In this document: positions 1-64,000 of the stretch, piece by piece
How positions within the stretch are numbered: the stretch's first letter is position 1
How the letters are laid out: every line of letters starts with the position of its first letter
Assembly: GCF_014131695.1 (NCBI RefSeq)
Contig: NZ_CP036346.1
Span: 2,046,001 to 2,110,000, forward strand
Source: Thomasclavelia ramosa DSM 1402
GTDB lineage: Bacteria > Bacillota_I > Bacilli_A > Erysipelotrichales > Coprobacillaceae
Reading direction: 5' to 3'
Length of the DNA stretch: 64,000 nt
Made by a program: the position numbers and the translations under genes
Notes under the pieces: model-generated
Seen by the model: only the letters and a program-made list of their open reading frames with translations
Told to the model about the DNA's origin: nothing
Database searches by the model: none

Positions 1-575
1 CCAAACAAAGCTAAGATCGCAGTCATTCCAAATTGTAGTGTGGTTAATTTAATAGGATGCATCTCTTGTGAATACTTTTTTATCGCCAAGATATGTAAGG
101 CATAAAAAAATCCTCCACAAATAGTTAAAAGATCACCAGTATTCATTGTCAAATCACCATCTAAAGAAACTAAAGCAACTCCTGATACACAGAGTAAAGC
201 TGCAACAAAGTTATAATTATCAGGTCGTTTATGATAGAATAACCAAACTAAAAAAGGTACAATTGCACAATAAATAGCAGTTAAAAATGCATTTTTCCCT
301 GGGGTTGTCATTGTCAGACCTAATGTCTGTATCAAATAAGCCAAAAATAAACAGGTTCCTGTAATCGCACCCCCTTTTAAATCACGAATACAAGTATCTT
401 TAATATATTTATAAAACATTATGATCATTACTAATGTTGCCAATGTAAACCGAACAAATAACAGGACATTAGGAGTTAAGAAATCCACTGCACTTTTCAT
501 AACAATAAATGAACTCCCCCAAATCAAGGCTGCTAATAACAACAAAAATGACCCTTTAAATTTATCACTTTTCAT
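1..575 (-). CDS. EamA/DMT-family transporter, 3' end beyond window
   Basis: Open frame read on the minus strand from an ATG at 573-575 and running off the left edge, about 191 codons visible. The translation begins MKSDKFKGSFLLLLAALIWG and continues with repeated hydrophobic helices, the layout of the drug/metabolite transporter (EamA) superfamily, whose members have ten helices in two repeats. The early sequence IWGSSFIVMK is typical of the first EamA repeat. A GGAGGG ribosome site lies five bases before the start. The substrate cannot be told. It lies downstream of ileS, separated from it by a strong hairpin with a T-run, so it probably has its own promoter. Confidence 0.8.
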   Translation of the reverse strand, partial: MKSDKFKGSFLLLLAALIWGSSFIVMKSAVDFLTPNVLLFVRFTLATLVMIIMFYKYIKDTCIRDLKGGAITGTCLFLAYLIQTLGLTMTTPGKNAFLTAIYCAIVPFLVWLFYHKRPDNYNFVAALLCVSGVALVSLDGDLTMNTGDLLTICGGFFYALHILAIKKYSQEMHPIKLTTLQFGMTAILALF

Positions 576-692
576 TTGAACCCTCCATACATACTTGTTT
601 ATTTTAACACTTTCGACCTATTTCAACAATATTTATTTAATAAAACCCCATTAAACAGCTACTTTTTCTATTTTAGTAATAACTATTGCAAT

Positions 693-771
693 AAAAAAAG
701 TAATCTAAATCGAACAGTCATCCTTGGCTATCCAAGATCAGAGATGCAGTCCAATTTATATGATTACTTTT
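693..771 (-). terminator. Long imperfect hairpin with T7 tail after ileS
   Basis: On the minus strand an outer arm AAAAGTAATC (771-762) pairs with GATTACTTTT (705-696). Inside it TAAATTGGAC pairs with GTTCGATTTA, then CATC with GATG, then CTTGG with CCAAG around a four-base loop. Seven T residues follow. It lies 32 bases after the ileS stop, so it fits a rho-independent terminator, although it is much longer than needed. Confidence 0.7.
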
Positions 772-802
772 AGCTATACTTATTTAAACTTAGAGATTTT
801 AT

Positions 803-3532
803 CTATCCATTGATTACAGCATGACAACGAGGGCACAATTCGCCTTCCATTTCATCTTCATCAAAATAGTTCCAACATCGTGGACATTGATGACCTTCGA
901 ACTTTTCAACTTTGATATAAGCGCTATCAAATTCTTCTAACGAAGAATCTTTCACTAACTCAACTTTAGCAACAATAAATAATTGTTTTAAGTCAGCAAG
1001 CATTGAAGCCATTTCCTTAAATTCATCTTTTAATGAAATCGTCACTTTTGCTTCCATATTTGATTTTATAATTTTTTCATTTCTCAATCCTTCTAAAGCT
1101 TTCATGACATCTTTACGAAGCTCTAGGAAACGATCAAAATGAGCTTTTAATTGATCACTGTTAGGCATATTGATCATTTCAACATTAGGTTCTAAGAAAA
1201 TTGAATCAGCCTTATTATCATCACAATGGAAATGATCATGTAATTCTTCAGCAGTAAATACTAGAACTGGTGAAATCAATTTCATCATTGCTTTAGCATG
1301 ATAATATAAAACTGTTTGGACTTGTCTTCTACGAAGACTATCGGCTTTTTCAATATAAAGAATATCTTTAGTAAAGTCCATATAGAATGAGCTTAATAAA
1401 TTAGTAAAATAATTTAAAATTAATTGATTTGCTTCAGCAAAATCATAATTATCATAAGCTTTATGATATCCTTTAATCAAGTCATTTAATTGAGCTAGCA
1501 TATATTTATCAACATCAGCCAAAGCTTCAACTGCAACTAGATCAGCTTGTTTAAAATCATTTAAGTTTCCTAATACGAAACGCATTGTATTTCTAATTTT
1601 ACGATAATTTTCAGAAATTTGTTTCATAATATCATTACTGATTCTTACATCTTGCTGGTAAGCTACTGAAGTTGCCCATAATCTTACAATATCAGCTCCA
1701 TATTGGTTAACTAATTTAATTGGATCAACAGTATTACCTAATGATTTAGACATTTTATTGCCTTTGCCATCTAAAACAAATCCATGTGATAAAACTGTTT
1801 TGTATGGTGCACAACCATGAGCTGCTGTTCCAACAATCAGTGAAGAGTTAAACCAGCCACGGTATTGATCACTACCTTCAAAATATAAATCAACTGGATA
1901 ACGATATCCCCGTTCAATCATACATCCAGTATGGCTGGAACCTGAGTCAAACCATACATCCATAATATCTTTTTCTTTTTTAAAGATACCATTTGGTGAA
2001 TGTTCATTTATATATCCTTCTGGTAATAAATCTTTTTCATCACGTTCAAACCAAACATTTGAACCATATTTTCTAAATAAATTAGAAATATGTTTAAAAA
2101 CTTCTTCTTCCATAATCGGTGTTCCATCTTCACAATAAATGATTGGAATCGGTACTCCCCAAGATCTTTGACGAGAAATACACCAGTCACCACGATCTTT
2201 AATCATATTATAAATACGAATATGTCCCCACTCATTTAACCAGTTAACTTTATCAATCTCACTTAATAATTTCTCTCTGATTTTATCAACTGAACAGAAC
2301 CATTGATCAGTCGCTCTAAAAATAATTGGTTTTTTAGTACGCCAATCATGTGGATAACTATGTGTAATAAATTCAAGCTTTAATAAAACTCCTAATTCAT
2401 CTAGTTTCATTGTAACTGTTTTATTTGCATCATCTACATATTGACCTTCTAGCCATTCACCACAGTCTTTCATCATACATCCATGTTCATCAACGTTACA
2501 ATATGCTGGTAAACCATATTTTTGTCCGACGAAAAAGTCATCTGCTCCGAATCCTGGTGCTGTATGAACGCAACCAGTCCCCGCCTCAGCAGTAACATGA
2601 TCACCTAAGATCACTAATGATTCACGATCATATAAAGGATGTTGACAAGTGATTAATTCTAACTCACTACCTTTAAAGTTTTTGATTACTTTATACTCAG
2701 TAATTTCAAATTTTTCCATTAATGAATCAACTAATTCATTTAGAACGATTAATTTTCCTTTAGTTGTTTCAATCAGTGCATAATCGTAACGCTCATTTAA
2801 ACAAATTGCCAGGTTTGCAGGAATAGTCCAAGGTGTAGTTGTCCAAATAACAAAGCTAGTATCAGTATCTAAGATTCCTTTACCGTCTTTAACAGCAAAT
2901 TTAACAAAAATAGTCGGACTCTTAATATCATGATATTCAATCTCAGCCTCTGCTAAAGCTGATTCACTTGATGGTGACCAATAGACAGGTTTTAACCCTT
3001 TAAAAATTAATCCATCCATTGCCATTTTTGCAAATACATCAATTTGATTAGCTTCAAACTCGGGCATTAAAGTCAAATATGGATGTTTATAATCAGCAAA
3101 TGTCCCCATTCTGATTAATTGTTCCATTTGTTTATTTACTTGCTCATGAGCATATTCATCACATTTTTCTCTAAAAGCCGCTGTAGACATTTCTTTACGA
3201 TTTACCCCTAATTTTTGAATCGCATTTTCAATTGGTAATCCATGCGTATCCCAACCAGGAATATATGGCGTATAGCGTCCCTCCATATTATTGTAACGAC
3301 AGATAACATCTTTGATTACCTTATTTAACATATGTCCCATATGCATATTACCATTGGCATATGGTGGACCATCATGAAAAACAAAATCTTCTTTCCCTTT
3401 GTTTTGCTCAATTACTCTTTCGTACATGTTCTCTTTTTGCCAGCGTTCAACATACTTAGGTTCTTTTTTAGGAAGATTCCCACGCATTTCGAACTCAGTT
3501 TTTGGCATTAATAGTGTGTCCTTATAGTTCAT
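803..3532 (-). CDS. ileS: Isoleucyl-tRNA synthetase
   Basis: Charges tRNA-Ile with isoleucine in the cytoplasm. The protein has 909 residues, normal for the bacterial enzyme with a C-terminal zinc finger. The class I signatures are visible: HMGH at residues 64-67 in the Rossmann fold and KMSKS near residue 592. The CP1 editing domain lies between them (a WTTTPWT motif and the HTAPGFGADD stretch). The C-terminus carries CPRCWNYF and CPRCH, a four-cysteine zinc site at about residues 880-905. A GGAGG ribosome site precedes the ATG. The gene is preceded by a T-box leader with an Ile specifier, so its expression should rise when tRNA-Ile is uncharged. It sits directly after divIVA, the usual Firmicutes order. 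Confidence 0.98.
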   Translation of the reverse strand: MNYKDTLLMPKTEFEMRGNLPKKEPKYVERWQKENMYERVIEQNKGKEDFVFHDGPPYANGNMHMGHMLNKVIKDVICRYNNMEGRYTPYIPGWDTHGLPIENAIQKLGVNRKEMSTAAFREKCDEYAHEQVNKQMEQLIRMGTFADYKHPYLTLMPEFEANQIDVFAKMAMDGLIFKGLKPVYWSPSSESALAEAEIEYHDIKSPTIFVKFAVKDGKGILDTDTSFVIWTTTPWTIPANLAICLNERYDYALIETTKGKLIVLNELVDSLMEKFEITEYKVIKNFKGSELELITCQHPLYDRESLVILGDHVTAEAGTGCVHTAPGFGADDFFVGQKYGLPAYCNVDEHGCMMKDCGEWLEGQYVDDANKTVTMKLDELGVLLKLEFITHSYPHDWRTKKPIIFRATDQWFCSVDKIREKLLSEIDKVNWLNEWGHIRIYNMIKDRGDWCISRQRSWGVPIPIIYCEDGTPIMEEEVFKHISNLFRKYGSNVWFERDEKDLLPEGYINEHSPNGIFKKEKDIMDVWFDSGSSHTGCMIERGYRYPVDLYFEGSDQYRGWFNSSLIVGTAAHGCAPYKTVLSHGFVLDGKGNKMSKSLGNTVDPIKLVNQYGADIVRLWATSVAYQQDVRISNDIMKQISENYRKIRNTMRFVLGNLNDFKQADLVAVEALADVDKYMLAQLNDLIKGYHKAYDNYDFAEANQLILNYFTNLLSSFYMDFTKDILYIEKADSLRRRQVQTVLYYHAKAMMKLISPVLVFTAEELHDHFHCDDNKADSIFLEPNVEMINMPNSDQLKAHFDRFLELRKDVMKALEGLRNEKIIKSNMEAKVTISLKDEFKEMASMLADLKQLFIVAKVELVKDSSLEEFDSAYIKVEKFEGHQCPRCWNYFDEDEMEGELCPRCHAVING

Positions 3533-3553
3533 TTCTTTTCCTCCAAATAAATT

Positions 3554-3768
3554 AAAAAACGTCCTTTCAAAATAAAAGGACGAATAATTCGCGGTACCAC
3601 CTTAATTCGTATTTTCCAATACGCACTCAAACATCTTAACGCGATTAACGGCAACCCCTACTAATTTCAAGGTGCTACTCCAGAGTGATCCATTATAATA
3701 ATAGTTACTGATTTTCACCATCCATCAGCTCTCTACAAACATCTTACTATAAACTGTCTCTTTCATCG
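3554..3768 (-). promoter_or_regulatory. T-box leader, isoleucine specifier (ATC)
   Basis: The minus strand shows the hallmark AGGTGGTACCGCG antiterminator bulge (3590-3602). Downstream is a terminator helix CGTCCTTT/AAAGGACG (3560-3582) with a T6 tail. Stem I contains AGAGAG and GGATGGTGAAA motifs near 3720. The specifier is best read as ATC followed by A (3687-3689), immediately before the base of stem I; ATC is an isoleucine codon, matching ileS. Uncharged tRNA-Ile would stabilise the antiterminator. Confidence 0.93.
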
Positions 3769-3771
3769 TAT

Positions 3772-4203
3772 TTAGTTATCTTCATCTTCTTCGTTAATAA
3801 GATTAAAGACTTCCGAATTATCGATTGAATCCAAAATATCTTGGGACATTTTTTGAACCGATGAACGGAATTTAATTGCCTGATCTTTAAAATCATTCAT
3901 CTCACTAGATAAACTACGAACATAGTCCAATGATTCTTTTAAGATCATATTGGCATTGCGTTTAGCCTTATCAATCAATTCACTTGCTTCTTTTAAGGCT
4001 AGACGAGCAATTTCTTCATTAGTTTTTTCGGTAATATTGACACGATGCTGCAATAGCGAGTTTTGTTCTTTAACATGATCTAATTCATCTGTTAAACTAG
4101 CAACTTGCTGCTTTAGTGATGCTAACTCAGCTTGATAATCATCTATTTTACTATCAACTTGTTGAACACTATAGCCCCTAAATTGCTTTTTAAATTCACT
4201 CAT
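3772..4203 (-). CDS. divIVA: DivIVA-family cell-division/polarity protein
   Basis: Coiled-coil scaffold that binds curved membrane at septa and poles. The 143-residue protein has the DivIVA N-terminal membrane-binding pattern (FRGYSVQQVDSKIDDY, residues about 8-23). Long heptad stretches follow (about 25-75), then a second helical region and an acidic tail ending NEEDEDN. It is somewhat shorter than B. subtilis DivIVA (164 residues). The start has GGGGAG upstream. It lies between ylmH and ileS, the standard end of the Firmicutes division cluster. The stop codon lies at the beginning of the ileS leader. Confidence 0.93.
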   Translation of the reverse strand: MSEFKKQFRGYSVQQVDSKIDDYQAELASLKQQVASLTDELDHVKEQNSLLQHRVNITEKTNEEIARLALKEASELIDKAKRNANMILKESLDYVRSLSSEMNDFKDQAIKFRSSVQKMSQDILDSIDNSEVFNLINEEDEDN

Positions 4204-4215
4204 CGTCTCACTCCC

Positions 4216-4974
4216 CTACTTATAAAAATACCCTTCAACGACATAATTATCCTGTTTAGTTCGTCGTTTAGTATCGACAAATTTAACTCTTCCATGACGT
4301 CTTAACGATATTATATCACTATTATTACACAAATAATTTATTTCTTCAACTTCTTTATGATTAACTTTTACAAAACCTGATTGAATATAACTGACAGCCT
4401 TGCTTCGAGGCACTCCATATAAAGTTGAAACAACTTTATCTAAACGAAATGAGGAGACAATAAAAGTTTTACTTATATATTGATGTTTAATTGTAATAAT
4501 CTCTTCACTCTCTAAAATTTTAACTTTACTACGTTTAATTTTAATTAAGTTATTTTTTACATACTCATAGATTTTTGCATCCATGGCAACATAAAAATTA
4601 TCCTCATACTCATAAATATCCCCAAATAATTCGCGTTTAACCCCTAAAGACATTAATGCTCCTAAAATATCTCGATGATTCAATGTACCAAATGGTTTTG
4701 CATAACTTATTTTAGCTAAAACTATTTCAAAATCTTCTTTTTCAATTTGATAAAATGATGGTGCAATAATCAAACGTTTCATTTCACTATCAACCATTCC
4801 ACCATCTTCAATAACAATCAAATCATTTTGATTCCCTACAATGCTATAAACAATTGATTGATGATATGGATTTAAAAATTTAGTTAAAACAAGTCTTTGT
4901 TTATATAGAGCTTGATCTTTAAACTCTAATACCTTTTTAACAAAAACTTCTTCACCTTTAAAATGCTCTATCAT
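4216..4974 (-). CDS. ylmH: YlmH-family S4-domain RNA-binding protein
   Basis: The 252-residue protein has an S4 RNA-binding domain at the C-terminal end (about residues 180-225: SKAVSYIQSGFVKVNHKEV). Its N-terminal part matches the YlmH layout (IEHFKGEEVFVKKVLEFKDQ). Family members bind ribosome/tRNA complexes; B. subtilis YlmH is reported to act in ribosome-associated quality control like its paralogue RqcP, and the gene is classically linked to division. It lies between sepF and divIVA. The ATG has no visible Shine-Dalgarno sequence and comes two bases after the T-run of an upstream hairpin, which is odd; no better start is visible. Confidence 0.9.
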   Translation of the reverse strand: MIEHFKGEEVFVKKVLEFKDQALYKQRLVLTKFLNPYHQSIVYSIVGNQNDLIVIEDGGMVDSEMKRLIIAPSFYQIEKEDFEIVLAKISYAKPFGTLNHRDILGALMSLGVKRELFGDIYEYEDNFYVAMDAKIYEYVKNNLIKIKRSKVKILESEEIITIKHQYISKTFIVSSFRLDKVVSTLYGVPRSKAVSYIQSGFVKVNHKEVEEINYLCNNSDIISLRRHGRVKFVDTKRRTKQDNYVVEGYFYK

Positions 4975-4975
4975 A

Positions 4976-5004
4976 ATTAAAAAGTATTAGCTAAGCTAAT
5001 ACTT
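4976..5004 (-). terminator. Perfect palindrome with T-run between sepF and ylmH
   Basis: AAGTATTAGCT and AGCTAATACTT form an 11-bp perfect inverted repeat (4982-5004), followed on the minus strand by TTTTAATT. It resembles an intrinsic terminator or attenuator after sepF and leaves almost no leader before ylmH. Confidence 0.6.
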
Positions 5005-5009
5005 ATCTA

Positions 5010-5441
5010 TTATTCTTCAGATTCATCTTCATCTAAATCAATTGTCCCAGAAACACCAATGTTTTTAGGAGTACATAAGAATATTCTAGGTCCAATTCTT
5101 TGGATGTCTCCTTCAATTGCAAAGATAACTCCGCTTAAAAAATCTACAACTCGTTTAGATTGTTCTTTTTGTAAACGATGCAAGTTAACAACAGCAGCTT
5201 TCTTTTGCTTTAAATGATTTGCAATATCTTGAGTTTCTGCAAATGCCCGTGGTTCAAATAAAATTAATTGGCTATCTTTATTTGCATTTAAAGCTTTGAT
5301 TGCATCACTTGTTTTAGAAAACTTTGCTTGCTCAAATAAGCTTGTTTTAGGTTCTGTATCAATCTCTACATCTTCATATTCTTCAACTTCGTCACCGTCT
5401 TCGTCAAAAAACCATTTTTTTACTTTTTGTCCGTATCCCAT
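5010..5441 (-). CDS. sepF: SepF, FtsZ-associated septum protein
   Basis: SepF anchors FtsZ to the membrane and bundles it. The 143-residue protein has the N-terminal amphipathic start (MGYGQKVKKWFF), an acidic linker, and the C-terminal SepF domain (DUF552). Recognisable segments of that domain are QLILFEPRAF, an IANHLKQKKAAVVNLH core, and FLSGVIFAIEGDIQRIG, which is the FtsZ-binding and dimerising part. The length is normal. AAGGAGG lies nine bases before the ATG. The ylmG (YggT-family) gene often found next to sepF is absent here. Confidence 0.95.
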   Translation of the reverse strand: MGYGQKVKKWFFDEDGDEVEEYEDVEIDTEPKTSLFEQAKFSKTSDAIKALNANKDSQLILFEPRAFAETQDIANHLKQKKAAVVNLHRLQKEQSKRVVDFLSGVIFAIEGDIQRIGPRIFLCTPKNIGVSGTIDLDEDESEE

Positions 5442-5543
5442 GAAGTGGTCCTCCTTAATTTATTACTAGTATATTATAGCACAATAAATCCGTCCATAAA
5501 AGGATAATTACTCAACAAACTGCTGGTTATTTAAAAGATTTTA

Positions 5544-5574
5544 TTAAAATAGTCAAATGCTTAAACATTTGACT
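5544..5574 (-). terminator. Intrinsic terminator after ylmC
   Basis: AGTCAAATG (5551-5559) and CATTTGACT (5566-5574) form a 9-bp stem, followed on the minus strand by ATTTTAATAAAA. It begins immediately after the ylmC stop at 5576. Confidence 0.65.
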
Positions 5575-5575
5575 A

Positions 5576-5815
5576 TTATGGCTCAATCGATACAAGAATC
5601 ACATCGCCACCAATGCTCACTACACATTCAATTGGAATAACAATACATGGTGCTTCTTTAAAAAAACATAATAGTTTAAAAAAGCTATATTTCTCTACTA
5701 CAATTGCCTGTATACATTTACCGCACCAGTCAATTTCAATATCGCTGATAAAACCAATTTTGCAGCCATCAACGACATTGATCACGTCTTTAGACTGCAG
5801 TTTTACAAATCTCAT
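5576..5815 (-). CDS. ylmC: YlmC/YmxH-family PRC-barrel sporulation protein
   Basis: The small protein (79 residues) matches the YlmC/YmxH family: it opens MRFVKLQSKDVINVVDGCKIG and has the PRC-barrel pattern of alternating beta strands (GFISDIEIDW, IQAIVVEKYS, IVIPIECVVSIGGDVILV). The function is not established; family genes commonly follow sigG in endospore formers, as here (gap of 23 bases). A GGTGA sequence precedes the ATG. A frame on the opposite strand at 5613-5909 is a shadow. Confidence 0.85.
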   Translation of the reverse strand: MRFVKLQSKDVINVVDGCKIGFISDIEIDWCGKCIQAIVVEKYSFFKLLCFFKEAPCIVIPIECVVSIGGDVILVSIEP

Positions 5816-5838
5816 CGAATCACCATTAATATATATGC

Positions 5839-6615
5839 TTATTTTAGATAATTATGTAAATTATCTAAAGCTTTTCTTTCGATTCTTGACACTTGAGCTT
5901 GGGAAATAAATAATTCCTTTGCAATCTCACTTTGGGACAACCCCTCAAAATATCTTTGTTTAATCACACGATGCTCTTTTTGATTTAATGATTTTAAAGC
6001 ATCATATAAATCTATTGTTTCATTTGTTCTTGATACAACTGTTTTATCATCTGTAATCGAATCAATCATCTTTAAATTATTACCATCATCATTTTTAACT
6101 TCTTCTTGTAATGAAGAAACACTGTTTGTTGATAACAGCGCTTCAATAACAGCACTTGGCTCAACTTCCAGTTCATTAGCTAATTCATTTATCGTTGGTT
6201 CACGATTTAATTTTGTTATATAGCTATCTTTAACCTTTAAAACCTTATACGCTAAATCTCGAATTGAGCGAGAAATCTTGATTTGATGGTTATCACGAAG
6301 ATAACGTTTCATCTCACCAATTATTAGAGGAACTGCATATGTTGAAAATTTCAAACCAAAACTAGTGTTAAAATTTTCAATTGCTTTAATCAGCCCAATC
6401 ATTCCAACTTGAAATAAGTCATCCATGCTATCTTCACGACCATAAAAACGTCTTGCCATTGATAAAACTAACTTAGTATTATCGTTAACTAATCTGTCTT
6501 TTATCGCCTCGTTTTTAGTAGCTTGGTATTCGTCTATCAATTTATAAGTTTCATCGGTTGTAAGTCTTTTTTTCGGTTCTTGATAACCATTTATAATAAC
6601 TTGATAATTACTCAT
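5839..6615 (-). CDS. sigG: Forespore sigma factor SigG
   Basis: Late forespore RNA polymerase sigma factor. The 258-residue protein has sigma-70 region 2 (NTKLVLSMARRFYGREDSMDDLFQVGMIGLIKAIENF, about residues 45-80, including the core-binding DLFQVG motif). Region 3 follows, then region 4 with a helix-turn-helix (LSQSEIAKELFISQAQVSRIERKAL, about 228-252). The N-terminus MSNYQVIINGYQ resembles SigG proteins rather than SigF. It follows sigE, as in Bacillus and Clostridium. An AGAAGG ribosome site is present. It is strong evidence that the organism can make endospores. Confidence 0.95.
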   Translation of the reverse strand: MSNYQVIINGYQEPKKRLTTDETYKLIDEYQATKNEAIKDRLVNDNTKLVLSMARRFYGREDSMDDLFQVGMIGLIKAIENFNTSFGLKFSTYAVPLIIGEMKRYLRDNHQIKISRSIRDLAYKVLKVKDSYITKLNREPTINELANELEVEPSAVIEALLSTNSVSSLQEEVKNDDGNNLKMIDSITDDKTVVSRTNETIDLYDALKSLNQKEHRVIKQRYFEGLSQSEIAKELFISQAQVSRIERKALDNLHNYLK

Positions 6616-6663
6616 ATTTGCCTTCTTTCAACTCTATTTTTAGCAAATATGACAAATTTATAC

Positions 6664-7359
6664 TTATTTTATTTCATTATAATTTAATTTATTACGTAAT
6701 TTTTTGATTATTTTCTTTTCTAATCGTGAAATATATGACTGTGAAATTCCCATCATTTTAGCAACATCCTTTTGCGTCAACTCATCATAATTCATTAAAC
6801 CATAACGAAACATCAAAATTTCCTTTTCACGTTTGGATAAATCCTTAAAAGCCTCATAAAACATTGCTTTTTGATCACTTTGTTCCAATTCATTTTTAAC
6901 AATATCACTATCTGTTCCAATAATATCCGATAACAACAATTCATTTCCATCATAATCAATATTTAATGGTTCATCTAAAGATATCTCGTGACGCAATTTA
7001 TTATTTTTTCTTAGAAACATCAAAATTTCATTTTCTATACACCGTGATGCATAAGTAGCTAACTTAATATTTTTATCAGGTTTAAAAGTATTGATTGCTT
7101 TAACTAAACCAATCGTTCCGATACTAATCAAATCTTCTATTCCACCATTTTGCGTCGTATCATAGCGTTTTGCAACATATACAACTAGCCTTAAATTATG
7201 CTCAATCAACAAATCTCGAGCATCATTATCACCAGCTCCCAACTTTTCTAAAGCTTCCTTTTCTTCAATACCTTTTAATGGTGGTGGTAAGATATCATGC
7301 CGTCCAATATAATAAAGATATTTAGTTTTATTTAATATTTTTAAAATAAATTTTATCAT
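6664..7359 (-). CDS. sigE: Mother-cell sigma factor SigE (pro-form)
   Basis: Early mother-cell sigma factor, made inactive and activated by SpoIIGA cleavage. The 231-residue protein has region 2 ([38 protein letters not shown]) and region 4 helix-turn-helix ([21 protein letters not shown]). The conserved cleavage-region motif YYIG followed by LPPPL is present at residues 16-26. The segment before YYIG is only about 15 residues, against roughly 26 in B. subtilis, so the pro-sequence is short. The ATG overlaps the spoIIGA stop (TAATG), so translation is probably coupled to its protease. Confidence 0.95.
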
Positions 7360-8096
7360 TATAAAATTCCTCCCATAAGTGATTTATTTAATAAACAATC
7401 ATATTGTATCCCGGCAATCACCCCGACATAGATATCTTGTAATCTCTGATTATTAATTATAACCTGATCAACTTTGATTATTTCAATAATATCTTCACGT
7501 AAATCATTTAATTCTAAAACATCGATTACTTCATACTCATCAATAATTTTTTGATTAATTATGATTAAAGGAAAACCCTCATAGTAAACTTCATTACCAC
7601 TATCAAGAAATCCTTTAATTGTATAACTATGTTGCTGGTAATCCAATTTCATTACATATAAATAGTCATCAATTCTTATTTTTCTTTTTAAATAAACAAT
7701 AAACATAATCTGCATCAATACAACGAGCAAGCTAACAATAAATAAACCAATGCTACTAACATTTACTGGTGAAATTAAGATTCCATTATAAATAAATGCT
7801 TCTGGAATTATTGAACTAGCGAATAATAATAATGAAAAATAAACAAAAATAAAAATTGGATAATACAGAAATATTTGGCGTTGATATAGACATAAAAAAA
7901 CAACTGCCCAGATCAATATAATTAACCAACTATAACTATCTAAGTATAATAGTAAAATTACTCCACTTAAGTAAAAGCTATGTTTAATAACCATTAGATA
8001 CGACATTTCCTTACTAATTAAAATCGCCATCATTTCCAAAGCAACCAAAATAATTAAATAGTTTGTTAGATACGTCAGTTCAATATATACCTCCAT
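7359..8096 (-). CDS. spoIIGA: SpoIIGA, sporulation sigma-E processing protease
   Basis: Membrane aspartic protease that cleaves pro-SigE. The N-terminal half has about five membrane helices. The C-terminal half has the aspartyl protease motif GFLDSGN, with the catalytic Asp at about residue 165, and the second strand FPLIIINQ. I chose the ATG at 8094-8096 ([10 protein letters not shown]) because GGGGTGAAAAG lies directly before it; the open frame extends seven codons further up through that ribosome site. It is directly followed by sigE with a TAATG overlap. At 245 residues it is slightly shorter than the B. subtilis protein. Confidence 0.93.
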
Positions 8097-8151
8097 CTTT
8101 TCACCCCTAACTATCATAGCGCTTATCTAAGCAAAAAAATGTCAAGAAAAG

Positions 8152-8172
8152 AAAAAAGGATCTTGCGATCCT
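8152..8172 (-). terminator. Intrinsic terminator after proC
   Basis: AGGATC (8157-8162) and GATCCT (8167-8172) with a four-base loop, then TTTTTT on the minus strand, just after the proC stop. Confidence 0.8.
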
Positions 8173-8178
8173 AATATT

Positions 8179-8955
8179 TTAATTTGATTCTTTAATTGCT
8201 TTTAAAACAGCATTTCTAAAGCCATTTTCTTCTAAAGTTTCGACCCCTTTGATAGTGATCCCCCCAGGCGAACAAACTTGATCTTTTAAAATACCTGGAT
8301 GTAACTGTGTTTCTTTTTGCATCATTCCAGCACCGATTAAAGTCTGACTAGCTAGTCTATAAGCAACATCTCTTGGTAAGCCTAAGCGTACCCCACCATC
8401 TGCCATTGCTTCAATAAACATATAAACAAACGCTGGTCCACAACCACTAATACTTCCTCCGGCTTTCATTTGATAACTTGGTAAAATTACTACTTCTCCA
8501 ATGCTTGAAAACATCTCAACAGCATAATTTAGTTCATCTGCAGTTAGCGTATTTTCTTGTTCAAATAAAGTCATTCCATTCATTACCAAAGCTGGTGTAT
8601 TGGGCATGATCGTCAAATGTCGTGTTGAATCCAATAACAATTCATTATACATTTCATTATCGTAACCAGCAACAATTGAAATAATTGCCTTATTATCTAA
8701 TTCGTCTGTAATTTTAGCGACTACATCTTCAACAACATTTGGTTTAACTGCAATTATCACTATGTCAGCCATAGCAACTAATTCTTTTTCACTAGTACAA
8801 ACATTTATTGAAAAATCAGTATGCATCTTTGTTAGTTTATCATTATCTATATCGAATGCATAAACATTTTCACCTTCAACAAAACCACTTTTAATAATCC
8901 CGCCAGCAATAGCACCGGCCATGTTTCCCATACCAATAAATCCTATTTTTTTCAT
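8179..8955 (-). CDS. proC: Pyrroline-5-carboxylate reductase
   Basis: Last step of proline synthesis: NAD(P)H reduction of pyrroline-5-carboxylate. The 258-residue protein starts with the dinucleotide-binding GFIGMGNMAGAIAGG (residues 5-19). It has the family motifs MPNTPALV (about 137-144) and the C-terminal GPAFVYMFIEAMADGGVRLGL and VCSPGGITIKG signatures. The length is normal. It is placed between ftsZ and spoIIGA but flanked by terminators on both sides, so it is probably its own transcript. RBS AAAGGGGG upstream. Confidence 0.97.
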   Translation of the reverse strand: MKKIGFIGMGNMAGAIAGGIIKSGFVEGENVYAFDIDNDKLTKMHTDFSINVCTSEKELVAMADIVIIAVKPNVVEDVVAKITDELDNKAIISIVAGYDNEMYNELLLDSTRHLTIMPNTPALVMNGMTLFEQENTLTADELNYAVEMFSSIGEVVILPSYQMKAGGSISGCGPAFVYMFIEAMADGGVRLGLPRDVAYRLASQTLIGAGMMQKETQLHPGILKDQVCSPGGITIKGVETLEENGFRNAVLKAIKESN

Positions 8956-8974
8956 CTAAATTATCCCCCTTTGC

Positions 8975-9002
8975 AAAATAAGCTAACCTTAGTTAGCTTA
9001 TT
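8975..9002 (-). terminator. Intrinsic terminator after ftsZ
   Basis: A perfect 11-bp stem, AATAAGCTAAC (8977-8987) with GTTAGCTTATT (8992-9002), and a four-base loop. TTTT follows on the minus strand. It starts two bases after the ftsZ stop. Confidence 0.75.
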
Positions 9003-9004
9003 AA

Positions 9005-10099
9005 TTAAACTCTTCTATTTTTTATAAATGCTGGTGGAAAATCACCGTCATCATCGTCTTCTTCATCTTCAAAACGCGCTGATAAAGGTACAACATCTTC
9101 AACACTGCGTGTTTTTAAAACGTTTGGACGTGGTTCAAAATCATCATCGTTTTCCTCTTCAAAACCTGTTGCAATAACAGTGACGATAATATCATCATCT
9201 AAATTTTCATTGATTGCAATTCCTAAATATGTATTAATATCATCACCAACTTCTTGAGAAATCGTCTCAAGAGCAATATTTGCATCAAATAATGAAATAT
9301 TTGGTCCACCAGTTACATTAATAATTGCATCTTTAGCACCCGCTACAGACACTTCTAATAATGGCGAAGAAATAGCACGTTTTGCAGCCTCTTTCGCTTT
9401 ATCATCACCAGAAGACATCCCAATTCCAATTAAAGCATTACCGCGATTTTTCATAACCGCAGAAACATCAGCAAAGTCAAGATTAATAAAAGCAGGAATA
9501 GCAATTAAGTCAGTAATTGTTTGAACCCCTTGACGTAAAACATTATCAGCTTCTCTGAATGCTTCTTGCATTGGACGTCCACCGATCAATTGTAATAAAC
9601 GATCGTTAGAAACGGTAATAATTGAATCGACGTTAGCACGTAATTCTTCAATCCCTGAGATTGCTTGTTTTTTTCTTTTCATTCCTTCAAAAGTAAATGG
9701 TTTTGTAATAACCCCAACTGTTAAAGCACCTAATTCACGAGCAATTTTAGCAAATACGGGAGCAGCCCCAGTACCTGTTCCACCACCCATACCAGCAGCG
9801 ATAAAAACCATATCTGCACCTTCTAGCACTTGACGAATTTCTGCTTCTGATTCAAGAGCTGCTTTTTTTCCAATTTCAGGTTCTCCACCAGCTCCTAGAC
9901 CTTTTGTTAAATCTCTACCTAATTCAATTTTATTAGTAACAGGAGAACGTTTTAATACTTGCAAATCAGTATTTGCAACATAAAATTCTACTCCAGCTAC
10001 ACCCTCTTCTACCATGCGGTTTACGGCATTATTACCACCACCACCAACACCAATTACTTTAATTCGTGCTACTTGTTCAAATCCTAATTCTTCACTCAT
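9005..10099 (-). CDS. ftsZ: Cell-division tubulin FtsZ
   Basis: GTPase that polymerises into the Z ring. The 364-residue protein has the N-terminal nucleotide-binding [13 protein letters not shown] (residues 17-29), the tubulin signature [10 protein letters not shown] (about 104-113) and the synergy-loop NLDFADV (about 206-212). A short acidic linker is followed by a C-terminal peptide [11 protein letters not shown] that should bind FtsA and SepF. RBS AGAGAGGATAT precedes the ATG. It is co-directional with ftsA (24-base gap) and ends at a strong terminator. Confidence 0.98.
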
Positions 10100-10123
10100 G
10101 ACAATATATCCTCTCTTTTTATA

Positions 10124-11383
10124 TTAATCTTCACTAAAAAATGAATCTAATAGTTTTGACATTTTACTTCCTTGTTTTGAAGGCGCTGACTTTGTCAACC
10201 CTTTAAATCTAATTGCCATTGTATTTGTCACATCCGGCAATACTAATGAAGGTGTATAATCACCAACAACCTGTTTTCTTTCCATTAAGTAATAAACCAT
10301 CCCAATTGCAGCTACTAATGACATATCACGAGTTCCAATCGTATCAGGACGATAGATTCGAACGGGACATTCTAAAACCTCTGTAGCAATAGTATCCAGC
10401 ATTTCCAGCTCTCCACCACCACCAACGATTAAAGTTTCATATTTACTAATATCATCAATAACTGAAATCTTTTCTTTAATCTTATTCATTACTTCATAAG
10501 CTGTTTCATTTAATAAATCAGCCAAGTCCTGTTGTGTATAATCACGTTTTTGTTCATCAACAAAGGTTGTATGAATAATATCATTCTGACCTTGTGTTAC
10601 ATCTAATGAACCATATTTAATTTTATAAGCTTCTGCCTGATTCATTGATATCTGCATATTTTGGGCAATTTTACGAGTAAAATCATACCCTCCTACTTGG
10701 CAAACTGTCAAGTATTGTAAATATCCATCTTTATAAAATGAAACTGTCGAAGTCTTATAACCCATATCTATCAATAAAGCACCTTCTTGAAGATATACTG
10801 CATCAAAAGCCTCTTTTGCGCATGCAAACGCATTGATAGTAATATCAAGTACTTCCACACCGCATTTTTCAACTACCGAAATATATGGGTAAAGCAACTC
10901 TTTACTAGTAGTAATGACTAAAGAATCAACGATCAAATTTCTTGAAAGTTCCCCTAAAGGCGCCTCAACGGTTGCTCCTTTATCACTATGATAGCGAACT
11001 GGAATAATTGATACTACTTCTTCATCCTTAGAACGTTTAAATTTTGATGACAAACGCAATACTCTAACTATATCATCAGTAGATACTTTAGACCCAGCAT
11101 CTGATAAACTAATGCTGCTGTCACTTTGATATAATTTAGCTTTTATGGTTGGAATTGTTAAAGCGACGCTCGTAATCTTAGATTCTAGAAAAGCCTCTGC
11201 TTCATCAATCAGTTTTCGTATATCTCTAATTAAGATACGATCATCTTCTATAATTCCCTTTTTCACTCCGTGACTAGGAATCGTTTTGACAAACAGTACA
11301 TTGACATTAATGTTATTTACTTCAGCAACAAGAAACTTTAAGGTTGCACTACCGATGTCTAAAACAGCGTAAATATCTTTCAT
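10124..11383 (-). CDS. ftsA: Cell-division actin FtsA
   Basis: Actin-like ATPase that tethers FtsZ to the membrane. About 419 residues. The phosphate-1 motif is AVLDIGSATLKFLVAE (residues 5-20), a second actin motif GALLIDMGYKTSTVSF lies near 205, and the adenosine motif LIVGGGGELE near 320. The C-terminal end KMSKLLDSFFSED looks like the membrane-targeting amphipathic helix. The ATG at 11383 follows AAGGGGAT; a GTG one codon upstream is the alternative. It lies between divIB and ftsZ as expected. Confidence 0.96.
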   Translation of the reverse strand: MKDIYAVLDIGSATLKFLVAEVNNINVNVLFVKTIPSHGVKKGIIEDDRILIRDIRKLIDEAEAFLESKITSVALTIPTIKAKLYQSDSSISLSDAGSKVSTDDIVRVLRLSSKFKRSKDEEVVSIIPVRYHSDKGATVEAPLGELSRNLIVDSLVITTSKELLYPYISVVEKCGVEVLDITINAFACAKEAFDAVYLQEGALLIDMGYKTSTVSFYKDGYLQYLTVCQVGGYDFTRKIAQNMQISMNQAEAYKIKYGSLDVTQGQNDIIHTTFVDEQKRDYTQQDLADLLNETAYEVMNKIKEKISVIDDISKYETLIVGGGGELEMLDTIATEVLECPVRIYRPDTIGTRDMSLVAAIGMVYYLMERKQVVGDYTPSLVLPDVTNTMAIRFKGLTKSAPSKQGSKMSKLLDSFFSED

Positions 11384-11469
11384 CACGTATCCCCTTTTCT
11401 TAGTATATATACAATATTAGCATAAAAACAGTTATTTTTAAACTCCTTTAAGCAATCCCGTAGAAAAAA

Positions 11470-12237
11470 TTAATTATGAACATAAACATACTTCCCGACA
11501 AAATCATAATACTTATAATCTGGGAATTCTTCCATCTTTAAAGCATAATTATCGCCCTTTAATTGTACTGCCATATCATCATATCGCAAGTATAGAATTT
11601 TACCATCATCCATGATAAATTCACAACGTTTATCGTCAAGATTTTCAGGCGCATAATTAATATCTGAAATTTGATTAACTACTTGAGCGGGAATTTTTGC
11701 AAATTCCTTTGCAAAAGCTGCAAAGCGATCATAATCAAAACCATTTAATTTTGGACACCGTTGTACATATGTAGTTAATACTCCAGCCTCATCTTTAGTT
11801 ACACGGCCAGTTTCATCAACAACATACAATATATTATCAATCGTACATTGACCAATCGGGTCAGCTTCAACTACTTTTATTTTAACATGACCAAATAAAT
11901 CTTTTGTAACCTTGGCATCCTTAATTAGCGATGTTTTTTTAATGGCATTTTCAGCTGCATCCATACTTTTAAAGAAAGTATAATCCTGATGCAGTTTTAT
12001 TTTTGAAGCGGTAATTATTTCTTCACTACTCACACGATTATTACCACTAACAGTTATTGTCTGTAAACGACTATAATCACTGACAAAAAAAGCAATAATC
12101 AATCCTATAACTAAAATTACAAAAATGACACGTCGACGCCTTTTTCGCTTCTTTGCCTTTTGTTTCTTTAAATAAGCAAGAACTTGATCGCGATCATAAT
12201 CGTTATATATATTCTGTTGTTGCTTTCTTTTTGCCAT
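11470..12237 (-). CDS. divIB: Cell-division protein DivIB/FtsQ
   Basis: Bitopic divisome protein of 255 residues. It has a basic cytoplasmic N-terminus (KKQKAKKRKRRRRV, about 23-36), one membrane helix (VIFVILVIGLIIAFFV, about 37-53), an extracytoplasmic POTRA domain (RLQTITVSGNNRVSSEEII onward) and a beta domain. It is short for DivIB but complete. It is four bases from murB upstream and 84 bases from ftsA downstream. B. subtilis DivIB stabilises FtsL/DivIC; neither of those genes is in this window. Confidence 0.92.
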   Translation of the reverse strand: MAKRKQQQNIYNDYDRDQVLAYLKKQKAKKRKRRRRVIFVILVIGLIIAFFVSDYSRLQTITVSGNNRVSSEEIITASKIKLHQDYTFFKSMDAAENAIKKTSLIKDAKVTKDLFGHVKIKVVEADPIGQCTIDNILYVVDETGRVTKDEAGVLTTYVQRCPKLNGFDYDRFAAFAKEFAKIPAQVVNQISDINYAPENLDDKRCEFIMDDGKILYLRYDDMAVQLKGDNYALKMEEFPDYKYYDFVGKYVYVHN

Positions 12238-12240
12238 ACA

Positions 12241-13155
12241 CTACTCCCAATTAATCAATCCAACCTCACGTCTTAACTTAACTCCAAATTTTTCATTTAC
12301 TTTCTCTTGTACTAACATAATCAAATCATAAATATCTTTAGCACTGGCATAGCCATTATTTACAATAAAATTAGAATGTTTTGGCGAAACTTGAGCTCCT
12401 CCAATTTCATAGCCTCTTAAGCCACATTCATCAATATACTGCCAAGCTGGTTTATCTTGCGGATTTCTAAATACACTTCCGGCACTTGGCATATTCCAAG
12501 GTTGTGAAGACATTCTTCGTTCCTTACGTTTATCTAAAACAGCTTTAATCTCATCAGGACTTTTAGCAGTCAATTCAAACGTTACTTCCAAAACAATCAA
12601 TTTTCGATTATCTTGACAAATTGAATGACGATAAGAAAAGTCCATCTGTTCATTATTAAAAGTAACAACTTCATGCTTTTCATTTAATAATGTGACCGTC
12701 TTTACTACACTTGCCAGGTCATACTTATATGCTCCAGCATTCATATATATTCCACCACCAATTGAGCCAGGAATCCCGCCCATAAATTCAAAACCGCTTA
12801 ATCCAATTTTAGCAGCTTGATATGATAATGAAATCATTGGTACACCAGCTTGAGCAATCATCGTCGAACCATTGACCTTAATCTCATTAAAACATTCGTT
12901 GAGAGAAATAATTAAGCCCTCATATTCACGATCAGAGAATAATAAATTTGAACCCCGACCGATTACTAAATATTTAACCCGATGCTTACCACAATATTTA
13001 ATTGTTTTAATCAGACTATCAACATCTTTAACTTTTAAATAAATACGCGCTGGTCCTCCGACTTTATAAGTGGTATGTTTATACATCGGCTCATCTTCAA
13101 TCATCTCACCAACATCTAATTTTTCTAAATCTTCTTTAACTTGAGAAAATTTCAT
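12241..13155 (-). CDS. murB: UDP-N-acetylenolpyruvoylglucosamine reductase MurB
   Basis: FAD-dependent reduction of UDP-GlcNAc-enolpyruvate to UDP-MurNAc in peptidoglycan synthesis. At 304 residues it is the short type II MurB of Firmicutes. Visible motifs are the FAD-binding YKVGGPARIYLKV (about 30-42), RGSNLLFSD (about 63-71), GIPGSIGGGIYMNAGAY (about 127-143), catalytic-region SAGSVFRNP (about 224-232) and a C-terminal LRREVGLI. It lies in the division cluster between murG and divIB with a nine-base gap to murG. Confidence 0.97.
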   Translation of the reverse strand: MKFSQVKEDLEKLDVGEMIEDEPMYKHTTYKVGGPARIYLKVKDVDSLIKTIKYCGKHRVKYLVIGRGSNLLFSDREYEGLIISLNECFNEIKVNGSTMIAQAGVPMISLSYQAAKIGLSGFEFMGGIPGSIGGGIYMNAGAYKYDLASVVKTVTLLNEKHEVVTFNNEQMDFSYRHSICQDNRKLIVLEVTFELTAKSPDEIKAVLDKRKERRMSSQPWNMPSAGSVFRNPQDKPAWQYIDECGLRGYEIGGAQVSPKHSNFIVNNGYASAKDIYDLIMLVQEKVNEKFGVKLRREVGLINWE

Positions 13156-13164
13156 TCTATACTC

Positions 13165-14241
13165 CTACATTTCTTTAATTAATTTATAAATATCTCTACA
13201 TGCATTTGGTTTACCAAGAGCCTTGGCACTTTTTTGCATACTCTCTTGAACAATTTTATTCTCTAAAATATAATCCACTTTTTCCACAAAATCTTTACTA
13301 TTAAGATTTTCCTCTAAAATCATCATTGCTGCATTACGATCAGCTAATTCTCGAGCATTATACTCCTGATGATTAGCGGCAACATAAGGACTTGGAATTA
13401 AAATTGCTGGGATCCCTACCGCTGTAATTTCTGCCAGCGTAGAAGCACCAGCACGAGAAACAACCAAGGTTGTATTCTTTAATACTGATGGCATATCATC
13501 AATATACGGTACTAATTTAATATTCTTATTTAACTTTCCTAATTTTGTTTTCATCTCTTCAAAATAAGGCTTCCCAGTTACATAAAGCACTTGATAATTC
13601 TTTTGTTCAAAAGTCTTTAATGATTTTAACATCATTTCGTTAACAGATTTTGAACCCAATGATCCCATTACAATAGTCACTAAAGGAAGATTTTTATTTA
13701 GATGATATTTTTTAAAAATATCATCTGGTTTGATTGAGGCAATTACACTAGCACGTGGATTCCCTAATTTATAAGTTTTATCTTTGGGAAAATTCTCATA
13801 TGCTTTATCATAACAACATACGATTTTATCAACATTTTTAATTAAAATTTTATTTGTTAAACCAATAATTGAATTTTGTTCATGAATCATTGTTTTATAT
13901 CCTAAGCGATTAGCAGCTTCAACAACACTAGCACTAGGATAACCACCAAAACCAATGACAATATCCGGTTTGAATTTTTTAACTATTTTTTTCGCTGTAA
14001 AAATTGATTTAACAAAAATAGCAGCAGCAATCCCCTTTTTAATAGGATTTCCAACTAACCCGCGAACATTTAAACCAATATATTCATAGCCTTGTTGAGG
14101 TACTACTTCTGATTCAATACGATCCTTAGTTCCTACAAAAAGAAACTCACTATCTGGTTCTACTTCTTTTATATATTCAACTAAAGCTAAGGCAGGGTAT
14201 AAGTGTCCACCTGTGCCCCCAGCTCCAACTATTACTTTCAT
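13165..14241 (-). CDS. murG: MurG N-acetylglucosaminyltransferase
   Basis: Transfers GlcNAc onto lipid I to make lipid II at the inner face of the membrane. It has the GT-B signatures GAGGTGGHLYPALAL near the N-terminus, GFGGYPSASVV (about 97-107), and a C-terminal donor-site SRAGASTLAEITAVGIPAILIPSP. Two consecutive ATGs follow AGAGGTGAG; I took the second (14239-14241), which gives a usable spacing. An open frame runs up to a GTG at 14259, but that codon precedes the ribosome site. It is followed closely by murB. Confidence 0.96.
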   Translation of the reverse strand: MKVIVGAGGTGGHLYPALALVEYIKEVEPDSEFLFVGTKDRIESEVVPQQGYEYIGLNVRGLVGNPIKKGIAAAIFVKSIFTAKKIVKKFKPDIVIGFGGYPSASVVEAANRLGYKTMIHEQNSIIGLTNKILIKNVDKIVCCYDKAYENFPKDKTYKLGNPRASVIASIKPDDIFKKYHLNKNLPLVTIVMGSLGSKSVNEMMLKSLKTFEQKNYQVLYVTGKPYFEEMKTKLGKLNKNIKLVPYIDDMPSVLKNTTLVVSRAGASTLAEITAVGIPAILIPSPYVAANHQEYNARELADRNAAMMILEENLNSKDFVEKVDYILENKIVQESMQKSAKALGKPNACRDIYKLIKEM

Positions 14242-14269
14242 CATCTCACCTCTAGACACTAGTATAACA

Positions 14270-15346
14270 TTAATATGTTGATTTTGAAATATTTAATACA
14301 ATTCCAATTGCAATAAGCGTAATCGTCAATGACGATCCTCCGTAAGACATTAACGGCAAAGTTACTCCCGTTACTGGAAATAAACCGACAACTACTCCAA
14401 GATTGATCAAAGTTTGAATTCCAATCATTGAAATAATTCCAATCATTAAAAAGCTGCCAAATAAATCTTTTACTTTAGTTGCTTGATTAAAGACAGTTAC
14501 AAACATATAACCGTACATTCCAACTAATAAAACGCCCCCAATCAATCCAAATTCTTCTAAAAATATAGCAAAAATAAAATCTGTTTGTGGTTCCGGTAAA
14601 TAAAAATGTTTTTGCACACTATTATTAAAGCCTACTCCTAAAATCCCCCCTGGTGCAATCGCATAAAGTGACTGAATAATTTGGAAACCACTTCCTAAGG
14701 GATCGGCAAAAGGGTTTAAAAAAGCTACGATACGTGCTAAACGATATGGAGCCGAAATAATCATAATAACGATTCCAATTACCCCTAAGATCCCTAACAT
14801 AACAAAATATTTAAATGGAAATGGACTAACGATCAACATCACTACAATTGAACAAGCCATTACAACACCACTACCAAAATCAGGCTGAAGCATAATTAAA
14901 CCAAACCCAAGTCCCAAAATCAATAACAACTTCAAACTAGCTTTTAGTTTCTTTAATTCATGATAATGATTGTTAATATAGTTTGCACTATAAATAATTA
15001 TCGCAATTTTAAACAGCTCAGATGGCTGCAACGAAATAATACCTAAATTAAACCATGAGCGCGACCCCCCGCGAACTGCTCCAATCCCCGGAATCAAAAC
15101 TAAAATCATCAAGATAAAAGACCCAATCAAAAGTTTATTTGCATTTTTTTGATAAATATGATAATCAATCTTTGAAAACACAAACATAGCAATTATACCA
15201 ATAACAGCAAAAATTCCTTGTCGTTTAATGTAATATAAAGAATCATTAAATTTATATCCGGCCCAAATATTCGAGGCACTATATACCATCATCAACCCAA
15301 TTATCACAATTATTAAAACTGTAACGACCACTCTTCTACGTTTCAT
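14270..15346 (-). CDS. ftsW: SEDS glycosyltransferase FtsW/SpoVE
   Basis: Polytopic lipid II polymerase of the SEDS family that works with a class B PBP at the septum. The 358-residue protein has about ten helices. Conserved SEDS signatures are visible: RRGSRSWFNLG-like GGSRSWFNLG (near 94), LQPSELFKIA, QPDFGSG, and the long loop LYAIAPGGILGVGF and LPEPQTDFIFA (about 225-262), ending LPLMSYGGSS. Position next to murG favours FtsW (or the closely related SpoVE) over RodA. It is the last dcw gene before the accessory insert at 15.4-21.4 kb. Confidence 0.93.
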   Translation of the reverse strand: MKRRRVVVTVLIIVIIGLMMVYSASNIWAGYKFNDSLYYIKRQGIFAVIGIIAMFVFSKIDYHIYQKNANKLLIGSFILMILVLIPGIGAVRGGSRSWFNLGIISLQPSELFKIAIIIYSANYINNHYHELKKLKASLKLLLILGLGFGLIMLQPDFGSGVVMACSIVVMLIVSPFPFKYFVMLGILGVIGIVIMIISAPYRLARIVAFLNPFADPLGSGFQIIQSLYAIAPGGILGVGFNNSVQKHFYLPEPQTDFIFAIFLEEFGLIGGVLLVGMYGYMFVTVFNQATKVKDLFGSFLMIGIISMIGIQTLINLGVVVGLFPVTGVTLPLMSYGGSSLTITLIAIGIVLNISKSTY

Positions 15347-15389
15347 ATACTTACCTCCATTTTAAGTATATGAAAAAATATTTTAAGAA

Positions 15390-15423
15390 ATGAAAAAAAG
15401 CTTATCATTCCTGATAAACTTTT
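15390..15423 (-). terminator. Terminator after the foldase lipoprotein gene
   Basis: The minus strand reads AAAGTTTATCA, GGAA, TGATAAGCTTT, then TTTTT: an 11-bp stem with one wobble pair starting at the stop codon. It separates the accessory insert from ftsW, so ftsW needs its own promoter or read-through. Confidence 0.75.
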
Positions 15424-16802
15424 TATTTAATCATAACCTTGATATTCCTTTTTAAATCATTTAACTGCTTATCATACGTTGCTTCTTTAGCTAATACCTT
15501 TGCTCTTTCAAAATAATCAATTCCTCCAAATCCTCTAAAATATACAATGGTATAACCATAATTACTCATTAATACTTCCAAATCTCCAACTTGTCGAGAT
15601 TCATCAAAAACCCAATTTGCAATTTCAATAGTACTATCCCCTTTAGATATATTGTCATAATCTCCCTGATTGTTCTTATCATCTGCATATTTACTATTAT
15701 ATTCATGAAACTTATCAATCGATCTGTCAGTATTATTCATAAAATCTTGTAGCAAATTGTCTGCAAATTCTTTACATGTATTCATTTTTTCGGTTGTCAA
15801 ATTATCAGTATCTGTTTCTCTAGCATCTAAATAAACTGTTGAAATACTAGCTTGTCGATAAACAGGCTGTTCTCTAGCCACCAGCATAACTACATCAATA
15901 CTAGAATCCCCTTCAACTACTTTAACACTATTAATTGGTAATGCCTGATCAAATAATACGGATTGCAAATATTCAGGTAAATCTGATTTTCTTAAATCTT
16001 GACGTAGACTCAAATCATTATTTTGATAATAAATTTTTTTATCATCACTACTATAATCAACTGCCATCTGTTTAAAATCTGCCTCACTACGAATCTTTTG
16101 GGCAAACTCATCTGCTTTTGCTTTATCATCCTTAGCAAAAGCAAAATAGCGAATATTGATCGTATCAATATCATTTTTATTAGCTAGATAATATTGCTCC
16201 ACCTCTTCATCAGTTGGTTCTTTTAATAAAACTGCTGCATATCGTGAGGCCAGATTAGATTCCTCATAATAACTGATTAAATTATCCTTTATTGCCTCTA
16301 AACCAAAGGTTGAATGGAGATAATCTTCAAAATCAATCTTATTTTCTTTACAATAACTTTCTAGTTCACCAAATGTTGAGCGAGCTTTCTTTTTATCATC
16401 AGCATTTATTTGATAACCAGCAGTTTTAGCACCTCTTACCAATGCCTCTACTTCTAAAATATCTTTCTTTGCCTGATCAGCAAAATAATATTCCCATGAT
16501 TTGTCTGTATAACCAGTAACCGTACAATCTTGATTTTTTAAATCATTTATATCCTTTTCAATATTAAAATCAACTATACTTGCATAATCATCACTAAAAG
16601 CACTGTAATATTGGTTTAAATATTTAGTCAAAGCGCGACCATAGAAAAACTCAAATTTTGCTTTTGGCACCTCTTTATCATCTAGTTTCATTGTATGGCC
16701 AACTTTCAGATTTCCTAAATAATTATTTTCTGGTTCTTTGGAACAACCTATTATCAAAGCTGCCAGTACTAGCAAAATCATTAATTTTTTAAGTATTTTC
16801 AT
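15423..16802 (-). CDS. Parvulin-like peptidyl-prolyl isomerase lipoprotein (PrsA/SurA-like)
   Basis: Probable extracytoplasmic foldase. It has a lipoprotein signal MKILKKLMILLVLAALIIGC with the lipobox Cys at residue 20. A SurA_N-like helical region follows (about 60-200, including KARSTFGELESYCKE). A rotamase-like segment covers about 210-310 (EEVEQYYLANKNDID, FAQKIRSEADFKQMAVDYSSD). A second, weaker rotamase-like unit follows (DNLLQDFMNNTDRSIDKFHEYNSKYADD to the end). At 459 residues it is longer than classical PrsA (about 290), consistent with two rotamase units. It would help secreted proteins fold outside the membrane; the adjacent surface GH3 enzyme is an obvious client. The assignment rests on motif memory. 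Confidence 0.7.
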   Translation of the reverse strand: MKILKKLMILLVLAALIIGCSKEPENNYLGNLKVGHTMKLDDKEVPKAKFEFFYGRALTKYLNQYYSAFSDDYASIVDFNIEKDINDLKNQDCTVTGYTDKSWEYYFADQAKKDILEVEALVRGAKTAGYQINADDKKKARSTFGELESYCKENKIDFEDYLHSTFGLEAIKDNLISYYEESNLASRYAAVLLKEPTDEEVEQYYLANKNDIDTINIRYFAFAKDDKAKADEFAQKIRSEADFKQMAVDYSSDDKKIYYQNNDLSLRQDLRKSDLPEYLQSVLFDQALPINSVKVVEGDSSIDVVMLVAREQPVYRQASISTVYLDARETDTDNLTTEKMNTCKEFADNLLQDFMNNTDRSIDKFHEYNSKYADDKNNQGDYDNISKGDSTIEIANWVFDESRQVGDLEVLMSNYGYTIVYFRGFGGIDYFERAKVLAKEATYDKQLNDLKRNIKVMIK

Positions 16803-16820
16803 ATGCTCACCTCAATTAAT

Positions 16821-16850
16821 TATAGAGGTATGCTGAACCATACCTCTATA
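16821..16850 (-). terminator. Perfect hairpin after the GH3 gene
   Basis: TATAGAGGTATG (16821-16832) and CATACCTCTATA (16839-16850) form a 12-bp perfect stem with a six-base loop, just downstream of the GH3 stop. The tail is AATTAATTG, only weakly T-rich, so it may attenuate rather than fully terminate. Confidence 0.55.
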
Positions 16851-16864
16851 TCATCTTTATCATT

Positions 16865-19558
16865 TTATTTTACTGCTTTTCTTTTTTTAGTTGTTACATA
16901 TGCAGTTAATCCTGCCACTAGAGCAACGGCCCCAGCCAGCATTGTTGTGTTTAAATTAATTTCATCACCAGTTTTTACTGAAGTAGTAGGTTTATCAGGT
17001 GTTGGTGTAGGGGTAACTGTTGTTGTATCTGTAGTTGGACGGTCTGGATTATATGTTTGAACACGCTCATCATCAATAATTCCTGACCAGTTTAAACCAT
17101 AGGCTACATCATAAGTATTTCCTTGTGTATCTTTATAACATACTAGATCACCAGCAACATCTTCTTTATTCGCTTCTACAGTATCCATATTTGCAGGAAA
17201 TTGTAATGGTAATAATCCTTTTGGTTCAGATTTACCATTAATAATATCAAACACAGCACTATCACTTACAGAGAAGCCACATACGATTGCATCTACTTTG
17301 TCTTCAAATTCACTAACGATAACAGGACCATTAGCATTTAAAGCAACAACTACAGGAATATCTTTATTGACTGCTTTAGCTGCTTCTACAGCTTCTAAAC
17401 AAGCTGTTAAATCGTATTCATTAGCAATTTTACTAGTTGCTCCATAATAAGATCTATTTTGTTGGGTACCATCACTATTTAAATCTCCAGCAATTGACAC
17501 TTTTCTTACGTTTTCGCCATCAGCAGTATATGGGCGGTATTGCAATGATAATGGATAAAATTTTTGTTTACCATCTTCAACGATCATACCTGATTGATTA
17601 AATAAGCTTCCGTTATTTGGAGAACGCATTCCAACAATTACTTTATCAACATTTGATAAATCAGGTCGTACTACTTTATCATCAACTATTTCATCAGTTA
17701 AAACTGTTCCATAGATAGATTTAGCTGTCTCAATATTCATTGAATCTGACCAAGATGCAGGTGTATCACCAAAAACTCCTTTTTGTTCTGCAGTATATGT
17801 TTTAGGAATATAAACAGTCATATCTTTAGGATCTTTTGCTTGATCTTTAGCCGCTTTAATTGTGTTATCTTTATTCTTTAACATAACCACTGACTCTAAC
17901 TGAGCTTGATATCCAGCGTCTTTTTTATCTTTACTTCCAGCTTCAGCTAATGATTCATCTAAATTCAAATAAGTATTTTCAAATAATCCTGGTTCCATTG
18001 TTAATTTCAATAAACGTTTAGCTGAAGTTGCAAAGCGAGTATTAGCAGCTTCTTCGCCATCACGATCAACCATTTGCTGCCATGACCAAACGATTGGCTT
18101 ATTGTCATTATTACCACCAAACATGTCACCACCAGCATCTAAGATTGCTAAATGCCTTTCGTTATCAGTAGCATTTTCCATTCCCCAAGCCATTCCTAGA
18201 CCACCTAGTGCTAATTGTTCAGGGGGCGTGCTAGTAACACCCCAGTCAGTACAAACTACACCGTCAAAGCCTAAATCATCTCTTAAAATACTCATTTTAG
18301 ACTTACTATAAGCTGAACCAACTCTTTCGCCACCTAAAGCACTACCGTCAGCATTGATTCCAATTGAATAAGATGTCATCACTGCAGTTGCCGCTCCAGT
18401 TTTCCCTTTCAATTTTAAGCCACCTTGAGCAAAAGGAGTTAAATGTTCTTCAAAATTACCACCTGGATAAACTGCATATTTACCTGCACGGGTATGTGAT
18501 TCACGACCACCTTCACCGGCTCCATCACCAGGGAAGTGTTTGATCATACAGTTAATTGAATCTTTTCCCCATCCTTGATCTTCTCCATTAACATATGTTG
18601 ATTGTGAACCGTCTACATAAGCTTGAGCCATATCTGTAGATAGTTTAGTATTTTCACCAAAAGTTCCACCAACTCTTAACCAGCGTGGTTCTGTCGCTAA
18701 ATCTATTTGAGGTCCTAAAGCTGTTACAATTCCTAATGCACGATATTCAGCTGAAGATGCCTTTGCAAAATTATACATATGTTCAGTATCAAAAGTTGCT
18801 GCCAATCCAATATTAGAAGGCCATTTAGAAATATCTGTAGCCCCACTAGAAACATTATCAGAATATAAATCTCCTGACCCTGCTGTTGAACGAGGATCAG
18901 AACTAAAATCAACAGGAACATTGAAATCAGATATTTCTACATACTCTTGCATCGCATTGACCCAACGTACTGAATCTTCCACATCATTTCCTGCTGCATC
19001 AGTAATATTTCTAACATAACTATTTGTTAAATAATCTTTTTGTGAATCTGTTAATCCTGCAGCACTATTTCCTTCATGGCTACTAAATAACATTAATCCA
19101 GCAATCTTTGCGATCCCATCTTCACCTTCAGCAACCAATGCATCAGCAAGATCTTGTGCTCTTGTTTCAGCATCAAGATACCATCTTTCATAATCATCGA
19201 TTTCTCCATTTAAGTTCATATCTTTGAAAGCATATTCCTTACCATCGATATTTTCGCTTAACAACGCCGTTTTACCAGCTTCTTTAGCTTTTTCATCAAA
19301 AGCTTTTGAATAAGTCAAAGTTGGAGCTGCTTCACCTTTATAATCAGGATTAGTTACTACCATAATATCAATATCGTAGTCACTAAATTGAGCGTTTTCT
19401 CCGCTTCCTTCTGTTTTCGCAGCCTGATATTTTGCTTCCACAACAGAATATTTTGATAATTCTACTGCATTTAATGCAATCGGTGTTGCACTTCCGATAA
19501 TACAGCCGGCAGCTGATAAAGCAGCCAATGTTTTTGTAAGTTTTTTCTTCTTACTCAT
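16865..19558 (-). CDS. Surface-anchored GH3 beta-glucosidase-like glycosidase
   Basis: Large secreted glycoside hydrolase family 3 enzyme of 897 residues. It has a basic-hydrophobic signal peptide (about 1-30). The GH3 N-terminal barrel includes KHFPGDG (near 339) and the nucleophile region GFDGVVCTDWG (Asp near 437). The GH3 C-terminal domain follows, ending in a fibronectin-like part. The C-terminus has a Thr/Pro spacer (TPTPTPDKPTTS), then VKTGD, a membrane helix and KKRK, a sortase-type wall anchor of the variant kind. It would release terminal sugars from beta-glucosides or plant glycans outside the cell; the exact sugar is unknown. RBS GAGGAGGAAAA. Its promoter overlaps a cre site. Short frames on other strands here (16803-17060, 18102-18311, 18733-18921) are shadows. 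Confidence 0.9.
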   Translation of the reverse strand: MSKKKKLTKTLAALSAAGCIIGSATPIALNAVELSKYSVVEAKYQAAKTEGSGENAQFSDYDIDIMVVTNPDYKGEAAPTLTYSKAFDEKAKEAGKTALLSENIDGKEYAFKDMNLNGEIDDYERWYLDAETRAQDLADALVAEGEDGIAKIAGLMLFSSHEGNSAAGLTDSQKDYLTNSYVRNITDAAGNDVEDSVRWVNAMQEYVEISDFNVPVDFSSDPRSTAGSGDLYSDNVSSGATDISKWPSNIGLAATFDTEHMYNFAKASSAEYRALGIVTALGPQIDLATEPRWLRVGGTFGENTKLSTDMAQAYVDGSQSTYVNGEDQGWGKDSINCMIKHFPGDGAGEGGRESHTRAGKYAVYPGGNFEEHLTPFAQGGLKLKGKTGAATAVMTSYSIGINADGSALGGERVGSAYSKSKMSILRDDLGFDGVVCTDWGVTSTPPEQLALGGLGMAWGMENATDNERHLAILDAGGDMFGGNNDNKPIVWSWQQMVDRDGEEAANTRFATSAKRLLKLTMEPGLFENTYLNLDESLAEAGSKDKKDAGYQAQLESVVMLKNKDNTIKAAKDQAKDPKDMTVYIPKTYTAEQKGVFGDTPASWSDSMNIETAKSIYGTVLTDEIVDDKVVRPDLSNVDKVIVGMRSPNNGSLFNQSGMIVEDGKQKFYPLSLQYRPYTADGENVRKVSIAGDLNSDGTQQNRSYYGATSKIANEYDLTACLEAVEAAKAVNKDIPVVVALNANGPVIVSEFEDKVDAIVCGFSVSDSAVFDIINGKSEPKGLLPLQFPANMDTVEANKEDVAGDLVCYKDTQGNTYDVAYGLNWSGIIDDERVQTYNPDRPTTDTTTVTPTPTPDKPTTSVKTGDEINLNTTMLAGAVALVAGLTAYVTTKKRKAVK

Positions 19559-19596
19559 CTTCGATTTTCCTCCTCGTTTAAATTCCCTATGCTTCT

Positions 19597-19630
19597 AGTA
19601 TAAACGAGAAGTCGATGAAAGCGTTTACTT
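19597..19630 (-). promoter_or_regulatory. GH3 promoter overlapped by a CcpA cre site
   Basis: On the minus strand TATACT (19602-19597) is a good -10 box. The expected -35 position (about 19620-19626) falls inside ATGAAAGCGTTTACTT (19615-19630, plus-strand reading), which closely fits the catabolite-responsive element consensus for CcpA. Occupancy would block polymerase, giving glucose repression. Only sequence similarity supports this. Confidence 0.65.
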
Positions 19631-19746
19631 AATCATCGACAAAACACAAATAAAGTTTAACCTTTTTTGTTTTCGTGAAAAAAAGTATTTTTTCTTAGAC
19701 CAAATTTATAAAAAAAATAAATCTATTTATAAAATTCTTAAATTAT

Positions 19747-20550
19747 TTAATATCTATAAAAATAATAAGTAATCATTTTATAAATTAAATCAGCAATTGC
19801 TAAACGAATAAAATATTCATTAAATGAAAAAGGTATTGTTAGTGTTGTAACATTATCATAATTTTGAACTGACTTTTGACCAATAAAAATAACTTTACAA
19901 TTAGTTTGCATAATTCTTTCTAATCCATATACCGGTTCAATAGTTTCCTTTTCAATAAACCCATCAAATGAATGAACTCCGTTAGTAATAATTATTAAAC
20001 TTTCTTGATCAATCAAAGCTAACTGTTCCTCAAAATCCTTTTTATTTAAAGATTTAGGAAAAATCAATTCCTTATGATATAACCCCAATAATTCTTGAAA
20101 ATCATAAAACAGCGGTAATTCTCGAGGTTCTCCAAAGACAAAGATATTATTTGCTTCATTAATTTGTTTAGCGAATATTTTTATTTTTTGAAATGTAACA
20201 ATTTTTTGTACTTCACTAAAATATTCATCGTTTAGTCGAACATACTCATTTAAATTATCTTTTGAAAACATTAAGTTTGCATTCATCTTTAAGCGATCCA
20301 AGCGAATCTTTTCATCGAGACATTCTTCTTGAAAATCACTGCAAAAGACTTTCCAAGAATCATATCCTAAATAACGGCAAAATTTTAAAACAGATGTTTT
20401 TGAAATCAAGGTATCTTCAACAACTTTGCTAATTGATAATCGATTGATCGTATCACAATTAGCTAATAAATATTTTGCTAACGAATAATGAATATTTTCA
20501 TTTTGATTGTAATTGATTAATTGATGTAATTTAATTAAGATTGATCCCAC
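19747..20550 (-). CDS. RpiR/MurR-type regulator with degenerate SIS domain
   Basis: Predicted sugar-responsive transcription factor of 267 residues. The N-terminal HTH_6 domain is clear (INRLSISKVVEDTLISKTSVLKFCRYLGYDSW, about 30-65). The C-terminal SIS-like sugar-phosphate domain is recognisable only by position and strand pattern (IFVFGEPREL, LIIITNGVHSFDG); the usual serine-rich sugar-binding motifs are replaced. I took the GTG at 20550, which follows GAGGGAAAT and comes right after the upstream gene's stop; a TTG at 20568 is possible. It is transcribed with a second RpiR gene and lies upstream of the GH3 gene, which it may regulate (inference). Confidence 0.75.
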   Translation of the reverse strand: MGSILIKLHQLINYNQNENIHYSLAKYLLANCDTINRLSISKVVEDTLISKTSVLKFCRYLGYDSWKVFCSDFQEECLDEKIRLDRLKMNANLMFSKDNLNEYVRLNDEYFSEVQKIVTFQKIKIFAKQINEANNIFVFGEPRELPLFYDFQELLGLYHKELIFPKSLNKKDFEEQLALIDQESLIIITNGVHSFDGFIEKETIEPVYGLERIMQTNCKVIFIGQKSVQNYDNVTTLTIPFSFNEYFIRLAIADLIYKMITYYFYRY

Positions 20551-20552
20551 TA

Positions 20553-21335
20553 TTATTTCCCTCGACAATACTTTAAATTATACTCAATATAAATTAAATC
20601 TAAGATCAATATCGTATAATAATCAAAATCAACAAAACTATTTTTATTAGTCGTTGGAATGTAGAGATAATGATTGATGTATTGAAGTGAGCTATACCGA
20701 TTACTGCAGCTAATAACTGCTTTCTTGCCAGCATTATTACAAATTAAATTAAACTTGGACTTACATTCACCAACATATCTTCCAGAAGCAGTTAAAATAA
20801 TCGCTAGATCGTCCTCATTCATTGGCTCTAAATAATCACTTTCACTTTGAAAATCACTATAAACTGTTTTACCAATACTGATCATATTTATTTGGAAATC
20901 AACTGCCAATGATAATGGATATACTGCCCCAAATAAATAAATTCTACTACTTTGATTAATTATTTCAACTAGTGCATTGATCTCTTTTTTTAAATTATTT
21001 TTAAATTCTAAACTATCATTTTTAGCAATATAACATAAATGATCATAGATACTTTCTATATCAATATTACTAAAACGACTTTCAATTTGCTGTTCTTTAA
21101 CTTTTTTTGTTTTAACTAAAAAGCTTTGAAAATTATTCCAAGAATGAAAACCAAAATATTCACAAAATCTCGTTACACTAGCTCTCGAAACATAACATTC
21201 ATCCATAATATCTTTAAGCGTAATATTTTGGCAATAACTATAATTTTTAATAATATACCGGGCTATTTCGTAAATCACATCTTTTTTTACACATGAATTG
21301 ATATAGACTATCAATCTGCTGAGTAATGTATTCAT
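20553..21335 (-). CDS. RpiR/MurR-type transcriptional regulator
   Basis: The 260-residue protein has the RpiR architecture: an N-terminal HTH_6 (NITLKDIMDECYVSRASVTRFCEYFGFHSW, about 36-66) and a C-terminal SIS domain with a better preserved core (RIYLFGAVYPLSLAVDFQ, DLAIILTASGRYVG). I chose the ATG at 21333-21335 because AAAGGAGG lies before it; the open frame continues 19 codons upstream without a ribosome site. Its stop is two bases before the start of a second RpiR gene, so the pair looks like a tandem duplication in one transcript. The effector sugar is unknown. Confidence 0.8.
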   Translation of the reverse strand: MNTLLSRLIVYINSCVKKDVIYEIARYIIKNYSYCQNITLKDIMDECYVSRASVTRFCEYFGFHSWNNFQSFLVKTKKVKEQQIESRFSNIDIESIYDHLCYIAKNDSLEFKNNLKKEINALVEIINQSSRIYLFGAVYPLSLAVDFQINMISIGKTVYSDFQSESDYLEPMNEDDLAIILTASGRYVGECKSKFNLICNNAGKKAVISCSNRYSSLQYINHYLYIPTTNKNSFVDFDYYTILILDLIYIEYNLKYCRGK

Positions 21336-21521
21336 GCCTTCCTCCTTTATAAAATAATATTTATCTATAAACAGGTAGCACTGAAACGACATTAAGATAA
21401 CTTACGATTACCCATAAGCTTGCAATTTTTAATGTTACCATGCATATACATATAATTTTATTATATAATGGGAAATTTTCAAATAGAAAGTTTTTCATAA
21501 ATTAAAAAAGACACTTTCGAC

Positions 21522-21558
21522 AATAAAATAAACCTTTAAGCTATATTCCTTAAAGGTT
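21522..21558 (-). terminator. Hairpin after murD
   Basis: AACCTTTAAG (21531-21540) and CTTAAAGGTT (21549-21558) form a 10-bp perfect stem, followed on the minus strand by TATTTTATTG, 18 bases after the murD stop. This would end the mraY-murD transcript before the accessory insert. Confidence 0.65.
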
Positions 21559-21576
21559 CACTTTACAAAGCATCTT

Positions 21577-22917
21577 CTATAATTTATTAACAATATTTTT
21601 AAATACTCGACCACGTTCTTCATATCCAGAAAATTCATCAAAACTGCTGGTTGATGGCGAAAGTAAAATAATATCGCCAGCTTTTGCTTTCTCGATTGCC
21701 AGCAAAGTCGCTGCTTCTAAATTCTCAACAGAACTACTGTTTGCAACATGCATATCATTTTTAAATCGCTCTCCAGCAGCACCAAATGTCACCAGATGAC
21801 TGATTTTATTACCATAAGTAGCCATTTCGGTTAAATCTAACCCTTTATCAAAACCACCCATCAATAAAATTACTGGTTGTTCAAAAGCTTTTAAAGCAAT
21901 GATCGTAGCGTCAGTATTAGTTGCTTTTGAATCATTATAGATTTTAACTCCATTAATTTCTCTAACAAACTCAATTCGATGTTCAACACCAATAAATGAG
22001 GCAATTTCTCGATTGATGACTGTTACTGGTACATCACATTTTTTAGCAATGCAGATAGCTGTCATAATATTTTGAATGTTATGGCGTCCTACAACTTTAA
22101 TATCCGCTAAGTTAATAATTAATTCATCTCGATAATAGATTGCCTGTTCTTTGATCATACAGTCAGCTTCATGTATCAATGACATTGTGACTTGATTACA
22201 TGGAACTGGATATTTTTCCAAATACTCCATTACTGTTTTATCATCAAGATTAACCACAAAATAATCATCAAGATCAGTATTCTTATAAATATTTGTTTTA
22301 GAAGCATAATACTCATCCAATGAGGCCATATAATCTAAATGATCGGGTGTTAAATTGATGATCGTTGAGACATAAGGCTTAAATCGTTCAATATCTAATA
22401 ACTGAAAGTTACTCATTTCAATTACTACATAATGATTTTCTTCATTAAGAAGATCATTATCTAAAACAACATCACATAGTGGTGTTCCCACATTACCTGC
22501 TAAATGAACATGTTGATATTGTCCCTTTAATATTTTATCAATTAAAGTAACTGTTGTTGTTTTACCATTAGTACCAGTTACTCCAATATAATGTTGTTTT
22601 TTAGCAACTTGAAAAGCTAATTCAATTTCCGTATATACAGGAATCTTTCTTTCCTTAAGTCTTAAAATAAATGGCTTATGATAATTAATTCCAGGGTTCT
22701 TAATTACAAAGTCAAAATCACATTCAAATAATTCAGTTGGGTGTGACCCTGTTACCATTTCAATTCCCATATCAAGATATTGTTGATATTCTGGAATATC
22801 CTTAATTTCTTTAGCTTCATTAACCGTAATCGTTGCATTTAATTTATGAAGCAATCTAATCGCAGCCTTACCACTTTTAGCAAGTCCAATCACTAATACC
22901 TTTTTTCCAGTAAACAT
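21577..22917 (-). CDS. murD: UDP-N-acetylmuramoylalanine--D-glutamate ligase MurD
   Basis: Adds D-glutamate to UDP-MurNAc-L-Ala in the cytoplasm. The 446-residue protein has the N-terminal Rossmann-like UDP domain (VLVIGLAKSGKAAIRLL), the ATP-binding P-loop GVTGTNGKTTTV (about 113-124), the Mur ligase motifs LNLTPDHLDYM-like INLTPDHLDYM, YNDSKATNTDAT (about 317) and the C-terminal GGFDKG. The length is normal. The gap to mraY upstream is three bases, so they form an operon. It is separated from ftsW/murG by about 6 kb of unrelated genes. Confidence 0.97.
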   Translation of the reverse strand: MFTGKKVLVIGLAKSGKAAIRLLHKLNATITVNEAKEIKDIPEYQQYLDMGIEMVTGSHPTELFECDFDFVIKNPGINYHKPFILRLKERKIPVYTEIELAFQVAKKQHYIGVTGTNGKTTTVTLIDKILKGQYQHVHLAGNVGTPLCDVVLDNDLLNEENHYVVIEMSNFQLLDIERFKPYVSTIINLTPDHLDYMASLDEYYASKTNIYKNTDLDDYFVVNLDDKTVMEYLEKYPVPCNQVTMSLIHEADCMIKEQAIYYRDELIINLADIKVVGRHNIQNIMTAICIAKKCDVPVTVINREIASFIGVEHRIEFVREINGVKIYNDSKATNTDATIIALKAFEQPVILLMGGFDKGLDLTEMATYGNKISHLVTFGAAGERFKNDMHVANSSSVENLEAATLLAIEKAKAGDIILLSPSTSSFDEFSGYEERGRVFKNIVNKL

Positions 22918-22920
22918 ATT

Positions 22921-23898
22921 CTATAGCACCCCAATTACAATTGATAAGATTCCACAGATGAAACCAATGAACCAGAATGAAATAGTTACTTGTTGTTCAC
23001 TCCAGCCCAACATTTCAAAGTGATGATGGATCGGTGCCATCTTAAATACTCGTTTTCCTCGAGTTTTAAATGAGACTACTTGAATAATAACCGATAAAGT
23101 TTCCATTAAAAAGACTCCACCAACTAAAATAAGTAATAACTCTTGTTTTGTAAGTATCGCTAAAATAGCCAAGAAACCACCTAGACCAAGCGAACCTACA
23201 TCACCCATAAATATCTTAGCAGGATGATAATTAAACATCATGAAACCAAGTAAAGCCCCTACCATTGCAGTTGCATAACTTGCAAGAGTATAATCTTTTG
23301 TCATGATAGAAAAGATTATAAATGGTGCAATCGCAACCATTGAAAGACCAGTTGCTAATCCATCTAAACCATCAGATAAATTTACACCGTTACTTTCCCC
23401 TGCAAACATTACTAAGATTAATGCTGGATATAAATAACCCATATCAATATTAATATCTAATAATGGAATTGTAATTACTGATGTAAAATCAGGAATAAAG
23501 TTCATTGCAAAGAAATAACAAATAATTGCTAACGCGATCTGAGCTAATAATTTAGCTAGTGGCGGTAATCCCTTATTACTATGTTTAACAATGATCAAAG
23601 CATCATCCACAAATCCAATTGCACTATATCCAACTAAAACAATTGTTGCTAAAATCAGCTCCGGATCAAGTAAATTATTAAAATTAACAATAAAAGCACC
23701 AAGAATTGCGGCAATCACAAAAACGATTCCACCCATTGTTGGTGTACCATTTTTTGACTTATGTGATTCAAGTCCTTCTTCACGTTCAACTTGACCAAAT
23801 TTCATCTTATGTAGGAATGGAATTACTTTAGGCATTGCTAGAACAACAAGAATAAAGCCAATTCCAAAAGCAATTATTAGTTTTAAGAAGTTTTCCAT
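22921..23898 (-). CDS. mraY: Phospho-MurNAc-pentapeptide transferase MraY
   Basis: Makes lipid I by moving phospho-MurNAc-pentapeptide onto undecaprenyl phosphate. The 325-residue polytopic protein has around ten helices and the family motifs GTPTMGGIVFV (about 51-61), FVDDALI (about 96-102), NLSDGLDGLATG (about 173-184), FMGDVGSLGLGG (about 230-241) and MAPIHHHFE (about 286-294). It is the first gene of the pair with murD. The region 23899-23996 upstream carries its probable promoter and the terminator of the HPr-like gene. No mraZ, mraW, ftsL or PBP gene is next to it. Confidence 0.97.
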   Translation of the reverse strand: MENFLKLIIAFGIGFILVVLAMPKVIPFLHKMKFGQVEREEGLESHKSKNGTPTMGGIVFVIAAILGAFIVNFNNLLDPELILATIVLVGYSAIGFVDDALIIVKHSNKGLPPLAKLLAQIALAIICYFFAMNFIPDFTSVITIPLLDINIDMGYLYPALILVMFAGESNGVNLSDGLDGLATGLSMVAIAPFIIFSIMTKDYTLASYATAMVGALLGFMMFNYHPAKIFMGDVGSLGLGGFLAILAILTKQELLLILVGGVFLMETLSVIIQVVSFKTRGKRVFKMAPIHHHFEMLGWSEQQVTISFWFIGFICGILSIVIGVL

Positions 23899-23961
23899 CT
23901 ATATGTCCCCTTTTTTATAAAATTCGTCTTTACTATATCATATTATCGTTTAATAGGCAAA

Positions 23962-23981
23962 ATAAAAGGGACAAGAGTCCC
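23962..23981 (-). terminator. Intrinsic terminator after the HPr-like gene
   Basis: GGGAC (23968-23972) and GTCCC (23977-23981) with a four-base loop; TTTTATTTT follows on the minus strand. Confidence 0.75.
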
Positions 23982-23996
23982 AATTATTAAATTGTT

Positions 23997-24266
23997 TTAC
24001 CCACTAATTCCTAGATCCTTCATTAATTCAAGGGCCCGTTTAATAACTGCGTCCTCATCTTCTCCATCAGCAATAATTTCAATTTTTGCTTTTGTTGGAA
24101 TACCCAGAGATAGAACCCCCATCAATGATTTCATGTTGACAGTTTTAGATGCGTAGACTAACTTAATATCACTGTTGAACATCTTCATAGTATCAACTAG
24201 TTCGGTTGCTGGAGTCGCATAAAGACCAACTGGATCAGTTACGGTAACGTCGATTCTTTTTACCAT
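23997..24266 (-). CDS. HPr-fold protein lacking the PTS histidine (Crh-like)
   Basis: The 89-residue protein has the full HPr fold length and alignment. The active-site loop, normally G-L-H-A-R-P-A, reads GLYATPA at residues 14-20: the phospho-accepting His is Tyr16 and the assisting Arg is Thr18. The regulatory helix is kept, with the HprK target serine at Ser47 in NMKSLMGVLSLGI. Such a protein could not pass phosphate along the PTS but could be serine-phosphorylated and act with CcpA, as B. subtilis Crh does (Gln at the His site). RBS AAGGAGG. It is a single-gene unit with its own terminator. The Crh-like role is inference; a genuine ptsH must be elsewhere if the PTS works. Confidence 0.85.
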   Translation of the reverse strand: MVKRIDVTVTDPVGLYATPATELVDTMKMFNSDIKLVYASKTVNMKSLMGVLSLGIPTKAKIEIIADGEDEDAVIKRALELMKDLGISG

Positions 24267-24329
24267 ATTGCTTACCTCCTTAATTACTTATATTATAACA
24301 TTGTTACCTAGTTATTGCATCTAATATAA

Positions 24330-24854
24330 TTATCTTTTTTCAATTTGAATTACGTATGGAGCAGATAACTTATTCATCATTTTAAACAACGCTACATTAT
24401 AACTTATATGATCTAAACTGGCGACATATTCCTCAATTAACAAACTTTCTTTTTTTCCCTCATCATGACCAATGTAAACAACTAAAAACAATTCTCCTTT
24501 TCGATTCAAATATTCAACTGCTTTTTTTATTGCTTGCAAAGAACTGTCCGCCATAGTTGTAATTTGATGATCTCCATTGGGGAGATAACCGAGATTAAAA
24601 ATTCCTACATCAAAGTTTTTTACATAGCAATCAAAATTTTCATGAGAAGCTAAAATCAAATTTACATTATCAGTATCTTCTATCAACTTCTTTGTATTAT
24701 TTAAAGCTTCCTGCTGAATATCAAAACTATAAACTTGTTTAGCCACTTTACTTAAAAATAAAGTATCATGACCATTCCCCATTGTAAAATCAATTGCAAT
24801 TTGGTAGTCTTTTCTCTTAATTCGATTATGCACATATTCAATCATCGTTTCCAT
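24330..24854 (-). CDS. mnmM: MnmM/YtqB-type tRNA methyltransferase
   Basis: Class I SAM-dependent methyltransferase of 174 residues. The SAM site is AIDFTMGNGHDTLFLS (about 20-35) with an acidic residue after strand 2 (YSFDIQ), and the family signature NLGYLPNGDHQITT is at about 86-99. The family, formerly annotated rRNA methylase YtqB, includes MnmM, which makes the final methylation to 5-methylaminomethyl-2-thiouridine at the tRNA wobble position in Gram-positives. It is alone and divergent from the GH1 gene. Confidence 0.85.
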   Translation of the reverse strand: METMIEYVHNRIKRKDYQIAIDFTMGNGHDTLFLSKVAKQVYSFDIQQEALNNTKKLIEDTDNVNLILASHENFDCYVKNFDVGIFNLGYLPNGDHQITTMADSSLQAIKKAVEYLNRKGELFLVVYIGHDEGKKESLLIEEYVASLDHISYNVALFKMMNKLSAPYVIQIEKR

Positions 24855-24881
24855 ATTTTCCTATACTCCTGTTACATTTTG

Positions 24882-24895
24882 TGTAATCTATTACA
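24882..24895. promoter_or_regulatory. Small palindrome in a divergent intergenic region
   Basis: TGTAAT, two bases, ATTACA: a perfect 6+6 dyad between mnmM and the GH1 gene, 35 bases upstream of the GH1 -35 box. It could be an operator for a regulator of the glucosidase; in such AT-rich DNA it may be chance. Confidence 0.3.
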
Positions 24896-24930
24896 ATCGT
24901 TTTTATTTTAACACATTTAGCTAAAAAAAT

Positions 24931-24959
24931 TTGTACCAACCTATTTTTTTGGTTATAAT
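24931..24959 (+). promoter_or_regulatory. Sigma-A promoter of the first GH1 gene
   Basis: TTGTAC (24931-24936), a 17-base spacer and TATAAT (24954-24959). It precedes the AAGGAGG ribosome site and the ATG at 24991. Confidence 0.75.
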
Positions 24960-24975
24960 GAGACTGTAAAAATAA

Positions 24976-26427
<1,452 letters not shown>

Positions 26428-26590
26428 AAACAATAAGATAAAAGTTACTTTTCTAATATAGTAATCATGTTTATAATATCTTAAGCTGAATTGCTCATTA
26501 CAGAACATTATTTCTGCAACAAAGTATATTATGGCATGTTTTAACACTTATTAATAAGAAAATATTTTTATTCTTTTAAAATTGATACCG

Positions 26591-26615
26591 GACTGTTGTA
26601 ATAACAGTCTTTTTC
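26591..26615 (+). terminator. Intrinsic terminator, probably of the first GH1 gene
   Basis: GACTGTT (26591-26597) and AACAGTC (26603-26609), then TTTTTCT. It lies 164 bases after the GH1 stop; the intervening AT-rich stretch (26428-26590) shows no gene or other clear signal. Confidence 0.7.
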
Positions 26616-26675
26616 TACGTCTATTGCTCCTCTTAATCAAAACATCCTGTTACTAGCAAACTGTTTTTCTAATCT

Positions 26676-26712
26676 AAAAAGGCGACTTCTAAAGATTTAA
26701 ATGTCGTTCCTT
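26676..26712 (-). terminator. Intrinsic terminator of the MATE gene
   Basis: On the minus strand AAGG, a two-base bulge, CGAC, and later GTCG and CCTT pair, then TTTTT follows. It begins at the MATE stop codon. Confidence 0.6.
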
Positions 26713-28053
26713 CTACTTATCGATGTATCTATTAGTCCACCTTTCTTTTTTTAAACCATACATAATCCCAATCAAATCAGCTAAAAACCAGCCAATTGGA
26801 ATTGCCCACCAAATCGCCAAAGTTCCAAATAATGGTGCTAAAAGATATGCTAAAACAACACGTGTCCCTAGCGAAATAACAGTTAAAACTACAGAAATTC
26901 CTGGTTTACCAACCCCACGATAATAACCATACAATAAAAATAAACATCCAATTCCTAAATAACAAGCACCTTCAATTCTTAGATACTGAGCCCCTTGATA
27001 GATAATTTCAGACTTTGAAGATTCTATGAAGATCAGCATTAGCTTATCAGCAAAGATAAAGACTAAGGCAGAAATAAAAATACAAAAGATAGAAGCCATT
27101 ACAACTGCTACTTTAAATCCTTTATGTATTCGTTCTTCTAATCCTGCTCCTTTATTTTGAGCAATATAGGTTGAAAAAGCATTACCAAAATCTTGAACTG
27201 GCATATAAGCAAATGAATCAATCTTTACAGCAGCAGCAAAAGCTGACATCGTTACTAAACCAAAACTATTTACTAACCCTTGAATCATTAAAATCCCAAA
27301 ATTCATTACTGATTGCTGGATACAAGTTAATAATGAGTACGCTTTGATTTTCTCAAATATTTCACGTTCAAAATGCCAATGTTTTCGTTGCGGTAACAAT
27401 TCTTTTTGACTTAGAAAGACATAAAGCATGATACCAATAGCACTAAAAGCTTGGGCAATCAATGTCGCAACAGCAGCTCCAGCTACCCCCATTGCAACTT
27501 CTGCCACTAAATAAATATCTAATCCAATATTTATAATTGATGCTAATGCTAGAAAGATCAATGGGATTTTAGAATTTCCCAAAGCTCTTAATAGCGAGGA
27601 AAAATAATTGTAAATAAAAGTAAAAACTAGACCTAGAAAAATTATAAACAAATATTGATGGGTATCCGTAAAAATATCCCTAGGAATATTCATAAAATTT
27701 AAAATTAGATCAATTGCTAAAAGACAAACTATTTCTAATCCAATTGAAAAAATGCCGATTCCTACAAAAGAGACAAAAAAAGATGTTTTCATTTTATCTA
27801 ATTGTTTAGCCCCATAGAACATCGAAAATAAAATTCCACTCCCCATGCAAAGACCTAAGATAATGGAAGTTAAAAAAGTCATAATCGTAAAAGATGAGCC
27901 AACTGCTGCCAGAGCATCAGTTCCGATATAATGTCCAACAATAAAAGTATCAGCTACATTATAAAGCTGCTGTAAAAGATTTCCTAAGATCATTGGAATT
28001 GAAAATTTAATTAATGCCCTGGTAATATTTCCTTCTGTTAATTTCCCTATCAT
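26713..28053 (-). CDS. MATE-family multidrug/cation antiporter
   Basis: The 446-residue membrane protein has about twelve helices in two homologous halves. It starts KLTEGNITRALIKFSIPMILGNLLQQLYNVADTFIVGHYIG, the classic MatE first-helix pattern, and has the mirrored second half from about residue 235 (IQQSVMNFGILMIQGLVNSFG). MATE proteins export drugs or cationic metabolites using Na+ or H+ gradients; the substrate cannot be told. It is transcribed divergently from the second GH1 gene. A frame at 26723-26923 on the plus strand is a shadow. Confidence 0.92.
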   Translation of the reverse strand: MIGKLTEGNITRALIKFSIPMILGNLLQQLYNVADTFIVGHYIGTDALAAVGSSFTIMTFLTSIILGLCMGSGILFSMFYGAKQLDKMKTSFFVSFVGIGIFSIGLEIVCLLAIDLILNFMNIPRDIFTDTHQYLFIIFLGLVFTFIYNYFSSLLRALGNSKIPLIFLALASIINIGLDIYLVAEVAMGVAGAAVATLIAQAFSAIGIMLYVFLSQKELLPQRKHWHFEREIFEKIKAYSLLTCIQQSVMNFGILMIQGLVNSFGLVTMSAFAAAVKIDSFAYMPVQDFGNAFSTYIAQNKGAGLEERIHKGFKVAVVMASIFCIFISALVFIFADKLMLIFIESSKSEIIYQGAQYLRIEGACYLGIGCLFLLYGYYRGVGKPGISVVLTVISLGTRVVLAYLLAPLFGTLAIWWAIPIGWFLADLIGIMYGLKKERWTNRYIDK

Positions 28054-28170
28054 AAAATCACCCCATTACTTACATAATAAATATATCATCCAATAAAGTC
28101 AATTAAAGAAAATTATGTAAGATATTTATCATTCTTATCATTATTTCCGTTATCTTTATTGATTTCGTAG

Positions 28171-28204
28171 TATAATATATTTATAAATAAGGAGGTCGAT
28201 ATAG
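28171..28204 (+). promoter_or_regulatory. -10 box and ribosome site of the second GH1 gene
   Basis: TATAAT at 28171-28176 with a poor -35 match upstream, followed by TAAGGAGG (28188-28195) and the ATG at 28205. The transcript leader would be only about 20 bases. Confidence 0.55.
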
Positions 28205-29638
<1,434 letters not shown>

Positions 29639-29642
29639 ATGT

Positions 29643-29671
29643 AAAACGGTATGGACAGTCATACCGTTTTA
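29643..29671 (+). terminator. Intrinsic terminator of the second GH1 gene
   Basis: AAAACGGTATG (29643-29653) pairs with CATACCGTTTT (29660-29670), an 11-bp stem with a six-base loop and the T-run inside the 3' arm. Confidence 0.85.
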
Positions 29672-29711
29672 TTATGCAACTATTTTTAACATTCAAGGCA
29701 ACTTTGATTGA

Positions 29712-29739
29712 TAGACAATAATTGATTTTAACGTATAAT
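29712..29739 (+). promoter_or_regulatory. Promoter of the XRE-AbrB/ABC operon
   Basis: TAGACA (29712-29717), 16 bases, TATAAT (29734-29739). The AGGAGG ribosome site at 29749 follows almost at once, so the leader is very short. Confidence 0.55.
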
Positions 29740-29764
29740 CCTAAATATAGGAGGTATGAAAAAT

Positions 29765-30193
29765 ATGCTTAGTACGAATCTCGTTTGGCTTAGAAAACAT
29801 TATCAATATACTCAAGAAGAAATTGCACAGCAAGTTGGTGTATCACGTCAATCTGTAGCAAAATGGGAAAGCGGTGAATCATTGCCTGATATTGACAGCT
29901 GTATGGCATTGGCAAAAATATACAATGTAACAATTGATAATTTAATCAATCATGATGAAGATGATGCTGGAATCGTAATTCCTCCCAAAGGAAAACATTT
30001 TTTTGGAGCAGTTACTGTTGGTGAACGTGGACAAATCGTAATTCCTCAAGAAGCACGTCGAATCTTTAAAATTTCCGCTGGTGATAAAATTTTGATCCTT
30101 GGTGATGAAGAACGTGGTCTAGCTATTGTCCATCAGCGTGATGTTATTAACTTTGTTAGTGAATTAGGAGTACCCAAAAATGAAAAGGACTGA
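29765..30193 (+). CDS. XRE helix-turn-helix/AbrB-fold fusion regulator
   Basis: The 142-residue DNA-binding protein has two domains. Residues about 3-57 are an XRE HTH (NLVWLRKHYQYTQEEIAQQ, VSRQSVAKWESGESLPD). Residues about 80-125 are an AbrB/MazE/SpoVT-type swapped-hairpin barrel (VGERGQIVIPQEARRIFKIS, DKILILGDEERGLAIV). Both domains could bind DNA. The start at 29765 is ten bases after AGGAGG; the ATG at 29756 is too close to it. It lies five bases before an ABC exporter pair and is probably its local regulator (inference from position). Confidence 0.88.
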   Translation: MLSTNLVWLRKHYQYTQEEIAQQVGVSRQSVAKWESGESLPDIDSCMALAKIYNVTIDNLINHDEDDAGIVIPPKGKHFFGAVTVGERGQIVIPQEARRIFKISAGDKILILGDEERGLAIVHQRDVINFVSELGVPKNEKD

Positions 30194-30198
30194 TTATC

Positions 30199-30948
30199 AT
30201 GGAAATGATTGAAATTAAAAATTTAACAAAAAAATATAATGATAAACTTGCTGTTGATAATTTAAATCTATCAATCAAACAAGGAAAATTACTAGCTCTA
30301 TTGGGAGTAAATGGAGCCGGTAAAACTACTACACTCAAAATGTTATCGGGTTTGATTCAACCAACAAGCGGTGATGCTAGAATCAATAACTATAGCATTG
30401 TTAATGAAAGCCTCTTTGTTAAAGAGCTTATCGCCGTTTCACCCCAAGAAACTGCAATCGCACCGAATTTAACCGTTAGAGAAAATTTGGAATTAATGGC
30501 GGAAATCCATGGTTTTAAAAAAACTTTAATCAATAACAAAGTCATCGAAATGATTACCGCTTTTAATTTGAAAGATGTTGCTGCTAAAAAAAGTAAAAAA
30601 CTATCGGGTGGTTATCAACGGCGCTTAAGTATTGCTATGGCCCTAATTAGTGAGCCACAAATTTTATTTTTAGATGAGCCAACACTAGGACTTGATATTT
30701 TAGCCAGAGAACAATTATGGCGCACAATAAAAGCACTAAAAGGTAAGATTACTATCATTTTAACTACCCATTATCTCGAAGAAGCCGAAGCTTTATCAGA
30801 TTATGTTTGTATTATGAAAGATGGTAAAATCAAAGCCCTGGGAACCACAAATGAACTAATTAAATTCGCCAAGACAACCAGCTTTGAAGATGCCTTTATA
30901 AAACTTGCAACAGGAGGAACTGAAAATGAGAACATGGGCCTTTGCTAA
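30199..30948 (+). CDS. ABC transporter ATP-binding protein
   Basis: The 249-residue ATPase has Walker A GVNGAGKTTTLKML (about 36-49), Q-loop (SPQETAIAPNLTVREN), signature KLSGGYQRRLSIAMAL (about 134-149), Walker B ILFLDEPTLGLD (about 154-165) and the switch His in TTHYLEEAEAL. It is typical of the ABC-2/NatA/DrrA exporter class. The gene overlaps the permease gene by 23 bases and follows the XRE-AbrB regulator, making a three-gene unit. The substrate (drug, lipid or peptide) is unknown. Confidence 0.95.
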   Translation: MEMIEIKNLTKKYNDKLAVDNLNLSIKQGKLLALLGVNGAGKTTTLKMLSGLIQPTSGDARINNYSIVNESLFVKELIAVSPQETAIAPNLTVRENLELMAEIHGFKKTLINNKVIEMITAFNLKDVAAKKSKKLSGGYQRRLSIAMALISEPQILFLDEPTLGLDILAREQLWRTIKALKGKITIILTTHYLEEAEALSDYVCIMKDGKIKALGTTNELIKFAKTTSFEDAFIKLATGGTENENMGLC

Positions 30949-31657
30949 AAGAACCACAAAAGAAATTTTACGTGACCCTATTAATATTATTTTTGGTTTA
31001 GGTTTTCCAATCGTTATCTTGTTACTATTGACAACAATCCAAAAAAATATTCCAGCCACTCCTTTTTCACTAAAACAATTAACACCAGGAATTGCAGTAT
31101 TTGGCTTGTCCTTCTTATCATTATTTTCAGCTACATTGATCTCTCGTGATCGAATGTCATCATTATTAGCACGATTATTTACTACTCCTATGACAGCTAA
31201 AGATTATATTTTGGGATATACTTTACCATTAATACCAATGGCCTTGATACAGACTTTACTTTGCTATCTAGCAGCATTTTATCTAGGTTTAAAAATAACA
31301 CCTGATGTCATTATTGCCATCTTATGTACAATCCCCATTTCAATTATTTTTATTACAATCGGCTTATTTTGTGGCACTATTTTTAATGATAGACAAGTCG
31401 GAGGAATCTGTGGTGCCTTATTAACTAATCTTACCGCGTGGCTAAGTGGGACATGGTTTAGTTTAGATTTAATTGGAGGCTTGTTTAAAGATATTGCGTA
31501 TTGTTTTCCTTTTGTCCATGCTGTAGATATGGCACGAGATGGCTTAAATGCGAATTATCACGCAATGCCTAATAATTTATTCTGGGTTTTAAGCTACGCT
31601 GGACTCCTCTTAATTGCAGCTGTTTCATTATTTAAATATAAAATGAAACATAATTAA
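30926..31657 (+). CDS. ABC-2 type permease
   Basis: The 243-residue membrane protein has six predicted helices (for example FGLGFPIVILLLL, GIAVFGLSFLSLFSATLIS, YTLPLIPMALIQTLLCYLAAFYLGL). It has the ABC-2 pattern of a soluble N-terminal stretch MRTWAFAKRTTKEILRDP followed by RDRMSSLLARLFTTPM between helices 2 and 3. I chose the ATG at 30926 after AGGAGG (spacing eight); the open frame begins seven codons earlier. It partners the ATPase upstream in a heteromeric exporter. Confidence 0.9.
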   Translation: MRTWAFAKRTTKEILRDPINIIFGLGFPIVILLLLTTIQKNIPATPFSLKQLTPGIAVFGLSFLSLFSATLISRDRMSSLLARLFTTPMTAKDYILGYTLPLIPMALIQTLLCYLAAFYLGLKITPDVIIAILCTIPISIIFITIGLFCGTIFNDRQVGGICGALLTNLTAWLSGTWFSLDLIGGLFKDIAYCFPFVHAVDMARDGLNANYHAMPNNLFWVLSYAGLLLIAAVSLFKYKMKHN

Positions 31658-31678
31658 AAAACTCTTTTTGAGTTTTTT
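31656..31678 (+). terminator. Intrinsic terminator of the ABC operon (bidirectional)
   Basis: AAAAAACTC (31656-31664) and GAGTTTTTT (31670-31678) around TTTTT. The A/T symmetry means it could also stop transcription from the minus-strand glycosylase gene. Confidence 0.8.
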
Positions 31679-31694
31679 GCTTTCTATTAATATA

Positions 31695-32177
31695 TTATAA
31701 CGATTTTATTTCTTTCCAAAAACTAATTAATTTCGTCAAAGAATAACTCGCATTAGCTGGTGAACTTGATGGTAACTTAGTAACAGGAAGATCAATAATT
31801 TCATCGAAATAGCGATGATACAATCTATCTGCTAAGTTCCCATTTGTATAAATATGCGTAATTTGACTTTGATCAATGATTTTCTTTAGATCATTGACTT
31901 CAACATTTGTAATACTACTATCACTCGAACCTTTGATTTCACAACTAGCAATTACATCCCACACAGCTATATGTTGATTTATTAAAAATTCTTTCTTTTC
32001 AATAATAGTCTCTGGTAATTCAGTATTATAAATATTTGCAAGAATTTTCCAAAAACGATTCTGCGGATGATGATAAAAAAAGTTGGCCTCCCGCGATTTT
32101 ACTGATGGAAAAGAACCTAAAATTAATATTTTAGAACTTTTATTATATACAGGTTCAATTAAATGATATTCTCTCAT
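31695..32177 (-). CDS. DNA-deoxyinosine/uracil glycosylase (UDG superfamily family 6)
   Basis: The 160-residue protein fits the hypoxanthine-DNA glycosylase group of the UDG superfamily, which removes deaminated bases. The first catalytic-region motif is LILGSFPSVKSREANFFYHHPQNRFW (about residues 18-43), the middle region is AVWDVIASCEIKGSSDSSITN, and the second motif is LPSSSPANA (about 137-145). The length is right for the family. It is isolated, between an exporter operon and a DMT transporter on the same strand (12-base gap, so it may be co-transcribed with the latter). Confidence 0.85.
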   Translation of the reverse strand: MREYHLIEPVYNKSSKILILGSFPSVKSREANFFYHHPQNRFWKILANIYNTELPETIIEKKEFLINQHIAVWDVIASCEIKGSSDSSITNVEVNDLKKIIDQSQITHIYTNGNLADRLYHRYFDEIIDLPVTKLPSSSPANASYSLTKLISFWKEIKSL

Positions 32178-32189
32178 AATTCCCTCCCT

Positions 32190-33047
32190 TTAAATCAATA
32201 ATAACATTGTTCCTGCAACGATCAAAATCAATCCCGCCACAGCCTTTTTTGACAAAGACTCTTTTAAAACAAAATACGAAAAGATAATTGTGACGATGAT
32301 ACTCAGTTTATCGATTGGAACCACAATACTAGCCTCCCCTAATTGCAACGCTTTATAATAACAGATCCATGATAAACCTGTTGTAATTCCAGAAGAAAAT
32401 AAAAAAAGCCAATTCTTTTTTGTAATTTCTTTAATTGTATGATAACTTCGCTGATAAAAAACAATCCCCCAAGCCATAATCAATACTACCGCTGTACGAA
32501 TAAAAGTTCCCAGATTACTATCAATATTAAGCATTGCAATCTTAGCAATTATAGCCGTCAAAGAAGCAAATAAAGCTGAAGCCAAGGCAAATAATAGCCA
32601 ATGGTTATTTGTCACTTTATTTACAACCTGCTTTTTTTCAATCATCATATAAGTTCCTAAAGACATAATTATCATAGAAATTATTTTAAGCATAGTAATT
32701 TTTTCGTCAAAGAAAATAAATGCTAACAGCATCGTTAAAATTGTACTACTTTTATCAATTGGTGTAACTTTGTTAACATCTCCTAATTGTAGTGCCTTAA
32801 AATAACATAACCATGATAATCCAGTTGCAATTCCAGAAAAACATAAAACCAATACTGTATTACTATCAATATATTTTAATTGTTCCTGGGTTCCAGCAAA
32901 TAAGACCATTATCCATGAAAAAATTAAAACAATTATTGTCCTTAATGCTGTTGCTAAAGAAGAATCAACATTCTTCAAACCAATTTTTGCAAGAACTGCA
33001 GTAACCCCAGCAAATAAAGCTGATAGACAAGCTAATCCAATCCACAC
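32190..33047 (-). CDS. EamA/DMT-family transporter
   Basis: The 285-residue polytopic protein has two EamA repeats (about 1-135 and 150-285). The repeats share near-identical motifs: IDKSSTILTMLLAFIFFDEK and IDKLSIIVTIIFSYFVLKES, and GLSWLCYFKALQLGDVNKVTP and GLSWICYYKALQLGEASIVVP. I chose a GTG at 33045-33047 (VWIGLACLSALFAG) after AGGGGGAAAC. The longer open frame begins at 33116 inside a terminator hairpin and is unlikely. The substrate is unknown. Confidence 0.85.
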   Translation of the reverse strand: MWIGLACLSALFAGVTAVLAKIGLKNVDSSLATALRTIIVLIFSWIMVLFAGTQEQLKYIDSNTVLVLCFSGIATGLSWLCYFKALQLGDVNKVTPIDKSSTILTMLLAFIFFDEKITMLKIISMIIMSLGTYMMIEKKQVVNKVTNNHWLLFALASALFASLTAIIAKIAMLNIDSNLGTFIRTAVVLIMAWGIVFYQRSYHTIKEITKKNWLFLFSSGITTGLSWICYYKALQLGEASIVVPIDKLSIIVTIIFSYFVLKESLSKKAVAGLILIVAGTMLLLI

Positions 33048-33099
33048 CCTAAGTTTCCCCCTATACTTATTATATTTATATTTTACCGCAATTAACAAA

Positions 33100-33127
33100 A
33101 AAGAAAAGTGAAACAAACTGTTTCACT
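33100..33127 (-). terminator. Intrinsic terminator of the potassium operon
   Basis: On the minus strand AGTGAAACAG and the complementary TTGTTTCACT (33107-33127) form a perfect hairpin, then TTTTCTTTTTTG. It lies just after the kdpE stop. Confidence 0.8.
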
Positions 33128-33131
33128 CATA

Positions 33132-33830
33132 TTATTCAATTCGTAACATTCGGTATCCAACTCCAACATGGGTCTGAATATATTTAGGATGCGTAGGATC
33201 TAATTCTATTTTTTTACGAAGCGTAGCCATAAATACTCTTAATGAGGCAACATCACTCTCTAAAGTACTCCCCCAAATTTCTTTAGTAATATATGTATGT
33301 GTTAATACTTTGCCAACATTTCTTGAGAGAAGGCACAGCAACTTATATTCAATCGGTGTTAAATGCAGTTCTTGCTGATCTAAATATGCACATCCGCCAG
33401 CGTAATCAATTTTTAGATCACCATTAACAAAATCACTACTTTCTATATTTTGACTTTGATTATAATTAAGCCGTCTTAAAATAACACGTAATCTTGCTAA
33501 AAGTTCCTCAACTGAAAAAGGTTTGGTCAAATAATCATCAGCCCCAGCATCAAGAGCCTCAATTTTATCACGATCTTCACTTCGAGCACTAATAACGATT
33601 ATTGGCATATTTGTCCAAGTACGTACTTTTTTTATAATTTCAACCCCATCTAAATCAGGCAGCCCAAGATCCAACAGCATTATATCCGGTTTTTGTGAAG
33701 CAGTTTCAATAATTGCTTGTTTTCCCGTTTGTGAAGTATGATATTTATAATCATGAGTTTCTAAAGTTGTAGCAATCAAATTTCTAACTGCGTTATCATC
33801 TTCTACAACTAATACAAATGGCTTATTCAT
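33132..33830 (-). CDS. kdpE: KdpE-like OmpR-family response regulator
   Basis: The 232-residue protein has a receiver domain (VLVVEDDNAVRN at the N-terminus, phospho-Asp in MLLDLGLPDLDG near 52, conserved Lys in LTKPFSVEEL). It also has an OmpR winged helix (LTPIEYKLLCLLSRNVGKVLTHTYITKEIWG, ending YIQTHVGVGYRM), closely KdpE-like. I chose the ATG at 33828-33830, seven bases after AAGGAGG; it overlaps the end of kdpD by eight bases. It is predicted to activate potassium uptake genes; here the only such genes next to it are trkA and trkH. Confidence 0.9.
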   Translation of the reverse strand: MNKPFVLVVEDDNAVRNLIATTLETHDYKYHTSQTGKQAIIETASQKPDIMLLDLGLPDLDGVEIIKKVRTWTNMPIIVISARSEDRDKIEALDAGADDYLTKPFSVEELLARLRVILRRLNYNQSQNIESSDFVNGDLKIDYAGGCAYLDQQELHLTPIEYKLLCLLSRNVGKVLTHTYITKEIWGSTLESDVASLRVFMATLRKKIELDPTHPKYIQTHVGVGYRMLRIE

Positions 33831-35742
33831 GTATTTCAACCTCCTTAATCGGCAATGTAAAACTAAAAATCGTTCCGTGAGGAATATTGTCCTTAACTGC
33901 AATATTACCACCATGCGCTACAATAATAGCTTTACACAAAGCTAACCCTAAACCAAGTCCGCGACGTCCGTCAATAACCTCATGCTTTACAGTATAAAAC
34001 ATTTCAAAAAGTTTTTCTTTGTCCTTATCACTGATTCCTGCTCCATCATCAGCAATTTGAATTTCTACAAAATCTTTATGCTTAAAGGTTTCAATACTAA
34101 TCATTGAACCTTTTGGTGTATATTTAATTGCATTGTCAACAATATTTATAATTACTTGAATTATTAAGCCAGCATCTATTTTTGCTAAAATAAATTCATC
34201 ATTAGCCTTTACCTCAATACGGTGTTCATCCTTTTTATGACTAATATGATTCAATGCCTCATTTATAACTTCCTCAATAAGTTCTGTTTCTAAATGCAGA
34301 TTCATTTTGCCATCTTCAATTCTTGTAACTGAAAGAAGATTTTCAACCAGATTAATCAACCATAATGAATCATCGTAGATTACTTCGTATAACTGCATTT
34401 TTTTATTTTCATCTAAGCTGCCGCTATTATTTATCAGTACACTTGCATTACCAGAAATACTAGTTAATGGTGTTCGTAAATCATGCGAAATTGAACGTAA
34501 TAAATTTGCACGCAACCGCTCATTTTTAGCTTCAATTGCAGCTTCTTCTTTCTTTTGGTTAAAAAACTCTTTTTCTAGAGCTAAAGCACATTCACCAACG
34601 ATTGATAGTACTAAATTATTTTCAAAAGCATCAAGAATAACATCTTCTAAAATTATTACTACTACACCATAAATATCATTAGTACTAGCAAGCGGTAAAT
34701 AGTAATTCTTAGCTTGATATGTTTTATTATTCTGGTAGACCCAGTGAACATTAGTTTCAATCTCATCACAATCATGAACAGTCATATTATTATGATGAAA
34801 GACTTCATGTAAAATCGTATCATTTTCAGTAATTTGATAAATCATCACTGATTTATTTAATAATTTAACAATTTGTTTAGCTGCCGTTTCTTTAATTCCT
34901 GCAATACTTTTTTCTTTTTGCAAAAGACGATTTGTCTCTAATAGAACTTTTGTACGATATGCATGTTGAGCAGACTGTTTTGCCTGCTGTTTTATCCTTA
35001 TTGCTAAAGTACTCGTAATAAAAGCGGCTATCAGCATAATTGCAAAGGTTACAGGATAACCAGAACCATAGGCTGCTAAAGTAAAACGTGGATTAGTAAA
35101 CATAAAGTTAAAAATTAAAACACTTAAAATCGATGATACAAGACTATAAATACGGTTAGATGTAGTTATAGCAGTAATTAAAACACTTAAAATATAAACT
35201 GTAATTGTATTTGCTTCACTAAAACCTAAATGATGGAATAATATCCCTATCAGGGTTGCTATCAACAGAATAAATATTGAAATAGCTAAATCTTTACCCT
35301 TAACAACAAAATTAAAATCTCTTTGCTTTGATTTATCTTTCCCCGTATTTTGATGATAGACAATATTAATATCCAAATCTTTTAGTAAATTTAATAATTT
35401 CTTATCTAGCCTTGAACTAAATAAATGTTTCCTGTCCTTTTGACTATGTCCAAAAAACACTTTAGTTACTTTAGCATTTTTGCAAAATTCATTAATTTGA
35501 TAAGCAATATCTAAACCAAAAGCTGTTTCGATATTAGCACCTAACTTTCTAGCCAAATTAGTATTATATTGGAGTCTTTCGCGATCATCCTTACTAATTT
35601 TTGAATTATCTGGTGTTTCAACATATAAAGCAGTAAAAATTGCTTTATTTTCATGTGCTACAGCAGCAGCCATTTTAATCACATCAGGATTAGAAGTAGA
35701 TGAAGAAAGACATAGTAGAATATGTTCTTGTTGATTAATCAT
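33823..35742 (-). CDS. kdpD: KdpD-like sensor kinase without the N-terminal sensor domain
   Basis: Membrane histidine kinase of 639 residues against about 890 in E. coli KdpD. It begins directly with the USP-like domain (HILLCLSSSTSNPDVIKMAAAVA, about 7-130). Next are the four DUF4118 helices (about 150-260) and a GAF-like region (about 270-400). HisKA follows, with the phospho-His in LRSISHDLRTPLTSISG (near 418), then HATPase_c (NIVDNAIKYTP, ADDGAGIS, RRGLGLGLALC). The roughly 230-residue KdpD domain with its Walker-type GKT site, common at the N-terminus, is absent; no start further upstream is possible within the operon spacing. It is followed by kdpE with overlap and preceded by trkA (39-base gap). 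Confidence 0.9.
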   Translation of the reverse strand: MINQQEHILLCLSSSTSNPDVIKMAAAVAHENKAIFTALYVETPDNSKISKDDRERLQYNTNLARKLGANIETAFGLDIAYQINEFCKNAKVTKVFFGHSQKDRKHLFSSRLDKKLLNLLKDLDINIVYHQNTGKDKSKQRDFNFVVKGKDLAISIFILLIATLIGILFHHLGFSEANTITVYILSVLITAITTSNRIYSLVSSILSVLIFNFMFTNPRFTLAAYGSGYPVTFAIMLIAAFITSTLAIRIKQQAKQSAQHAYRTKVLLETNRLLQKEKSIAGIKETAAKQIVKLLNKSVMIYQITENDTILHEVFHHNNMTVHDCDEIETNVHWVYQNNKTYQAKNYYLPLASTNDIYGVVVIILEDVILDAFENNLVLSIVGECALALEKEFFNQKKEEAAIEAKNERLRANLLRSISHDLRTPLTSISGNASVLINNSGSLDENKKMQLYEVIYDDSLWLINLVENLLSVTRIEDGKMNLHLETELIEEVINEALNHISHKKDEHRIEVKANDEFILAKIDAGLIIQVIINIVDNAIKYTPKGSMISIETFKHKDFVEIQIADDGAGISDKDKEKLFEMFYTVKHEVIDGRRGLGLGLALCKAIIVAHGGNIAVKDNIPHGTIFSFTLPIKEVEIHE

Positions 35743-35781
35743 AATATAACCTCACTCGGCTTATATTATAACACAATTTTG

Positions 35782-36426
35782 CTAACGCGTAATTTCTTTA
35801 ATTGATTTTGCAGTGCCCATAACAATCAATGTTTCATCAGCGGCAAATACATGATTTGTTGGTGGCAAAGGAAAAATTCTCCCATTCTTTTTAGTAGCTA
35901 AGATACTAACATGGTATCTCGTCCTAACTGCCTTTTCGATAATTGTTTTATTCAACCAGCTCTCTGGAATCTTAATTTCATAAATCGCAATATCAGGTGT
36001 TAATTCTAAATAATCAAAAACATTTTTTGCTCCATATTTAATTGCTATTTTTTCAGCAATTTCCCGTTCTGCATAAACAACATGATCAGCTCCATTGCGA
36101 AGTAATAATTTACGGTGAACATCACGACTCGCTCTGGCAATTATATATTCAGCCCCAAAATCTTTTAATAGTACAGTGATTTCTAAAGCCGTTTGAAAAT
36201 TATCGCCAACTGCAACTACACAAATATCAAAATTATTAACTCCTAAAGATTTAATAAAATCTTCATTAGTCGCATCACCGATTTGAATTTCATTAACAAT
36301 ATTAACCGCCCAATCAGCTCTTGTTTCATCTTTTTCAATTGCTAAAACAGCATTTCCTTCTTCAATAAATTTTCTTGACAAATGACGTCCAAAACGTCCT
36401 AAGCCGATTACTAATACAGATTTCAT
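35782..36426 (-). CDS. TrkA/KtrA potassium-uptake regulatory subunit
   Basis: The 214-residue cytoplasmic RCK protein has a Rossmann nucleotide site GLGRFGRHLSRKF (about 7-19) with acidic residues after strand 2 (AVLAIEKDE). A C-terminal TrkA_C/RCK_C domain covers about 135-214 (YLELTPDIAIYEIKIPESWLNKTIIEKAVR). A single RCK unit is typical of the KtrA/TrkA of KtrB/TrkH-type channels; it gates them by binding ATP/ADP or NAD(H). C-di-AMP often binds RCK_C, but that is not visible here. The gap to trkH is ten bases, so the two are an operon. Confidence 0.93.
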   Translation of the reverse strand: MKSVLVIGLGRFGRHLSRKFIEEGNAVLAIEKDETRADWAVNIVNEIQIGDATNEDFIKSLGVNNFDICVVAVGDNFQTALEITVLLKDFGAEYIIARASRDVHRKLLLRNGADHVVYAEREIAEKIAIKYGAKNVFDYLELTPDIAIYEIKIPESWLNKTIIEKAVRTRYHVSILATKKNGRIFPLPPTNHVFAADETLIVMGTAKSIKEITR

Positions 36427-36436
36427 AGTTCCTCCA

Positions 36437-37741
36437 TCATCCTATTTGAATTTTTTCAGCTGGTGCTTTTGCTAATGGCGTCACCCTATTCGAAGCAAAA
36501 GCAAGCAGGAACGTAATTGAACCAACTCGTCCAAAGAGCATTAATAAGGCCAATAGACACTGTGAAATAACGCCAAGTTGTGAAGTTATTCCAATCGTCA
36601 ATCCAACAGTTGCTATAGCTGAAACACATTCAAATAATACCGTTATATAAGAAATATTTTCAAGCTGACATATAATCAATGAAACAATCAAAGTCAACAC
36701 TAAATATGCCATTAAAACACAACTTGCCATTTTTACTATTTCATCACTAATTCGCCGTTTAAAAACTTCAACACCTTTCTTTTGTTTAAACATACTTATA
36801 ATGTTAACTAGCATTACTGCAATAGTTGTTGTTTTGATTCCCCCAGCAGTTGAACCTGAAGAACCACCTACAAACATTAATATAATTATGATTAATTGTG
36901 TTGTTTCTCTAATCTTCGATAAATCAACTGTATTAAATCCTGCTGTACGAGCAGTTACAGATTGAAATAACGAACTTAAAATAGTTGCATTCCCCTGCTC
37001 ACAAAAATAAATAAATAGTGCTCCTCCGAATATTAAAATTATTGTGGTTGTAATAACTATTTTAGTATGTAATCGCATTTTAGAAAAATGTCCACGATTA
37101 TCAATAATATCTTTCCAAACCAAAAAACCTAGACCCCCAATAATGATTAAGAGCATAATAATCATATTCAGATACCAATTATCTTGAAAAGAAACTAGCG
37201 AACTATATGGTTCAAAATTACCCATTAAATCAAATCCTGCATTACAAAACGCTGAAATACTATGAAAAATTGAGAACCACAAACCTTTAACCAATCCTAA
37301 TTTTGGACAAAAAATAAATGAAAGAAAAAAAGCCCCTAACGCTTCAATAAAAAAAGTCGCCAAGATAATAAATTTTGTCATTTTTACAATTCCCCCAACA
37401 TGTGGAGAAGAAATTGAATTCTGCATGATTGAACGACTAATAATTCCTATCTTCTTTTTAGCTAATGTTAAAGCATAAATACAAAAAGTCATAAAACCAA
37501 TACCACCAATTTGAATCAATAAAATAATTATAAACTGGCCAAACCAGCTCCAATGACTATATGTATCTACCCGAATCAAGCCTGTCACACAAGTTGCTGA
37601 AGTGGCAGTAAAAAAAGAAGTCATTATTGAAACTTCCTGGTTTTCTTTCAACGAGATTGGGAGACTCAAGAGAATCGTCCCCATTAAAATAATAATACAA
37701 AAACCATAGAAAATAATCTTCATTGGCGTAAGACCATGCAA
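36437..37741 (-). CDS. TrkH/KtrB-type potassium transporter subunit
   Basis: Ion-conducting membrane subunit of about 434 residues. The four pore-loop selectivity glycines are visible as TSATCVTGL, FCNAGFDL, TARTAGFN and IATVGLT, along with the gate-loop segment VGGSSGSTAGGIKTTT. The best in-frame start is the TTG at 37739-37741, which has no ribosome site. An ATG at 37775 with AAAGGGAG upstream would give an N-terminus of normal KtrB length if the A5 run at 37757-37761 were one base shorter; otherwise it yields a nine-codon dead end (including the stop). The true start is therefore uncertain. It heads the trkH-trkA-kdpD-kdpE transcript. Confidence 0.88.
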   Translation of the reverse strand: MHGLTPMKIIFYGFCIIILMGTILLSLPISLKENQEVSIMTSFFTATSATCVTGLIRVDTYSHWSWFGQFIIILLIQIGGIGFMTFCIYALTLAKKKIGIISRSIMQNSISSPHVGGIVKMTKFIILATFFIEALGAFFLSFIFCPKLGLVKGLWFSIFHSISAFCNAGFDLMGNFEPYSSLVSFQDNWYLNMIIMLLIIIGGLGFLVWKDIIDNRGHFSKMRLHTKIVITTTIILIFGGALFIYFCEQGNATILSSLFQSVTARTAGFNTVDLSKIRETTQLIIIILMFVGGSSGSTAGGIKTTTIAVMLVNIISMFKQKKGVEVFKRRISDEIVKMASCVLMAYLVLTLIVSLIICQLENISYITVLFECVSAIATVGLTIGITSQLGVISQCLLALLMLFGRVGSITFLLAFASNRVTPLAKAPAEKIQIG

Positions 37742-37859
37742 TAATTTCTCAGTTAGTTTTTCTTTGATAGGACATCGCTCCCTTTACCTATACTTTATCT
37801 TATAAGTTCACTATACTAAACTATTCATAAATATAAAATAAAGATTTCCTCAATAGTAT

Positions 37860-37900
37860 TAAGATTGTATAAAGATAGAAATTATCTTTATACAATCTTA
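37860..37900. repeat. 18-bp perfect inverted repeat between trkH and a small ORF
   Basis: TAAGATTGTATAAAGATA (37860-37877) and its exact complement TATCTTTATACAATCTTA (37883-37900) flank a five-base centre. It lies between two divergent transcription units, so it is suited to be an operator or a structured leader. The arm contains TTTATAC, reminiscent of KdpE-box core sequence. It has no T-run, so it is not an obvious terminator. Confidence 0.8.
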
Positions 37901-37968
37901 ATCTTATTAGTGAATATCTTACGTCATTTTTATACTATTTTTGGTATTTTATCTATAGAGGTGGTAGT

Positions 37969-38028
37969 ATGGAAACAGTTGGACTATTAATTTTAATGAT
38001 TATTATTTTAGGCGGGGCTATTTATTAA
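37969..38028 (+). CDS. Tiny hydrophobic ORF, possibly a frameshifted small membrane protein
   Basis: GAGGTGG at 37958-37964 precedes an ATG opening a 19-codon frame, METVGLLILMIIILGGAIY, almost entirely a membrane helix. A TATACT -10 box lies at 37931 and an intrinsic terminator at 38133-38161, so it looks like a transcribed unit. Inserting one base at the GGGG run (38014-38017) would fuse it to another open frame that continues to a stop at 38100-38102 (a YLLTGSLDTLLDHLTIKDNH-type tail, about 44 residues in all). Either it is a genuine 19-residue peptide, or a 44-residue protein broken by a one-base loss. Function unknown; the position opposite the potassium operon is suggestive only. Confidence 0.5.
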   Translation: METVGLLILMIIILGGAIY

Positions 38029-38132
38029 CCGGTTCGTTAGACACCTTATTAGATCATTTGACTATTAAAGACAATCATTCAAATAAACCCTTATCAAAAT
38101 AATACTTTTTTAAGTTAATTTAAACTAAATTT

Positions 38133-38161
38133 AACAGCAATCCGATAGATTGCTGTTTTTT
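38133..38161 (+). terminator. Intrinsic terminator after the small ORF
   Basis: AACAGCAAT (38133-38141) and ATTGCTGTT (38149-38157) with a seven-base loop and a following T-run. The rest of the interval 38162-38266 shows nothing else recognisable. Confidence 0.85.
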
Positions 38162-38266
38162 AGTTTTATTTTATACTATAAATCAAATTCATTTTTTTAA
38201 ACGAACTATTATTAACAGTCTAAACTAATTAAAATTTCAATAATTTAATCCCTTCTAATTATCCTT

Positions 38267-39034
38267 TTATAATTCCTTAATCAGTGTCTGGATGTAATTA
38301 AATAATGGTTGATGCGCACGATCACCATGTTCTTTAATTAAATTAACAATTGCACTGCCAACAATTACACCATCAGCAATATTTCCAAAATGCTTCACTT
38401 GTGCTGGACTATTAATGCCGAATCCTACCGCTACTGGTGTATCAGTAACCGTTTTAATTGATTCAACAATTCCTTCAATATCTGTAACAATATTGCTTCG
38501 CATACCTGTAACTCCCATTGAAGAAACTAAATAAATAAAACCTTTTGCCTGGGCTGCTATTTCAAGTGTTCGCTCTTTTGATGTTGGAGCAATCATAGAG
38601 ATTAAATCAACATCATATTTATAACAAATATCACTAACTTCCTTACTTTCTTCATACGGGCAATCAGGAATGATGATCCCATCAACTCCGGTTTCTTGAC
38701 ATTTTTTAAAAAATTCATCATATCCATAGTGGAAAACTGGATTTAAATAAGTCATCAAACAAAGCGGAATATTCGAATGTTTACGAACCTCAGCTACAAT
38801 TTCAAAAACCTGATCGGTTGTCATTCCTTTCGATAATGCTCGTATATTAGCTTCCTGAATCACCGGTCCTTCAGCAATTGGATCACTAAAAGGAATTCCA
38901 ATTTCAATCAATGATGCTCCTGCTTTTTCCATTTCTAAGATATATTCAACTGTCATTTTTTGATAAGGATCTCCAGCAGTTAAAAATCCAATAAAAGCTT
39001 TTTTATTATTAAAGGCTTCACTAATTCTACTCAT
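38267..39034 (-). CDS. trpA: Tryptophan synthase alpha chain
   Basis: Cleaves indole-3-glycerol phosphate to indole and glyceraldehyde-3-phosphate. About 255 residues. Signatures: [11 protein letters not shown] near the N-terminus, the catalytic Glu in [16 protein letters not shown] (about 40-55), [12 protein letters not shown] (Asp), and the phosphate-binding [11 protein letters not shown] and [10 protein letters not shown] chose the ATG at 39032-39034 ([10 protein letters not shown]) after AGGGGGTGG; it overlaps the trpB end by eight bases, giving translational coupling in the complex with TrpB. It is the last gene of the trp operon. Confidence 0.97.
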
Positions 39035-40211
39035 GAATATCCACCCCCTGATATCTAGCAATTGCAGCTACATCTTTATCACCACGGCCGGATAAACAAA
39101 TAATAACAATATCTTCTTTATCCATTGATGGTACAATTTTACGAGCATGTGCTACAGCATGAGCACTCTCAATTGCACAAATAATCCCCTCTGTACGAGC
39201 TAAGTATTCAAAAGCAGCCACTGCTTCATCATCACTAACTGGTACATACTGAGCTCGACCAATATCATGTAGATTAGCATGTTCAGGCCCTATTCCAGGA
39301 TAATCTAGACCTGCTGAAATTGAATAAACAGGAGCGATTTGTCCATATTCATCTTGACAAAAATATGATTTCATTCCATGGAAAACCCCTAATGATCCAG
39401 TATTGATCGTAGCTGCAGTTAAAGCAGTATCAACTCCTTTACCAGCAGCCTCACAGCCAATCAACTGAACTTCCTGATCATTAATAAAATTATAGAACAT
39501 CCCCATTGCATTACTTCCACCACCAACACAAGCCATAACAGCTGTTGGTAACTTTCCTTCATCTTCTAAGATTTGTTCACGTGCTTCCTTAGAAATAATA
39601 CTTTGAAAATCCCGAACAATCATCGGAAATGGATGTGGTCCCATTACTGAGCCTAATACATATAAAGTATCATCAACTCTTTTTGTCCACTCACGCATTG
39701 TTTCATTAACAGCATCTTTTAATGTCATTGTTCCACTTGTTACACTATGAACTGTTGCACCCAACAACTCCATTCGATACACATTTAGAGCCTGACGATC
39801 AGTATCTTCTTTGCCCATAAAAATTTCGCACTCTAAACCTAGTAAAGCGGCAGCCGTAGCTGTTGCAACTCCATGCTGACCAGCCCCAGTTTCAGCAATA
39901 ACACGAGTTTTCCCCATCTTTTTTGCCATCAAAACTTGACCTAAAACATTATTGATTTTATGAGATCCCGTATGATTTAAATCTTCACGTTTTAAATATA
40001 CTTTCGCACCACCTAAATCTTCTGTCATTTTTTTAGCATAATATAACAACGATGGGCGCCCTGCGTATTCTTTCAATAATTTTTCTAACTCTCGATTAAA
40101 CTCAGGATCATTTTTATAAAATTCATATGCTTTTTCAACATTATGGATTTCATTCATTAATGTTTCTGGAATATATTGACCCCCATGTATTCCATATCTA
40201 CCTGTTTCCAT
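39027..40211 (-). CDS. trpB: Tryptophan synthase beta chain
   Basis: PLP enzyme joining indole to serine. The 394-residue protein has the PLP-lysine motif [15 protein letters not shown] (about 78-92), the phosphate-binding [10 protein letters not shown] (about 224-233), and [17 protein letters not shown], all diagnostic of TrpB1. The N-terminus [17 protein letters not shown] is standard. The start overlaps the trpF end by 14 bases. Confidence 0.98.
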
Positions 40212-40794
40212 TTTTTGTTCTCCTTACTATTTCTATAATTTTATTACGATCTTTGATTCCGTTAGTTTCTACCCCACTACTAACATCTATTCCATAATCA
40301 GCTTTACTCATTGCCTCATCTAAATTATCTAAATCAATTCCTCCCGCTAGAAAAAATGGTTTATCTAAATCTTTGATTAGTGACCAGTCAAATGACTTAC
40401 CGCTACCGCTTATTTTACTATCCAGTAAATAATAATCGCATTCATAATCCAGGTTATTAAGATCATCCTTTTCAATCACCTTGATGGCTTTAATAATCGG
40501 CATCTGCACTGACTGTTTTAACTGCTTAATATAAGCATTATCCTCATGACCGTGAAGTTGAATAAGATCAATGATCCCCATTTTAACAATAGCAGTAATT
40601 TCACTAATTTGTTCGTCAACAAATACCCCAACAGCCTTTATATTTGAATCAAGTTTATTTTTTAATTTTTCTGCTTGATGAATATCTACTTGCCTTTTAC
40701 TTTTAGCAAAGACAAATCCAACATAATCAGGTTTTGCCTCATTTACATAATCTATATCTTCTACTTGAAATAAGCCACAAATTTTAATTTGCAT
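40198..40794 (-). CDS. trpF: Phosphoribosylanthranilate isomerase
   Basis: Amadori rearrangement of phosphoribosylanthranilate. About 198 residues. The catalytic Cys is in MQIKICGLF and the general acid Asp in AVGVFVDEQ. Other motifs are [24 protein letters not shown] and [12 protein letters not shown] chose the ATG at 40792-40794 (MQIKICG), 11 bases inside the trpC end; the longer open frame upstream overlaps trpC and does not match the family. Confidence 0.95.
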
Positions 40795-41584
40795 TATCCG
40801 GTTTACGTAATCCTTGTAAGATTTCAAAAGTCTTACGTTTATCATGAGATCGCATTAAAGTTTCTCCAACTAATACAGCATCAACATTATTTTCTTCTAA
40901 CGTTTTTATATCATCATATGTCTTAATCCCACTTTCAGAAACAAAAATAATATTTTCTGGTACCATCGAACGTAATTCAATACTGTTATTTAGATCAACT
41001 TCAAAATTTCTCAAATCACGGTTATTAACACCAATGATCTTAGCACCAACACGCAATGCCTTCTTTACCTGCATTGAACTATGGGCTTCAACCAAAGCAC
41101 TCATCCCTAAACGCTCTGCTAAATTCAAACAGCGCATTAGCGTTATTTCATCAAGAATACTGCAAATTAGTAATACGGCATCTGCACCTAATAGTTTAGC
41201 TTCATAAATCATATATTCATCTACAACAAAATCTTTTCTAAGTACTGGTATTTTGACTATTTTAGCAATTTCAGCTAAAAAGTCATCATCACCTTTAAAA
41301 AAGTCGGGCTCTGTAACTACTGAAATTGCAGCTGCACCAATATCTTCATATTCCTTTGCAATACTTTTATAATCAAAATTTGGAGCAATCACTCCTTTTG
41401 ACGGTGAAGCCCGTTTAATCTCCATAATATAAGAAATTCCAGCTCTTCTTAAAGCTCGTTCAAAAGGATAATCTTTATTAATTGGCTTATCAAAAGCCAA
41501 TTTAGCTAATTTTTCAATGGAATTACGTTTTTTGTTTTCTGCTACTCTTTCCAAAGTTCTTTCTACAATATCATCAATAATCAT
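40784..41584 (-). CDS. trpC: Indole-3-glycerol phosphate synthase
   Basis: Closes the indole ring. The 266-residue protein has the catalytic IMEIKRASPSKG (about 54-65), PVLRKDFVVDEYMIYEA (about 110-126), ALVEAHS (about 160-166), IGVNNRDLRNFEVD and the C-terminal VLVGETLMRSHD. RBS AAGGAG precedes the ATG. The gap to trpD is 13 bases. Confidence 0.97.
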   Translation of the reverse strand: MIIDDIVERTLERVAENKKRNSIEKLAKLAFDKPINKDYPFERALRRAGISYIMEIKRASPSKGVIAPNFDYKSIAKEYEDIGAAAISVVTEPDFFKGDDDFLAEIAKIVKIPVLRKDFVVDEYMIYEAKLLGADAVLLICSILDEITLMRCLNLAERLGMSALVEAHSSMQVKKALRVGAKIIGVNNRDLRNFEVDLNNSIELRSMVPENIIFVSESGIKTYDDIKTLEENNVDAVLVGETLMRSHDKRKTFEILQGLRKPDNAN

Positions 41585-41597
41585 TTTAAAACTCCTT

Positions 41598-42605
41598 CTA
41601 CATGTTAGTTTTGTTAATGAACTCCTCTAGTTTAGCTAATGCTTTACCATCATCAATCAATCTAGCAGCTAATTCGATTCCTTCCTGCATTGTTTTTGTA
41701 CGACCGGCAATATAAATAGCAGCTCCCGCATTCAACAACACAGCATCACGTTTAGGTCCTTTGACACCACTTAAAATATCCCTTGTAATTTTAGCATTAT
41801 CTTTAGGGGTACCACCTACTAATTCTTCTTTGCAGCAGCGTGTTAATCCAAACTGTTCTGGAGTTATTGTATAACGAGTATAAGTACCATCTTTAACTTC
41901 GCATACACTTGTTGGGGCTGATAATGATATTTCATCTAAACTATCTTGTCCATATACTACCATGGCACGTTTAACTCCTAAATTAGTTAACACTTCTGCC
42001 AATGGTTCGACTAATGCCTCTTCATATACACCCATTACCTGCATATTAGCACCTGCCGGATTAGTCAAAGGCCCTAAAATATTAAACACTGTCCTAATTC
42101 CTAATTCCCGTCTTACTGGAGCCACATATTTCATTGCAATATGATAATTTTGAGCAAACAAGAAGCAAATATTAATGTCATTTAATATTGTAGCACTTTT
42201 TTCAGGAGTTACATCAATTTTTACTCCCAAAGCTTCTAAAACATCAGCAGCACCACATTTAGAGCTAGCTGCCCGGTTCCCATGTTTAGCCACTTTTACA
42301 CCACTTGCTGCAATAACAAGAGAAGATGTCGTAGAAATATTAAATGAGTTTGAACCATCTCCACCAGTACCAACAATCTCCAAAACATCTTTATCATTTA
42401 GTAGTTTGATACAGTGTTCTCGCATTCCTGCCGCACTACCAGTGATCTCGTCAATTGTCTCTCCTTTTAAACTTAAGGCTGTCAAATAACTGCTCATTTG
42501 AACATCACTGGCTTCACCATTCATAATTTCATTCATACAGCTACGTGCCTCACCGGCAGTTAGATCAACCTTCTTCGATAATTTTAAAATCGCTTCTTTA
42601 ATCAT
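41598..42605 (-). CDS. trpD: Anthranilate phosphoribosyltransferase
   Basis: Transfers phosphoribose from PRPP to anthranilate. The 335-residue protein shows the PRPP motif [20 protein letters not shown] (about 78-97), [21 protein letters not shown] (about 108-128) and [11 protein letters not shown] (about 170). It is separate from trpG here, unlike the E. coli fusion. The start overlaps trpG by eight bases; RBS GGGGGT lies inside trpG. Two plus-strand frames within it are shadows. Confidence 0.97.
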
Positions 42606-43173
42606 TTTCTTTTACCCCCAAAAAGTTTTCTATCATTTTTTTACCATCATCAGTTAAAATTGATTCAGGATGAAATTGTAACCCATATACTGGATAATCA
42701 ATATGCTTAACTGCCATTACTTCACCATCTTCACTCAGTGCAATGGCTTTCAAGACCTTAGCTAAAGTTTCCCGTTTAACCGCCAACGAATGATAACGTG
42801 CGACTTTAGTTTGCTGTTTCAACCCTTGAAAAATTAAATCATCAGTCATTTTGATAATCGAACTTTTGCCATGCATCAATTCTTTAGCATAAGTAATTGT
42901 ACTACCAAAGGCTTCACAAATTGCTTGATGCCCTAAACATACGCCTAAGATAGGTTTTTTATTATAAAAATATTTAATTATTTCCTCAATATTTCCCGCC
43001 TCACTAGGTTTTCCAGGTCCTGGCGATATTACGATCGTATTAGGATCTATTTTTTCAATTTCATCAACAGTCATCTCATCATTACGAATTACTTTAATAT
43101 TTGGATCAATTGAACCAATCAACTGATAAAGGTTATAAGCAAAACTATCATAATTATCAACTAGTAAAATCAT
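42598..43173 (-). CDS. trpG: Anthranilate synthase glutamine amidotransferase
   Basis: Supplies ammonia from glutamine to TrpE. The 191-residue class I amidotransferase has the nucleophile Cys in [10 protein letters not shown] (about 77-86) and the catalytic His-Glu in QFHPESIL (about 169-176), with [13 protein letters not shown] near 49. The start and the trpE stop overlap in TGATG, so synthesis is coupled to TrpE. It could also serve folate synthesis (PabA), as in Bacillus, but its place in the trp operon argues for tryptophan. Confidence 0.97.
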
Positions 43174-44636
43174 CAGTCAATTCCTCCATTTGCTGTATTT
43201 AGGGCGCTAATTACAGCTTGTGCCTTATTCAAACATTCTTGATATTCAATTTCTGGAACACTATCATAAACAATCCCCGCACCACTACGGACATATACTT
43301 TTTCATTCTTTTTATACACTAAGCGAATTGCAATACAAGTATCAAGATTACCAGTAAAGTCTATATAACCAATAGCCCCACCATAAATTCCGCGACGATT
43401 ATTTTCTAGTTCGTTAATAATTTGACAAGCCCTTATTTTAGGGGCACCTGATAAAGTTCCTGCCGGTAATAATGCATCGATTGCATCAATCGCATCTTTA
43501 TTTTCAAGAATCACCCCTGAGACAGTTGAACCAATGTGCATAACATGTGAAAATCTTAATATCTCCTGATACTTTTCAACTTTAACCGTGCCAAATTTAG
43601 AAATTCTACCAATATCATTTCTCCCCAAGTCAACCAGCATATTATGCTCTGCTAATTCCTTTTGATCAGATAATAAAGATACTTCAAAATTTACATCTTC
43701 ATTTTCATTCATTCCTCGGGGTCGTGTTCCTGCTAAAGGATAAGTATAAAGATTTTTATCTTCTAACTTAACCAAAGTCTCTGGTGAAGCCCCTGCAAAT
43801 TCTTGATCATCGCTAAAAAAATAAAACATATATGGAGAGGGATTGGTCGTTCGTAAAACACGATAAGTATCAAAAAGACTCCCTGTTACTTCAGCCTCTA
43901 AACAATTTGATAAAACTACTTGAAATATATCTCCTTCTTTAATATACTTTTTAGCACGTTCTACCATGTTACAATATTCATTTTGTTCAAATAATGCTTT
44001 GAAATCACTTTTTAGCCTTAATGGCTCAATTTTAGCTTTAACACCACTAATAATTAAAGCTTGCATTTTTTCTAATTTTACCAATGCCTCATGATAACTT
44101 TTTTCCAAATCATCAACTGCAACATTAGCTATCAAAACAATTTTTTGCTTATAATTGTCAAAACAAATAACTTGGTCAAATAACATCAAATCGACATCAT
44201 TAAACCCCTCTTTATCATCACTTTTCAAATTTAAAACCGGCTCACTATATTTAAAATAATCATATGCAAAATATCCTACCAGTCCGCCAGTAAATGTTGG
44301 CAACCCTGCTATCTTAGGACTTTGATATTGTTTCAAAAGCTTTTTTAAATAATCTTTAGGGTGAGTTACCATGAACTCCTTTCCATCGACATTCATTAAA
44401 TTATTTAAACATGTAATTTCACTTTTAGGATCATATCCCATAAAGGTATAACGGCTCCAGCGTTTTGTATCATCAACACTTTCAAGCATATAACAATGCT
44501 TACTATGTTTTTTTAAAATTCGCATCACTTCAATTGGGGTGATACTATCACCATACATTTCCTTGCAGACAGGAACTAAGTTGTAGTCTCCTGTTTTAAT
44601 AATTTCCTTAATCTGTTCTAATGTTGGATAATACAT
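43173..44636 (-). CDS. trpE: Anthranilate synthase component I
   Basis: Converts chorismate to anthranilate. About 487 residues. The N-terminal part holds the feedback site region (VCKEMYGDSITPIEVMRIL, LESVDDTKRWSRYTFMG). The C-terminal chorismate-binding domain has NPSPYMFYF, GASPETLVKLED, PLAGTRPRG, DLGRNDIGRI and GGAIGYIDFTGNLDTCIAIR. I chose the ATG at 44634-44636 (MYYPTLEQIK) after AGGAGG; the longer frame runs back through the T-box terminator. It is the first gene of trpEGDCFBA. Confidence 0.97.
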   Translation of the reverse strand: MYYPTLEQIKEIIKTGDYNLVPVCKEMYGDSITPIEVMRILKKHSKHCYMLESVDDTKRWSRYTFMGYDPKSEITCLNNLMNVDGKEFMVTHPKDYLKKLLKQYQSPKIAGLPTFTGGLVGYFAYDYFKYSEPVLNLKSDDKEGFNDVDLMLFDQVICFDNYKQKIVLIANVAVDDLEKSYHEALVKLEKMQALIISGVKAKIEPLRLKSDFKALFEQNEYCNMVERAKKYIKEGDIFQVVLSNCLEAEVTGSLFDTYRVLRTTNPSPYMFYFFSDDQEFAGASPETLVKLEDKNLYTYPLAGTRPRGMNENEDVNFEVSLLSDQKELAEHNMLVDLGRNDIGRISKFGTVKVEKYQEILRFSHVMHIGSTVSGVILENKDAIDAIDALLPAGTLSGAPKIRACQIINELENNRRGIYGGAIGYIDFTGNLDTCIAIRLVYKKNEKVYVRSGAGIVYDSVPEIEYQECLNKAQAVISALNTANGGID

Positions 44637-44659
44637 CGCTAATTTCCTCCTTTGTAAAT

Positions 44660-44925
44660 AAAAAACCGTCCCGACAGAAAATAATTTTCTGTCAAGGACG
44701 GATATATATTCCGCGGTGCCACCTTGGTTCACGATACAATCGTGCTCTTAGTAGATGCTATCACATCTATGACTACTGACGTAAGTCTAACGTCAAAGAA
44801 TACTCGGCTAACGCTTTTCACTTTGCCCTCAGTGGTCCATTTAATAGGCTGCGTTCTACTTGATTCCACCATCCAAGCTCTCTATAAGTGCACGATCTAT
44901 TTTTATCTCCACTTCATCGGTTTTC
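44660..44925 (-). promoter_or_regulatory. T-box leader, tryptophan specifier (TGG)
   Basis: The minus strand carries the AAGGTGGCACCGCGG T-box (44711-44724 region). A terminator follows: CCGTCC (44666-44671) with GGACGG (44696-44701), enclosing a second stem GACAGAAAAT/ATTTTCTGTC, with T5 after it. The base of stem I is AGTGG (44913-44909) with CCACT (44835-44831), and the codon next to it is TGG followed by A (44837-44839): a tryptophan specifier, matching the operon. The interval 44637-45156 is accounted for by this leader, its promoter and the promoter of the next small gene. Confidence 0.95.
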
Positions 44926-44933
44926 TTGGCTAT

Positions 44934-44962
44934 ATGATATACCGATATTTTTCTACTGTCAA
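44934..44962 (-). promoter_or_regulatory. Sigma-A promoter of the trp operon
   Basis: Minus strand: perfect TTGACA (44962-44957), a 17-base spacer, TATCAT (44939-44934), about eight bases before the predicted start of T-box stem I. Confidence 0.8.
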
Positions 44963-45156
44963 TAAAATATCATGATTTTATCGAATGTTTTTATTATAGT
45001 ACATTTTTTTATTAATAAAAAATCCTATTACATAAAATAAAAAAAGACTGATTTAATCAAAATAAAAAATCATTTTTCATTGAAAGCCCTTTCATTTTTG
45101 GATAAAATATGCTAATATAATGGTGAGGAAAGGATTAGTAGAAAGGAGTTGATAAT

Positions 45157-45408
45157 ATGAATGAGATGTATGTAATTTCAGTGTTAATGCTTTATACATT
45201 GATTATTTTAATCAATACATTGTTAAATACATATCGTCTGTTAACAACAACTGAGATGGTTGAAGAAAAAGAATTTATTTATCCTAAATCTTCAATCTAT
45301 CATAGGGTTCATACTTATGTAGCTCCAATGATCCTAAGAATTAATATGAAAAAGGATTACGTACTAAATAAGAAACGTAGACCCCCAATTATATTAATGG
45401 CTCACTAA
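45157..45408 (+). CDS. Small single-helix membrane protein, unknown
   Basis: The 83-residue protein has one N-terminal membrane helix (VISVLMLYTLIILINTLL, about 6-23) and a basic cytoplasmic-type tail rich in Lys/Arg/His (YPKSSIYHRVHTYVAP, KKDYVLNKKRRPP). AAAGGAG lies eight bases before the ATG, a TATAAT box is at 45116-45121, and a strong terminator follows at 45481, so it looks like a real monocistronic gene. I recognise no family. It is the only plus-strand gene between the trp operon and the PHP gene. Confidence 0.7.
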   Translation: MNEMYVISVLMLYTLIILINTLLNTYRLLTTTEMVEEKEFIYPKSSIYHRVHTYVAPMILRINMKKDYVLNKKRRPPIILMAH

Positions 45409-45480
45409 GGTTGAGTCTAATATGAAAAAATAGTTAATAGAGTTTAATTAATTTCAGATATAAATTTAACAAATATGAAA

Positions 45481-45513
45481 ACAAGTGAGAATTAGTATCT
45501 CACTTGTTTTTTT
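45481..45513 (+). terminator. Intrinsic terminator of the small membrane-protein gene
   Basis: ACAAGTGAGA (45481-45490) and TCTCACTTGT (45498-45507), a perfect 10-bp stem, then T6. Its 3' arm overlaps the last codons of the minus-strand PHP gene, and A residues precede it, so it may work in both directions. Confidence 0.85.
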
Positions 45514-46214
45514 ATATATTCTAAAAAATCTTCAATATGATAATTAACAATTAATTCCTTTGGAAACTCTACTTCTTTTAAGAGTTCCTCGATCTGATCA
45601 TAATTTTTTATATCAAAATGAATATGTGCATCACTACCTAAAATAATTTTAACTCGATGTTGTTTGCATAATTGTAGCATCTTAAGTGTATTTTCACGTG
45701 AATTTAGACGAGATGGACTACGTAAAGCATTATTATTCACTTCCAACAAAGTATGATACTTTTTAGCTGCTAAAACTACTTTCTCATAATCAAGTGGGCA
45801 CTTACCATCATCTGGGTGAACGATTACACTAATATGAGGATTTTTAATTGTTTCGATCACTGCCCGTGTATTTTCTTCAATTGTTCCCGCCTCATAACAA
45901 TGTAAATGAATTCCTGCCATGCAGTAATCAACATAATCATATAAATCTTCTGTAATACTAAGTCTTCCTTGATGATCCAAAATATTAATTTCAATCCCTA
46001 ACAATAATTTAATTCCCTCTATCTCCCGAGGAATTACATCTAGATTTTTGAAGTAAATTGGAGCACATGTTCCTGGAATTCCCTGGTCATGCTCTACTAT
46101 TCCTAATAATTTTATATCCTTTTCTTTCGCCCCAGCTACCATTTCACTAAGTGATGAATAAGCATGCCCGCTTGCTATTGTATGTGTATGTACATCTAAT
46201 TCAATATTCTCCAT
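45492..46214 (-). CDS. PHP-domain phosphoesterase (YcdX-like)
   Basis: The 240-residue metal-dependent phosphoesterase has the PHP motifs: LDVHTHTIASGHAYSS (residues 6-21, the HxH metal site), GIVEHDQGIPGTC, a GIEINILD Glu near 96, MAGIHLHCYE, VIVHPDDGK near 139 and LGSDAHIHFDI near 202. Family members such as YcdX dephosphorylate sugar- or nucleotide-phosphates; the substrate is not known. RBS GGAGGGAT. It stands alone. Confidence 0.9.
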   Translation of the reverse strand: MENIELDVHTHTIASGHAYSSLSEMVAGAKEKDIKLLGIVEHDQGIPGTCAPIYFKNLDVIPREIEGIKLLLGIEINILDHQGRLSITEDLYDYVDYCMAGIHLHCYEAGTIEENTRAVIETIKNPHISVIVHPDDGKCPLDYEKVVLAAKKYHTLLEVNNNALRSPSRLNSRENTLKMLQLCKQHRVKIILGSDAHIHFDIKNYDQIEELLKEVEFPKELIVNYHIEDFLEYIKKQVRY

Positions 46215-46272
46215 TTTTATCCCTCCAATGGCTATATCATAGCCTATTTGGTGGCTAAAAACATCTTTTTTT

Positions 46273-46683
46273 CTATTTTAGTAATGATAAATTTCCTGTT
46301 AGTTTATTAATTCGTGTCCTTGTACCATATAGACAAATCCCAAAATATTTAAGCGAAGCTTCACTAGCCAGCTTCATTTTATCAATATATTCTGAATAAT
46401 CACGACAACTTTGAGCAAGGTCACAAAAATCAATAACTAATACCTCATTAGGATAATAATTAGCCTGTTTTAGTAGTTCTCTGATTAAAAACTCATCACC
46501 CTTCAAAACTGGAATTGAAATCGTTACTATTCCACGATGTATATGTTCTTTCATATCATATACATCAGTCCCAACGATTTCCCCTTCTAACTTGCCTAAA
46601 GCAGTTCCTAAGATAGCAGTTGTATTAGCAATTAATCCTAGTGGCAAATTTTTATCAACTATCATAACACATTTTCTATCCAT
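46273..46683 (-). CDS. DUF2000-family protein
   Basis: About 136 residues of an uncharacterised family (DUF2000). The first motif is CVMIVDKNLPLGLIANTTAILGTALGK (residues 5-31), typical of this family; the rest is soluble with a beta-alpha pattern. I chose the ATG at 46681-46683 (MDRKCVMIVDK), which overlaps the end of the DMT transporter gene by eight bases and has GCGAGGTA upstream. The longer open frame upstream lies in that gene. The function is unknown; fusion with or proximity to a DMT exporter and an AraC regulator suggests a role with the exported compound. Confidence 0.8.
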   Translation of the reverse strand: MDRKCVMIVDKNLPLGLIANTTAILGTALGKLEGEIVGTDVYDMKEHIHRGIVTISIPVLKGDEFLIRELLKQANYYPNEVLVIDFCDLAQSCRDYSEYIDKMKLASEASLKYFGICLYGTRTRINKLTGNLSLLK

Positions 46684-47566
46684 TCTTTTGTACCTCGCGT
46701 TTTTGAGATAAAAATAATCCAATCAAAGTCAGTACTGTCCCGATGAAAGCCATTAAAGTAATTTGTTCATGTAAAACAATGATTGAAGTCACTACTGTAA
46801 CTACTGGTACAATGTATATGTAGATACTCGTCTTTACAGCACCTAATATTTTTACTGCCATATTCCAAGTTACAAAACATAAAGCGGATGCACCTAATCC
46901 TAAAAATAAGATATTTCCTAAATAAATTGGATTACTAAAACGTCCTAAATCCAATTTAAATCCTAAAGGTATCAATGTCAAAAACATAAATGTTACCCCA
47001 TACATAAAAGTTCTTCTTGTGACCTGAATCGTACTATAACCATAATCACTAATTCGTTTAGTTAAAATTGAATAAACAGCCCAGACCAAAGCAGCCAGTA
47101 ATGCTAATATATCTCCCAATGGATTCAGCTTAAAATTACTGCTGCCATTAAAACTAATAAGCATAATCCCCACCATTGCAGCCATAAAACCAATTATAAA
47201 ATTTTGATTCAATGTCTCTTCTTTCAAAATAAAGTGTGATAAGATTGCCGTAAAAAACGGTGCAATTGAGATTATCACTCCGATATTTGAAGCCATCGAA
47301 TATGTTAGTGCAATATTTTCTAATAAATAATACAAAGTAACTCCACAAAGTCCCGTTAGAGCAAATGTCAACTCTTGCTTCTTCGTCGTTTTTCTTAGTC
47401 TTTTGGGATAAATCAAAATTAAAATAAATAAACCTATCAAGAAACGAAAAAATAATATTTCTATCGGTTTAAAATCAGTTAATAAAATTTTAGTTGAAAT
47501 AAATGTTGTTCCCCAAATAAAAATTGTTAATAATGCAGCCAAATGTCCTGAAAAATCCTTATTCAT
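46676..47566 (-). CDS. EamA/DMT-family exporter
   Basis: The 296-residue protein has about ten helices and two EamA repeats (first near 10-135 with TIFIWGTTFISTKILL; second near 155-290 with ALVWAVYSILTKRIS). The start overlaps the AraC gene stop by eight bases, and its end overlaps the DUF2000 gene, so the three are one translationally coupled unit. The substrate is unknown; AraC-linked DMT proteins often export amino acids or drugs. Confidence 0.9.
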   Translation of the reverse strand: MNKDFSGHLAALLTIFIWGTTFISTKILLTDFKPIEILFFRFLIGLFILILIYPKRLRKTTKKQELTFALTGLCGVTLYYLLENIALTYSMASNIGVIISIAPFFTAILSHFILKEETLNQNFIIGFMAAMVGIMLISFNGSSNFKLNPLGDILALLAALVWAVYSILTKRISDYGYSTIQVTRRTFMYGVTFMFLTLIPLGFKLDLGRFSNPIYLGNILFLGLGASALCFVTWNMAVKILGAVKTSIYIYIVPVVTVVTSIIVLHEQITLMAFIGTVLTLIGLFLSQKREVQKNG

Positions 47567-48380
47567 CCTCTTTCCCCTTAAAAATATTTTGATACTGTTT
47601 CGGTGTCAAGCCGATTAAGCTCTTAAAAAAACGAGTAAAATGACTTTGATCACTAAATCCCGAAAGCATTGCTGCCTCAAGTGGACTAAGACCCTGTTCA
47701 AGTAGCTCTTTGGCATGATTAACACGTATTGTTTCAAGATATTGATAGGGAGTTATCCCAAAAGAACGTGCAAAATTACGAATTAGAGTATACTTATTCA
47801 TCTGTGCTAATTCACTTAATGAATCTAAAGAAATTTGATTGATAAAATTATCATCTAAATGCTTTTTTACTAATTTGATCGGCTCACTAAATCGACTTTT
47901 TAATAGCGGCTGGTTATTAGTATATTCTTTAACCAGCTGTTCTATCAAAATATAAAATAATTCTTCTTTCAAAAACTCCGTTTCTTTCTTCATCACACTT
48001 TGATGCAATGTGCGTAAAGATTCGACCATCTCACTTTGAAAAGCAACTGGTTTTTCAAAATTTGGTAAATAGCTACATCCTATAACCTCTTTTACTGCTC
48101 GCACCATAACATCTGCATCAATATTTAAACAACGATAATCAAGCGGTTGACCGTCGCGACTTTCACAAGTGTGATTATCACGAGGATTTAATAACAGCAT
48201 ATCCCCTGGCTCCATATCATATTCATCCCCACGACAAGACAAATGGCGATTGCCCTTTTCAACAAAACCAACTACATAACAGTCATGAAAATGATTAGGG
48301 AATTTTTGCATTATTCCAACAAACTGATATGCTTCAATTTGTAATTGTTCATCATATACGATCGTTCTAGTTTCCACCAC
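47559..48380 (-). CDS. AraC-family regulator with cupin sensor domain
   Basis: The 273-residue protein has an N-terminal cupin-like ligand domain (NHFHDCYVVGFVEKG, MEPGDMLLLNPRDNHTC) and a C-terminal pair of helix-turn-helices (about 175-270: ISLDSLSELAQMNKYTLIRNF, LSPLEAAMLSGFSDQSHFTRFFKSLIGLTPKQYQ). It is the first gene of the unit with the DMT transporter and DUF2000 gene and presumably controls it. The ligand is unknown. Confidence 0.93.
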   Translation of the reverse strand: MVETRTIVYDEQLQIEAYQFVGIMQKFPNHFHDCYVVGFVEKGNRHLSCRGDEYDMEPGDMLLLNPRDNHTCESRDGQPLDYRCLNIDADVMVRAVKEVIGCSYLPNFEKPVAFQSEMVESLRTLHQSVMKKETEFLKEELFYILIEQLVKEYTNNQPLLKSRFSEPIKLVKKHLDDNFINQISLDSLSELAQMNKYTLIRNFARSFGITPYQYLETIRVNHAKELLEQGLSPLEAAMLSGFSDQSHFTRFFKSLIGLTPKQYQNIFKGKEDE

Positions 48381-48448
48381 CTGTATCCCTCCTTGAATGC
48401 TACTATATCACAAGTTTTAAAATATTGCTTGAATGATATTGACATAAA

Positions 48449-48471
48449 TAAAAAAGGGAGCTAGACTCCCT
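48449..48471 (-). terminator. Intrinsic terminator overlapping the LysR gene end
   Basis: AGGGAG (48455-48460) and CTCCCT (48466-48471) with T6 on the minus strand; the stop codon of the LysR gene lies in the loop. This ends the methionine unit. Confidence 0.8.
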
Positions 48472-49387
48472 GCATCAATTCTTGAGTATTTTGTTTTAAT
48501 GCTTCAATAAAAATTTGACCTAAATAGCTGCGCGCTGTATCATTTCGAACAATGTATCCAATCTTGATCGTTTCATCAACAGCAAGCGGAATCGCAATAA
48601 TATTTTTACCATTCAATTCTTCGCTAATAATCCCTGTTGAAATAGTATACCCATCTAAACCAATCAATAGATTAAACAAAGTTGCTCGATCACTGACTTT
48701 GATTATTTTTTGATGTACTAAAGTGCTTAAAATTTCCTCAGAAAAATAAAATGAATTATATTGTCCTTGTTCAAAGGATAAATAAGGAAATGGTTCAATA
48801 TCTTCAAGAGTCACAATATCTTTTTGAGCTAATGGATTTGTATTACTAACAAAAATATGTGGTTTAGCAATAAAAAGCTGATTAAAAATAAGATTGTTTT
48901 CTTTTAACAATTTATTAATAACTTTTTGATTAAAATCATTTATATAAAGAATTCCAATTTCACTTTTAAGAGTTTTAACATCTTCAATTATTTCATATGT
49001 GCGAGTTTCCCTAATTGTAAATTCATATTCGTTATCGCTATATTTTTTTACTAAATCAACAAAAGCATTAACAGCAAAAGAATAATGCTGAGTTGAAATA
49101 TTAAAGCGCTTTTTAGTACTTTTTGTTTCTAAATATCGATTTTCTAAAAGTTCTGCTTGTTCAAGAACCTGACGCGCATATCCTAAAAATTCCAATCCTT
49201 CATCACTTATTATGATACCCTTATTAGTTCGTGAGAAAATGATAATTTTCATCTCTTTCTCTAATTCTTTAATTGCATTAGATAAACTAGGCTGTGAAAT
49301 AAATAATTCTTTAGCTGCTTCACTAATTGAGCCTTTTTGAGCTACCGTAATCACATAGCGTAATTGTTGTAATGTCATTTTCTTCAC
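48461..49387 (-). CDS. LysR-family regulator
   Basis: The 308-residue protein has an N-terminal winged HTH (LQQLRYVITVAQKGSISEAAKELFISQPSLSNAIKELEKEM, about 4-45) and a C-terminal periplasmic-binding-type effector domain. It has the CysB/CysL/MetR-like organisation. It starts 34 bases after the metE stop on the same strand and is probably co-transcribed with it, suggesting control of methionine or sulphur metabolism. No direct evidence for the ligand. Confidence 0.88.
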   Translation of the reverse strand: MKKMTLQQLRYVITVAQKGSISEAAKELFISQPSLSNAIKELEKEMKIIIFSRTNKGIIISDEGLEFLGYARQVLEQAELLENRYLETKSTKKRFNISTQHYSFAVNAFVDLVKKYSDNEYEFTIRETRTYEIIEDVKTLKSEIGILYINDFNQKVINKLLKENNLIFNQLFIAKPHIFVSNTNPLAQKDIVTLEDIEPFPYLSFEQGQYNSFYFSEEILSTLVHQKIIKVSDRATLFNLLIGLDGYTISTGIISEELNGKNIIAIPLAVDETIKIGYIVRNDTARSYLGQIFIEALKQNTQELMQGV

Positions 49388-49421
49388 TTCCTTTGGCCTT
49401 ATTCTAACACTATTTACTCAG

Positions 49422-51689
49422 TTATTGAAGTTTGGTACGAATATTTTTAGTTGCTTCGACCATATTTTTTAAACTAGCTAAAGTTTCTGGATAAGCTCGG
49501 GTCTTTAAGCCACAATCTGGATTGATCCATAATTTGCTGGCAGACAATTTTTCAAGCATCGAAGTTAAAACTCTTTCTAATTCTTCAACACTAGGAATTC
49601 TTGGAGAATGAATATCATAGACTCCTGGCCCGATCTCAGTTTTAAAATTAACTCTATTTAAAGTATCGATCAATGTTAGATCAGAACGTGAAGCTTCAAA
49701 AGAAATAACATCACTATCCATATCTTCAATTGCTTGAATAATATCATCAAATTCACTGTAACACATATGGCTATGAATTTGTGTATCTGCTTGAACACTA
49801 CTATGAACTAAGCGATATGCTGGAATTGCCCAATCAAGATATTCACTTTGCCAATCCCTTTTTCGTAATGGCAATTTTTCTCTCAGTGCTGCTTCATCAA
49901 TTTGAATAATTTTAATGCCATGATCTTCAAGATCTAAAACCTCGTCTTTGATTGCAAGTGCCAGTTGTAAAGTTGTTTCTGCCAAAGAAATATCAATCCG
50001 CGGAAATGACCAGTTTAACATTGTTACTGGACCGGTCAACATTCCTTTAACAGGTTTTTTAGTTAGAGCTTGTGTATATACTGCATAATCTACTGTTAGC
50101 GGGCGCACTCGAGAAATATCACCCCAAATAACTGGCGGTTTAACACAACGAGTACCATATGATTGTACCCAGCCATTCTCAGTAAATAAATATCCATCTA
50201 GATTCTCACCAAAATATTCAACCATATCATTTCTTTCAAATTCTCCATGTACTAAAACATCTAAGTCTATTTCTTCTTGATACTTGATCCATTCTTTAAT
50301 CATCTGATGATTAAATTCCGCATATGTCTGTTCATCAATGTCACCATTACGATAAGCTCGGCGATTAGCTCTTACTTCTTTGGTTTGAGGAAATGAACCA
50401 ATTGTTGTAGTTGGTAAAATTGGTAATTTAAATTTTTCTTTTTGAATTTGGCGACGTACTTCAAATTCCGGTAGGCGAATAAAGTCTTCTTTTTTCAGTG
50501 CTGCAATTCGTGCTTGGACTGCTTCATTAGTACGATTATTTGGCTCTTTAAAGAATGCTAAATTATCAACATAATAACTATGTCCTTTTCCAATTCGCAT
50601 AATTACCTTTAATTGAAATAATTCTTTTAATTTTTCTTGTGCAAAAGAAAAATTATTTTTATATATTTGCTCTAAATTCCTTTCATTTTCAATCGTATAA
50701 GGGACATGAATCAAGGAACATGATGTATTTAAAACTATTTTATTGACATTATTTTTTATTTTTTCAATTAAAGAAACTGTTTTTTCATATTCATTCTTCC
50801 AAATATTTTTACCATTAACTACTCCTGCAAATAAGATTTTATTTTGATCAAAACCGTAACGATCTAATAAAGTTAAATTTTCCTTACCTTCAATAAAATC
50901 TAATCCAATTCCATCAAAATCTAAATTTAAAACTGTTTGATAACAGTCACGAATATCTCCAAAATATGTCTGTAATAAAATTTTTACTGACCCTTTATTA
51001 TCTAAAATTTTAGTATATATTTCTTTAAACAAGATAATATCTTTATCACTTAAATCAAAAACTAGTGCTGGTTCATCAACCTCAATCCATGAAGCACCTA
51101 AATTCCTCAATTTCTTAATAACCTCTAAATACCCATTTATAAGATCATCAAGAATATCTTGATAAGTTAGTGTCCCTGTAAAACGTAATAATTTCATTAA
51201 AGTATATGGTCCAACAATGACTGGTTTGGTCTTAATCCCTAAATCAAGTGCTTCTTGAAACTCATCAAAAATCTTAGTTCCATTTAAGCTAATTTCAACT
51301 TGATCATCAACTTCCGGTACTAAATAATGATAATTAGTATTAAACCATTTTTTCATTGCTAAAGCTTTAACATCTCCATTTTCCCCTTGATAGCCTCGTG
51401 CCATTGCAAAATATTGATCTAATGAATTCAATTGTAATTCTTGATATCGTTTAGGAATGATATTTAGTAAATAGGCTGTATCTAAAACATTATCATAAAA
51501 TGAAAAATCGTTTGAAGAAATATAATCTATTTTTTGGTTATCTTGTTCAACCCAATGTTCTTTTCTTAAATTTTGGGCAATTTGTAATAACTCACTTTGT
51601 TCAATCTGCCCCTTTAAATACCGCTCTGTAGCAAATTTTAATTCTCGATTTGATCCAATTCTTGGATATCCAATAACTGCTGTTTTCAT
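49422..51689 (-). CDS. metE: Cobalamin-independent methionine synthase MetE
   Basis: Methylates homocysteine using methyltetrahydrofolate-triglutamate without B12. About 755 residues, normal. The N-terminal domain opens TAVIGYPRIGSNRELKFATE. The C-terminal catalytic domain has the zinc ligands in HSHMCYSEFDD (about 640-650), a Glu in EASRSDL, and Cys in NPDCGLKTR near 730. I chose the ATG at 51687-51689, which overlaps the upstream gene's stop (TAATG); a GTG at 51701 is less likely. It follows a shorter MetE-like gene, and a LysR gene follows it. Confidence 0.97.
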   Translation of the reverse strand: MKTAVIGYPRIGSNRELKFATERYLKGQIEQSELLQIAQNLRKEHWVEQDNQKIDYISSNDFSFYDNVLDTAYLLNIIPKRYQELQLNSLDQYFAMARGYQGENGDVKALAMKKWFNTNYHYLVPEVDDQVEISLNGTKIFDEFQEALDLGIKTKPVIVGPYTLMKLLRFTGTLTYQDILDDLINGYLEVIKKLRNLGASWIEVDEPALVFDLSDKDIILFKEIYTKILDNKGSVKILLQTYFGDIRDCYQTVLNLDFDGIGLDFIEGKENLTLLDRYGFDQNKILFAGVVNGKNIWKNEYEKTVSLIEKIKNNVNKIVLNTSCSLIHVPYTIENERNLEQIYKNNFSFAQEKLKELFQLKVIMRIGKGHSYYVDNLAFFKEPNNRTNEAVQARIAALKKEDFIRLPEFEVRRQIQKEKFKLPILPTTTIGSFPQTKEVRANRRAYRNGDIDEQTYAEFNHQMIKEWIKYQEEIDLDVLVHGEFERNDMVEYFGENLDGYLFTENGWVQSYGTRCVKPPVIWGDISRVRPLTVDYAVYTQALTKKPVKGMLTGPVTMLNWSFPRIDISLAETTLQLALAIKDEVLDLEDHGIKIIQIDEAALREKLPLRKRDWQSEYLDWAIPAYRLVHSSVQADTQIHSHMCYSEFDDIIQAIEDMDSDVISFEASRSDLTLIDTLNRVNFKTEIGPGVYDIHSPRIPSVEELERVLTSMLEKLSASKLWINPDCGLKTRAYPETLASLKNMVEATKNIRTKLQ

Positions 51690-52801
51690 TATTTTCCCCA
51701 CACTTCTTCAGCAATTTCTTTGACTAATGCAATTTTAGCCCACTGCTGATCTTCAGTTAAATTATTTCCTTCTTCAGTTGATGCAAAGCCACATTGGGTA
51801 CTTAAGCATAATTGATCTAAAGCTACAAACTGACTAGCTTCGTTAATTCTTGCTTTTATCATTTCCTTATCTTCCAATTCTGAAAATTTTGATGTAATTA
51901 ATCCTAAAACAACTACTTGATCTTTAATAAATCTAAGTGGTGTAAAATCCCCTGAACGATCACTATCATACTCTAAGAAAAACTCATCTACCTTACAGCT
52001 ACCAAATAATTCCTTAGCAACTGGTTCATACCCCCCTGATGAAAACCAAGTTGATCTGAAGTTACCACGACAAATATGAATTGTTATATTCATATCATCT
52101 GGCTTATTAACAATCGATAAGTTAATTAAATATACATATTTTTTGACCAGTGCTCCTACATCAATCCCACAATTAGCATATTCCTCCCGTTTTTCTTTTG
52201 AACAAAATTCTCCCCATGAAGTATCATCAAGCTGTAAATACCGACATCCTCGATCATAAAAAGCCTGAATAATCTTTTGATAAGCCATAGCTAAATCTAC
52301 AATCAATTGTTCATCATCCTGATATCTTGCAATTGGCTGATATTCTTTTGTTCTAACGCAGGCAATTAAATGTAGCATCGTTGGTGCTGGAATCGTCATT
52401 TTTGCTGTTACACCATTTTCAATGATTGAATTTAAATATTCGAAATGTTCTAAAAATTCATGATCTTCAAAATCAATTTTATCAATAATTTTTAAAGTCG
52501 CCGCCTTGGGCTGAACCCCTTTAAAATCAACTGACCATTTTTCAGCTTCAATTTTTTTAACACCTGTTAAACCTGCCAAAAAATCAAGATGCCAATAACT
52601 CCGACGAAATTCACCATCACTTACAGCTTTTAAACCAGCTGCCTCTTCTTTTTTTACTAATTTTAAAATCTCTTCATTTTCAATTTTTTTTAATTCATTT
52701 TTACTAATTAAATTATTATTGAAATTCTCACGAGCATGTTTTAAACGCTCGCTTCTTAAAAAACTTCCAACTATATCATATCGATACGGTATTTTATTCA
52801 T
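51689..52801 (-). CDS. MetE-C-like short methionine synthase (YxjG/core-MetE type)
   Basis: About 370 residues, corresponding only to the MetE C-terminal barrel. It opens RYDIVGSFLRSERLKHAREN, and the catalytic-type motifs are HICRGNFRSTWFSSGGYEP (about 240-258) and STQCGFASTEEGNN (about 335-348), with zinc-ligand His and Cys kept. This is the YxjG/YxjH group; relatives described as core-MetE or MesD act as methionine synthases with alternative methyl donors. I chose the ATG at 52799-52801 after AAGGAG, which sits in a hairpin. It is the first gene of the operon with metE and lysR. Confidence 0.9.
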   Translation of the reverse strand: MNKIPYRYDIVGSFLRSERLKHARENFNNNLISKNELKKIENEEILKLVKKEEAAGLKAVSDGEFRRSYWHLDFLAGLTGVKKIEAEKWSVDFKGVQPKAATLKIIDKIDFEDHEFLEHFEYLNSIIENGVTAKMTIPAPTMLHLIACVRTKEYQPIARYQDDEQLIVDLAMAYQKIIQAFYDRGCRYLQLDDTSWGEFCSKEKREEYANCGIDVGALVKKYVYLINLSIVNKPDDMNITIHICRGNFRSTWFSSGGYEPVAKELFGSCKVDEFFLEYDSDRSGDFTPLRFIKDQVVVLGLITSKFSELEDKEMIKARINEASQFVALDQLCLSTQCGFASTEEGNNLTEDQQWAKIALVKEIAEEVWGK

Positions 52802-52832
52802 GTTATCACACTCCTTGTGTACATAGGATAAC
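52802..52832 (-). promoter_or_regulatory. Hairpin holding the ribosome site of the short MetE gene
   Basis: On the minus strand GTTATC (52832-52827) pairs with GATAAC (52807-52802) and ACAC with GTGT inside it, with a six-base bulge. AAGGA is in the five-base loop, immediately before the ATG. This could modulate translation; no SAM riboswitch or T-box is visible upstream. Confidence 0.4.
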
Positions 52833-52908
52833 AAATCTTTTTATTATTGAAAAATACTTAAAACATAGGGTTATATATAGTTTAAAACTATATATAAAAA
52901 AGATTAGT

Positions 52909-53718
52909 TTATTCACTAATCTTAATTGATATTTCAGTAAAATACTCATCAATACTATTGATTGCAAATTCATTGAGACCTCTTTCAAAAGCATATCCTA
53001 TTAATTTCAAGTTTTCCTTTTTTGCAAAGTTTAACATACTACGATATAATACAGCTATTTTATCCCAATCCCCTTTAACATAACCACATAAATATTTTCC
53101 TTTAGATTGTAATAAAACGTTTTTGCCATATCGTTTGTTTTGAAGGGAAATAAACAGACCATCGTAATGTTCAAAATCATTATTTTTAATTTTATCAATA
53201 CTAATATAACTGCCACACCCTACTTTATATTGTTCTATATTCCAAGCCTGCTGCAAATATTCTAAAATTTCTTTAACATCATATTGAATAAAAGGCTCAT
53301 TTGAAACTAATAAATATTCATCTTGGCGCTCAACGATTTCGATTTCAAAATCAGTAACTCGTGAACTCTTCAACAATTGATTCTTTTTTATCTCTAATAC
53401 CTTTTTTGTTTGTTTTAAACGACGAATATCTTGTTCTATTTTTAGTATTTTATCATCAGCAATATTTACAAAATCATTAACATTAGGATTATTTAGATAA
53501 CTTTTAATTTCGCTGATACTCATATCTAACTGCTTTAGCATTAGAATATTTTCTAATTCAATACTTTGAAAATAATCGTAATATCGATAATTATTTTCAC
53601 CTTTAAATTTTGGTTTAAATAAATCAATTTCATCATAGTAATGTAGCGTTCGCTTATTAATTTTATGTAATTTAGCAAATTGTGCAGTAGTTAGTTTTAA
53701 TGATTCATTTTTTAACAT
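52909..53718 (-). CDS. MerR-family regulator with GyrI-like effector domain
   Basis: The 269-residue protein has an N-terminal MerR winged HTH (TTAQFAKLHKINKRTLHYYDEIDLFKP, about 10-36, with NNYRYYDYFQSIELENI). A linker helix (KILKIEQDIRRLKQTKKVLEIKKNQ) and a C-terminal multidrug-sensor-like domain of the GyrI/BmrR kind follow (about 125-269). It is divergent from a GNAT gene, and the shared intergenic region holds a MerR-type promoter. The effector is unknown. Confidence 0.9.
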   Translation of the reverse strand: MLKNESLKLTTAQFAKLHKINKRTLHYYDEIDLFKPKFKGENNYRYYDYFQSIELENILMLKQLDMSISEIKSYLNNPNVNDFVNIADDKILKIEQDIRRLKQTKKVLEIKKNQLLKSSRVTDFEIEIVERQDEYLLVSNEPFIQYDVKEILEYLQQAWNIEQYKVGCGSYISIDKIKNNDFEHYDGLFISLQNKRYGKNVLLQSKGKYLCGYVKGDWDKIAVLYRSMLNFAKKENLKLIGYAFERGLNEFAINSIDEYFTEISIKISE

Positions 53719-53729
53719 TATGTTCCTCC

Positions 53730-53760
53730 TTGACTTTACAGTAACTGTAGACTTTATGAT
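53730..53760 (+). promoter_or_regulatory. MerR-type promoter/operator with 19-bp spacer
   Basis: TTGACT (53730-53735) and TATGAT (53755-53760) are 19 bases apart, the suboptimal spacing that MerR activators untwist. The spacer carries the dyad TACAGTAACTGTA centred on it. It points towards the GNAT gene and also overlaps the leader of the merR gene, so autoregulation is likely. Confidence 0.8.
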
Positions 53761-53788
53761 AATTATATATTAAATAAAGGAGAATAGT

Positions 53789-54442
53789 ATGAAAAATCAA
53801 ATTATTTTTAGACCAATTATTAAAAAAGACTATTTAGCAATTGAAAAAATTATTCGTGAAGCATGGCACTATGATGAGTTTTGTACTTCCAAAATAGCTA
53901 AATTACTATCAAAAATTTTCTTAAGCAGCTGTTTAAGCAATCAAACTTTTACGCTTGTTGCCTTGCTAAAGGAACAGCCTATTGGCATTATTATGGGAAA
54001 AAATATCAAAACACATAAATGTCCCTTTAAATATAGGGTTAAACAAGGATTCAATATTTTTAATCTCTTAATAAGAAAAGAGGGACGAAAAACAGCTAAA
54101 ATATTTAAGGCTGTCAATAATATTGATAAAGTTTTGTTACAACAAACTAATCAAGACTATCAAGGCGAGCTATCTTTCTTTGCAATTGATGCACAGTATC
54201 GGGGATTAGGTCTTGGAAAAGAATTATTTAATCTACTGATTAGTTATATGCAAGAACAACAAATCAATAGATTTTATTTATACACTGATACAAGCTGTAA
54301 TTATCATTTCTATGAGCATCTAGGGATGATGCGCCGAGTTGAACAAACTCACTGTTTTAAAATCAACAATGAAAAAAACGTAATGCATTTTTTTATTTAT
54401 GACTACTTGTGCAAAAAAACAGTTTCTACTGAAACTGTTTAA
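53789..54442 (+). CDS. GNAT-family N-acetyltransferase
   Basis: The 217-residue protein has a GNAT fold. The acetyl-CoA motif A is FFAIDAQYRGLGLGKELFNLLISYM (about 130-155) with the conserved Q/RGxGxG/A-like YRGLGLGK, and a C-terminal beta strand is HFYEHLGMMRRVEQT. RBS AAAGGAG. Its promoter is the MerR-type element upstream, so the divergent MerR regulator probably induces it. The end overlaps the DUF975 gene stop by four bases. Substrate unknown. Confidence 0.88.
   Translation: MKNQIIFRPIIKKDYLAIEKIIREAWHYDEFCTSKIAKLLSKIFLSSCLSNQTFTLVALLKEQPIGIIMGKNIKTHKCPFKYRVKQGFNIFNLLIRKEGRKTAKIFKAVNNIDKVLLQQTNQDYQGELSFFAIDAQYRGLGLGKELFNLLISYMQEQQINRFYLYTDTSCNYHFYEHLGMMRRVEQTHCFKINNEKNVMHFFIYDYLCKKTVSTETV
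54413..54440 (-). terminator. Shared terminator at a convergent gene end
   Basis: AAACAGTTTC (54417-54426) and GAAACTGTTT (54431-54440) with a four-base loop; T7 follows on the minus strand. It serves the DUF975 gene and lies within the last codons of the GNAT gene. Confidence 0.8.
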
Positions 54443-56007
54443 TCGAGTTTATTTAGATTTTCTTCATCCAAAGACTTTTTAATCTTATAAATATATTGCC
54501 AGCTTCCTAATCCCATAAAGATTAATCCAAGGACTATATCTCTAACTACAATAGCAAAGATTTCACTGAATGAAAGGAAGTAAGGAATATATGAAAATGC
54601 AGTAAAAATACTTTGTAATTGCATCAGATCTTTAATTTTTAGCCCTAAGCTGATTGATTCTGCAAAAAACAGTACCAAAACGCTACAAATAATTGAAATT
54701 ATTAATCCTTTTTTAGAAATTTTACCAGCCATTCGCTGATAACCATTTATCGCTAAAAAAACAATTAAATAACCTAAGAATGCGACGATAAAACCGATTT
54801 GATACACCAATGCCCAAAGCACACCACCAATTAGAGCACCAGCCACAGCACCAATGATTCCTCGGCTACTGTCCTCAACGATTTCTTCAGCTTGGGTACT
54901 GATTGCATCTCTACAGTCATCACACATATTCATCAATTGACCATGATACTCATAGAATGAAGTTGGTTTATTAATATGACAAGTTCCACAACTTGGAAGG
55001 AAGCCCAGATCTCTTAACTTTAAAGTAATTCGATTTAAAATCTCATATACTTCATGTAATTCCTCACTTCGCAAAGCACTTAAGGTAATTGTTCCATTAC
55101 TATAATTAATAGTTTTAATGTTTGTTAATATTGTTCTTAAATTATTAAAATATTCATCTAGAGCAGTTCGATCTTCCCCAATAGTATCGATTGTAATAAT
55201 TAGGTCATTGTTAGCACTCCCAAACATCACTACTACTGGATAATCATTAAACATTCCATATACATTATTACGTGTATCAAGTTTCAAATTATTTAATAAA
55301 GCAAACTCTTCAATATCATTACTACTTACATTATTGTTACTGTTAACTACACCATAAAATTCATTCTCGTTTTCTAAAAAGAATTTATTAAATGTTAATG
55401 TCATATATGGCAATAACCAAATAAATAATATTCCCAGTGTTACTGTACTTAATAAAATCCAGCCATAAAAACTAAAAAATAAGACAAAACATTTCATTTT
55501 CTTTCCTTGCATCATTTTCCAGCTTGTTGTAATTGCTTCAAAAATTGATAAACTAGGATAATTTGCTAAAAGATAAGGTGTCATTGATAACCCTAATCCC
55601 AAAATAATTCCTGGAACAACAAATGCCAATGTTCCTAAAACACAAATAAGTCCAACAGCCAGAACACCAAATCCCTGTTTAAAATATTGCCCTATAGGTG
55701 CTCTCAATTCATTAAGATCAGCAATATCCTCCTGCACAATTTTTTTGATATAACGATATATATTGACTGAAAAACCAATTACTAAAAAATATAAAGCAAA
55801 TACTCCCACTGTCACAGCTAGATCCATAAAAGTAAAAGTATCATAATAACTGCTTCCCCCAATGTCGATCATTACTGAAAATAGTAATAAAGCAATAAAA
55901 GAAAGTCCTAGTGAAGCCGCAAATATAGCTAAAAAACCTTTCCAAATATTCCATTTATTCGATCGTGTTTTTTCTTTAGCCCATAATTTAATTCCTACTC
56001 TGTCCAT
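54439..56007 (-). CDS. DUF975-like membrane protein fused to a zinc ribbon and a second membrane domain
   Basis: The 522-residue protein has three parts. The N-terminal about 230 residues match DUF975-type membrane proteins (five or six helices; motif YFLVIGFSVNIYRYIKKI, ILLSTVTLGILFIWLLPYMTLTFNKF). A middle soluble region follows (about 230-345). A CGTC...CDDC four-cysteine ribbon covers about 345-372 (CGTCHINKPTSFYEY then CDDCRDA). A C-terminal membrane domain covers about 380-520 (GIIGAVAGALIGGVLWALVYQ, YLIVFLAINGYQRMAG). Function unknown; nothing in the neighbourhood explains it. Most of these assignments are by eye. Confidence 0.75.
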   Translation of the reverse strand: MDRVGIKLWAKEKTRSNKWNIWKGFLAIFAASLGLSFIALLLFSVMIDIGGSSYYDTFTFMDLAVTVGVFALYFLVIGFSVNIYRYIKKIVQEDIADLNELRAPIGQYFKQGFGVLAVGLICVLGTLAFVVPGIILGLGLSMTPYLLANYPSLSIFEAITTSWKMMQGKKMKCFVLFFSFYGWILLSTVTLGILFIWLLPYMTLTFNKFFLENENEFYGVVNSNNNVSSNDIEEFALLNNLKLDTRNNVYGMFNDYPVVVMFGSANNDLIITIDTIGEDRTALDEYFNNLRTILTNIKTINYSNGTITLSALRSEELHEVYEILNRITLKLRDLGFLPSCGTCHINKPTSFYEYHGQLMNMCDDCRDAISTQAEEIVEDSSRGIIGAVAGALIGGVLWALVYQIGFIVAFLGYLIVFLAINGYQRMAGKISKKGLIISIICSVLVLFFAESISLGLKIKDLMQLQSIFTAFSYIPYFLSFSEIFAIVVRDIVLGLIFMGLGSWQYIYKIKKSLDEENLNKLD

Positions 56008-56034
56008 CTTTATCTTCTCCCTCTTACAAATTTA

Positions 56035-56811
56035 CTAATAGCCTATATATTCCGGCAATTTTGTGTACCGATTAATAACACATGCACTTATTTGAGCTGG
56101 TGTTAGAAATAGACTTTTTGATAAATCACTATTTCTAATATCCATCTTTCTTACATCACTTCCTAAAAAATTAACACCACATAAATCACAATTAGACAAA
56201 TTTGCCCCAATTAAAAAGGCCCCCTTAAAATCTTGTCCACGTAAATCTTTTTCATGTAAATCACAACCCATAAAATCAGCACGATTCAGTACTGTTTTTC
56301 TAGCTTGCAATGGTTTAATTTGAATATCTTTATTCATTTGACAATAGACTTCCTGTAATAAAGGATTTACTAATTGCCGATACTTATTTAAGTCAAGTGC
56401 AAGGATTTCTTCGGCATCTAAATAAGTTAATGATTCAATCATCTGATAATATGTTTCGAGCTGTTCATTTAATCGTTGACTTTGTACAAAATTTTTACCA
56501 ACATATAAATACCATAAAATTTCATGCAGCTGTACCATAACTTCAAATACTTCAAATAGAAGCTGGTCATCTTCTTTGAACAGGGCTGTCTTTTGTCCCG
56601 CTCCAAGACAATCGTAGTTTATACAACCATAATAATTTACAATTTCTAGCTGGTCATGTATTTTGCAACGATAATCTGCTAATAAATTTTTACAATTTCT
56701 TTTTGCTGGTTTATCATAAGGAAAACCATCACTTTTAAAAAAGAATAGTGCTCGACAACAAAATCCTCTACAACCACAACAGTCTGTTTTCAAACCAGAT
56801 AACTTATTCAT
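56035..56811 (-). CDS. Cysteine-rich protein with C-terminal pentapeptide repeats
   Basis: About 258 residues. The N-terminus has a cysteine cluster DCCGCRGFCCRALFF (residues 10-24) with further Cys to about 78, resembling Fe-S/zinc-binding YkgJ-type proteins. A middle helical part follows. The end (about 180-235) is a pentapeptide-repeat helix: DLRGQDFKGAFLIGANLSNC then DLCGVNFLGSD and DIRNSDLSKSLF. I chose the ATG at 56809-56811 after TGGAGGATATT. Function unknown; it may act as a scaffold or metal-binding protein. Confidence 0.8.
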   Translation of the reverse strand: MNKLSGLKTDCCGCRGFCCRALFFFKSDGFPYDKPAKRNCKNLLADYRCKIHDQLEIVNYYGCINYDCLGAGQKTALFKEDDQLLFEVFEVMVQLHEILWYLYVGKNFVQSQRLNEQLETYYQMIESLTYLDAEEILALDLNKYRQLVNPLLQEVYCQMNKDIQIKPLQARKTVLNRADFMGCDLHEKDLRGQDFKGAFLIGANLSNCDLCGVNFLGSDVRKMDIRNSDLSKSLFLTPAQISACVINRYTKLPEYIGY

Positions 56812-56820
56812 AATATCCTC

Positions 56821-56855
56821 CAAAATAAAAGATGAAGATCCTATCTTCACCTTTT
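56821..56855 (-). terminator. Intrinsic terminator of the dicarboxylate symporter gene
   Basis: Minus strand AAAAGGTGAAGAT, three-base loop, ATCTTCATCTTTT with one wobble pair, then ATTTTG. Confidence 0.7.
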
Positions 56856-56876
56856 ATTATACATGATTATTACAAA

Positions 56877-58172
56877 CTATTCACTAACTCTTTTTATATC
56901 ACTATTATCAAAAATATTACGATTGATTGCTTTATTTTGATGTGCCACAATTGTTGTACAAACAGCATCACCTGTAATGTTAACTGCTGTTCGTGTCATA
57001 TCTAAAATACGGTCAATTCCCATGATCATCCCAATCGCTTCCACTGGCAACCCAACTGAATTAAATACCATCGTTAAAGTAACTAATCCAACACTTGGAA
57101 TTCCCGCTGTCCCAATTGAAGCTAATGTAGCTGTTCCAATTACGGTTATGTAATCTGTTAGATCTAGATTGATTCCAAAGGCTTGTGCCGCAAAGACGAC
57201 TGCCACTCCCTGCATGATTGCCGTACCATCCATATTGATCGTAGCCCCTAAAGGAATTGTAAATGAGGAAATTCTCTTTGAAACTCCCATTTTTTTAGCT
57301 AACGTATCTATTGATAAAGGGATGGTCGCATTTGAAGTGGCAGTTGAAAAAGCAAAAGCCATAACCGGAAAAAAGTTTTTAATAAATTTAATCGGGTTTA
57401 ATCCCGTAAATAATTTGAGTAAGCCTAAATATACAAATAAACACTGAACCGCCAATGCTATCAAGACAGCAATCATATACTTACCTAATGGTAAAAAAGC
57501 ACCAAATCCTATTCCCGCAAAAGTCCTTGCAATTAAACAAAATACTCCTAATGGTGCAATTGCCATAATCATCATAGTCATCTCCATCATAATATCATTA
57601 AACTGACTGAAAAAGTTACCAACCACTTCAGCACGTTCACCTAACTTAGCTAAAATAACGCCAACTAATAAAGCAAAAACAATAATTTGAAGCATATTGC
57701 CATTTGATAATGCACTAATTGGATTATCTGGAATAATGTTTAAAAGTGTTTCAACAAGTGTTGTAGATTCTGTTGTCCCTACATTTGCAGCAGTTGATTG
57801 AACAGCTGACATATCTAATCCAAGTCCAGGATTTATCAAATTACCAATCAATAAAGCTACTGTGATTGCTAACGCTGTTGTAAAAAGATAAAAAACAATC
57901 GTTCTAACGCCTACTGAACCAAGTTTTTTTGTATCTCCGATTGCCATGCTTCCACATACCAAAGAACAAAAAACTAACGGCACTACAAGCATCTTCATCA
58001 ATTTAATAAAGCCTTGTCCAATCACATATAAAATACCATCAATAACAATATCATCCCGAACTGAACCAGCGGGTAAGTTAAATAGTATTATTCCTAAAAT
58101 TGCCCCCGCTATCAAGGCAATAAATATTTTTGTAGTTAAACCAATTTTTTTCTTCGCTTTCTTTAATGCCAT
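56877..58172 (-). CDS. Dicarboxylate/amino acid:cation symporter (DAACS family)
   Basis: The 431-residue transporter resembles GltP/GltT/DctA. Its hairpin-type motifs are STATSNATIPLSIDTLAKK (about 284-302), NMDGTAIMQGVAVVFAAQ (about 322-339) and AIGMIMGIDRILDMTRTAVNITGD (about 385-408), where the Asp residues bind substrate and ions. It probably takes up glutamate, aspartate or C4-dicarboxylates with Na+ or H+. The rmlD gene upstream ends one base before it. Two plus-strand frames (57169-57447, 57946-58209) are shadows. Confidence 0.93.
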   Translation of the reverse strand: MALKKAKKKIGLTTKIFIALIAGAILGIILFNLPAGSVRDDIVIDGILYVIGQGFIKLMKMLVVPLVFCSLVCGSMAIGDTKKLGSVGVRTIVFYLFTTALAITVALLIGNLINPGLGLDMSAVQSTAANVGTTESTTLVETLLNIIPDNPISALSNGNMLQIIVFALLVGVILAKLGERAEVVGNFFSQFNDIMMEMTMMIMAIAPLGVFCLIARTFAGIGFGAFLPLGKYMIAVLIALAVQCLFVYLGLLKLFTGLNPIKFIKNFFPVMAFAFSTATSNATIPLSIDTLAKKMGVSKRISSFTIPLGATINMDGTAIMQGVAVVFAAQAFGINLDLTDYITVIGTATLASIGTAGIPSVGLVTLTMVFNSVGLPVEAIGMIMGIDRILDMTRTAVNITGDAVCTTIVAHQNKAINRNIFDNSDIKRVSE

Positions 58173-58173
58173 C

Positions 58174-59025
58174 CTAATCCTCCTTGATTTCTTTTATATA
58201 TTCTTGTAACGACTCTTGCCAAGTTGGCATTTGATACCCATTGACTAAACGTAAAATAAAATTATCTAGTACGACATATGATGGACGAACCACCTCATCA
58301 GCCATCTCTTTTGTTGAAACTGGCGTAATCATCACATGACTATTAATTTGTTTACTGATTTCTTTAGCAAACTCATAACGACTACACACACCTTTACAAG
58401 TAATATGATATGTTCCGTATTCACTAGTTTCCATTAAATATAGAATTGCTCGAGCAAGATCTTTAGCACTAGTTGGTGACCCAAATTGATCATTTGCAAC
58501 ATTTAAAAAATCTTCTTTTTTACTTTTAGCTATAAACTCATTAACAAAATTTGTACCATTTTGTCCATAAATCCAATTACTTCGAATAATAAAATGTTTA
58601 TGCGTAAATTCTTTAACATAGTCTTCTCCTGCTTTTTTTGAACAGCCATACACTGTTTTCGGTTTCGCCACATCAAACTCGTTATATGGTGTATCACTTT
58701 TACCATCAAAAACATCATCAGTTGAAATTTGAACTACTTTAGCTCCAATTTTTCGAGCTACAATACACAAATTTCGTGGTCCTAAAGCATTGACCCGAAA
58801 AGCTTGATCACGATTCCTTTCACACTTATAAACATCGGTAATCGCAGCACAATTAATGATAATATCCGGTCGATTGATTTCTCCAAAACTAATCACATCA
58901 TCTGTATTAGTAATATCTAATTCATCTTGATCTGTATTTAAAACTTCTATTTCTAATGGTTCAATTACTTCATTAATTGCTGTTCCGATTTGGCCATTGG
59001 AACCAACAACCCATACTTTTAACAT
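58174..59025 (-). CDS. RmlD-like NAD(P)-dependent sugar-nucleotide reductase
   Basis: The 283-residue short-chain dehydrogenase-fold protein has the Rossmann motif VVGSNGQIGTAI (about 5-16) and the catalytic YGCSKKAGEDYV (Tyr-x3-Lys, about 130-141). It has an RmlD-like organisation with NWIYGQNGTNFV. RmlD makes dTDP-L-rhamnose, but rmlA, B and C are absent from this window, so it could be an RmlD homologue with another role. It is followed one base later by the dicarboxylate symporter gene. Confidence 0.8.
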   Translation of the reverse strand: MLKVWVVGSNGQIGTAINEVIEPLEIEVLNTDQDELDITNTDDVISFGEINRPDIIINCAAITDVYKCERNRDQAFRVNALGPRNLCIVARKIGAKVVQISTDDVFDGKSDTPYNEFDVAKPKTVYGCSKKAGEDYVKEFTHKHFIIRSNWIYGQNGTNFVNEFIAKSKKEDFLNVANDQFGSPTSAKDLARAILYLMETSEYGTYHITCKGVCSRYEFAKEISKQINSHVMITPVSTKEMADEVVRPSYVVLDNFILRLVNGYQMPTWQESLQEYIKEIKED

Positions 59026-59042
59026 AATTTTCCTCCTCTTTT

Positions 59043-59072
59043 CATAATAAAAGCGCTGAATGTATCAACGCT
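59043..59072 (-). terminator. Intrinsic terminator of the GNAT gene
   Basis: AGCGCTGA (59052-59059) pairs with TCAACGCT (59065-59072) with one wobble; TTTTATTATG follows on the minus strand. It lies after the stop at 59101. Confidence 0.7.
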
Positions 59073-59100
59073 AATCTTTTTTTATTATAGCAATGAAATT

Positions 59101-59625
59101 TTATACTGTCAAATTTACCTCATCTTTTAAAATTGAGTAAAAGAAATCATCATGAACAATCTCTTGATAACCGGTTACCCCCATACGAAGACAACCTTCA
59201 TACTGAAATCCTAGTTTTTCTAACAACCTTGCAGAAGCAGTATTTTCTTTAAACACTCGAGCACTAATAATATCAATCTCTTGCTCAAACAATTTTATAA
59301 TAATAGCTTGCAGAGCTTCATACATATAGCCATTACGATAATACCTACAGTCTAAATAATATGATAAACTGAGAGCATTTACACGATATCTTAAACGATC
59401 AGGATTTATAAACACAGCACCAATAACATTATTAGAATTTTTTAGTTCTATGCAATACATCATATCATGTTCCCTCTCAATATCTCTAATCATCTCAGCA
59501 AATTCATATTTCGTCATCGCATTAAACTTTAACGTTGCCATATCATTATGAATCTTTAAAAGAGTTTGAGCATCATTATTATCGGGACTTCTTAAAATCA
59601 ACCGTTCTGTTATTATTGTTTCCAT
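59101..59625 (-). CDS. RimJ/RimL-type GNAT acetyltransferase
   Basis: The 174-residue protein has the RimJ/L pattern: TERLILRSPDNNDAQTLLKI at the N-terminus (residues 5-24), the YYLDCRYYRNGYMYEAL acetyl-CoA region (about 89-105), and RVFKENTASARLLEKLGFQYEGCLR (about 122-146). These enzymes acetylate N-termini or small amines; the substrate is unknown. RBS AAGGGAGAA. Terminators bound it on both sides, so it is monocistronic. Confidence 0.9.
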   Translation of the reverse strand: METIITERLILRSPDNNDAQTLLKIHNDMATLKFNAMTKYEFAEMIRDIEREHDMMYCIELKNSNNVIGAVFINPDRLRYRVNALSLSYYLDCRYYRNGYMYEALQAIIIKLFEQEIDIISARVFKENTASARLLEKLGFQYEGCLRMGVTGYQEIVHDDFFYSILKDEVNLTV

Positions 59626-59683
59626 TATTTTCTCCCTTATCCAAATAACTCATTATTATATACTCATATTGTACCACGACAAA

Positions 59684-59710
59684 TAAAAAAAGATGATAAT
59701 TAATCATCTT
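59684..59710 (-). terminator. Intrinsic terminator after the tocopherol-cyclase-like gene
   Basis: AAGATGAT and ATCATCTT (59690-59710) with a five-base loop; T6 follows on the minus strand. The 5' arm includes the stop codon region. Confidence 0.75.
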
Positions 59711-60647
59711 ATAACCAATTTCCAAACAATTCAAAGCCACAATTAATAAAATTAAACTTAGCAACTTTTTTATTCTTTTTATAAACTAATAAAACAGCTA
59801 AAGCATTAAGACTTTCTTCAACATAACCATTCATCTTTCCTGATTGTGGTGATTTTAATTCAAAACGATGTCCTGCTTTTATTTTCAAATAAAATGTATG
59901 AGGATGTTGACTAATAATTAAATAATGATATCCTTCCCGCGTAAACATATCTTTTACTCTTGCTCCATAATAAGTTGCTACTCGAATTTGTTGATCATCT
60001 ACTAATAAGTTCATGATCAATCCTTGAAAACTACACGCTAATAGTGGAATCTTAGCAATTGATAAAAATAAACTTGCCTCTTTTTCTTTACAGCTATTTG
60101 ATTGTAACCATAAATAATCTTGTGGAAATGAACGTCCCCAGTCCTTTTCAATATAGCCATCACCAATTATCTGAAATTTCTGATTATTTACTTTTAAGCT
60201 CCCAGTAATATGATGTCGCAGACTTATTATTGCATGATTACATTCTAAAAATGGTAAATAATGAAAAGGTCCCATAATCGTTGGAGCATAACATGTTGTT
60301 TCTAGTTTAGTATACTGACTATTTTTCAAGTTTCCTTGAATATCAACTAGCCCATTATCAAGATCCAAAATAATTTGTTCTTTAGTAAAAAAATTATTTT
60401 TAATTCTAATGTAAAAGGGATCTTTTCCCCACTGGAAATCATCTAAACTATATTCAATCATCTGACTTTGGTTTGTATATGTATCCAAAGTTTGAATAAA
60501 TGCACAAGATTTTTCAATTGTCTTACTAATCCCGACAATAATTGCTAAAGAAATTTTACAATCAACAATTTTGAAATACCATCCTTCAAACAAGCGCTGG
60601 TCACTGTCTTTAAGATGTAAATTAAGTTCTGTATTTTCTATTTTCAT
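59709..60647 (-). CDS. Tocopherol-cyclase-like beta-barrel protein
   Basis: About 312 residues of the tocopherol cyclase-like family (Pfam tocopherol_cycl). Family features visible are FEGWYFKIVD near residue 20, GPFHYLPFLECNHAIISLRHHITG (about 125-148), GYIEKDWGRSFPQDYLWLQSN (about 162-182), and a C-terminal KFNFINCGFELFGNW. Bacterial members lack a known tocopherol pathway and are of unknown function; some are annotated as lipocalin-like. I chose the ATG at 60645-60647 (MKIENTELN) after AGGTGAG. Neighbours are an AI-2E-type exporter and GNAT. Confidence 0.75.
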   Translation of the reverse strand: MKIENTELNLHLKDSDQRLFEGWYFKIVDCKISLAIIVGISKTIEKSCAFIQTLDTYTNQSQMIEYSLDDFQWGKDPFYIRIKNNFFTKEQIILDLDNGLVDIQGNLKNSQYTKLETTCYAPTIMGPFHYLPFLECNHAIISLRHHITGSLKVNNQKFQIIGDGYIEKDWGRSFPQDYLWLQSNSCKEKEASLFLSIAKIPLLACSFQGLIMNLLVDDQQIRVATYYGARVKDMFTREGYHYLIISQHPHTFYLKIKAGHRFELKSPQSGKMNGYVEESLNALAVLLVYKKNKKVAKFNFINCGFELFGNWL

Positions 60648-60702
60648 TTTCTCACCTACTAGCAAGTATATGAAAAAGCTGATAATTTATACATTACCTT
60701 CT

Positions 60703-61722
60703 TTAAGATTTTTGAATCTCTACCTTATTTTTTAATTGATATTTGACTTTGAGAATTTGGATAATCACCATTAATAATGTCGGCACAATAATCAAACCTA
60801 TTACACCCATAACTTTCATTCCTAAATACATCCCAACTAATGAAAGAACTGGAGTTACTCCAAGATTTTTAGCAATCAATTTTGGTTCCAAAATATTTTT
60901 TGTTATTACAATAATCATATAGATAACAAGTAATGCTCCTGCAAGATATATTTTATTTGTCAGAGCACTGATTATGATCCATGGAATCATGATCATATCT
61001 AATCCTAAAACCGGCATAAAATCAAAAATTGCTATTATGCAAGCCAGCATTATACTATGATTAATCCCTATTATTTTAAATCCTAGCCATAATTCTCCAA
61101 ACGTAATGATCATAATTATAAAATAAGCTTTAAATAAATTACTTAATACTTCTTTAATTGTATCTATTATAAGTGCCACCATTTCATATCGTTTAACTAC
61201 CAGTCTTTCAATTCTAGAATAATCTAGAAGAATAAATAATGAAGTAATAACAACAAATATTAAATCAAATAAAATACTTGGTATTTTCATAATAAAAGCA
61301 ATTAAACCAGTAATAAAGCCAGTAGAAATACTTTCAACTATGCTCATTGATCCACTGTAAATAACATCTAAGTACTTTGTTGCATCAATTATATAATGGT
61401 TTTGACTAAATAACTGATATAAATTTTCAAGATAATTAGGCAATAACTCTAATACCGTGTATATTTGAATTACAGCAAATATAATCATGGCAATAATTAC
61501 ACCAATAAAAAGAAGATAATTAAATACAATCAAACATTTTGAAAGAAAAATATTTTCAATCTTTAATAATTTAATTTCTTTAGCTAATAGCGGCTGCAGT
61601 ACCAAAACAATCAAGCAACTAAAAAAAAGCGGAATCAGCCAGTTTATTAACACATATGTAGCTATTACAATCATAATTATTATCATCAAATAATAACTAT
61701 ATTTAATTAATTTTTCTTTCAT
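60703..61722 (-). CDS. AI-2E/PerM-family membrane protein (YtvI-like)
   Basis: The 339-residue protein has about seven or eight helices and the family end pattern (GVTPVLSLVGMYLGMKVMGVIGLIIVPTLLMVIIQILKV, about 288-328) and ILEPKLIAKNLG. The family includes YtvI (sporulation) and the proposed AI-2 exporter TqsA; transported substrates are mostly unknown. Its start is near a polysaccharide deacetylase terminator. RBS is weak. Confidence 0.85.
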   Translation of the reverse strand: MKEKLIKYSYYLMIIIMIVIATYVLINWLIPLFFSCLIVLVLQPLLAKEIKLLKIENIFLSKCLIVFNYLLFIGVIIAMIIFAVIQIYTVLELLPNYLENLYQLFSQNHYIIDATKYLDVIYSGSMSIVESISTGFITGLIAFIMKIPSILFDLIFVVITSLFILLDYSRIERLVVKRYEMVALIIDTIKEVLSNLFKAYFIIMIITFGELWLGFKIIGINHSIMLACIIAIFDFMPVLGLDMIMIPWIIISALTNKIYLAGALLVIYMIIVITKNILEPKLIAKNLGVTPVLSLVGMYLGMKVMGVIGLIIVPTLLMVIIQILKVKYQLKNKVEIQKS

Positions 61723-61752
61723 CTAATCACCAATACAGTATATGTTTAAAAC

Positions 61753-61777
61753 AAAAAAGAATTCCTTTAGGAATTCT
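61753..61777 (-). terminator. Intrinsic terminator of the deacetylase gene
   Basis: AGAATTCC (61758-61765) and GGAATTCT (61770-61777) with a four-base loop and T6 on the minus strand. Confidence 0.85.
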
Positions 61778-63173
61778 AATTATTTACACTATGGTGTACG
61801 ACAAAAGAACTATCATCTATTCCTTTAAATACGTAACCTTTATTTTGGTAATATTGAATTACAGGCCCAATTGCTTTTAAAGAATTCTCTTTTCCATTAG
61901 CATCATGAAACAATAACATAATATTTTTCTCAGTCGATGCTGTAGCATTTTTAATCAATTGTTTTACTGATAATTGTCCCGAGCCATCTTCACTATCCTC
62001 ATTCCAATCGTAATATTGATAACCGCGATTTACTACTTCTTTAGTCAATTTACTCATAATCTTATGACAGTATTTCTTAGAAACCTGATTACTACTGCCA
62101 CCAGGAAAACGAATATATTTAGGCACACTTCCAATTTGACTATATACAAGATCTTCAATTTTTTTTAAATCTGAAAAATATGCTGATGACGAGTTATATA
62201 TTTGATCATATTCATGAATATAAGTGTGTAATCCAATCGTATGACCTTGGTCATGAGCTTTTTTTATTAAATCATAATAATTTTCATTGGTTCCTGTTAC
62301 AAAAAAAGTTGCTTTAGCATCGTAAACCGCTAAAATATCTAAAACCTTTTGGGTGTTCATCGATGGACCATCATCAAATGTTAAATATACTACCTTCTCA
62401 TCACTAGGCTCAAAACTTCCTATTGTCTTATTTTCAACAACGCTAACAATACATGTTTCTTTTGTCATATTCCCAGAACGATCTTTAGCAAAATATACAA
62501 TTTGATAATCACCTACTTTAGAAATGTCCAAATTAGAACTATCAATTGTTAAAGTTGGATTATCATCTTGATTGTCTTTAACACTGACACTTGATAGAAG
62601 ATCAATATCACTATCTTTTAAAACACTTAAATTACGAATTCCTAATATTTCTGGCGGAGTCGTATCTTTAGGTAACACATGCACGAGTGTTTTTTTGGTT
62701 ACACAGTTACTGTTAGCCCGACATATCGATACTTCAACTTCGTAATCCCCTACATGATCAAATTGATAATCTTTTTTGAATTTAACTGTTGTCCGAGAAT
62801 TATCATAAATATCTTTTACTACATCCCGAGCAGTTATCTTCATTCCAAGATCAACAGTAACTTCCTGTACTTCAACATTTGGCTTTAAAGTATCCTGAAG
62901 TTCAATCGTAATCGTAGTTTTGATGTTATTATAAATATACGTAATCGGATATTTACCGACTTTACTAAAATCAATCTTACTAGTATCTACATTAACGTCA
63001 CTAATTGAGCCGCCAATAACTTTTTGAATATTAGCCTGAGGATCGAATTTATTAGATATTTCAATGACAGGATGATAGTTGTATAAAACGATTTGATTAG
63101 TTGGTTTAATTGATAATATTATCAAGGTAATAACTAGAACTAAAATAATTAGAAGTAGTTTATACTTTTTCAC
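61776..63173 (-). CDS. Membrane-anchored polysaccharide deacetylase with Ig-like repeats
   Basis: The 465-residue protein has an N-terminal signal anchor (YKLLLIILVLVITLIIL, 4-20). Three Ig-like/DUF5011-type repeats follow (about 35-250; a recurring DFSKVGKYPITY, FDHVGDYEVEV, DISKVGDYQIVYFAKDRSGN pattern). A NodB domain covers about 255-460: TFDDGP (catalytic/metal Asp near 266), HTYIHEYD metal His-x3-His near 317, RFPGGS near 350, WNEDSEDG and LLFHD near 437. It should remove acetyl groups from peptidoglycan GlcNAc/MurNAc or another surface glycan. Plus-strand frames (61974-62168, 62679-62888) are shadows. Confidence 0.9.
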   Translation of the reverse strand: MKKYKLLLIILVLVITLIILSIKPTNQIVLYNYHPVIEISNKFDPQANIQKVIGGSISDVNVDTSKIDFSKVGKYPITYIYNNIKTTITIELQDTLKPNVEVQEVTVDLGMKITARDVVKDIYDNSRTTVKFKKDYQFDHVGDYEVEVSICRANSNCVTKKTLVHVLPKDTTPPEILGIRNLSVLKDSDIDLLSSVSVKDNQDDNPTLTIDSSNLDISKVGDYQIVYFAKDRSGNMTKETCIVSVVENKTIGSFEPSDEKVVYLTFDDGPSMNTQKVLDILAVYDAKATFFVTGTNENYYDLIKKAHDQGHTIGLHTYIHEYDQIYNSSSAYFSDLKKIEDLVYSQIGSVPKYIRFPGGSSNQVSKKYCHKIMSKLTKEVVNRGYQYYDWNEDSEDGSGQLSVKQLIKNATASTEKNIMLLFHDANGKENSLKAIGPVIQYYQNKGYVFKGIDDSSFVVHHSVNN

Positions 63174-63237
63174 TTTGATCCCCTCATCAAACCATATTCA
63201 CCCTTATAAAAAAAAGAACTGCTCCGTGAGGATAAAC

Positions 63238-63306
63238 AAAAAAATCTTAGTATCGTGGTACATCCCTCGTCAAGCAGACACGGGATGTACCATTTATCTA
63301 AGATTT
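63238..63306 (-). terminator. Long two-part terminator hairpin
   Basis: Outer arms AAATCTTAG (63242-63250) and CTAAGATTT (63298-63306), an inner perfect 10-bp stem GGTACATCCC (63257-63266) with GGGATGTACC (63282-63291), and T7 on the minus strand. It starts at the kinase stop. Confidence 0.8.
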
Positions 63307-64000
63307 ATTCTTCTTCTAATTGTTTTAATTCATCTTCACCAGTAATATATTTAAGAATTGCCGTAGCTGCTTCTTGAGGACCTTTATGTTCGTTTCCTTT
63401 AATTCCTAAACGTGTTCTTAATTGTCCTACTTTAACCCCTTGTTTAAACATTCTATTGAAATAATCAACTAAAATAACTTCAGTTTGTTCTTCACGTTGT
63501 ACTGGTCCAAATGGATTAGCAAAATAGCTGCCTACTAAACCGTATTCAGTAGTAGTTCCTTTAGCCATACGATTTCCTGCTCTAAATACATCTAAAGCAC
63601 TATTTACATCATCAAAGAAACTTAATGATTCGCCACCCTCTTCATAGTTATTTGCATATAGGAAGAAGTCAACATCATGATGCGCAACAACATCTTTATA
63701 ATCAGTGATTGGTATTACGATTCGCGCATTTACTTTATCTGGATTCATAAAAACAGAACGGTCTAATTCTTTAAAACTATACCCTGCATCTAAATCATCA
63801 AGTCGTACAAATGCTCCAATTTCTGTACCAGAAGTTTTAACTTTACCTTCTTCGTCTAATAATAGAACACCCATATCATCATATACAGTTACTAAATCAC
63901 GGATATAAGCTGCTCCAAATACTTTAATTTGTTCAATTGTTTCTGATTTACCAGCGCCACTGTCACCCATAACTACTATATTTTTAACTTCACCAGAATG
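63305..64000 (-). CDS. C-terminal part of a PEPCK/HprK-fold P-loop kinase-like protein
   Basis: Truncated by the right edge of the window; about 231 codons are visible and the frame continues past 64000. It opens HSGEVKNIVVMGDSGAGKSE, a P-loop resembling HPr kinase (GDSGxGKSE). Downstream the layout is closer to phosphoenolpyruvate carboxykinase: VNARIVIPITDY with VDFFLYANNYEEGGESLSFF, then FRAGNRMAKGTTTEYG and GSYFANPFGPV, which align with the PEPCK AKVAGTE-type and substrate-loop regions. It is not a standard HprK (no matching C-terminal motif) nor a clear catalytic PEPCK. It may be a divergent PEPCK relative; function unsure. Confidence 0.6.
   Translation of the reverse strand, partial: HSGEVKNIVVMGDSGAGKSETIEQIKVFGAAYIRDLVTVYDDMGVLLLDEEGKVKTSGTEIGAFVRLDDLDAGYSFKELDRSVFMNPDKVNARIVIPITDYKDVVAHHDVDFFLYANNYEEGGESLSFFDDVNSALDVFRAGNRMAKGTTTEYGLVGSYFANPFGPVQREEQTEVILVDYFNRMFKQGVKVGQLRTRLGIKGNEHKGPQEAATAILKYITGEDELKQLEEE

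Follow-up and report, generated by a model that had tools for sequence, protein, structure and literature searches.

A tyrosine-carrying HPr paralogue with a conserved HprK site, probably restricted to regulation, in Thomasclavelia and related genera

The window, the whole stretch of 64,000 nucleotides analysed here, contains at 23997..24266 (minus strand) an open reading frame for an HPr paralogue of 89 amino acids, MVKRIDVTVTDPVGLYATPATELVDTMKMFNSDIKLVYASKTVNMKSLMGVLSLGIPTKAKIEIIADGEDEDAVIKRALELMKDLGISG. We consider it likely that this protein is inactive in the PTS and acts as a regulator controlled by HprK via Ser46; among its possible targets, CcpA is the leading candidate. As judged from the sequence comparisons, an HPr duplicate probably lost PTS phosphotransfer and kept the HprK-controlled Ser46 switch in an ancestor of the family, which we take to be the Coprobacillaceae in GTDB terms, independently of Bacillus Crh. 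The reading follows from a pattern also seen for Bacillus Crh, namely a lost PTS acceptor, a conserved HprK site and the presence of HprK. Some Firmicutes make Crh, which lacks His15 and is active in CCR and not in the PTS (PMC3526391; PMC9631020). In Bacillus it is phosphorylated at Ser46 by HprK and serves as corepressor with CcpA (PMC9631020).

The paralogue and the canonical PTS proteins of the genome

The active-site loop reads GLYATPA (24207..24227, minus strand) where canonical HPr has GLHARPA. Tyr is encoded by TAT (24221-24219) and Thr by ACT (24215-24213); ORF residues 16 and 18 correspond to HPr positions 15 and 17. The HprK target context NMKSLMGV (24114..24137, minus strand) carries Ser46, which is ORF residue 47, as codon TCA (24128-24126), as originally predicted with only the strand left unstated. 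With 81.4 bits on the PTS-HPr profile PF00381 (cut-off 23) and 73.7 bits on TIGR01003 (cut-off 47.9) the protein was assigned to the HPr family; on the NCBIfam equivalog model PRK13780 it reached 85.6 bits, below the cut-off of 110. The codons and the PF00381 match confirm the original prediction of an HPr paralogue with Tyr for His15 and Thr for Arg17, so that both the phosphorylatable histidine and the arginine of a functional ptsH product are missing. An AlphaFold model (mean pLDDT 84) had its closest PDB structure in the P-Ser-HPr of the CcpA complex 2fep (TM 0.91). A chance mutation or sequencing error was rejected, because two HPrs were found in 9/9 genomes of the genus, the second always with GLYATPA, and the Tyr paralogue occurs family-wide.

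A Pfam search of the 3.25-Mb single-contig genome yielded exactly two HPrs, both standalone. The other one is the canonical ptsH product (C1:2241623-2241856; GLHARPA ... NLKSIMGVMSLGVP), encoded about 170 kb from the Tyr paralogue and 50% identical to it. Furthermore, the genome encodes EI as a single ORF (767 bits), one HprK (361 bits) comprising both domains and a CcpA-type LacI regulator, whose nearest solved relatives are the CcpA proteins of several Firmicutes. Since all four components are present, the sequence gives no reason for an impaired PTS, and the earlier conditional suggestion of such a defect, made for the case that the Tyr form were the only HPr, does not apply.

The best CcpA of the genome scored 261.6 bits on TIGR01481, far below the equivalog cut-off of 442. 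It keeps the equivalents of Tyr295, Asp296 and Arg303 (YDMGALAVRLLTK), which we take to be CcpA-specific. At the position of Asp69, presumably an HPr contact like Asp99, Tyr295 and Arg303, Gln was found in 30/30 family CcpAs read (FPQ versus IPD in Bacillus; L110:1495-2499; L167-L196), and the equivalents of the other three contacts are kept in nearly all of the family sequences. The low TIGR01481 score and the Gln at position 69 point to a non-standard HPr-CcpA interface. A co-adaptation of CcpA to the Tyr paralogue gains no specific support from this exchange, because genera without the paralogue share it (L189, L195, g12).

Relation to Crh and distribution in the family

With Crh of Bacillus subtilis and Parageobacillus the Tyr paralogue has in common the HPr fold without His15, Ser46 in the HprK context KSxMG, and the coexistence with canonical HPr, HprK and CcpA. 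Crh, however, has Gln15 and keeps Arg17 (GLQARPA, exact PDB match), whereas the Tyr paralogues combine Tyr15 with Thr, Ser, Ala, Lys or Gly at position 17. The Tyr paralogue is also not closer to Crh than to HPr: its best matches in a PDB sequence search were HPrs with 60-67 bits, compared to 44-46 bits for Crh, and on the NCBIfam model PRK13782, which we take to be the Crh-type model, it stayed at 58.2 bits (cut-off 123). Its gene lies beside mraY-murD and not beside yvcK-type genes, the presumed neighbours of B. subtilis crh. An orthologue of Bacillus Crh was ruled out by these scores (58.2 versus 123; 67 versus 45 bits), the loss of Arg17 and the gene context, and for the same reasons the protein looks like a variant of Crh type that arose independently within the HPr family. 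The earlier label of a Crh-like HPr paralogue is upheld in this sense by the invariant Ser46 context, the loss of His15 and Arg17, the presence of HprK and a canonical HPr elsewhere in the genome.

Canonical Firmicutes HPr (ptsH) shares family, fold and the regulatory Ser46 site with the Tyr paralogue, but has His15 and Arg17. Having neither, the paralogue should not be a normal PTS carrier. The HPr domains of NPr, FPr and DhaM are likewise HPr-fold paralogues with specialised roles. These domains retain the phosphorylatable His, and the NPr and DhaM models scored much lower on the Tyr paralogue (28.5 and 39.1 bits, respectively).

For the distribution, 43 genomes from 20 genera of the family were sampled (Thomasclavelia, Faecalibacillus and relatives; one genome per species, some incomplete), 42 of which contain HprK. 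Among 36 paralogues read, Ser46 was found in all, Tyr15 in 34 and Arg17 in a single one. Position 17 was occupied by Thr (23), Ser (4), Lys (3), Ala (2), Gly (2), Arg (1) and Asn (1). The two paralogues that retain His15 lack Arg17 and Pro18. Weighted by group, Lys45-Ser46 was conserved to 100% and Tyr15 to 89%, while Thr at position 17 reached only 50%; the Ser46 motif was fully conserved across about 19 groups. Degenerate versions of the paralogue were observed in L066 and L082. It is absent from the genera g8 and g12 (five genomes), although CcpA and HprK are present in some of them, and is therefore dispensable there.

Using a degenerate DNA pattern (G-L-Y, 29 codons, K-S-x-M-G), matches were obtained in 14/17 family genomes and in 0/35 genomes of the sister family. 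About 340 other genomes of the class gave one apparent chance match with an in-frame stop inside, and an off-frame control, in which the pattern had one free base too many (88, not 87), likewise gave one chance match in 392 genomes. Second HPr copies in the sampled sister-family genomes retain His15 and Arg17. Within these samples the Tyr version thus appears confined to the family. The original prediction had regarded Tyr as a general lineage feature beside a PTS-active HPr as evidence against itself. Such a feature, next to an HPr that looks PTS-competent, is what was found; it removes the PTS impairment and leaves the Crh-like reading standing.

Pairwise comparisons in the genus gave medians of 0.11 for dN, 0.87 for dS and 0.12 for their ratio, and by this measure the Tyr paralogue is under strong purifying selection. 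In a tree of 82 HPr sequences, 2 label changes separated the Tyr group from the canonical HPrs, compared to 27 with shuffled labels, and 13 HPrs of the sister family formed one starred clade. As the short sequences leave most forks of the tree unresolved, the tree is compatible with a single origin of the Tyr group but does not prove it.

Several other HPr-related observations were made in the sampled genomes. The 95%-complete family genome G038 has neither the Tyr paralogue nor a CcpA match at E 1e-60, a single case that is consistent with a functional link. Mirror-image HPr paralogues (L062, L079, L080, L081, L089, L091) have His15 and Arg17 intact and Lys in place of Ser46 (KKLL); they could be PTS-active yet HprK-blind. 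In L098:2161-3492 (G025) an HPr domain with GIHARPA and without Ser46 is fused to a D-2-hydroxyacid dehydrogenase (PF00389 and PF02826), an unusual combination. ORFs of about 430-460 amino acids with an HPr domain were found in several genera of the family and the sister family.

Gene context and transcription

Three neighbours of the paralogue gene lie on the minus strand: upstream a putative rRNA methylase gene (PF06962; 24330..24854), downstream mraY (22921..23898) and murD (21577..22917). A ribosome-binding site AAGGAGG was read from the sequence at 24275..24281 (minus strand), and an extended -10-like element TGTTATAAT, tentatively a promoter of its own, was read by eye at 24292..24300 (minus strand); the latter is missing from the list of a hexamer scan. 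Downstream, an intrinsic-terminator-like hairpin GGGACTCTTGTCCC followed by TTTTATTTTG was located at 23968..23981 (minus strand; 1 found, 0.4 expected). The hairpin on the 3' side and the two elements on the 5' side make a transcript of its own plausible for the Tyr paralogue. The predicted monocistronic organisation is plausible to this extent; against it, the methyltransferase gene on the same strand ends just 63 nt upstream.

The order methylase, Tyr paralogue, mraY, murD is shared by Thomasclavelia, Faecalibacillus-like genomes and G033, and in G034 the paralogue precedes mraY. Altogether, the gene adjoins mraY-murD in four genera (g1, g9, g13, g14), mostly with the methylase on the opposite side. 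In other genera its neighbours are class III ribonucleotide reductase genes (identified by eye), a gene for a protein of about 120 amino acids or one for a HAD-like protein. As the neighbourhoods differ among genera, there is no constant partner gene, and an operon partner explaining the function was rejected. The protein of about 120 amino acids is encoded beside the Tyr-HPr gene at L063:2553-2954, L075:2529-2894, L084:3337-3699 and L088:3357-3728; two of these proteins were compared with Pfam and gave no match, and by eye it looks rhodanese-like.

Two GH1 genes and one GH3 gene, predicted nearby, are indeed present. Of the proposed cre control of the GH3 gene, one cre-like site with 1 mismatch was found (AAGTAAACGCTTTCA, 19616-19630), about 60 nt upstream of the gene and just upstream of a possible -10. 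Matches with 1 mismatch were, however, not in excess of chance across the window (10 found versus 6.1 +/- 2.8 expected).

Proposed function and alternative readings

We propose that EI would be unable to phosphorylate the Tyr paralogue, that HprK would phosphorylate its Ser46 at high levels of ATP and glycolytic intermediates, and that the Ser46-P form might then bind CcpA and modulate cre-controlled genes. As no His phosphorylation would be possible, the flux of PTS sugars would not interfere with the Ser-P signal. Arg17 is among the main contacts of HPr to EI (PMC8509676). For Listeria, PMC3526391 cites a loss of more than 96% of PTS activity upon substitution of His15. Binding of CcpA is the weakest step of the proposal, as two residues of the docking face are changed and the paralogue may dock differently to CcpA or to another target. 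Arg17 of HPr also contacts CcpA. Unphosphorylated His15 is reported to contribute directly to HPr-CcpA binding (PMC3526391), and the loss of both residues could weaken the docking.

The same change of two residues in the partner face, next to an invariant Ser46 loop, would also fit a Ser46-P regulator of a target other than CcpA, which might be an enzyme or a factor of the cell wall. It would equally fit a decoy or competing substrate that buffers HprK and thereby tunes the Ser-phosphorylation of canonical HPr. The position beside mraY-murD in g1, g9, g13 and g14, mostly with the methylase on the other side, agrees with such a role. B. subtilis Crh acts on methylglyoxal synthase, beyond CcpA. 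Control of MgsA is discussed in PMC9631020. The changing neighbourhood, with no constant partner gene, and the retention of the presumably CcpA-specific residues in the family CcpA argue against this reading, and we regard it as unlikely. It is also rather doubtful that Tyr15 is a working residue, either phosphorylated by a tyrosine kinase in a carbon switch with two inputs (Tyr and Ser) or belonging to a docking face re-wired for the diverged CcpA or a cell-wall partner; the idea derives from the fixation of Tyr across genera while position 17 drifts.

Very improbable is a phosphocarrier function via phosphorylation of Tyr15 or another route. Tyr is fixed (34/36) and not drifting, so that use of its hydroxyl could be meant, but the chemistry of EI is a histidine-to-histidine transfer, Arg17 and in some members also Pro18 are lost, and the genome has a complete canonical PTS chain. 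Hardly credible, finally, is a decaying duplicate without function: the active-site residue is gone and the gene is missing or degenerate (L066, L082) in some genera, but the reading is largely refuted by the selection pattern, with the low dN/dS, ORFs intact in all members of the genus, the complete conservation of the Ser46 motif and conserved synteny.

In the literature searched, mainly open-access, no description of an HPr paralogue with Tyr15 was found. The regulation-only reading suggests that HPr diverged more than once into one copy for transport and one for regulation only, as Crh in Bacillus and separately in a family of common gut bacteria. With a second origin, in which another residue replaces His15 and the docking face differs, it would become testable which positions of HPr are needed by CcpA and how catabolite control is kept apart from PTS flux in these gut bacteria.
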